Source of the DNA: an uncultured Myxococcales bacterium
GTDB taxonomy: Bacteria; Myxococcota_A; UBA9042; CAIXZC01
Length of the DNA stretch: 32,342 nucleotides
Direction: 5' to 3'
Assembly (NCBI GenBank): GCA_903923815.1
Contig: CAIXZC010000234.1
Coordinates: forward strand, 1-32,342
In this document: one piece after another, positions 1-32,342 of the stretch
How positions within the stretch are numbered: the first letter of the stretch is position 1
How the letters are laid out: every line of letters starts with the position of its first letter
The notes under the pieces: generated by a model
The model's database searches: none
Seen by the model: the letters and a program-made list of their open reading frames with translations, nothing else
Told to the model about the DNA's origin: nothing
Made by a program: the position numbers and the translations under genes

Positions 1-56
1 AGGGCCATCTGCAGCGTTGCTCGGTCGCGGGCTCGCTGCGTAATTCCACCACTTGG

Positions 57-227
57 AGCATGCGCCTGAGTACTTCCCCTCCCCCAACTTGGGGGAGGGG
101 AGTGAGGGGTGAGGGCTGTCGTACGCTGAAGGGGCGTTGGGAATGCATGCCCGGCGCTGGCGATAGCCTCAACACCCCTCATCCGGCCCTTCGGGCCACC
201 TTCCCCCGAGTCGGGGGAAGGACCAGA
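57..227. repeat. GC-rich dispersed palindromic (MITE/REP-like) repeat, copy A
   Basis: Contains cttcccctcccccaacttgggggaggggagtgaggggtgagggctgtcgtacgctgaaggggcgttgggaa ... cccctcatccggcccttcgggccaccttcccccgagtcgggggaagg. Closely matches 11516-11678, with imperfect inverted arms at each end. Confidence 0.8.
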
Positions 228-249
228 GGTGAGCAATTCGTTGGGTGCC

Positions 250-1761
250 TCAGCGCCCCCAGACCGCCCCCTTGGGGTCCTCGAACAGCAGTTGCCAGGC
301 TTTGGGCTGGTAGCCCTGGGGGAAGACGGGGTGCTGCAGCACCACCAGGTCGGCGCCCGACTCGTTGTAGATCTTCTCTATGGTGGGGCCGTACTCGGGG
401 ACGTGGCGGTAGTCGTAGACGAACTGCAGGCGGGTGGCCGTGTCCAGGTCAAAGTTGCCCCGCCCGTCACTGAACACCAGCACCGCCGGGAAGGCCCGGT
501 ACAACAGGTACCCGCCCCAATTCGGCAGACAGAAGATTTTCTTAGGGGAGATCCCTTCCTGGTTGGCGGTGGAGAGGCCAAGCCCCTCCAGGCGGTCCGC
601 CAGTTCCACCGGAAAGCGCCGCTGATCCAGGTCTCGGGGCAAGCTGCCAGCCCAGCCCGTCACGCTGCCGAACTGGGCCACCGTGTGGTACTGGAACGTC
701 AGCGCCAGCAGCGCCGCCGCCCCCACCCCCAGGGCCCCCCGGCCCCAGCCCGAAGGCCTGGGCAGTCCCGGCAGCAGCAGCGCCAAAGCCAGGGCATCAC
801 AGTACACGAAGCGGTTGGAGCGAAAGGGCAGCAGCGCCAGCCCCAGGGCCAGCAGCCACAGGTCCAGCCTCCCCCCGCGCCCCCCACCCACAAGCCGCCA
901 CAGCACCACCCCCAGGGTCAGCAGAGGCCCCAGGGCGGACACCAGATGCAGGGGATGGCTGGCGATGGAGAAGTAGCTCCAGAAGGGTAGCCACTCGTTG
1001 ATGATCAGCTCGCTGCCCTCCAGCATGTTGCTGGCCTGCAGGACGCCCCCCACCCAGCAGGGCGATGCGAGGCACGCCAGGGCCAGCACCCCCCAGGCCC
1101 CAAGGGCCCGCAGGGGAAGCTGTTCGGCCGCCGTCCAGCGCGCCGCGGCCCCGGGCACCAGGCGCAGCAGCACCGCCGCCGCGGGCAGGGCCAGGGCCAG
1201 CACCAGGAAGATGAAGGCCCCGCCGGCGTGCAGGTTGGCCCAGGCGAACATGGTCAAGAACAGTCCCAGCAGGGCCAAGGGCGACCGGGGCACCCGCAGC
1301 AACTGCAGCAGCAGGGCGGCCTCGAAGAACAGATTGAATACATGGGGCCGCACCCGCACCCGGTCCGCCCACAGCGCGAACAGCAGGGCCAGCAGGAACC
1401 AGGCCCACAGAGCGCCCCCCTGCCCCGCCTCCCGCTGCCGCGCCCGCACCAACAGCACGAACAGCAGGAAGGCCCCGGCGCTGACCACCACGTGCAGCAG
1501 CCGCACGGGCCCCAGGCCCCCCCAGCGGTCCAGCAGCGCCACCAGGACCTCGTAGCCCCACTGGAAGCTGACCCAGGTGCGGGCCGGGTCGAAGCCCAGG
1601 ATGTCCGTGGAGGGCCAGGCTAGATGGGTCAACATCCAGAGCCCCGCCGCGAGGTGCCAGAAGAGGTCTATGTCCCAGATGGGCTGGAAGGCGAACAGGG
1701 CCAGCAGCCCCGCGGCCAACAGCAACAACGCCAAGCCCAACCTGCCCCCCGCCATGCACAC
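250..1761 (-). CDS. Polytopic membrane protein, GT-C glycosyltransferase-like (hypothetical)
   Basis: 503-aa ORF with many hydrophobic helices and an acidic motif after TM1 (WDIDLFWHLAAGLWMLTH..WPSTDILGF) resembling GT-C-type membrane proteins. Start could be GTG 1761 or ATG 1755. Confidence 0.75.
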   Translation of the reverse strand: MCMAGGRLGLALLLLAAGLLALFAFQPIWDIDLFWHLAAGLWMLTHLAWPSTDILGFDPARTWVSFQWGYEVLVALLDRWGGLGPVRLLHVVVSAGAFLLFVLLVRARQREAGQGGALWAWFLLALLFALWADRVRVRPHVFNLFFEAALLLQLLRVPRSPLALLGLFLTMFAWANLHAGGAFIFLVLALALPAAAVLLRLVPGAAARWTAAEQLPLRALGAWGVLALACLASPCWVGGVLQASNMLEGSELIINEWLPFWSYFSIASHPLHLVSALGPLLTLGVVLWRLVGGGRGGRLDLWLLALGLALLPFRSNRFVYCDALALALLLPGLPRPSGWGRGALGVGAAALLALTFQYHTVAQFGSVTGWAGSLPRDLDQRRFPVELADRLEGLGLSTANQEGISPKKIFCLPNWGGYLLYRAFPAVLVFSDGRGNFDLDTATRLQFVYDYRHVPEYGPTIEKIYNESGADLVVLQHPVFPQGYQPKAWQLLFEDPKGAVWGR

Positions 1762-1956
1762 CTCCAGGGCCCCGTTTATGGCACAGCGGGGCCTCCCAGT
1801 GCAACGGGGACGCGAGGTGTGGGGGGGGCGGGGGGGGCCGCCCGTGCTACCTGGGGCGCCCGGATCCGCTTACTGCGCTTCGCTGCGTGCGCGGCTTTGA
1901 CCGGCAAGGACCTTCTTGCCTGCCAACCGGCGTGCCCCCGCGCGTTGATCCGTTAA

Positions 1957-1986
1957 TTGACGCTTTTGGAAAAGCAGTGCTAGAAT
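1957..1986 (+). promoter_or_regulatory. Putative sigma70 promoter for pilB
   Basis: TTGACG (1957-1962), 18-bp spacer, TAGAAT (1981-1986), upstream of the ATG at 2040. Confidence 0.5.
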
Positions 1987-2039
1987 CCCCGCCGGACTTT
2001 TGCGCGCTGCCGGCGCCCGGGTCCGTCACCAGCGTGGGG

Positions 2040-3809
2040 ATGAACATGGTTGTGAAAAACAACGGCCGCAAGGACAGCGACAACGAACTTCAGCCTCCAA
2101 AGGCCCGCTCTGCATCCTCGGGCCTGGGCGAGTTGCTGCTTCGCGAAAGCGTCATCAGCCTGGATCAGCTGGACGACGCCAAGAAGCAGATCACCAAGCA
2201 CGGCGGCAAGCTGGGCAACACGCTGGCCAACCTGGGCTACGTGTCCGAGGCCCAGATGGTCAGCTTCCTGTCCAAGCAGTACGGCATCCCGTCGGTGAAC
2301 CTGGACGAGATCGTGGTCCCCGAGGAGCTGCTGCGCCTCATCCCCAAGGATGTGGCAGTGAAGCACGGCATCATGCCCATCAACAAGGAGGGATCTTCCC
2401 TCATTGTGGCCGTGTCCGACCCCTCCAACCTGTACGCCATGGACGACGTGAAGTTCCTGACGGGGTACAGCGTCGAGATGGTGGTCGCCCCCGAGAGCCA
2501 GCTCAACAAGGCCCTGGACCGCTACTACGCCGAGGACGAGGCGGCCATTGACGACCTGCTGGAGACCCTCCCCGACGAGGACGTGGACCTCCTGGCCCAG
2601 GACGACGGCATCGACATCGAAGAGCTGGAGCGCGACTCCCACGAAGAGGCCGTGGTGCGTCTGGTGAACCTGATCCTGGTGGACGCCATCCGCCGCGGCG
2701 CCTCGGACATCCACATCGAACCCTACGAGCGCGAGTTCCGCGTCCGCTACCGCATCGACGGCGCCCTCTACGAGATGATCAAGCCCCCCATGCGCCTGCG
2801 CAACGCCATCACCTCGCGCCTCAAGATCATGGCCGAGCTGGACATCGCCGAGCGCCGCCTCCCCCAGGACGGCCGTATCAAGCTGGTGCTGGGCCGCCAG
2901 AAGGAAGTGGACTTCCGCGTCTCCGTGCTGCCCGTGCTGTTCGGCGAGAAGGTCGTGCTTCGAATCCTGGACAAGTCCTCCTTGCAGTTGGACATGACCA
3001 AGCTGGGCTTCCTTGAAGAGCAGCTGAAGCACTTCAAGCACGCCATCCATCAGCCCTGGGGCATGGTGCTGGTGACGGGCCCCACGGGCTCGGGCAAGAC
3101 CACCTCGCTTTACTCCGCCCTCATTGAGCTGAACACCACCTCGGACAACATCTCCACCGCCGAGGACCCCGTCGAATACAACATGGCGGGCCTCAATCAG
3201 GTGCAGATCCACGAGGCCGTGGGCCTCAACTTCGCCGCCGCCCTGCGCTCCTTCCTGCGGCAGGATCCGGACATCATCATGGTGGGCGAGATTCGAGACT
3301 TCGAGACCGCCGAAATCGCGGTCAAGGCCGCCTTGACGGGCCACCTCGTGCTGTCCACCCTGCACACCAACGACGCCCCCTCCACGGTGAACCGTCTGCT
3401 GAACATGGGCGTGGAGCCCTTCCTGGTGACCTCCTCGGTGAACCTCATCATGGCCCAGCGTCTGGCCCGCCGAAACTGCTCCGAGTGCAAGGTCGTCATT
3501 GACGTCCCCAAGGAGAAGCTCAAGGAACTGGGCGTCCCCGAGGACCGCATCGACACCGTCCAGATCTACCGCGGCCCCGGCTGCAAGGTGTGCAACAACA
3601 CGGGCTACAAGGGCCGAACGGCCCTCTACGAGGTCATGCCCTTCGGGGACGAGTTGCGTGAAGCCGTCCTGCAGGGCTACAGCGCCATGGAACTGAAGAA
3701 AGAGGCCATGCGGCTGGGCATGATGACCCTGCGCGGCTCGGGCCTGGTACGTCTGATGGAGGGGGTCACCTCCGTGGAAGAAGTGGTCAGAAACACCCGC
3801 GCGGACTAG
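2040..3809 (+). CDS. pilB: Type IV pilus extension ATPase PilB (GspE/MshE family)
   Basis: N-terminal MshEN repeats, Walker A GPTGSGKTTSLYSAL, Asp box EDPVEY, Walker B DPDIIMVGEIRD, CxxC pairs (NCSEC, CKVC). Start chosen at the internal ATG 2040 of ORF 1887-3809. Confidence 0.95.
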   Translation: MNMVVKNNGRKDSDNELQPPKARSASSGLGELLLRESVISLDQLDDAKKQITKHGGKLGNTLANLGYVSEAQMVSFLSKQYGIPSVNLDEIVVPEELLRLIPKDVAVKHGIMPINKEGSSLIVAVSDPSNLYAMDDVKFLTGYSVEMVVAPESQLNKALDRYYAEDEAAIDDLLETLPDEDVDLLAQDDGIDIEELERDSHEEAVVRLVNLILVDAIRRGASDIHIEPYEREFRVRYRIDGALYEMIKPPMRLRNAITSRLKIMAELDIAERRLPQDGRIKLVLGRQKEVDFRVSVLPVLFGEKVVLRILDKSSLQLDMTKLGFLEEQLKHFKHAIHQPWGMVLVTGPTGSGKTTSLYSALIELNTTSDNISTAEDPVEYNMAGLNQVQIHEAVGLNFAAALRSFLRQDPDIIMVGEIRDFETAEIAVKAALTGHLVLSTLHTNDAPSTVNRLLNMGVEPFLVTSSVNLIMAQRLARRNCSECKVVIDVPKEKLKELGVPEDRIDTVQIYRGPGCKVCNNTGYKGRTALYEVMPFGDELREAVLQGYSAMELKKEAMRLGMMTLRGSGLVRLMEGVTSVEEVVRNTRAD

Positions 3810-3821
3810 GAGTGCCCACCC

Positions 3822-4889
3822 ATGGCAGGAATTGATATTCATCGCCTCTTGCAGACCGCCGTGGATCAGAACGCCACGGACGTCCACATCACCGCCGGCA
3901 TTCCCCCGGCCCTGCGCATCGACGGCAAGCTGTTCCGCCTGAAAAGCGAGCCCCTGACCCCCAACGAGACCCAGGAGTTCGCCTACAGCATCATGACCGA
4001 GAAGCAGAAGAAGACCTTCGAGGCCTGCAACGAGGTGGACCTCTCCTTCAAGTGGAAGGACAAAAGCCGCTTCCGCGCCAACTTCTTCCGCCAGAAGGGC
4101 GCCGTGGCCGCAGCCCTGCGCAAGATCCCCACGGACGTGCTGCCCCTGGAGAAGCTGGGCTTCCCGTCGGCCATCTACGACATCATCGCCAAGCCCAACG
4201 GCCTCTTCCTGGTGACGGGCCCCACGGGCTCGGGCAAGTCCACCACCCTGGCCTCCGTCGTGAACGAGCTGAACGTCCGCCACCGCGGCCACATCCTCAC
4301 CATCGAGGACCCCATCGAGTTCATCCACGAGCACAAGAACTGCATCGTGAACCAGCGCGAGGTGGGCGCCGACACCGAGAGCTTCGCCAACGCCCTGCGC
4401 TACAGCCTGCGCCAGGACCCGGACTTTGTGCTGGTGGGCGAGATCCGCGACCGGGAGACCATGGAGATCGGCCTGCGCATCGCCGAGACGGGCCACTTCA
4501 CGCTGGCCACCTTGCACACCAACTCGGCCATCCAGACCATCCACCGCATCCTGGACTTCTTCCCCTCCGACCAGCAGGAGATGGTCCGCACCCAGATCTC
4601 CTTCGTGCTCCAGGGGGTCATCACCCAGCAGTTGCTCAAGAAAGCCGATGGCAAGGGCCGCGTCCTGTGCGCCGAGATCCTCATCCCCAACCACGCCATC
4701 CGCCACCTGATCCGCGACGACAAGACCCAGCTGATCTATTCCCAGATGCAGATGGGCCAGTCCGCCAGCGGCATGTGCACCATGAATCAGTCCCTGGTGA
4801 GGCTGACCAACGCCGGGCTCATCACCAAAGAACAGGCCATCAACGCCTCCGCCGACACCGAGGAACTGAACAAGATGTTCGGCGACTGA
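3822..4889 (+). CDS. pilT: Twitching motility retraction ATPase PilT
   Basis: 355 aa; GPTGSGKSTTLASVV, TIEDPIEFIH, RQDPDFVLVGEIRD, HxTLATLHTNSAIQTIHRI, AIRHLIRDDK. Confidence 0.96.
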   Translation: MAGIDIHRLLQTAVDQNATDVHITAGIPPALRIDGKLFRLKSEPLTPNETQEFAYSIMTEKQKKTFEACNEVDLSFKWKDKSRFRANFFRQKGAVAAALRKIPTDVLPLEKLGFPSAIYDIIAKPNGLFLVTGPTGSGKSTTLASVVNELNVRHRGHILTIEDPIEFIHEHKNCIVNQREVGADTESFANALRYSLRQDPDFVLVGEIRDRETMEIGLRIAETGHFTLATLHTNSAIQTIHRILDFFPSDQQEMVRTQISFVLQGVITQQLLKKADGKGRVLCAEILIPNHAIRHLIRDDKTQLIYSQMQMGQSASGMCTMNQSLVRLTNAGLITKEQAINASADTEELNKMFGD

Positions 4890-4904
4890 TAACAGGGGGA
4901 TCCC

Positions 4905-6116
4905 ATGCCATATTTTGACTGGGAAGGCACAAACGAGCGCGGTGAGCTGAAGACGGGCACCACCATGGGGGCCAGCGTCAAGGAGGTGCAGGCCTACCTG
5001 CACAAGCAGGCCATCACCGTGATCCGCGTGCGGCGCAAGAAGACCAACGTCCTGGCCAGCATCCCGTTCTTCAACAAGATCAGCGCCAAGACCGTCGTGA
5101 TCTTCACGCGCCAGATGGCCACCATGATCGACGCCGGCCTGCCCCTGGTGCAGTGCATGGAGATCCTGGCGGCCCAGGAGCCGGACCAGAACTTCCAGGC
5201 CATCCTGTACCGCGTCAAGGAGTCCGTCGAACAGGGCAACACCTTCGCCGAGTCCCTGGGCAAGTTCCCCCGGGTCTTCGACAACCTCTTCGTGAACCTC
5301 GTGGCCGCCGGTGAGATGGGCGGTATCTTGGACTCCATCCTCAACCGACTGGCGGCCTACACCGAAAAGAACATGAAGTTGGTGGCCAAGGTGAAGGGCG
5401 CCATGAAGTACCCCATGACGGTGCTCACCGTGTCCTTGATGATCACCGCGGGCCTCTTGTGGAAGGTGGTGCCCACCTTCGGCGCCATGTTCAAGAGCAT
5501 GGGCAAGGATCTGCCCGCCATCACCCAGTTCATGATCGACATCTCCGAGAACTTCCTGCGCCTCGCCCCCTACATTTTCGCCGGGCTGGTGGCCACGGTG
5601 GTCGTCTACAAGCTCATCCGACGCACCAAGAAGGGGGACTACTTCTTCGACGCCCTCCTGCTCAAGGCCCCCATCTTCGGGGATCTGGTGGTGAAGGCCT
5701 CCATCGCCAAGTTCACCCGCACCCTGGGCACCCTGGTCTCCTCCGGCGTGCCCATCCTGGACGCCATGGAGATCGTGGCCAAGACCGCCGGCAACGCCGT
5801 GGTGGAGGAGGCCGTGCTCTACACCCAGGACCGCGTGGCCGAGGGCAAGACCATCGCCGCCCCCCTCATGGAGAAGCAGATCTTCCCCAAGATGGTCATC
5901 CAGATGATCGCCGTGGGCGAGAGCACCGGCGCCTTGGACATCATGTTGGGCAAGATCGCCGACTTCTATGACGACGAAGTGGACGCCGCGGTGGACGGCC
6001 TCTCCGCCATGATGGAGCCCCTCATCATGGTGGTCCTGGGCGGCATCATCGGCTCCGTCATGATCGCCATGTACATGCCCATCTTCTCCGTGGCAGACGG
6101 TGTGGGTAACGGCTAA
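4905..6116 (+). CDS. pilC: Type IV pilus inner-membrane platform protein PilC
   Basis: 403 aa; two T2SSF domains (FTRQMATMIDAGLPLVQCMEIL...; FTRTLGTLVSSGVPILDAMEIV), position in pil cluster. Confidence 0.95.
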   Translation: MPYFDWEGTNERGELKTGTTMGASVKEVQAYLHKQAITVIRVRRKKTNVLASIPFFNKISAKTVVIFTRQMATMIDAGLPLVQCMEILAAQEPDQNFQAILYRVKESVEQGNTFAESLGKFPRVFDNLFVNLVAAGEMGGILDSILNRLAAYTEKNMKLVAKVKGAMKYPMTVLTVSLMITAGLLWKVVPTFGAMFKSMGKDLPAITQFMIDISENFLRLAPYIFAGLVATVVVYKLIRRTKKGDYFFDALLLKAPIFGDLVVKASIAKFTRTLGTLVSSGVPILDAMEIVAKTAGNAVVEEAVLYTQDRVAEGKTIAAPLMEKQIFPKMVIQMIAVGESTGALDIMLGKIADFYDDEVDAAVDGLSAMMEPLIMVVLGGIIGSVMIAMYMPIFSVADGVGNG

Positions 6117-6143
6117 ACGCGCCTCCTGGGGAAGGGCCCTCTC

Positions 6144-7829
6144 GTGCAGCTTGCCTCCACACAGAAACGCCTGGCCTGGCTGACCCTGCTGCGGGTCTTC
6201 CTGTCCTTTGTGCTGTTGGCCTCGGCCCTCATCTTCGACCTCACGGCCAGCTATGGCATGCCCCACCTGGCCCAGACCCTGCTGTACCACGCCACGGGGG
6301 CCATGGTCCTGCTGTCCTTGCTCTTCTCTTACCTTATTGAGAACAGCAAGAACGAGCGGGTCCTCTCCGCCATGGGCCTCCTGCAGGTGTGCCTGGACGC
6401 GGTCTTCACCTCCGTGCTGGTCATCTCCACCGGCGGCATCGAGAGCATCTTCACCTTCTTCTTCTCACTGTTCATCATCTCCGCCTCCATCGCCCTGTAC
6501 CGCATGGGGGCCCTGGTCTCGGCCTTCGCCTCCAGCGCCTGCTTCTTCCTGATCCTGCTGCTGCAGTTTGGCGCCTTTGGCAATGAGGGGGGGCTGGGGG
6601 ACCTGATGGTCCTGGTGGACCCCCGCAGCGAGGCCGCCCGCTCCATCTCCTTGAACTTCGCCACCAACATCGTGGCCTTCTTCGCCATCGCCTTCCTGGC
6701 CAGCTTCCTGGTGGAGCAGCTGCGCGAGGCGGACAGCCGCATCGAGGCCCAGCGGGTCAACATCCGGGAGCTGCGCAACCTCTACGAGAACATCATCTCC
6801 TCCCTGGAGAACGGCCTCATCACCGTGGACCCCCACCACTACATCACCTTCGCCAACGACTACAGCGCCCGCTGGGTAGGGGCGGACAACGAGACCATGA
6901 CGGGCCAACCCGTCTCCACCTTCTTCCCCGACCTGTGGCCCATCCTCTCCAACCCCGACAAGCTGGGCCGCAGCCACACCGAGACCACCATCCGCGCCCA
7001 GGACGACCGCATCCGCTACCTGCGCTGGACGGTGAACCCCCTGAGGGACTCGGACGAGCAACTGCTTGGCCGCGTGCTGCTGTTCTGGGACGTCACTGAC
7101 CTCAAGGAGATGGAGTCCCGCATGGAGCGCGCGGACCGCATGGCCGCCATCGGCCGGCTGGCCGCCAACATCGCCCACGAGATCCGCAACCCCCTGGCCT
7201 CCATGAGCGGCTCCATCCAGCTGCTCAGCAGCCTCATGCACCTGGAGGGCGACGAGCGCCGCCTCATGGACATCGTCATGCGGGAGGCCGAGCACCTGAA
7301 CCGCTGGATCACCGAGTTCCTCAGCTTCTCCCGGCCCGTGGAGCCCAGCTTCGAGCCCCTGGACCTCACCCAGCTTTGCCGCGAGGTGGTAGAGCTGGCC
7401 GAGCACGACAACCGGGGCAGCAACCTGCAGCTGACCCTCATCACCCACGGGGACACCAACCTGCGGGCGGACGTCAAGACCCTGCGCCAGATCCTGTGGA
7501 ACCTGGTGAACAACGCCATGGATGCCAGCGGCAGCGGGGGCACCGTCACGGTGGAGCTGGACGGCACGGCGACTACCCAGGTGTGCATCGCCGTCCAGGA
7601 CGAGGGCGAGGGCATCCCCCAGGAGAACCTGGAGCGCATCTTCGATCCCTTCTTCAGCACCAAGGAGATGGGCACGGGCCTGGGTCTGGCCACGGTCCAA
7701 CGCAACGTGGAGCTCCACGGGGGCCGCGTGAAGGTCCAGTCCAACCCCGGCAGCGGCGCCCGCTTCGAGGTGCTGCTGCCCCGCAAACTGCCACCAAGGA
7801 GAAGCCATGGGTCGGATACTCGTAGTTGA
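6144..7829 (+). CDS. pilS: Sensor histidine kinase PilS (N-terminal TM domain, PAS, HisKA/HATPase)
   Basis: 561 aa; hydrophobic N-terminus, PAS-like region, H-box NIAHEIRNPLASMSGSIQLL, N-box NLVNNAMDASG, G-boxes GEGIPQENLERIFDPFFSTKEMGTGLGLA. GTG start; overlaps pilR by 23 bp. Confidence 0.92.
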   Translation: MQLASTQKRLAWLTLLRVFLSFVLLASALIFDLTASYGMPHLAQTLLYHATGAMVLLSLLFSYLIENSKNERVLSAMGLLQVCLDAVFTSVLVISTGGIESIFTFFFSLFIISASIALYRMGALVSAFASSACFFLILLLQFGAFGNEGGLGDLMVLVDPRSEAARSISLNFATNIVAFFAIAFLASFLVEQLREADSRIEAQRVNIRELRNLYENIISSLENGLITVDPHHYITFANDYSARWVGADNETMTGQPVSTFFPDLWPILSNPDKLGRSHTETTIRAQDDRIRYLRWTVNPLRDSDEQLLGRVLLFWDVTDLKEMESRMERADRMAAIGRLAANIAHEIRNPLASMSGSIQLLSSLMHLEGDERRLMDIVMREAEHLNRWITEFLSFSRPVEPSFEPLDLTQLCREVVELAEHDNRGSNLQLTLITHGDTNLRADVKTLRQILWNLVNNAMDASGSGGTVTVELDGTATTQVCIAVQDEGEGIPQENLERIFDPFFSTKEMGTGLGLATVQRNVELHGGRVKVQSNPGSGARFEVLLPRKLPPRRSHGSDTRS

Positions 7830-9192
7830 CGACGAAAAGAGCATGCGCGACTTCTTCGACATCCTGCTGCGCAAGCACGGGCACGAGGTCACCACCGCCC
7901 CCGGCGGCGCCGAGGCCCTGTCCATGCTGGCCCGCAACGCCTTCGATCTGGTCATCACGGACCTGAAGATGCCCCAGGTGACAGGCCTGGACGTGCTGAA
8001 GGGCACCAGGGAGTTCAGCCCCCACACGGAGGTCATCGTGATGACCGCCTACTCCACCGTGGACACCGCCATCCAGGCCATGAAGCTGGGGGCCTTCAAC
8101 TACCTGTCCAAGCCCTTCAACAACGACGAGATCACCCTGGTCATCGAGAAGGCCCTGGAGAAGCGCAACCTGGTGGCGGAGAACCAGCGCCTCCAGGAGG
8201 CCCTGGAGAAGGGCAGCACCTTCTCCCGCATCGTGGGCCAGAGCGCCGCCATGCGGGACGTCTTCCGGCAGGTGCGGCAGGTGGCCCCCATGAAGACCAC
8301 CGTCCTCATCACCGGCGAGAGCGGCACTGGCAAGGAGCTCATTGCCCGGGCCATCCATCAGGCCAGCGGCCGGGAGCAAAGCCCCATGGCCGTGGTGAAC
8401 TGCGGGGCCGTCCCCGAGAACCTCATGGAGAGCGAGCTGTTCGGCCACGTCAAGGGCTCCTTCACGGGGGCCACCATGGACAAGAAGGGCATGGCCCAGA
8501 TGGCCGACGGCGGCACCCTCTTCCTGGACGAGGTGGGCGAGCTGAACACCCAGATGCAGGTCAAGCTGCTGCGCCTGCTGCAGGAGAAGAAGATCAAGCC
8601 CGTGGGCGGCCTCAAGGAGATCGAGGTCAGCGCCCGCATCATCGCCGCCACCAACCGGGACCTGGAGGCGGACGTGGCCACCGGCGCCTTCCGCGAGGAC
8701 CTCTTCTTCCGCCTCAACGTCATCCATATTCATATCCCGCCGCTGCGGGAGCGCCGGGAGGACATCCCCCTGCTGGCCCGCCACTTCCTGGACAAGTTCG
8801 CCGGCGAGCTGGACAAGACCACCAAGGGCTTCGAGCGCGAGACCATGCACATGCTGATGACCTACAGCTTCCCGGGCAATGTGCGGGAACTGGAGAACGT
8901 GGTCGAGCGGGCCCTGGCCTTCGAGACCTCCGACTGGGTCACCCCCGCGTCCCTGCCCCCCAAGCTGCTGCGCGAGGTGGAGACCCACACCAGCGTCCCC
9001 ACGGCCGACACCGGCATCGATGGCTTCACCCAGGAGAACTCCCTGGACCATTACCTTGAAAGAATCGAGAAGCACCACATCGAGGCGGCCCTCAAGGCCG
9101 TCAATGGTTCCGTCACGAGAGCCGCAGAAAGACTGGGCCTGTCCTTCCGCTCCATGCGCTACAAGATGTCCAAATTCGGCATCTCACGTTGA
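7807..9192 (+). CDS. pilR: Sigma-54-dependent response regulator PilR
   Basis: 461 aa; receiver domain (VDDEKSMRDFF, VITDLKMP), AAA+ GESGTGKELIARAIH, sigma-54 contact motif GSFTGA, Fis-type HTH at the C-terminus. Confidence 0.95.
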   Translation: MGRILVVDDEKSMRDFFDILLRKHGHEVTTAPGGAEALSMLARNAFDLVITDLKMPQVTGLDVLKGTREFSPHTEVIVMTAYSTVDTAIQAMKLGAFNYLSKPFNNDEITLVIEKALEKRNLVAENQRLQEALEKGSTFSRIVGQSAAMRDVFRQVRQVAPMKTTVLITGESGTGKELIARAIHQASGREQSPMAVVNCGAVPENLMESELFGHVKGSFTGATMDKKGMAQMADGGTLFLDEVGELNTQMQVKLLRLLQEKKIKPVGGLKEIEVSARIIAATNRDLEADVATGAFREDLFFRLNVIHIHIPPLRERREDIPLLARHFLDKFAGELDKTTKGFERETMHMLMTYSFPGNVRELENVVERALAFETSDWVTPASLPPKLLREVETHTSVPTADTGIDGFTQENSLDHYLERIEKHHIEAALKAVNGSVTRAAERLGLSFRSMRYKMSKFGISR

Positions 9193-9244
9193 CAAGTTTT
9201 GTCACCTCGGGACCCAATTGCGTCACCCCCGGCAAACTTGTCAA
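9189..9244. promoter_or_regulatory. Candidate PilR upstream activating region for pilA
   Basis: Inverted TTGACAAG (9189-9196) / CTTGTCAA (9237-9244), plus palindrome TGACAA-GTT-TTGTCA (9190-9204), 70-130 bp upstream of a sigma-54 promoter. Confidence 0.5.
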
Positions 9245-9313
9245 GACCTCGCAAAAAAATTCTTTTTCAGTGTTTTCGCGCAGTTAGTTGCATTTTCAAG
9301 GTGTGCCCCTTGG

Positions 9314-9330
9314 TTGGCACCAAATGTGCA
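9314..9330 (+). promoter_or_regulatory. Sigma-54 (-24/-12) promoter of pilA
   Basis: TTGGCACCAAATGTGCA: GG (9316-9317), exactly 10 bp, GC (9328-9329); near-consensus, directly upstream of pilA and downstream of pilR. Confidence 0.88.
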
Positions 9331-9398
9331 AAGGAGAAGGGGCGTGGTAAGTCTGGGCCAGGTGGCCCATTTGAAAAACCTTTTTCTAGGAGGCCAAG

Positions 9399-9929
9399 AT
9401 GTTGACCAAGTTCCGTAACAGCGCCAAGGGTTTTACTCTGATCGAACTCATGATCGTGGTGGCCATTCTCGCCATCCTCTCCGTCGTGGCCGTGCCCGCC
9501 TTCATCAAGTACATGCGCAAGGCCAAGACCTCTGAAGCCATCGACATGCTGGACAAGATCTACAAGGGCGCTTCCGACTACTACGCCACCCCGCGCGTCG
9601 TGAAGCACACCGCCTCCAAGCTGGACTGCCAGTTCCCCGCCACCCAGGCCCAGACCCCCATCGAGGGTTCCTGCTGCACCAGCCAGGACACCAACAATGA
9701 CGACCGCTGCAATGCCAAGCCCTCCAACTGGAACAGCAACACCTGGAACGCCCTGAAGTTCCAGATCACCGAAGAGCACTACTTCGTGTACAGCTTCTAC
9801 AACAACGACCAGACCGGTGGGGCCGCCCAGTTCACCGCCACCGCCAATGCCGACCTCGACTGCGATGGTGGCTTCAGCACCTTCCAGCGCTACGGCCTTG
9901 GTGACCCCCAGGCCTCCGACAACGAGTGA
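9399..9929 (+). CDS. pilA: Type IV pilin PilA (major pilin)
   Basis: Class III signal MLTKFRNSAKG|FTLIELMIVVAILAILSVVAVPAFIKYMRKAK with Glu+5; RBS aggagg at 9388-9393. Confidence 0.95.
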   Translation: MLTKFRNSAKGFTLIELMIVVAILAILSVVAVPAFIKYMRKAKTSEAIDMLDKIYKGASDYYATPRVVKHTASKLDCQFPATQAQTPIEGSCCTSQDTNNDDRCNAKPSNWNSNTWNALKFQITEEHYFVYSFYNNDQTGGAAQFTATANADLDCDGGFSTFQRYGLGDPQASDNE

Positions 9930-10021
9930 GCCATCCGTGGCGGCGCCGCCCTCTACACCGAAAAAGAGACCGAGTGATTTGAATGCGGTTTGAGGGCCGC
10001 CTCATAACGGTCCTCTCCCTT

Positions 10022-10073
10022 ACGGGAAGCCTGAAGTGGAATCGGGGCACCACTCAGGCTTCCCGTTTTTTTT
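10022..10073 (+). terminator. Rho-independent terminator downstream of pilA
   Basis: ACGGGAAGCCTGAAGTGG ... CCACTCAGGCTTCCCGT (single-nt bulge) followed by TTTTTTTT. Confidence 0.93.
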
Positions 10074-10138
10074 GCCCGATGGATCCTGCCCTGCCCCCCC
10101 TCTCGAACCCCCTTTGACCTCCCCTCGAAAAACGCTGC

Positions 10139-10168
10139 TTGCCTACTTGCCTCCCCCGGGACTATACT
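10139..10168 (+). promoter_or_regulatory. Putative sigma70 promoter for the carD-like gene
   Basis: TTGCCT (10139-10144), 18 bp, TATACT (10163-10168). Confidence 0.4.
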
Positions 10169-10204
10169 CGCGACCTGTTCAAGGCTTGCGGAGATTTCCT
10201 TCCC

Positions 10205-10723
10205 ATGTCTGAGGGTCAGTTCAAAATCGGTGATTTGGCGGTCTACCCTGCCCAGGGTGTGGCCGAAATCGTCGGCATCGAAAGCCGGAAAATCGGCCCC
10301 CTGACGGAGATCTTCTATACCCTGCGCATCACCGACACCGAGAAGAAGATCATGATCCCGGTGAAGAAGGTGGACTCGGTGGGTCTGCGCCCCCTGGTCA
10401 GCAAGGAAGAGGTCGAGGCCCTCATGGACCTGGTGCGCACCCCCTTCCAGCGCCAGGAACCTCAAGAGACCTGGAACCGCCGCTACCGCCGCTACCTGGA
10501 GAAGATCAAAAGCGGCCAGGCCGTGGAGGTCGCCGAGGTCTACCGCGACCTGTGCCACATCAAGCGCGACAAGGATCTTTCCTTTGGCGAGCGCAAGATG
10601 CTGGAGATGGCCCGCACCCTCCTGGTCAAGGAATTCAGCATCGCCCTTGGCGACAACGAAGAAGCCGTGGAGAAGGCCCTGGAAGGCGCCTCCCTTTGCG
10701 GTGAGCCAGCCCCCCAGGCCTGA
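10205..10723 (+). CDS. CarD/CdnL-family transcriptional regulator
   Basis: 172 aa from ATG 10205: FKIGDLAVYPAQGVAEIVGIESRKIG....YTLRITDTEKKIMIPVKKVDSVGLRPLVS and a helical C-terminal domain are typical of CdnL/CarD RNAP-interacting proteins. Confidence 0.9.
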   Translation: MSEGQFKIGDLAVYPAQGVAEIVGIESRKIGPLTEIFYTLRITDTEKKIMIPVKKVDSVGLRPLVSKEEVEALMDLVRTPFQRQEPQETWNRRYRRYLEKIKSGQAVEVAEVYRDLCHIKRDKDLSFGERKMLEMARTLLVKEFSIALGDNEEAVEKALEGASLCGEPAPQA

Positions 10724-10726
10724 CCC

Positions 10727-11170
10727 GTGCGGGCCGTCGTTCAGCGCGTCAGCGCAGCCTCAGTGACAGTGGCAGGGGAAGTGGTGGGCAGCATCGGCCC
10801 GGGTCTGCTGGTCTATGCCGCCGTGGGTCCCCAGGATGGCCCCGCCGACCTGACCTGGATGGCCAGGAAGCTGGCGGGCCTGCGTATCTTCGAGGACGCC
10901 GCCGGCAAGATGAACCTGGACCTGTCCCAGGTGGGCGGCCAACTGCTGCTGGTGTCCCAGTTCACCCTCTTCGCTGACGCCCGCAAGGGCAACCGCCCGG
11001 CCTTCAACCAGGTCATGGAGCCCCAGGCTGCCCAGCAACTGCTGGAAGACCTGGTGGGCATGCTGGGGGCCGCGGGGGTGCCCGTCCAGACCGGCCGCTT
11101 CGCCGCCCACATGCAAGTCGCCTCCACCAACGACGGCCCCGTCACGATTCTGTTGGATTCAAAGCAGTGA
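10727..11170 (+). CDS. dtd: D-aminoacyl-tRNA deacylase
   Basis: 147 aa, GTG start: MRAVVQRVSAASVTV, LLVSQFTLFADARKGNRPAF, NDGPVTILLDS (Gly-cisPro motif). Confidence 0.95.
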   Translation: MRAVVQRVSAASVTVAGEVVGSIGPGLLVYAAVGPQDGPADLTWMARKLAGLRIFEDAAGKMNLDLSQVGGQLLLVSQFTLFADARKGNRPAFNQVMEPQAAQQLLEDLVGMLGAAGVPVQTGRFAAHMQVASTNDGPVTILLDSKQ

Positions 11171-11227
11171 AATCTTCCCCCAGCGCTACGCGCCACCTTC
11201 CCCCGGGGGGGGGAAGGGACCAGAGGT
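11167..11227. repeat. Partial copy (right arm only) of the dispersed GC-rich repeat
   Basis: cttcccccagcgctacgcgccaccttccccc...gggggaagggaccagaggtg matches the right arm of copies A and B (e.g. 195-227). Confidence 0.75.
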
Positions 11228-11330
11228 GGGGTGATTCGTTAGTTGCTAGCTGATCGCCCCTGTCCATGGCAGCCAGCGCCGCGGTAGCGGCGCGCTGCTG
11301 CCGGTCCATTGTCTTGGCGCGCCCCATCCC

Positions 11331-11397
11331 GTCCATGATGTCCATGATGTCCATCCTGGCGGCCTGTCCGTCGTCCATGATGTCCATCGTCCATGGC
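11331..11397. repeat. Short TCCATGATG-type minirepeat cluster
   Basis: gtccatgatgtccatgatgtccatc (11331-11355) and gtccatgatgtccatcgtccatgg (11373-11396). Confidence 0.8.
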
Positions 11398-11515
11398 GCG
11401 CCTGCTCCAGCGGTAGCGTGGGTCGGTTGTGCAAGCAGTCGGGCGCTGGGCACGCGTTCCCCAATGCCGGCGGTGGCCCCGACACCCCCATCCGGCGCGG
11501 AACCTCCGACCTCGT

Positions 11516-11678
11516 GCAAGCGCCTGCGTTCTTCCCCTCCCCCGCTGGGGGAGGGGAGTGAGGGGTGAGGGCTGTCGCACGCTGAAGAGGCGTTGGGAAC
11601 GGGGGGCACGGCGCAGCAGGGGCAACTACGCCCCTCATCCGGCGCTACGCGCCACCTTCCCCCAGGTGGGGGAAGGAA
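11516..11678. repeat. GC-rich dispersed palindromic (MITE/REP-like) repeat, copy B
   Basis: cttcccctcccccgctgggggaggggagtgaggggtgagggctgtcgcacgctgaagaggcgttgggaac ... cccctcatccggcgctacgcgccaccttcccccaggtgggggaagg; same order and orientation as copy A. Confidence 0.8.
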
Positions 11679-11695
11679 ATTTGGAATGGGATGTC

Positions 11696-14600
11696 TTAGG
11701 GCAGCTTGGGGCAGGTGTCGGGCTTCTCGCCTTCGGCCTTGTTGGCGTTGGCGAACTGGCAGTCCAGGAAGGCGCGCAGGGCGGCGGGCTCACGGCAGTC
11801 GGCCCGCTTGTTGCGCAGGCCCTCGTCCATGAAGGTGTAGGTCTTGGGGAAGCTGATGCGCACTTCGTCCACCAGGGGCGACCAGCGGGCCTCGGTGAAG
11901 TTGTAGTGGGAGCGGATGTCCATGTTCCCGGACTCGCCGAACTTCTTCCACATGGTGGCCATGTCATCGATGAAGGCCTGGCCCTCCTCGCGGATGGGGT
12001 CAGCGGCCACTTCGATGATCTTGGACTCCTCGTACTGCTCCAGGTTGTTCATCAGCAGCGCGTAGCGGTCGTTCTGCTTGAGGCTGGCGTCCAGGGCGCG
12101 CTCCACCATGGTGGGCTCCAGCAACCAGGCCGCGGCGGCCTTGCTGCGCTTGAACTTGCGCTCGGTGGCGGCCTTGCGGACGGCCCAGGCAGCCAGGTGC
12201 TCCTTCTCGGCCTCCAGCATGGTGCGGTCCATGATGGCCCACTCCTTGAAGGCGGGGGTCACGTCGGTGTCGCGGTCGATCTCGGGCTCCAGCCAGGCCA
12301 GGTCGGACAGGTACTTGAAGCGGGCACCGTCCAGGGACTTGGCGATCAGCAGGGTCTTGTTGCGGTCCAGACGGCCAATCTCACGCTCGAAGCGGGAGGG
12401 GTTGTCGAAGAGGCGGATCAGCCAGAAATACTTGAGGGGCAGGTCCTTGTTGACCATGTCCGACAGCATGTCCTCGTAGGAGGGGGCGGCGGGGTTGCCG
12501 GCGTTGGCGGCGGCGTACTCGGCTTCCGTCAGGAAGAAGGGCGCCACGCGCTTCTCCAGCAGCTTCATGCCCGCTTCCAGCCTGGGCTTGGCCAGGAAGT
12601 ACTGGAAGGCCAGGAACTTGTGGTACTCGCGCTGGTCGCCTTCCTGGGCGGGCTCGGCACCTTCCTTGACCTCGGGCAGCTTGCCCATCTCGTCGATGAG
12701 GGTCTTGGCCTTGGCGGGGTTGGTCGCCAGCAGCAGGCCGATGTAGAGATCCCGGTCACCCGCTTCGCCGGCGGCCAGCAGGGCGCCGTACTTGGCATCG
12801 AAGGCGACCTTGTTGGTGCGCAGCAGCTCCTTGGCCTCGGTCAGCTCCTTGAGCATCTTGCGGTACTTGGGATAGGTCACGCGGAAGTCCGCCGCGGCGG
12901 CCTCGTTGTCCTTCTGCATCTTGTTGTAGTAAGCCATCATCTCCTGGAAGCGCTTGCGGTCAGCCTCGAAGCGGACGGCGTCGTGCTCCTTGGCGAAGAA
13001 CAGGCAGGCCTGGACATCCAGTTCCCAGAGGCGGGTGTACATGGCGTCGAAGGCGGGCTTGCCAATCCACCAGGCCAGCTCCAGGGCGGTCTTGAGGCCA
13101 CGGGCGGGATCGGAGTAGAAGTTGCCCTTGCGAGCCTCCTCCTGGTGGTTGGCCAGGCGGGCCTTCACGAAGCGATCCATGTAGACCTGGAACTGCTCGG
13201 GCTCGAACAGGTACAGCTTGATCAGGAACTCGATGTGACGGCCGTTGGCCTCGGAGGTCAGCAGCATGTCGTCGTAGGCGGGGGTGGCAGACTCGCCGTA
13301 CTCGGCGCGGCTCTTGAAGTAGGACTCCAGGCCGGCCTTGTCGGCGGCCAGCACCTGGGCGTTGGCCACGGGGTCCAGGAAATCAGCAACCAGGGCCTGG
13401 TAGGCCTCGGGGCTGACGGCGCGGATGGCCTCCACCGCGGAGATGCAGGTGGGGTCGGTGACCTTCACGAAGCCGGGCTCCTTGGCGCGGGCCTGCAGGG
13501 GCATCCACTTGTCCAGGCACTTGATGCCAGCGTCCAGGATGGGGCGGGCGGCCAGCTCGGCTGCCAGCTCGGGGTGGTTCCTGCTGCCCGGATCCATCAG
13601 GCCCAGCACGCCGTAGTAGGCGTCCAGATCTTCGGCCTTGAGGACCGCAAGGTTGGCCTCTTCGCAGGTGTTCTTCTGGGTGCAGAACCAGAAGATCTCG
13701 CCCCGGCCGTCCACGACCGTGGCCATCTTCTTGACCTTGCGCAGGGTGCCCACCTGGGAGACGACCTTCTCGTACTGGATCTTCTTGGCCTTGAGGGCGG
13801 CCTCAGTGGCCTCCCTGGCCTTGGCCTTCTCCTCGAGGGCGCCATTGGCGGCGGCCAGGACCTTCTCACGCTGACCGGCGAAGAGCTGATCTTCCCAGGT
13901 GCGGTCCCAGCAGCGGATGCCCTTGCTGGCCTTCTGGAACTTCTCCAGCACGGGGACCCAGTCACGCAGCAGGCTGAAGTCCTTGGGGAACAGGATCACG
14001 TAGCGGCCCGAGCCCAGGCTCTTCCAGTTCTCTTCGGTGTAGGACACCACGGAGGGCAGGTAGTCGTCGGCCTCGAAGACGAAGCTGTAATCATAGATGA
14101 ACACGGGGACCTTGGTGGGGTCCATGAGCGTGTCGGCGCCGGGGCACTTCTGGACCATACCGGAGATGGCGGGGTAGTACTTGCTGTCATCGGGGCAGAA
14201 GTCCACCATGCGCAGGGTGTGGCGGTAGCAATCGCAGGCATCCTTGCAGGTGCTGGGCACGCCGTCGCAGAACTTCTCGTTGCTGAAGACCTTGGGGTCA
14301 TTGAAGTACTGGTTGCAGTCGCTGCCAAGGGCGGGCTTGGGCTCCTCGGGCTTGTCCTTGGGTTCGGCCTTGGCCTCGCCCTCGGCACCCTCTTCACCTT
14401 CGGCGCCCTCTTCGGCCACGTCTTCCTTCACGACGGTGGCCGCCAGGCACTTCTCGTAGCCCGGGCAGACGACCCGACTGGCGGGGTAGAACTGGCCGTC
14501 AGGGATGCACATCTTGCCGCGCTCCCGGATGGGCAGGTTCTCGATGTTGAGGTCGGGCAGTTCTTCATCGGCACGCAGGTGGAGGCTGTCGTTGTCGATG

Positions 14601-15115
14601 GAGATGGGATCGCCGAAGGGCCGGGCCTCCTTGGCCTCGATGGTGTCCAGCACCCGGGCCTTCTGGATGATGGAGACCTTGGCGGTGGCAGGGTAGTACT
14701 GCAGCCTGATGGCGCCGGTCTTCTCCTGCAGCAGGGCCACCTGCTCGTCGTACTGACGGGTGAGGTCAGCCGCCCGCTGGCGATCCATCTGGGTCAGGTC
14801 CCCACGGATGAAGGACGCCACGCGCCAACTGGCCAGGGGGTCCACGATGACGTAGGTCACCATGGCCATGGTCAGCAGCAGAGAGGCGAGGAAGACCACC
14901 AGGCCGATCCTCTTCTTCTTGCCACCATCCATGGCATCTTCCATGGCGTGGAGTTTCTCACCTGCGTCGCTGTTCGCGTCGGCACCGTTGTCGGTAACGA
15001 GGCTGGCGAAGTCCTTGCCAAGGATTTCCTCGAGGGTATCCCCGGAAACCGGTTTGGAGGGACGCTTCTCGCTGCTGTTCAGGTCGCCACGCTTGTCGTC
15101 ACGGCTTCTGCTCAT
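11696..15115 (-). CDS. Large single-pass membrane-anchored periplasmic protein, uncharacterised
   Basis: 1139 aa from ATG 15115 (ORF extends to 15154). Basic cytoplasmic N-terminus, one TM (GGKKKRIGLVVFLASLLLTMAMVTYVIV), E/A/P/K linker, Cys-rich segment, long helical C-terminal region. Confidence 0.85.
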   Translation of the reverse strand: MSRSRDDKRGDLNSSEKRPSKPVSGDTLEEILGKDFASLVTDNGADANSDAGEKLHAMEDAMDGGKKKRIGLVVFLASLLLTMAMVTYVIVDPLASWRVASFIRGDLTQMDRQRAADLTRQYDEQVALLQEKTGAIRLQYYPATAKVSIIQKARVLDTIEAKEARPFGDPISIDNDSLHLRADEELPDLNIENLPIRERGKMCIPDGQFYPASRVVCPGYEKCLAATVVKEDVAEEGAEGEEGAEGEAKAEPKDKPEEPKPALGSDCNQYFNDPKVFSNEKFCDGVPSTCKDACDCYRHTLRMVDFCPDDSKYYPAISGMVQKCPGADTLMDPTKVPVFIYDYSFVFEADDYLPSVVSYTEENWKSLGSGRYVILFPKDFSLLRDWVPVLEKFQKASKGIRCWDRTWEDQLFAGQREKVLAAANGALEEKAKAREATEAALKAKKIQYEKVVSQVGTLRKVKKMATVVDGRGEIFWFCTQKNTCEEANLAVLKAEDLDAYYGVLGLMDPGSRNHPELAAELAARPILDAGIKCLDKWMPLQARAKEPGFVKVTDPTCISAVEAIRAVSPEAYQALVADFLDPVANAQVLAADKAGLESYFKSRAEYGESATPAYDDMLLTSEANGRHIEFLIKLYLFEPEQFQVYMDRFVKARLANHQEEARKGNFYSDPARGLKTALELAWWIGKPAFDAMYTRLWELDVQACLFFAKEHDAVRFEADRKRFQEMMAYYNKMQKDNEAAAADFRVTYPKYRKMLKELTEAKELLRTNKVAFDAKYGALLAAGEAGDRDLYIGLLLATNPAKAKTLIDEMGKLPEVKEGAEPAQEGDQREYHKFLAFQYFLAKPRLEAGMKLLEKRVAPFFLTEAEYAAANAGNPAAPSYEDMLSDMVNKDLPLKYFWLIRLFDNPSRFEREIGRLDRNKTLLIAKSLDGARFKYLSDLAWLEPEIDRDTDVTPAFKEWAIMDRTMLEAEKEHLAAWAVRKAATERKFKRSKAAAAWLLEPTMVERALDASLKQNDRYALLMNNLEQYEESKIIEVAADPIREEGQAFIDDMATMWKKFGESGNMDIRSHYNFTEARWSPLVDEVRISFPKTYTFMDEGLRNKRADCREPAALRAFLDCQFANANKAEGEKPDTCPKLP

Positions 15116-15172
15116 TTTGCTCTTCCTTCGTGGTTGTCGGGACAAACCGGGCACAAAGTTTTTCAGGGTGCG

Positions 15173-15201
15173 ATTTAAGCCGTATGCCCCTGCAAAGTCA
15201 A
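15173..15201 (-). promoter_or_regulatory. Putative sigma70 promoter for the 1139-aa protein
   Basis: Minus strand TTGACT (15201-15196), 17 bp, TTAAAT (15178-15173). Confidence 0.5.
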
Positions 15202-15250
15202 GAACATTGAAGGGGCAAAAAGGGGTGATTTCGGGGGGCCTGGGGGGTGC

Positions 15251-15985
15251 CTAGATGCAGTTGCCGTCGCAGGGCTCCAACTTCACCGTGACTTCACTGC
15301 CGCCGGTGTCCGGGATGTCGGCCTTGCCCTCACCGAAGTGGGTCCGCGAGCCCGCCTGATCCAGCCCGAAGGCATACACGGCCACTTCGTGACCGGGGGG
15401 CATGCCGGGCAGCTCCAGCCAGCCCGACACCAGGGGTGCGGCCAGCTCGTCCGACGGGGCCGCCGCGGGGTCACAGGGGAAGCTGCCGGTGAAGTAGGAG
15501 AGGTCCGCGCCCTGCGCCTCCACGGAGACCTCGACCTGATTGATACCGGAGAAGCCGCAGGTGGGGGTGTCCAGCGGGAAGGTCCAGCGCAGGCGCAGGA
15601 AGCCCAGCTTGCGCTGGAGCACCAGGGGTGCCCCGGCGTCCGTCACCGTGCTGCCCTCACGGACCCGCACCCCGTTGGCCCGGGCCTCGTAGATGGCGCG
15701 GTTCTGATCATCCAGGCCCTCCAACAGCACCGTGTAGCGGCCTGCGGGGACCTCGGGGAACATCATGGTGCCGGCGCTGCAGACCAGCTCCAGGGGGGCG
15801 GTGTCCAGCACAGAGGTGCTGCCGTCCAGCAGGTCCCCCCGCACCATGACCACGCCGGCGGACTCGCAGGTCTTGCCTTCGAGCTTCCAGCCGACCTTGA
15901 GGGTGCCGGTCCCCACGTCATCCCCGTAGCAGCCGGGCAGCAGGATCAGCGCCAATAGGGGCAGCAGCCTTGACAGCTGTTTCAT
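15251..15985 (-). CDS. Predicted lipoprotein, uncharacterised
   Basis: 244 aa; signal peptide with lipobox MKQLSRLLPLLALILLPGCYGDD; mature part looks beta-rich. Confidence 0.82.
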   Translation of the reverse strand: MKQLSRLLPLLALILLPGCYGDDVGTGTLKVGWKLEGKTCESAGVVMVRGDLLDGSTSVLDTAPLELVCSAGTMMFPEVPAGRYTVLLEGLDDQNRAIYEARANGVRVREGSTVTDAGAPLVLQRKLGFLRLRWTFPLDTPTCGFSGINQVEVSVEAQGADLSYFTGSFPCDPAAAPSDELAAPLVSGWLELPGMPPGHEVAVYAFGLDQAGSRTHFGEGKADIPDTGGSEVTVKLEPCDGNCI

Positions 15986-16009
15986 GGTGTCACCTTCCCA
16001 GGGAAAAAT

Positions 16010-16060
16010 TTGGGCCCTTGGGCCACCGCCCTATGATAGGAGGCAGGGAGGGAATGTCAA
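16010..16060. promoter_or_regulatory. Overlapping divergent sigma70 promoters sharing one -10 region
   Basis: Plus: TTGGGC (16010-16015)-16 bp-TATGAT (16032-16037). Minus: TTGACA (16060-16055)-16 bp-TATCAT (16038-16033). Confidence 0.5.
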
Positions 16061-16066
16061 AAGACC

Positions 16067-16879
16067 ATGAAAGCCCACACCTGCTCCTGGATTCTGGCCC
16101 CCTTGGCCCTCGCGCTGCTTGGCGGCTGCGGTGGGACCTGGAGCCGCCCCTTGATGGCCTACAACTTTGACCAGCCCCTGCTGAACAGCCAGTGGCATGG
16201 CACCTACCAGCTTGGCCCGGTGGCCCCCGCGGCCCCCATCCAGCCCGAGCAGGAGGCGGTGGCGGCAGCCCCCGTGAAGCAGGAGCCTGCCAAGCAACAG
16301 CCCGCCAAACAGGAGCGGGCAGTGGCAGCGGCGCCGGCCAAGACCCAGGCGGCCCCGACCAAGTCCAAACAGACCCCGGCTGCGTCCCCCCGAGGGGTGG
16401 TCGCGGCCGCCCCCGAGGGTCCGGGCTTCCTGCCGGCGGCCCAGCGCGTCGTGGGGCTGCGGGACTTCACCACCGAGACCTACCTGCGCCACCTGCTGTT
16501 TGTCACAGGGGTGGAGGTGCCGGGGAGCCAGGGGGCCCTGGCGGACCAGATCTGCAAGGCCCACGCTCCCAATGACCGGGCGGCCCCCGTCCCCGGGGAT
16601 CTGGTGTTCTTCAAGCTGAATGACGGCAGCCTCCTGGTGGGGGTTGCCGAGACCGTGGAGGCCAAGGGGGCAGTGCGCTTCATCGCGCCCCATCGCGGGG
16701 AGATCCGGCGGCTGTCGGCCCACCTGGGCAAACCGGGGGTCATCCGGGACGAGGGTAGCAAGACGGAGCTGAACACCGTACTGGACCGCAACCTCACCGC
16801 CGGCCGGGCCTGGCTTGGACCCGTGGGGCTCATCAGAAGCCACCGAGGCCCCGGCTCCACGCTGGCCGCCCGGGACTGA
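16067..16879 (+). CDS. Predicted lipoprotein with degenerate NlpC/P60 (CHAP)-like C-terminal domain
   Basis: 270 aa; lipobox MKAHTCSWILAPLALALLGGCGG; A/P/Q/K-rich linker; then PVPGDLVFF, a signature of NlpC/P60/CHAP folds. Confidence 0.7.
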   Translation: MKAHTCSWILAPLALALLGGCGGTWSRPLMAYNFDQPLLNSQWHGTYQLGPVAPAAPIQPEQEAVAAAPVKQEPAKQQPAKQERAVAAAPAKTQAAPTKSKQTPAASPRGVVAAAPEGPGFLPAAQRVVGLRDFTTETYLRHLLFVTGVEVPGSQGALADQICKAHAPNDRAAPVPGDLVFFKLNDGSLLVGVAETVEAKGAVRFIAPHRGEIRRLSAHLGKPGVIRDEGSKTELNTVLDRNLTAGRAWLGPVGLIRSHRGPGSTLAARD

Positions 16880-16884
16880 CCGCC

Positions 16885-17598
16885 ATGTCAACGAACTTTC
16901 AGAACCCCGACCGCAAGGGAGGGGGTACGCCGGATAAAGCAGCGGCTGGTGACCCAGCGGCGCCCCTGCGCCTGCTGCTGCTGGACATGGACGGCACCCT
17001 CACCAACGTCAAGTCCCCCTGGCAGTTCGTCCACGAACAGATCGGGCGCTGGGAGCAGGACGGCCTGCCCCTGCTGAACCGGTACCTGGCGGGCCAGCTT
17101 GACTACCTGGACTTCTGCCGGTTGGACGTGGACACCTGGACGGACGCCGGGCTGGACCTGGCCCAGGTGGAGGCGCTGCTGGACCGCATCGAGGTGCCCA
17201 CGGTGACGGTGGAGTTCCTGAAGAGAGCCCACGGGGCGGGCCTGAAGCTGGCCATCATCTCCACGGGGTTCCTGCGCTGTGCCCACCGGATCCTGGACGC
17301 CGCCGGCATCCCGCCGGAGGCGCGGTTGGTGGCCGCCAACACCCTGACCGAAAGCGAGGGGCGACTGCGGCCGGTGATCCACGTTGGGGACGGAGGCAAC
17401 AACGGCAAGGACGTCTGGAGCCGGCGCTTTCTGGCCCTGCATGGGGTGACGTCGGCCCAGGCCGGGGCCCTGGGGGACGGGGAGACGGACCGCCCCATGT
17501 TCAACTCCGTGGGGACCTGGTGGAAGGTTCGGGGCCCGGAGGACTTGGCGGCCAAAGGAGAGCTCCAGGCCCGGCTGTTCGGACAGGCTCGGGGTTGA
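16885..17598 (+). CDS. HAD-superfamily phosphatase (SerB-like)
   Basis: 237 aa; DMDGTLTNVKSPW (motif I DxDGT), IISTGF (motif II), LGDGETDRPMF (motif IV). Confidence 0.82.
   Translation: MSTNFQNPDRKGGGTPDKAAAGDPAAPLRLLLLDMDGTLTNVKSPWQFVHEQIGRWEQDGLPLLNRYLAGQLDYLDFCRLDVDTWTDAGLDLAQVEALLDRIEVPTVTVEFLKRAHGAGLKLAIISTGFLRCAHRILDAAGIPPEARLVAANTLTESEGRLRPVIHVGDGGNNGKDVWSRRFLALHGVTSAQAGALGDGETDRPMFNSVGTWWKVRGPEDLAAKGELQARLFGQARG
16902..16925. repeat. Short direct repeat, copy 1 (inside 5' end of the HAD gene)
   Basis: gaaccccgaccgcaagggaggggg; 23/24 identical to 17612-17635. Confidence 0.85.
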
Positions 17599-17611
17599 CC
17601 CCGCACCCTCT

Positions 17612-17635
17612 GAACCCCGACCGCGAGGGAGGGGG
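17612..17635. repeat. Short direct repeat, copy 2 (downstream of the HAD gene)
   Basis: gaaccccgaccgcgagggaggggg; 13 bp after the HAD stop codon. Confidence 0.85.
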
Positions 17636-17730
17636 CTTGGGGTGGTCGGGCGGTCAGCCCGCTTGCTGACGCGCGCGGTTCGGATGGGAAAGCGGGTTGC
17701 TGACGTTGGAATTGTAAGGGCTGGCCTGGG

Positions 17731-18522
17731 CTACTCGGCCAGGTAGATGCACAGGCGACGCTCGCGGCCCTCGCCCTCGCTCTTGCTGGCGACCTTGCTG
17801 TTCTTGGACACTTCCATGTGGACCAGCCGGCGCTCCCTCGGGTTCAGCCGATCCAGCCACATCTCGCGGCCACTCTCCTCGACCTTGCGGATCCAGCGAC
17901 GGGCCTTCTCCAGCAACTCCAGGTCCTTCTCGCTCAGGGCGCTCATACCGTCGATGGTGATCTTCCACCGGGGGGGGAAGCGGTTCACCACCTTGTTCAC
18001 CACGAACTGGAAGGACTCCACGAACTCGGGGTCCTGCTGGAAACGGTCGGCCAACTCGCCGGTGGCGCAGATTTCAATGGAATTGCGACCCTCGCGGATG
18101 ACCAGCTCGGCGGGGTCCAGGTCCAGACGCTCCAAGAGGCCCGCGCAGAACTCCTTGGACTTGGCCATCCTGCGGGCGAACTCCTCGGGGGTGCGCTCCT
18201 CGTCGTCCTCCTGGCTGTCGCCGTACTCCTCCCGGGGAGCACGCTCCTCCCGGGGGGCACGCTCTTCCCGGTGGGGCCGTGCGCTGCGGGTGGGCGCCGG
18301 GGCGGGCAGCTCCTCCATGGCTTCGGAGAACTCGGCGGGGCTGTCGTACAGGCCGTCCACCACCACCTCCACCACCACGCTGGGCTTCACCACAGCCAGG
18401 ATGCCCTTGCTGCGGGAGACCACCTCGAACTTCAGCTCCGCCCTGGGGATCCCAAGGGCGCGCTCGGCCCGCTCCAGGGCCTCCTCTTCCGTCTTGCCGT
18501 TGAAACGCCGTTTCTCTTCCAT
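17731..18522 (-). CDS. jag: Jag/KhpB RNA-binding protein (Jag_N, KH, R3H)
   Basis: 263 aa; FNGKTEEEALERAERALGIPRAELKFEVVSRSKGILAV (Jag_N), RNSIEICATG (KH), LNPRERRLVHMEVSKNSKVASKSEGEGRERRLCIYL (R3H); adjacent to yidC. Confidence 0.93.
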   Translation of the reverse strand: MEEKRRFNGKTEEEALERAERALGIPRAELKFEVVSRSKGILAVVKPSVVVEVVVDGLYDSPAEFSEAMEELPAPAPTRSARPHREERAPREERAPREEYGDSQEDDEERTPEEFARRMAKSKEFCAGLLERLDLDPAELVIREGRNSIEICATGELADRFQQDPEFVESFQFVVNKVVNRFPPRWKITIDGMSALSEKDLELLEKARRWIRKVEESGREMWLDRLNPRERRLVHMEVSKNSKVASKSEGEGRERRLCIYLAE

Positions 18523-18532
18523 GGAAAACCTC

Positions 18533-20440
18533 CTATGCGGCGCGGGTTGTGCCGCCGGTAGTGAATCTTCTCTTCAGGTAGTACTGCTGGGCGATGGACA
18601 GCAGGGTGTTCACCAGGATGTACAGGTTCAGGCCCGAGGGCAGGAACAGCATGAAGACGGTGAACATGACGGGCATCATGTACAGCATCATCTTGGCCTG
18701 CTGGGAGTCCATGGTGGTGGGCGTCATCTTCTGCTGCACGTACATCAGGCCACCCAGCACCAGGGGCATGACGAAGAAGGGGTCGGGGGCGGAGAGGTCG
18801 TGGATCCACAGGCCCATGGGGGCCCGGTAGAGGTCCACGGCGGAGTAGAGGGTCCGGTAGAGGGCGATCCAGATGGGCATCTGCAGCAGCATGGGCAGGC
18901 AGCCCCCCAGGGGGTTGACCTTCTCCCGCTTGTAGAGGTTCATGACCTCCTGGTTCATGCGCTCCCGGTCCTTGCCGTACTTCTCGCGAAGGCGATCCAT
19001 CTCGGGCTTGAGCTCGGTCATGCGCTGCATGCTCAGGAAGCTCTTCTGGGTCAGGGGCAGCATGATCAGCTTGACCAGGATGGTCAGGAAGATGATGGCC
19101 AGGGCCCAGGAGGGGATGTAGTCGTGGAACCAGCGCATGATGTACAGCATGGGCTTGGACAGCACCGCCAGGATGCCGAAGTCCAAGGACTCCTCCAGGG
19201 TGGGGGCGGCGTCCTTCAGCAGACCGATGGTCTTGGGGCCCACGAACAGCATGTTCTCCCAGGAGAGGCGGTTGGAGGAGCGGATGTGGGAGGCCGCGGC
19301 ATCCGACAGACCCGCGTCCCGCAGCTCCTTCTCTTTCTGGACAAAGGCCTTCTCCAGGGCCGCCCGGTCCCACAGACCCTCGGCATCCAGGCCCAGCACC
19401 TTGGCCAATTCATCACAGGACACCCCGGGGCGCCCCTTCAGCCAGGAGGGGTTGCAGGACTGGCCCGAGGACAGGGTCACGGCGGGGCGGTAGGCGCTGG
19501 CGCTAAGCACGCCGTTGCCGCCGGCCTGAAGCTGGCAGGAGGACTCCTCGGCGCTGCGGTTCACGGCGGCCAGCAGGAAGTAACGATCGGAGACGCCCAC
19601 CCACTCGGTGGCCCCGCCGGGGTTCTTGACGCCCCCCTCCTTGAGGAGGGCCTCGGCGGGCTCGGTGTTGAAGGAACCGCCGGCCTGGCACTGGGCCCCC
19701 TTGATGTTGGCGGGGGGGGAGAAGATGGAGGTGCCGGCGGTGGTGCCCGGGGTCTCCCAGGACGTGACCGTCAGCCGGGGCTGGATCTGCAGGGCCTTGG
19801 CGCCCAGGTTGTACACCGTCACCAGCAGGCGGAAGCGGTGCCCCCCAAGGGGCTTGAGGCGCCGCTCCACGTAGACGTCCGAGGTGTCCGTGGCGGGGTT
19901 GGGCCACACGTAGACGGCCTCGGCATCGCCGGGGGCGCTGACCAGCGAGAAGATGGGGTCCGCGCGGTACAGATCAAAGAAGTCCGCGGTGACCTTGGCC
20001 CCCGCCTTCCAACCCTTGGGGTCGGCCAGGGAGGCCACGGGCTGCACCAGGGTCCGGGTCAGCTGCACGCCCGCCAGGACCTCGGGCTGGGAGAGCTGGA
20101 ACTGGAAGGGCAGGAAGCGGGTATCCCAGGTGTTCACCAGCTGCATGGGGCCCGGCCGGGAGATCCACTGGGGCACCACGCCCACGGAGCCCTTAAGCTC
20201 CTCTTGCTGATATTGATCGTAGAGGAGTTCGAAGCAGGCCAGGGTGCCACCCCGGCCGCTGAACACGGCGCGGTACTTCTCGTTGGCCTCCTGGGAGACC
20301 AGCTCCACCGCCCCGGGCTCACCGTCGCCGCAGCGAACGACGGGCCCCTCAGCACCGTGGGCGGGCGCGCCGGCCAGGAGCCCCGAAGCAAGCAGGACAA
20401 GACACACCAGGCTGCGAAGGGAGTGGGTCTTCAATGGCAA
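18533..20440 (-). CDS. yidC: Membrane protein insertase YidC
   Basis: 635 aa; P1 domain ([14 protein letters not shown]), conserved TM core ([51 protein letters not shown]). TTG start. Confidence 0.95.
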
Positions 20441-20730
20441 CCTCTGGGCACAGCCCGGGAACTCCGAGGGGGGACCAGATCGACCCCGCCCTCATTCCAA
20501 GGATGGCACCTGGAAACGCGCCGCACAGCCAACCAAAGACCGCGGGCGGGGCCGTGGACCTGGAGGGCTTCGATGGCGTAGTTGGAACAGCTTGGATGGA
20601 AACGACAGGCGGGGGGCAGCAGGGGGGACACCACAGTCCTATAGAAGCGCAGAGGCAGCAGCAGCAGGAACAACAGCACAGCGCTGGCCCTGTTATTGCC
20701 TTTCCATTCTTCTGTAGAGCTTGAAGGCAT
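20431..20730 (-). CDS. yidD: Membrane protein insertion efficiency factor YidD
   Basis: 99 aa; [59 protein letters not shown]. Confidence 0.94.
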
Positions 20731-21058
20731 GGACCAGGTCCCTTTCGTACTCCGTGCGCGTGGGCAGCATCGCGTCGCGTTTCACAATGACCACCACGTC
20801 CAGCGGGGCAAGCAGGAGATCCCGGTTGTGACGAAAGGCCTCGCGGATCACCCGCTTGGCCCTGTTCCGCTGCACCGCCTTGCCGAATTTCCGGGTCACT
20901 GTCATGCCCAGCCGGCGTCCATCCTCTGGGCCGGGCATCATGAAGACCAGCAGATTCCTGGTCTGGATCTTTCTCCCACCCTTGAACACCCGGTCAAAAT
21001 CGCTGGAATGGAGCAGCCGATCCTGACGTGGGAAGGAGAATTCTCCCATCGGGGACAT
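20693..21058 (-). CDS. rnpA: Ribonuclease P protein component
   Basis: 121 aa; [45 protein letters not shown]. Confidence 0.94.
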
Positions 21059-21064
21059 CCGTCG

Positions 21065-21214
21065 TTACTTTTTGGGGATGCTCACGGTCAGGCTGTGGCG
21101 ACCCTTGGCCCTGCGGGCGTTGAGGACCTTGCGGCCACCGGCGGTGGCCATGCGGGCCCGGAAGCCGTGGGTCCTGATCTTCTTGATGTTGTGCGGCTGA
21201 TATGTTCTTTTCAC
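21065..21214 (-). CDS. rpmH: 50S ribosomal protein L34
   Basis: Not in the ORF track (49 aa). Manual translation from GTG 21214: [49 protein letters not shown]. Confidence 0.97.
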
Positions 21215-21263
21215 GGTCAATCTCCTTCAAAACGGCCAAAGTCTGAGGCTTTGGACCGCGCTA

Positions 21264-21291
21264 AGTATCGAAAACAGCGTGGTCTTGTCAA
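21264..21291 (-). promoter_or_regulatory. Putative sigma70 promoter of the rpmH operon
   Basis: Minus strand TTGACA (21291-21286), 16 bp, GATACT (21269-21264). Confidence 0.55.
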
Positions 21292-21329
21292 CCAAAATCT
21301 CCCGCAGCTCCCCAGGGAATCCTTAACCG

Positions 21330-21357
21330 TTGACACCTCCCCTTTGCTGGTTATAGT
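21330..21357 (+). promoter_or_regulatory. Putative sigma70 promoter for tRNA-Arg
   Basis: TTGACA (21330-21335), 16 bp, TATAGT (21352-21357), 21 bp before the tRNA. Confidence 0.65.
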
Positions 21358-21378
21358 TAGCGCCGTTGTTTGTTGACC

Positions 21379-21452
21379 GGGCGTTTGGCTCAGTTGGATA
21401 GAGCGACGGCCTCCGGAGCCGTAGGTCACAGGTTCGAGCCCTGTAACGCCCG
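21379..21452 (+). tRNA. tRNA-Arg (anticodon CCG)
   Basis: Acceptor GGGCGTT/AACGCCC, D arm GGCTCAGTTGGATAGAGC, anticodon arm ACGGC-CTCCGGA-GCCGT, T arm ACAGGTTCGAGCCCTGT; CCA not encoded. Confidence 0.95.
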
Positions 21453-21502
21453 CTGGTTTCACTTTCAGGTCTGTCCGGTGGTTGGCTTCCCGGTGAGGTT
21501 GC

Positions 21503-22603
21503 ATGCGATTCGCCGTTACCATTTCCGAAGGGACGGGGGGTTCTGAGAGGCGCCTTGAGGTGGAAGCTGACAATTGGATGCTGGCCCTGCGCCTGTCCCT
21601 TGAGATGGCCGGTGCGGCGCCCATGAAGCTGGGTACCGCCTCCTGCGAGATCCTCGAAGACTCCACCATACTGTTGAATGACGCGCGCCTGGGGCGCAGC
21701 ATCCGAATCTCCATCGCGGGCCAATGCCCGGATGTGGTCCGCCCTGGTTCGGCCGAAGAGCCCTGCGACGCAGAGGAGGCCATCCCTCCCGGCACCATGA
21801 CCTACCTTGAGGCCCAGATCGAACAGGCCCTCCAGTCCCCCCCCGAACCCACCGACCTGGAAGATCCCCCGGAAGAGCCCGGCGACGACGTGAGGCACCT
21901 GCCCTTCATCAAGGTCACCACCAAGGATCGGCAGCTCATGGGGCTGGAGCGCCCCCCTCAACCAAACGAATCCGCGGCGGACCTGGCGGACCGGCGGCGG
22001 GTCAAGTACCTGTCCGTCGTGAAGGTGGAGCTGCCCATGAGCTCCCACAATCCCCAGCTCACCTCCGAGTCCCAGGTGGGTCCCTGGAAGGACCCGGGCC
22101 TGGCCGTGAAGATGAGGGAACTGGAGCTGTCCTTCGGTCGCATCCTCAAGCTGCCCCCGGAGGAGACCCCGACCCTGGCCCTGGATGTGATCCGCCGGGT
22201 GGTGGGGGCCTCCCAGGCCTGGTTCACGGTGGCCCTGGACGAAGAGCGCATGATGCTGTTGGCGGCCTCCGGGCACCACACCCGTGGCAGCAGCGGCCTC
22301 ATCTTCACCTTCAACCGTGCGGAGCCCGCGGCCCTGGCCCTTCAGGATGGCATCGGCATCAGCCTCCAGTGCAGCGCCGCCTCCTGCCGGCCCGTGCTGG
22401 TGGACCCCTCGGATTGGCGGGCCTGCGGCGGCCTGCTGTGCGTCCCCGTCTTCCTTGACGACCGACCCCTGGCCGTGATCCAGCTCTATCGAAGCCGGGA
22501 GGAGGGGGCCTTCTCGGAGCAGGATCTCATCGTCGTCGAGCGGGCGGCGTCATTGGGCTCCAGCCTCCTGCAGGCCATTCAACGCCCCCAAAGAAGAGCG
22601 TAG
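21503..22603 (+). CDS. GAF-domain protein with an unassigned N-terminal domain
   Basis: 366 aa; C-terminal GAF-like segment (LALDVIRRVVGASQAWFTVALDEERMMLLAASG...LLCVPVFLDDRPLAVIQLYRS...FSEQDLIVVERAASLGSSLLQAI); RBS ggtgagg. Confidence 0.75.
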   Translation: MRFAVTISEGTGGSERRLEVEADNWMLALRLSLEMAGAAPMKLGTASCEILEDSTILLNDARLGRSIRISIAGQCPDVVRPGSAEEPCDAEEAIPPGTMTYLEAQIEQALQSPPEPTDLEDPPEEPGDDVRHLPFIKVTTKDRQLMGLERPPQPNESAADLADRRRVKYLSVVKVELPMSSHNPQLTSESQVGPWKDPGLAVKMRELELSFGRILKLPPEETPTLALDVIRRVVGASQAWFTVALDEERMMLLAASGHHTRGSSGLIFTFNRAEPAALALQDGIGISLQCSAASCRPVLVDPSDWRACGGLLCVPVFLDDRPLAVIQLYRSREEGAFSEQDLIVVERAASLGSSLLQAIQRPQRRA

Positions 22604-22610
22604 TTTTCGC

Positions 22611-22639
22611 TAGACCTGCAAGTTATCCCTACCTATACT
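22611..22639 (+). promoter_or_regulatory. Putative sigma70 promoter for the KOW-ended protein
   Basis: TAGACC (22611-22616), 17 bp, TATACT (22634-22639). Confidence 0.4.
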
Positions 22640-22686
22640 GGCCGCCCGGCGGGCCCCTGCCCGCAAAGAATCTGGGCGGTGAAGGA

Positions 22687-23622
22687 ATGCTGTACTCGGA
22701 AGGAACAGGCTTTGCTGGGTTTGAGGCCGCGCACTTTGGCGCCTTTGAGCAGGCCAAGTGGGCCTCCCATCGCTTCAACCTGGAGCGCATGAAGGTCTCC
22801 GCCGCCCTGGAGGGTCTGCGCAAGGTCCTGGTGGCGGGCCTGGAGGTCCCTGAAGAGGGGCTCACCTGGAACCTCAGCGCCGCCCACCCCGAGGTCCTCA
22901 ACGCCCACAAGGTGGACTGCCTGTGGCTGTACCTGGCCAGGAACGACAAAGAGCGGGAGACCGTGGAGAAGGGCGCCGAGCGGGAGCTGTCCCTGGCCCA
23001 GATGATCCAGCGGCCCAACGCCATGCACCGCTTCGCCTTCGTGGGGGTGCGGGTCCATGCCGCTGGCCTGGAGTGGGGGCTATGGATCCACGCCAACGCC
23101 GTGCTGGACCGCCGCAACCTGGAGGCGGCCCTCAAGGACCCCTTTGAGCGCACCAAGGTGTCGCCCCTGATGGCCCGCCTGCCCGAGGGCAGCGTGGCCC
23201 GAGTGGGAGGGCAGACCTCCAACCCCGTGGCCTGGCTGGAGCAGACCGAAGGTCGCCTCCCCGCCTGGGAGGATTTCCTCTTCTTCGGGCGCGACCTGGA
23301 CACCCAGGACGCCGCCCAGGCTGGGGCCGACGTGGTGCAGACCCTGCAGGCCGACCTGCCCCGCTTCCTGGCCCTCTTTCGTCTGTTCGCCTGGAGCAGC
23401 GGCAACGACCGCCTGGGCCTGGCCAAGCTGATCAAGGAAGAAAAGAAGGAACGGGTCCGCAAGCAAAGCGGCCTGGAGCCAGGAGACCGGGTGCGGGTCA
23501 CCAGAGGCATGCTGGCGGGCCAGCAGGGCACCCTTCAGGAGTTGGACTCCAGGGGCAAGGCCAAGGTGCTGCTGGGCCGCCTGACCATCGACCTTCAAGC
23601 CGACATGCTCACCAAGATCTAG
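22687..23622 (+). CDS. Uncharacterised protein with C-terminal KOW-like motif
   Basis: 311 aa; C-terminus GLEPGDRVRVTRGMLAGQQGTLQELDSRGKAKVLLGRLTIDLQADMLTKI resembles KOW; about 250-aa N-terminal region not recognised. Confidence 0.7.
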   Translation: MLYSEGTGFAGFEAAHFGAFEQAKWASHRFNLERMKVSAALEGLRKVLVAGLEVPEEGLTWNLSAAHPEVLNAHKVDCLWLYLARNDKERETVEKGAERELSLAQMIQRPNAMHRFAFVGVRVHAAGLEWGLWIHANAVLDRRNLEAALKDPFERTKVSPLMARLPEGSVARVGGQTSNPVAWLEQTEGRLPAWEDFLFFGRDLDTQDAAQAGADVVQTLQADLPRFLALFRLFAWSSGNDRLGLAKLIKEEKKERVRKQSGLEPGDRVRVTRGMLAGQQGTLQELDSRGKAKVLLGRLTIDLQADMLTKI

Positions 23623-23628
23623 GGGTTG

Positions 23629-24330
23629 TCAGGACAGCCCCAGGGGCTGCTCCGTCTTCAGCAGATTGTTGATGCTTTCGATCAGTTCTGCCCGGTGGAT
23701 GAGATCGTTCTTCCAATCCAGGGTGTCCATCTCGATGACCAGCGAATCGCTGCGATTCCACCGACTGAACCAGTCCTCGTACAGATCGTGCAGGGTCGTG
23801 ATGTAGGCCCGGGGGATGCTTTGCTCCTCGGGGCGGCCACGGTAGCGGATGCGCTTCCTGGCCATGTTCACCGAGCAGCGCAGGTAGATCAGCAGGTCCG
23901 GGGAGGGCAGGGTGGCCACGATGGCCTGGTACAGCTCGAAGTAGGTGTCGTACTCGCGCTTGGTCATGTGGCCGTTCAGGTGCAGGTTCCGGGCGAAGAT
24001 CTCCGCGTCCTCGTAGATGGTGCGGTCCTGCACCACCACCCCGGGCTCCGTCACCAACTGCTGGTGCAGGGCCAGGCGCTTGGCCAAAAAGGAGATCTGG
24101 GAGTGGAAGGCCCAGCGCTGCATGTCCTGGTAGAAGTCCGTGAGGAAGGGGTTGACCTCGTTGGGCTCGAAGAAGGGCTTCACGTTCCAGTTCGTGGTGA
24201 TGAACTTCACCAGCGAGGACTTGCCCGCGCCGATGTTGCCCGCCACCGCGATGAAGCGCGTCCCCCGGCCCGGGGTCCTGATGCCACTGCGGTGTTCATC
24301 CAGATACATGAGGCGGCACGATTGACTCAT
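23629..24330 (-). CDS. Deoxynucleoside (dGuo/dAdo-type) kinase
   Basis: 233 aa from ATG 24330; P-loop FIAVAGNIGAGKSSL, VVQDRTIYEDAEIFA, lid RKRIRYRGRPEEQSIP. Confidence 0.88.
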   Translation of the reverse strand: MSQSCRLMYLDEHRSGIRTPGRGTRFIAVAGNIGAGKSSLVKFITTNWNVKPFFEPNEVNPFLTDFYQDMQRWAFHSQISFLAKRLALHQQLVTEPGVVVQDRTIYEDAEIFARNLHLNGHMTKREYDTYFELYQAIVATLPSPDLLIYLRCSVNMARKRIRYRGRPEEQSIPRAYITTLHDLYEDWFSRWNRSDSLVIEMDTLDWKNDLIHRAELIESINNLLKTEQPLGLS

Positions 24331-25550
24331 TGCTCCACCACCCGTTCCTGCATCCTGGTTACGTATTTCGGAAGCACATAGCGAAAGAACTCCGCCGGCG
24401 AGACCTGGGAGAAGCCCGTCTGCGCAAAGGTGCCCTCGCCAAGGCCGTTGCCCAACCCCGGCAGGTCCAGGTAGACGCCCGCAGTCAGAAGCTGCTCCTC
24501 CGTCAGGGAGGTGATGGGCTTGTTGGCCTGCAGGTTGTTGAGCTGATAGCTGAGGCTCTTGCCCCCGGCGGCCAGCCAGCGGAAGGCCTCCCGGGCGGCC
24601 AGCCGCGTGGGCTGCCGATGATCGTTCAGGAACTGGATCCGAAGGTAATGGATGGGCAGCCGCTCCAGGAAGCCCTTGGCCTCCCGGTCCGTCCACCAGC
24701 CGTCGTCGTCGCAGGTCTGGGCGGCCTCGAACAGGGGCCAGGCGTTGCTGTTGCACAGGAAGCAGTCGGGGGTGCCGTCCGTGCCCTTGCCGTCGGTGGA
24801 GCTGCCCTCGGGGAACTTGGTCAGCCGGTCGTACAGGTTGAAGTCGCAGCGGGCGGTGCTGATGCCCGCGCCGTCACTCTTCACGGGGCGCTGGCCACCG
24901 GTGTAGGGGGACAAGGTGGCGAAGCAGCGGTTCGTCGGACCCTCCACATCAATGAGGTAGTCCAGGAAGGGCAGGTTGGTCTCCTTGAAGCGCGCCGCCG
25001 CCCCGGCACCGACCACCAGGGAGTCCCCCAGGGTCACCACCCCCACCACCGACCGCAGCACGTAGTCCTGCTTGTGGGCAAAGGTGATCACGTCCTTGAG
25101 GGCGTCCTGGTCGGCCTGCCCCCCGAAGTCCACGGTGCCACCGCTGATGCGCTCGCCCTCGCCGGTCCCTGGGGGGTTGTAGGTCACCACCACGGCCCCC
25201 GCCTCCCGCGCCAGGTTGGAAAGGTCTTCATCGGTGAACAGGATCCCCTTGGGGTTCAGATCCGGCACCACCACCAGCAACGGACAGAAATATTTATCGG
25301 TGCATTTGACGGTGCGGTAGGCCCGGGCGTAGATGAAGCCCGAGTTCCAGTCCAGGGCCCAATCCTCCAGTACTACCTCGGGGCCGCTGTCCTCGGGGGG
25401 CTGCTGGGTATCGGGAAGGGACTGGTCACCTTGGGCCCCGTCCAGGGGCTGATTCGTATCTGAAGCTGCTTCCCCGTTGGACGCACAGCTCGAAACTAAT
25501 ACGAGCAGGCACAGCGGGAGAACCGCTCTTGTCAGACAAAGCAAAGACAT
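24327..25550 (-). CDS. Predicted lipoprotein with alpha/beta-hydrolase-like domain
   Basis: 407 aa; lipobox LLVLVSSCAS; oxyanion-like VTYNPPGTGEGER and nucleophile-elbow-like TLGDSLVVGAGAA. Confidence 0.65.
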   Translation of the reverse strand: MSLLCLTRAVLPLCLLVLVSSCASNGEAASDTNQPLDGAQGDQSLPDTQQPPEDSGPEVVLEDWALDWNSGFIYARAYRTVKCTDKYFCPLLVVVPDLNPKGILFTDEDLSNLAREAGAVVVTYNPPGTGEGERISGGTVDFGGQADQDALKDVITFAHKQDYVLRSVVGVVTLGDSLVVGAGAAARFKETNLPFLDYLIDVEGPTNRCFATLSPYTGGQRPVKSDGAGISTARCDFNLYDRLTKFPEGSSTDGKGTDGTPDCFLCNSNAWPLFEAAQTCDDDGWWTDREAKGFLERLPIHYLRIQFLNDHRQPTRLAAREAFRWLAAGGKSLSYQLNNLQANKPITSLTEEQLLTAGVYLDLPGLGNGLGEGTFAQTGFSQVSPAEFFRYVLPKYVTRMQERVVEQ

Positions 25551-25585
25551 GGGCTAAACACCCGGCTTTTCCGTCAACAGCGGCC

Positions 25586-25613
25586 ACTATACCCCTGCAC
25601 TTTTGGAAGGCAA
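25586..25613 (-). promoter_or_regulatory. Putative sigma70 promoter for the lipoprotein-kinase pair
   Basis: Minus strand TTGCCT (25613-25608), 16 bp, TATAGT (25591-25586). Confidence 0.5.
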
Positions 25614-25664
25614 ACGCCCAGCAAGAGTTTTTTGCACTCCGAATCCCGAGGAAAGGAAAACCCA

Positions 25665-26795
25665 GTGAAAAACCAGCCAGAACCCCAAAAAAACACCGTG
25701 CTAGTTGAGGACCTGTGCCTGAAGATTTCTCAAACATCGTCCCTCGAGCTTCGCTACTCCCTGCTAGCCGCTTTTTTTCGCAATGCCTTGTTTTTGAAGG
25801 ATTTTTATGCACTTGGGAGGGTGGATTTTTTGGCCCTCCTGGCGCTGGCAAGGCGACAGGAGGCCCTGGGCGGCCTGACCAATCTGGCCGACCTTCCCAG
25901 CACTTTTCTCTTTCTTTCCAAAGCCCTTGAGGCCAGCCCCTGCAGGCTTCTCTTCAGGGGGGATGAGGGGTGGCCGCGCTTCTCCTCGGCCCTGGTTGAC
26001 CAGCCCCCGGCGCTGTGGCTCCAAGGACGCCTGCCGGAGGGCCGGACCCTGGGCATCGTGGGCACCCGTGAGGCCAGCCCGGCGGGGATGGCGGCGGCCC
26101 GGGAGTTGGCGCTCAACTGGGTGCGCCTCACGGGGGGCACGGTGGTCAGTGGAGGGGCCGTGGGGATAGACGGGGCGGCCCACCGGGGGGCCCTGGAGGG
26201 GGGCGGTCGGACGGTGGCGGTGTTGGGCTCCGATCTGTACTCCCCCTTCCCCTCCTGCCACCGCGGGTTGTTCAAAAAGATCCTTGCAAAGGGGGGCGGA
26301 CTGGTCAGCTTGCTCCCCCCCGGCTCCCCCTGCTGCAAGACCTCGTTCCTTAAAAGGAACGGCGTGGTGGCGGGGCTCGTGGAGGCCCTGGTGGTGGTGG
26401 AAGCTCCCCGCCACAGCGGCGCGTGGTCCACGGCATCCTTCGCCTTGCATTACGGAATAAGGACATATAAATTGCCGTCCTGCCATCCCCAGGGGGGGCC
26501 CCGCGAGGGGTTACGACGACTGGCCGATCCCGACAGTGTGCTGGCCGAACTGCTGCCCGCTGAGGTATCGGCAAGGCCACGCCCCGAGGCGCCGGCCCTG
26601 GAGTTGGATGGCCCGGCCCGCGCAGTCCTTTCGGCCCTGGGTGCCTCCACCCTGACCCTTGAAGCGCTGGCCGCGATGACAAACCTGGACCACGGGACCC
26701 TCTGCCGCGCCCAGCTCCAGCTAGAGCTGGCCGGGCTGGTGGAGGACTGCGGCTTCAATCTTGTGCGCCGACGGATTGGAAGGAACCAAGGCTAA
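25665..26795 (+). CDS. dprA: DprA/Smf-family protein, divergent
   Basis: Rossmann core LGIVGTREASPAGMAAARELAL..TVVSGGAVGIDGAAHRGALEGGGRTVAVLGSDLYSPFP; C-terminal winged-helix-like region. GTG 25665 preferred (RBS aggaaagg) over TTG 25632. Confidence 0.85.
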   Translation: MKNQPEPQKNTVLVEDLCLKISQTSSLELRYSLLAAFFRNALFLKDFYALGRVDFLALLALARRQEALGGLTNLADLPSTFLFLSKALEASPCRLLFRGDEGWPRFSSALVDQPPALWLQGRLPEGRTLGIVGTREASPAGMAAARELALNWVRLTGGTVVSGGAVGIDGAAHRGALEGGGRTVAVLGSDLYSPFPSCHRGLFKKILAKGGGLVSLLPPGSPCCKTSFLKRNGVVAGLVEALVVVEAPRHSGAWSTASFALHYGIRTYKLPSCHPQGGPREGLRRLADPDSVLAELLPAEVSARPRPEAPALELDGPARAVLSALGASTLTLEALAAMTNLDHGTLCRAQLQLELAGLVEDCGFNLVRRRIGRNQG

Positions 26796-29026
26796 TGGGA
26801 AAGTATCTGCTGATTGTGGAGTCCCCCTCCAAGGCCAAGACCATCAAGAAGTACCTGGGGAAGGACTACGAGGTGAAGGCCACCATCGGCCACATCAAGG
26901 ATCTGCCCGAGGACGAGCTGGGCGTGGACGTGGCCGCGGACTTCGCCCTGGACTACAAGACCATCAAGGGCAAGGCCAAGGTGGTGGCGGAGCTGAAAAA
27001 GGCCGCCGCGGGCACCGAGATCATCTACGTGGGCTCCGACCCCGACCGCGAGGGCGAGGCCATTGCGTGGCATGTGGCGGAGGAGCTGGGCAAGGGCAAG
27101 AACGCCCCCGAGGTCAAGCGCGTCCTCTTCCATGAGATCACCAAGACGGGCATCCTGCGGGCCATGAACGAGCCCGGCGAGCTCAACGTCCAGAAGTACG
27201 AAAGCCAGAAGGCCCGCCGCACCCTGGACCGGCTGGTGGGCTACCAGATCAGCCCCATCCTTTGGAAGAAGGTCCGCCGGGGCCTCAGCGCCGGCCGCGT
27301 CCAGTCCGTGGCTGTGGGCTTCATCGTGGACCGGGAGAACGAGGTCACGGCCTTCGTCCCCCGGGAGTTCTGGACCGTCAAGGCCCAGCTTGCCACCGCC
27401 GAGAAGCGCGACTTCGAGGCCTCCCTGGTGGACATCGGCGACGGCAAGGCGGATCTGCCCACGGGCACCGAGGCCCTCCCCCTGGCGGAGCGCCTGCGCA
27501 ACAGCCCCTGGAAGGTGGAGACCGTGGAGCAGAAGGCCAAGCGCCGCTCCCCCCAGCCCCCCTTCATCACCAGCCGCCTGCAGCAGGAGGCCAGCCGCCT
27601 CTACCACTTCACCGCCAAGCGCACCATGGCCCTGGCCCAGCAGCTCTACGAGGGCGTGGAGTTGGGCCCCGAGGGCCCCGTGGGTCTCATCACCTACATG
27701 CGTACGGACTCCACCCGCGTCGCCCCGGAGGCCGCCGAGGAGGCCCGCATCTTCGTCACCGCGCGCTACGGCAAGGAGTTCCTGCCCGGCGCCCCCAATG
27801 AGTACCGCAACCGCAAGTCCGCCCAGGACGCCCACGAGGCCATCCGCCCCACCAGCGTCATGCGGACTCCCGAGGCCGTGGGCTCCTTCCTGGACCCCGA
27901 CCAACTGCGCCTCTACACCCTGATCTGGAAGCGCTTCGTGGCCTCCCAGATGGAGGCCGCGGTCTACGACGTCACCACCGCCATGATCGAGGCTGGCGGC
28001 TGCCGCTTCCGGGCCTCCGGATCGGTGCAGCGCTTCGCCGGCTACCGCCAGGTCTACCAGGAGCAGCTTGGGGACGACGACAAGGCCGAGGTGGGCTCGG
28101 ACCTGCCCGATCTGCAGGCCGGACAGCCCCTGGACCTGAAGGACCTGCAGGCCATCCAGAACTTCACCCAGCCGCCCCCCCGCTACACCGAGGCCTCCCT
28201 CATCCGGGTGCTGGAAGAGAAGGGCATTGGTCGCCCCAGCACCTACGCCAGCATCATCTCCACCATCCAGGACCGGCAGTACGTCCTGAAGGTCGAGGGA
28301 CGCTTCCGCCCCTCCGAACTGGGCGCCCTCATCACGGGCCTCCTGCGGGACTCCTTCCCCACCATCATGGATGTGGAGTTCACCGCCCGCATGGAGGAGA
28401 ACCTGGACCTCGTGGAAGAAGGCAAGACCAGCTCCCTGGAGGTCATGCGCGCCTTCTGGGAGCCCTTCCGCCTGAACCTGGACTCGGCCAGCCAGACCAT
28501 GAAGAACCTCAAGGCCCAGCCCATGCTCACCGAGATCCCCTGCTCGGTGTGCGGCAAGCCCATGGCCATCCGCTTCGGCCGCAACGGGGAGTTCCTGGCC
28601 TGCTCCGCCTTCCCCGAGTGCCGCAACACCATCAACTTCAGCCGCGACCCCCAGGGCAACGTGGTCCCCGAGAAGCGCGAGGAGAGCGGCGAGCACTGCC
28701 CCGAGCACGGCAAGGAGCTGATCCGGCGCAACGGCCGCTTCGGCCCCTTCCTGGCCTGCCCCGACTACCCCGCCTGCAAGTTCACCAAGCCCCTCCCCAG
28801 CGGGCTGGTCTGCCCCAAGGTGGGCTGCGGCGGCTCCCTGGTGGAGCGCAAGTCCAAGAAGGGCAACTCCTTCCACCGCTGCGACAAGTGCGAGCTGGTC
28901 CTCTTCGGCCGCATCAAGAAGGAGCCCTGCCCCACCTGCGGCAACCCCTTCCTGGAAGAAAAGGGCCGGGGGCGCACCAGCACCGTGGCCTGTCCCAACC
29001 CCGACTGCGGCTGGGTCCGGGAGTAA
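26795..29026 (+). CDS. topA: DNA topoisomerase I
   Basis: 743 aa; MGKYLLIVESPSKAKTIKKYLG, DPDREGEAIAWH, LSAGRVQSVAV, GLITYMRTDSTR, C-terminal zinc-ribbon repeats. Confidence 0.97.
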   Translation: MGKYLLIVESPSKAKTIKKYLGKDYEVKATIGHIKDLPEDELGVDVAADFALDYKTIKGKAKVVAELKKAAAGTEIIYVGSDPDREGEAIAWHVAEELGKGKNAPEVKRVLFHEITKTGILRAMNEPGELNVQKYESQKARRTLDRLVGYQISPILWKKVRRGLSAGRVQSVAVGFIVDRENEVTAFVPREFWTVKAQLATAEKRDFEASLVDIGDGKADLPTGTEALPLAERLRNSPWKVETVEQKAKRRSPQPPFITSRLQQEASRLYHFTAKRTMALAQQLYEGVELGPEGPVGLITYMRTDSTRVAPEAAEEARIFVTARYGKEFLPGAPNEYRNRKSAQDAHEAIRPTSVMRTPEAVGSFLDPDQLRLYTLIWKRFVASQMEAAVYDVTTAMIEAGGCRFRASGSVQRFAGYRQVYQEQLGDDDKAEVGSDLPDLQAGQPLDLKDLQAIQNFTQPPPRYTEASLIRVLEEKGIGRPSTYASIISTIQDRQYVLKVEGRFRPSELGALITGLLRDSFPTIMDVEFTARMEENLDLVEEGKTSSLEVMRAFWEPFRLNLDSASQTMKNLKAQPMLTEIPCSVCGKPMAIRFGRNGEFLACSAFPECRNTINFSRDPQGNVVPEKREESGEHCPEHGKELIRRNGRFGPFLACPDYPACKFTKPLPSGLVCPKVGCGGSLVERKSKKGNSFHRCDKCELVLFGRIKKEPCPTCGNPFLEEKGRGRTSTVACPNPDCGWVRE

Positions 29027-29029
29027 CCC

Positions 29030-30385
29030 TTGGCCCCCTTGCCCACTCCTGTGCACATCATCGGCGGCGGCCTGGCGGGCTGCGAAGCGGCCTACCAGTT
29101 GCTATCCCGGGGCCTGCCCGTCTGCCTCCACGAGATGCGCCCCACCACCATGACCGCGGCCCATTTTGGGGACCGCCTCGCCGAGCTGGTGTGCTCCAAC
29201 TCCCTGCGCTCCGAGGCCCCCGAATCCGCCCCCGGGATCTTGAAAAGCGAGCTGGCCCGGCTTGGCAGTCTGTTGCTGCGCGCCGCCCTGGCCGCCAAGG
29301 TCCCTGCGGGCTCCGCCCTGGCCGTGGACCGGGCCATCTTCTCAAGCTTCGTGGAGGATGCGCTGGCGGCCTTCCCAGCCTTCACGCTGGTGCGCGAGGA
29401 GGTCACCGCCCTACCCCCCGAGGGCCCCGTGCTGCTGGCCCCAGGCCCCCTGGCCTCCGCCCCTCTGCTGGGCGCCCTCAAGGGTTTGCTGGACGACACC
29501 GATCTGTTCTTCTTCGACGCCATCGCCCCCATCGTGGACGCCACCTCGTTGGATATGGACCGCCTGTTCTTCGCCTCCCGCTACAACAAGGGCGACCCCG
29601 ACGACTACCTGAACGCGCCCATGGACCGGCCCACCTTCGAGGCCTTCTACAAGGCCCTGGTGGAGGCGGACCGGGCGGCCGTGGCGGACTTCGACGCGGA
29701 CCGTCACCTGCCTACCTTCCAAGGCTGCCAGCCCATCGAGATCATCGCCAAGGGCGGCCCCCTGGCCCTGGCCTTCGGCCCCATGAAGCCCGTGGGCATC
29801 TACGACGCCAACGGCAAGCGTCCCTTCGCGGTGGTCCAGCTGCGCGCCGAGAATCTTCAGAAGACCGCCTTCAACCTGGTGGGCTTCCAGACCCGCCTGC
29901 GGGTCGCCGAGCAGGAGCGCGTCTTTCGGATGATCCCGGGCCTGGAGCAGGCCCGCTTCCTGCGCTTTGGCTCCATCCACCGCAACACCTTCATCAACTC
30001 CCCCCAGGTCCTGGACTCCCGCCTTTGCTTCCGGGCCGATCCCCGGGTCAGCGCCGCAGGCCAGTTCACCGGCTCGGAGGGCTACACCGAGGCCATAGCC
30101 ATGGGGCTGTTGGCGGGCCTCTTCCTGGCAGACCGACTGCTCCACCCCGGGGCAGGCGACGCCCTCCCCCCGCCCCCTCCCGAGACCGCCCTGGGCTGCC
30201 TGCACCGCCACGTCACCGCCAGCCCCAACAAGCCCTTCCAGCCCTCCAACGTGCACTTCGGGCTCCTGCCCCCGGGCAGCGCCCATGGCCGCAAGGACCG
30301 CCGCCGGGAGACCGCCACCGCCGCCGCTGAGGCCCTAAGTCCCTGGATAGAAAGCGTAGTTTCCAGGCTTGGCCTGCCCACCTGA
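29030..30385 (+). CDS. trmFO: tRNA (uracil-54-C5)-methyltransferase, folate-dependent
   Basis: 451 aa; VHIIGGGLAGCEAAYQLLSRG, LHEMRPTTMTAAH, LVCSNSLRSE, NKPFQPSNVHFGLLPP. TTG start. Confidence 0.95.
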   Translation: MAPLPTPVHIIGGGLAGCEAAYQLLSRGLPVCLHEMRPTTMTAAHFGDRLAELVCSNSLRSEAPESAPGILKSELARLGSLLLRAALAAKVPAGSALAVDRAIFSSFVEDALAAFPAFTLVREEVTALPPEGPVLLAPGPLASAPLLGALKGLLDDTDLFFFDAIAPIVDATSLDMDRLFFASRYNKGDPDDYLNAPMDRPTFEAFYKALVEADRAAVADFDADRHLPTFQGCQPIEIIAKGGPLALAFGPMKPVGIYDANGKRPFAVVQLRAENLQKTAFNLVGFQTRLRVAEQERVFRMIPGLEQARFLRFGSIHRNTFINSPQVLDSRLCFRADPRVSAAGQFTGSEGYTEAIAMGLLAGLFLADRLLHPGAGDALPPPPPETALGCLHRHVTASPNKPFQPSNVHFGLLPPGSAHGRKDRRRETATAAAEALSPWIESVVSRLGLPT

Positions 30386-30394
30386 ATTCTTTCC

Positions 30395-30422
30395 TTGGCG
30401 CACCTTTTTGCCGTGCTATATT
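30395..30422 (+). promoter_or_regulatory. Putative sigma70 promoter for hpf
   Basis: TTGGCG (30395-30400), 16 bp, TATATT (30417-30422). Confidence 0.5.
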
Positions 30423-30538
30423 TACCCCTGCGATGCGTCGGCGGAGGTCCCCCGGAATAGGATCAGCGTCCGGCTGTTCCAAGACCTGTAACCGCCGGGA
30501 CATCGCGGGATGGACCCCCGCCTTTGAAGGAGGAACCC

Positions 30539-30829
30539 ATGAACATCGAACTGGTGGCAAGAGACGTGAGCGTTACCCCTGACATCCAGGAGCGCATTGA
30601 GAAGAAGATTGAGAAGATGCTCGAGCATCGGAACAAGGACATCCCCGTGAGGGTCCTGGTCTCGGAGAGCCGGGGCCGCACCCAGGCCCAGATCACCTTG
30701 ACCATCATGGGCAAGGATGTGGTTGGGGCCGCGGAGGACAAGACCGTCATGGCCGCCTTCGATGCCGCCCTCGATAAGGCCGATCGCCAGGTTAAGAAGA
30801 TCTTCGAGAAGGTCACCGACAAGCGCTAG
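30539..30829 (+). CDS. hpf: Ribosome hibernation promoting factor (short HPF/RaiA family)
   Basis: 96 aa from ATG 30539 with RBS aaggagg: MNIELVARDVSVTPDIQERIEKKIEKMLEH...AAFDAALDKADRQVKKIFEK. Confidence 0.9.
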   Translation: MNIELVARDVSVTPDIQERIEKKIEKMLEHRNKDIPVRVLVSESRGRTQAQITLTIMGKDVVGAAEDKTVMAAFDAALDKADRQVKKIFEKVTDKR

Positions 30830-30867
30830 GCCCGCCGCCTCCCTTCCTCAGAAAATTCAGGTTTGAA

Positions 30868-32115
30868 TCAGTCGCACAGATTGTCGGGGCAGCCGCAGGT
30901 GTAGGCGCCGGACTGGCACTGGCCATCGGCGCACAGGTCCGGGCCGGTGCAGCCGTCGCCGTCGTCGCAGGGGGTCTCGTCGGGCAGGTCGGAAAGCTTG
31001 CAGTTGCCGTCGGCGGGATCACAGGCGGACTTCTGGCACTCGGGGGCGTCCTCGCCGGAGCAGTCCACCGGGGAGAAGCCGCTGCAGGTGCCGCTGAAGC
31101 AGTGGTCCACCTGGGTGCACTCGTTGTCGTCGTCACACAGGGTGCTGTCGCTGAGGTTGACGAACTTGCACTGGCCGTCCTGGGTATCGCAGACCGCCTG
31201 ACGGCACTGGCCCGCACCCTCCTGGGGGCAGACCACCAGGGTATCGCCGGGCATGCAGGTGCCTTCCTTGCAGAAGTCGCCCTTGAGGCAGGGGTTGCTG
31301 TCGGCGCAGGGGAAGCCCTCGTTGCCCGGGACGTTCTCGCAGTCGCCCGTGGCGGGGTTGCAGACGGCCTTCTGGCACTGGGGGGTTCCCATCCCACCGC
31401 AGACCATGACCTTGCTGCCGGCCACGCACTGCCCGGCCTGGCAGGTGTCTCCGCTGCTGCAAAGGTCGCCATTCTCGCAGGGGCTGTCGTCAGCCACGGC
31501 CTTCTCGCCGCAGGCGCCCGTCTCAGGGACGCAGATGGGCTCGTGGCACGGGGAGGCGGGGGCGTCCGTGCAGTCCACCACGGAGGCGGGATCGATGACG
31601 CAGGCGTTGGCCACGCAGCGCAGCACACCGTTGCAGAAGTTGCCGTCCTCCAGGCCCAGGCAGTCCTGAACCACGGCGCACTGGGTGGCGGGACCGCAGA
31701 CGCCCTTGGCGCAGGTCCGCACTGTGTAGGGGGCCTCCCACTCGGTCAGGGCACAGGGGGTGCCATCGGGGGCCACCTTGGGGGTGCAGGCCAGGGCCTC
31801 ACCCACGCCGGCGCAGACCCCGATCTGGCAGTCATCCAAGGTGTCGGTGGGCGTGCAAGTGGTCCCCACCAGCGCAGGGCCGGCCACGCACTGGCCCTCC
31901 ACGCACAGGGCCCGCTGACACACGGTCAGGGAGGCCACCTTACCTATACAGTCGGTGCTGTCCAGGCAGCCGCCAGGGGTGTAGCCATCCAGCAGCAACT
32001 CCGCAGAGGCGGTGGGATCGGGACTCTCCCACTTGGGGAAGCCGTTGTCATCCTGGGCACAGGAAACTGACACAAAAAGCAGCGCGGAGAGTGCAAGCAA
32101 CGTGGTGGTCTTCAT
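30868..32115 (-). CDS. Cysteine-rich predicted lipoprotein with tandem Cys repeats
   Basis: 415 aa; lipobox LLFVSVSCAQ; 53 Cys; recurring pattern C..(Q/E)CQKAVCNPATGDC....PC.D.N.C..GD.C..G.C. Confidence 0.85.
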   Translation of the reverse strand: MKTTTLLALSALLFVSVSCAQDDNGFPKWESPDPTASAELLLDGYTPGGCLDSTDCIGKVASLTVCQRALCVEGQCVAGPALVGTTCTPTDTLDDCQIGVCAGVGEALACTPKVAPDGTPCALTEWEAPYTVRTCAKGVCGPATQCAVVQDCLGLEDGNFCNGVLRCVANACVIDPASVVDCTDAPASPCHEPICVPETGACGEKAVADDSPCENGDLCSSGDTCQAGQCVAGSKVMVCGGMGTPQCQKAVCNPATGDCENVPGNEGFPCADSNPCLKGDFCKEGTCMPGDTLVVCPQEGAGQCRQAVCDTQDGQCKFVNLSDSTLCDDDNECTQVDHCFSGTCSGFSPVDCSGEDAPECQKSACDPADGNCKLSDLPDETPCDDGDGCTGPDLCADGQCQSGAYTCGCPDNLCD

Positions 32116-32152
32116 TCCCGTTTCCTCCGTTCACAATCATGAATGCCCGGCC

Positions 32153-32181
32153 AATATAGCCCCCGGGAACTACCGCCGCAA
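32153..32181 (-). promoter_or_regulatory. Putative sigma70 promoter for the Cys-rich lipoprotein
   Basis: Minus strand TTGCGG (32181-32176), 17 bp, TATATT (32158-32153). Confidence 0.45.
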
Positions 32182-32222
32182 GCGTCCTTTTCCTGCCGGT
32201 TTTTTCAGCCAAAACAAGGCCA

Positions 32223-32251
32223 TTGACAGGGTTGACGCGTTGCAATATCAT
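32223..32251 (+). promoter_or_regulatory. Putative sigma70 promoter for the terminal ORF
   Basis: TTGACA (32223-32228), 17 bp, TATCAT (32246-32251). Confidence 0.55.
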
Positions 32252-32306
32252 GCGCCCCGCTCAGGTCAGGGGATCTGAAGCAAAAAAGGGATTTGGAGGA
32301 AAAAAG

Positions 32307-32342
32307 ATGAAAGTTAAGTTGTTCGCCGTGATGACCAGCCTG
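32307..32342 (+). CDS. Start of a CDS truncated by the window end, probably with a signal peptide
   Basis: RBS ggagg, then ATGAAAGTTAAGTTGTTCGCCGTGATGACCAGCCTG = MKVKLFAVMTSL... Confidence 0.6.
   Translation, partial: MKVKLFAVMTSL

Follow-up and report, generated by a model that had tools for sequence, protein, structure and literature searches.

The window, by which we mean the whole stretch of DNA that was analysed (32,342 nucleotides), contains on its reverse strand a complete coding sequence for a protein of 1139 amino acids, referred to below as the giant. The reading frame is a real gene and not a chance ORF, because its GC content at codon positions 1, 2 and 3 is 0.63, 0.40 and 0.91, respectively (GC3 0.91), a good Shine-Dalgarno sequence, AAGGAAGAG, lies in front of the ATG at 15115, and full-length homologues with 37–39 % identity occur in three other genomes, all from family f1. 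The 1249-aa ORF that runs antisense to it was rejected as a gene in its own right and is a shadow of the target gene. The original prediction had given the gene its own promoter; a TTGACT-17-TTAAAT element is indeed present at 15201-15173, but a promoter scan does not report it and the promoter is unproven.

The region between 1887 and 11170 is occupied by pilB-pilT-pilC-pilS-pilR-pilin, after which come a gene of the CarD family (10139-10723) and then dtd (10727-11170). The window also has two types of intergenic G+C-rich repeat, each ~50 bp long, one at 183-231, 11180-11228 and 11639-11687, the other at 90-143 and 11546-11599; those copies located at 11180-11687 fall in the gap that separates dtd from the target gene's 3' end. 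A second large ORF (17747-20581, 944 aa) has no match in Pfam or NCBIfam. The features of the target gene and of the protein it encodes are the following.

11696..15115, (-) strand: complete CDS, 1139 aa plus stop; ORF of 1139 codons, homologues in other genomes
15173..15201, (-) strand: promoter-like TTGACT-N17-TTAAAT, unproven; read from the sequence, 9 of 12 consensus positions
14909..15115, (-) strand: predicted cytoplasmic N-terminal tail, residues 1-69; alignment of representative members
14840..14908, (-) strand: single transmembrane helix, residues 70-92; hydropathy, and a helix in the low-confidence model
14714..14839, (-) strand: juxtamembrane helix with FIRGDL (residues 102-107), residues 93-134; alignments
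14507..14713, (-) strand: beta domain, first half (AIRLQYYPATAKVSI ... LPDLNIENLPIRERG), residues 135-203; short-form homology, profile comparison of the parts after the transmembrane helix
14111..14506, (-) strand: insert 1, Cys-rich module and variable acidic linker, residues ~204-335; absent from short forms, Cys conservation
13886..14110, (-) strand: beta domain, second half, with the W..LGSG..Y element and Cys402, residues 336-410; short-form profile match
11936..13885, (-) strand: insert 2, helical domain, residues ~411-1060; present in only 4 genomes, duplication test, no Pfam or PDB match
11780..11935, (-) strand: retained short-form C-terminal tail with Cys1107, residues ~1061-1112; profile match

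Topology and cysteines of the giant

The ORF, the hydropathy profile and the homologues all bear out the predicted 1139-aa protein with one transmembrane helix. The best hydropathy window begins at residue 73 and all other regions stay at or below 1.0, while the KKKR sequence that precedes the helix suggests an N-in/C-out orientation. The tail in front of it contains a short hydrophobic motif, DFASLVTD, which aligns with DVKAFL, DVHELLL and EIAGIF of relatives, and G105 and G134 of the juxtamembrane helix are among the few residues that are nearly invariant family-wide. Of the features described in the original prediction, the acidic linker is present, and so is a C-terminal part that is mostly helical. 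In contrast, the short beta-like repeats turn out not to be repeats but the first strands of a single beta domain, the second half of which follows at ~336-405.

The AlphaFold model of the full-length giant, built on an alignment of four sequences, has a pLDDT of 41 and is too weak for use. For the beta part of a homologue (also four sequences in the alignment) the pLDDT is 58; in this model strands flank the Cys module on both sides, and a PDB fold search with it gave no significant match.

Twelve cysteines (203, 217, 223, 296, 307, 324, 402, 478, 484, 533, 557 and 704) are invariant in all four giants, i.e., the target protein and its three full-length homologues. Cys1107 is kept in three of the four, one giant being without an equivalent. 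An even set of conserved cysteines located after a transmembrane helix that is N-terminally flanked by basic residues suggests that the invariant residues form disulfides in the periplasm, and the view of the giant as a single-TM periplasmic protein fits both this pattern and the topology. The Cys-rich motif quoted in the original prediction is conserved only in part: C217, C223, C296, C307 and C324 of insert 1, together with C203 at the edge of the module, form a conserved set, whereas the three relatives have nothing equivalent to C267, C283, C290 or C294.

Relation to a family of short bitopic proteins

Searches of Pfam, NCBIfam and PDB sequences with the 1139-aa protein gave no significant match, only chance-level ones, and queries of Pfam or PDB by family members or profiles fared no better. 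A strong full-length match to a characterised family, the finding that was to speak against the original prediction, is thus missing from these three collections. That the protein has no recognised family nevertheless holds only for curated databases, since profile comparisons assign it to a family that is nearly universal in its class. The direct search with the giant yielded three weak matches, with E values from 1.5e-4 to 4e-4; the proteins concerned are ~340-377 aa long and come from other families of the class. With a profile built from these three short proteins, 51 of the 52 class genomes give a match. Where a class genome has two matches, they are close together on one contig and were read as pieces of one ORF.

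Family profiles were run within the phylum (379 genomes). Beyond the class, more distant forms exist in other classes of the phylum: the broader short-form profile reaches f19 and f48, f19 being taken to be Bradymonadaceae, including Bradymonas sediminis. In the genome taken to be Bradymonas the homologue is located at ~4,429,777-4,431,303 of the single contig. A profile of f19/f48 extends the range in turn to families such as f28, f30, f41 and f42, although its weakest matches are unsafe. Viral contigs gave no match. An apparent fusion protein of 2387 aa (L047) was discarded as an ORF extension with an Arg/Pro-rich, out-of-frame-like composition, its true start being internal.

The short forms, 340-560 aa in length, consist of a cytoplasmic tail with a short hydrophobic motif, a transmembrane helix, the FxGxL helix, a beta domain and a helical tail bounded by cysteines. 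With the giant they have in common (e.g., L006, L007 and the Bradymonas form L113) the tail motif, the transmembrane helix, the FxGxL helix and the YGxLxLxYxPxxAxVxI beta domain, to which the short forms within the class add the Cys pair and a GFxTxEEF helical tail. They differ from the giant in having neither the six-Cys insert nor the 650-aa helical insert. Some branches carry additions of their own: unlike the giant, the f5 branch has an extra cytoplasmic zinc ribbon, while in the Bradymonadaceae branch there are two PEGA-like domains and, to judge from the alignments, the Cys-bounded tail is missing. The zinc ribbon at the cytoplasmic N-terminus of f5 proteins is seen as a Pfam match in L065 (L065:9769-11367) and as a motif in the f5 consensus.

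All the elements that define the family can be located in the giant. The transmembrane helix is preceded by basic residues and by the tail motif [VI]xx[LIV][LF], of which FASLV in the target is a loose match. FIRGDL and GAIRLQYYPATAKVSI correspond to the FxGxL helix and to the YG-x-L-x-L-x-Y-x-P-x-x-A-x-V-x-I beta segment, and the second beta half is equally present, including W..G.G..Y and the first of the two invariant cysteines. The C-terminal helical tail up to the second invariant cysteine is the weakest of the four, one relative being without this cysteine. Cys402 and Cys1107 of the giant align with the two invariant cysteines of 14 short forms.

Profile-profile comparison of the four giants with the 14 short forms gave 99.7 % (E 3.5e-25), column-shuffled and reversed controls remaining at or below 0.3 %, and the parts after the transmembrane helix were sufficient for 98.4 % (E 5.6e-15). 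Taken individually, the second beta half (336-410) matches the short form at 91.7 % (E 7.8e-7; control segments ≤2.1 %, shuffles ≤2.5 %) and the C-terminal tail (~1061-1112) at 54.9 % (E 1.2e-4; other insert segments ≤1.2 %, shuffles ≤1.3 %). The short-form blocks are found in the giant in their original order: residues 1-~203, then 336-410, then ~1061-1112. Both the three-block architecture with its family placement and the view of the giant as an enlarged version of a bitopic membrane protein whose family is undescribed and mostly single-gene are well supported by these sequence comparisons. The giant illustrates how a protein can triple in size through insertion while its ends are retained, and offers a clear cut site for experiments.

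The two inserts and the PEGA likeness of the beta domain

Insert 1 (~203-335) is a six-cysteine module placed within the beta domain and has no counterpart in the short forms. Insert 2 is an all-helical stretch of ~650 aa inside the terminal helical part. At convincing scores it occurs in four of the 379 phylum genomes, all belonging to f1, and neither relatives outside these four genera in the 379 genomes nor a Pfam or PDB match could be detected. Among the four genera it is conserved at 35-36 %, with many invariant polar and aromatic residues. A gapped comparison of its residues ~484-733 with ~775-955 gave 25.7 % (E 7e-4) and a score of 31, whereas none of 60 shuffles scored above 21.9; the ungapped internal-repeat test of the giant did not rise above shuffles. 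Insert 2 may be an old internal duplication with two diverged copies, a reading for which the gapped score is only suggestive.

The beta domain shares its general beta pattern with the PEGA domain (PF08308), and this resemblance is solely transitive. The f19/f48 (Bradymonadaceae-type) domain matches a bona fide PEGA set in profile comparison at 70.9 % (E 3.8e-5; shuffles ≤0.2 %), and two Bradymonadaceae-type relatives score 15.1 and 14.5 bits with the Pfam PEGA model, below its gathering score of 20.8 bits. The parts after the transmembrane helix of class forms and f19/f48 forms are in turn linked at 97.5 % (E 5.2e-12). Directly, PEGA gave no Pfam match in the giant and profile-profile values of only 0.1 % for the window family and 0.8 % for the short forms. 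The beta domain of the giant can therefore be called distantly PEGA-like in this transitive sense only.

Gene neighbourhood and possible functions

No neighbour is common to all family members among the loci examined, and neighbours differ by lineage. The dtd gene adjoins or is near the target gene in the window and the homologues of f2, f4, f6 and f9, a synteny that speaks for the giant's place in the family; several f6 members come after a Clp-like AAA+ ATPase gene. In 13 f5 loci (L064-L070, L074-L077, L079 and L080) the next gene after the homologue, on the same strand and at a distance of -85 to 302 bp, encodes a Slt-type lytic transglycosylase, and many f5 loci also have mutL and miaA downstream. 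A FAA-hydrolase gene adjoins the homologue in f19, f28, f30 and f48 (L113-L116, L118, L122, L123, L125, L157-L159, L162, L163, L165 and L169), an old neighbourhood without obvious functional link, and gyrB is a further neighbour in Bradymonadaceae.

Genes of the ExbB/TolQ family lie less than 4 kb from the homologue in f8, f9 and f30 (L061, L072 and L154-L156) and nowhere else among the loci examined; ExbD genes accompany them in L061 and L154-L156. An association with ExbB/ExbD motors was considered and rejected, as among the loci fetched these genes are near the homologue in just two class genomes, and genomes contain 2-11 ExbB genes each.

The retention of a mostly single-gene membrane protein by 51 of 52 class genomes probably points to a basic role in the envelopes of these bacteria. 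The family is covered by none of the curated libraries searched, even though it can also be detected in other families of the phylum, among them that of the cultured predator Bradymonas sediminis.

As to function, we give an even chance to the giant acting in the cell envelope as a tether or scaffold without enzymatic activity, anchored in the inner membrane, whose insert extends its periplasmic reach. This is the most economical explanation because we are dealing with a near class-universal bitopic protein that has a conserved tail motif and a periplasmic module and is devoid of any recognisable enzyme domain; searches of Pfam, NCBIfam and PDB with the giant, and of Pfam or PDB with its relatives, matched no enzyme family. 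The N-terminus would be cytoplasmic and everything after residue 92 periplasmic and disulfide-braced. The tail motif would dock a partner in the cytoplasm, the beta domain would be the conserved module for binding in the periplasm, and the arm added by the helical insert would provide either a longer reach across the periplasm or extra sites for partners. The original description of a scaffold rather than an enzyme appears to agree with the topology, with the invariant cysteines and with the missing enzyme match, although the last of these would also be compatible with a new enzyme within the helical insert. Counting against the tether or scaffold reading are the neighbours that change from lineage to lineage and thus indicate no role, the weak AlphaFold models with their empty fold search, and the one giant without a Cys1107 equivalent.

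Three other explanations have to be weighed. It is unlikely, although the best of the three, that the family works in peptidoglycan turnover or division, as an FtsN-like bitopic activator or as an anchor by which a lytic transglycosylase is recruited or held back. The Slt-type gene after the homologue in the 13 f5 loci would agree with such a role, as would the FtsN-like combination of bitopic topology and cytoplasmic docking motif. However, the adjacency to Slt is seen in no other family examined, the two genes being 3.4 kb apart and on opposite strands in f2, and a SPOR domain was reported neither for the giant nor for its relatives.

It is somewhat less likely still that the helical insert has an activity of its own, as a new enzyme or binding domain, so that the giant would differ functionally from the short form. 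The conservation of its ~650 residues among four genera, without detectable relatives elsewhere, and its numerous invariant polar and aromatic residues speak for such a domain, but no catalytic-type motif was recognised by eye, and the weak internal duplication and the helical content rather suggest a repeat-like or solenoid architecture.

The least probable role is that of a type IV pilus accessory (alignment or assembly factor): the target gene lies 3' of pilB-pilT-pilC-pilS-pilR-pilA, ~2 kb from the last gene of the set, and pilT-like genes are located upstream of the short form in two f6 genomes, but this linkage, and with it the connection to motility via the pil operon, is not conserved in the loci of relatives, the three closest of which have no pil genes within the stretches examined (~1 to 10 kb on each side of the gene), pil genes being absent from most loci examined, the scanned PilR-like neighbour in f30 being an FHA-NtrC regulator and not PilR, and Pfam scans of the giant and its relatives having reported no FimV, LysM or TsaP-type domain.

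The tether or scaffold reading can be given a more specific form, which we put forward tentatively and consider possible rather than probable. A class-universal, as yet unnamed myxococcotal envelope tether would in one family have acquired the six-Cys module and the ~650-aa, internally duplicated helical domain, which together would make a disulfide-braced arm leading from the inner membrane towards the peptidoglycan or the outer membrane.

Among the known systems close to the giant are, by working principle, envelope adaptors of the FtsN and FimV type. They are bitopic, possess either a short docking segment in the cytoplasm or a helical part of large size, and play a structural and not an enzymatic role; they differ by their SPOR or LysM domains, neither of which was reported in the giant or its relatives. 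In FimV, the large acidic part is on the other side of the membrane than in the giant. FtsN is bitopic with a cytoplasmic docking motif, and it is in this working principle that it resembles the family.
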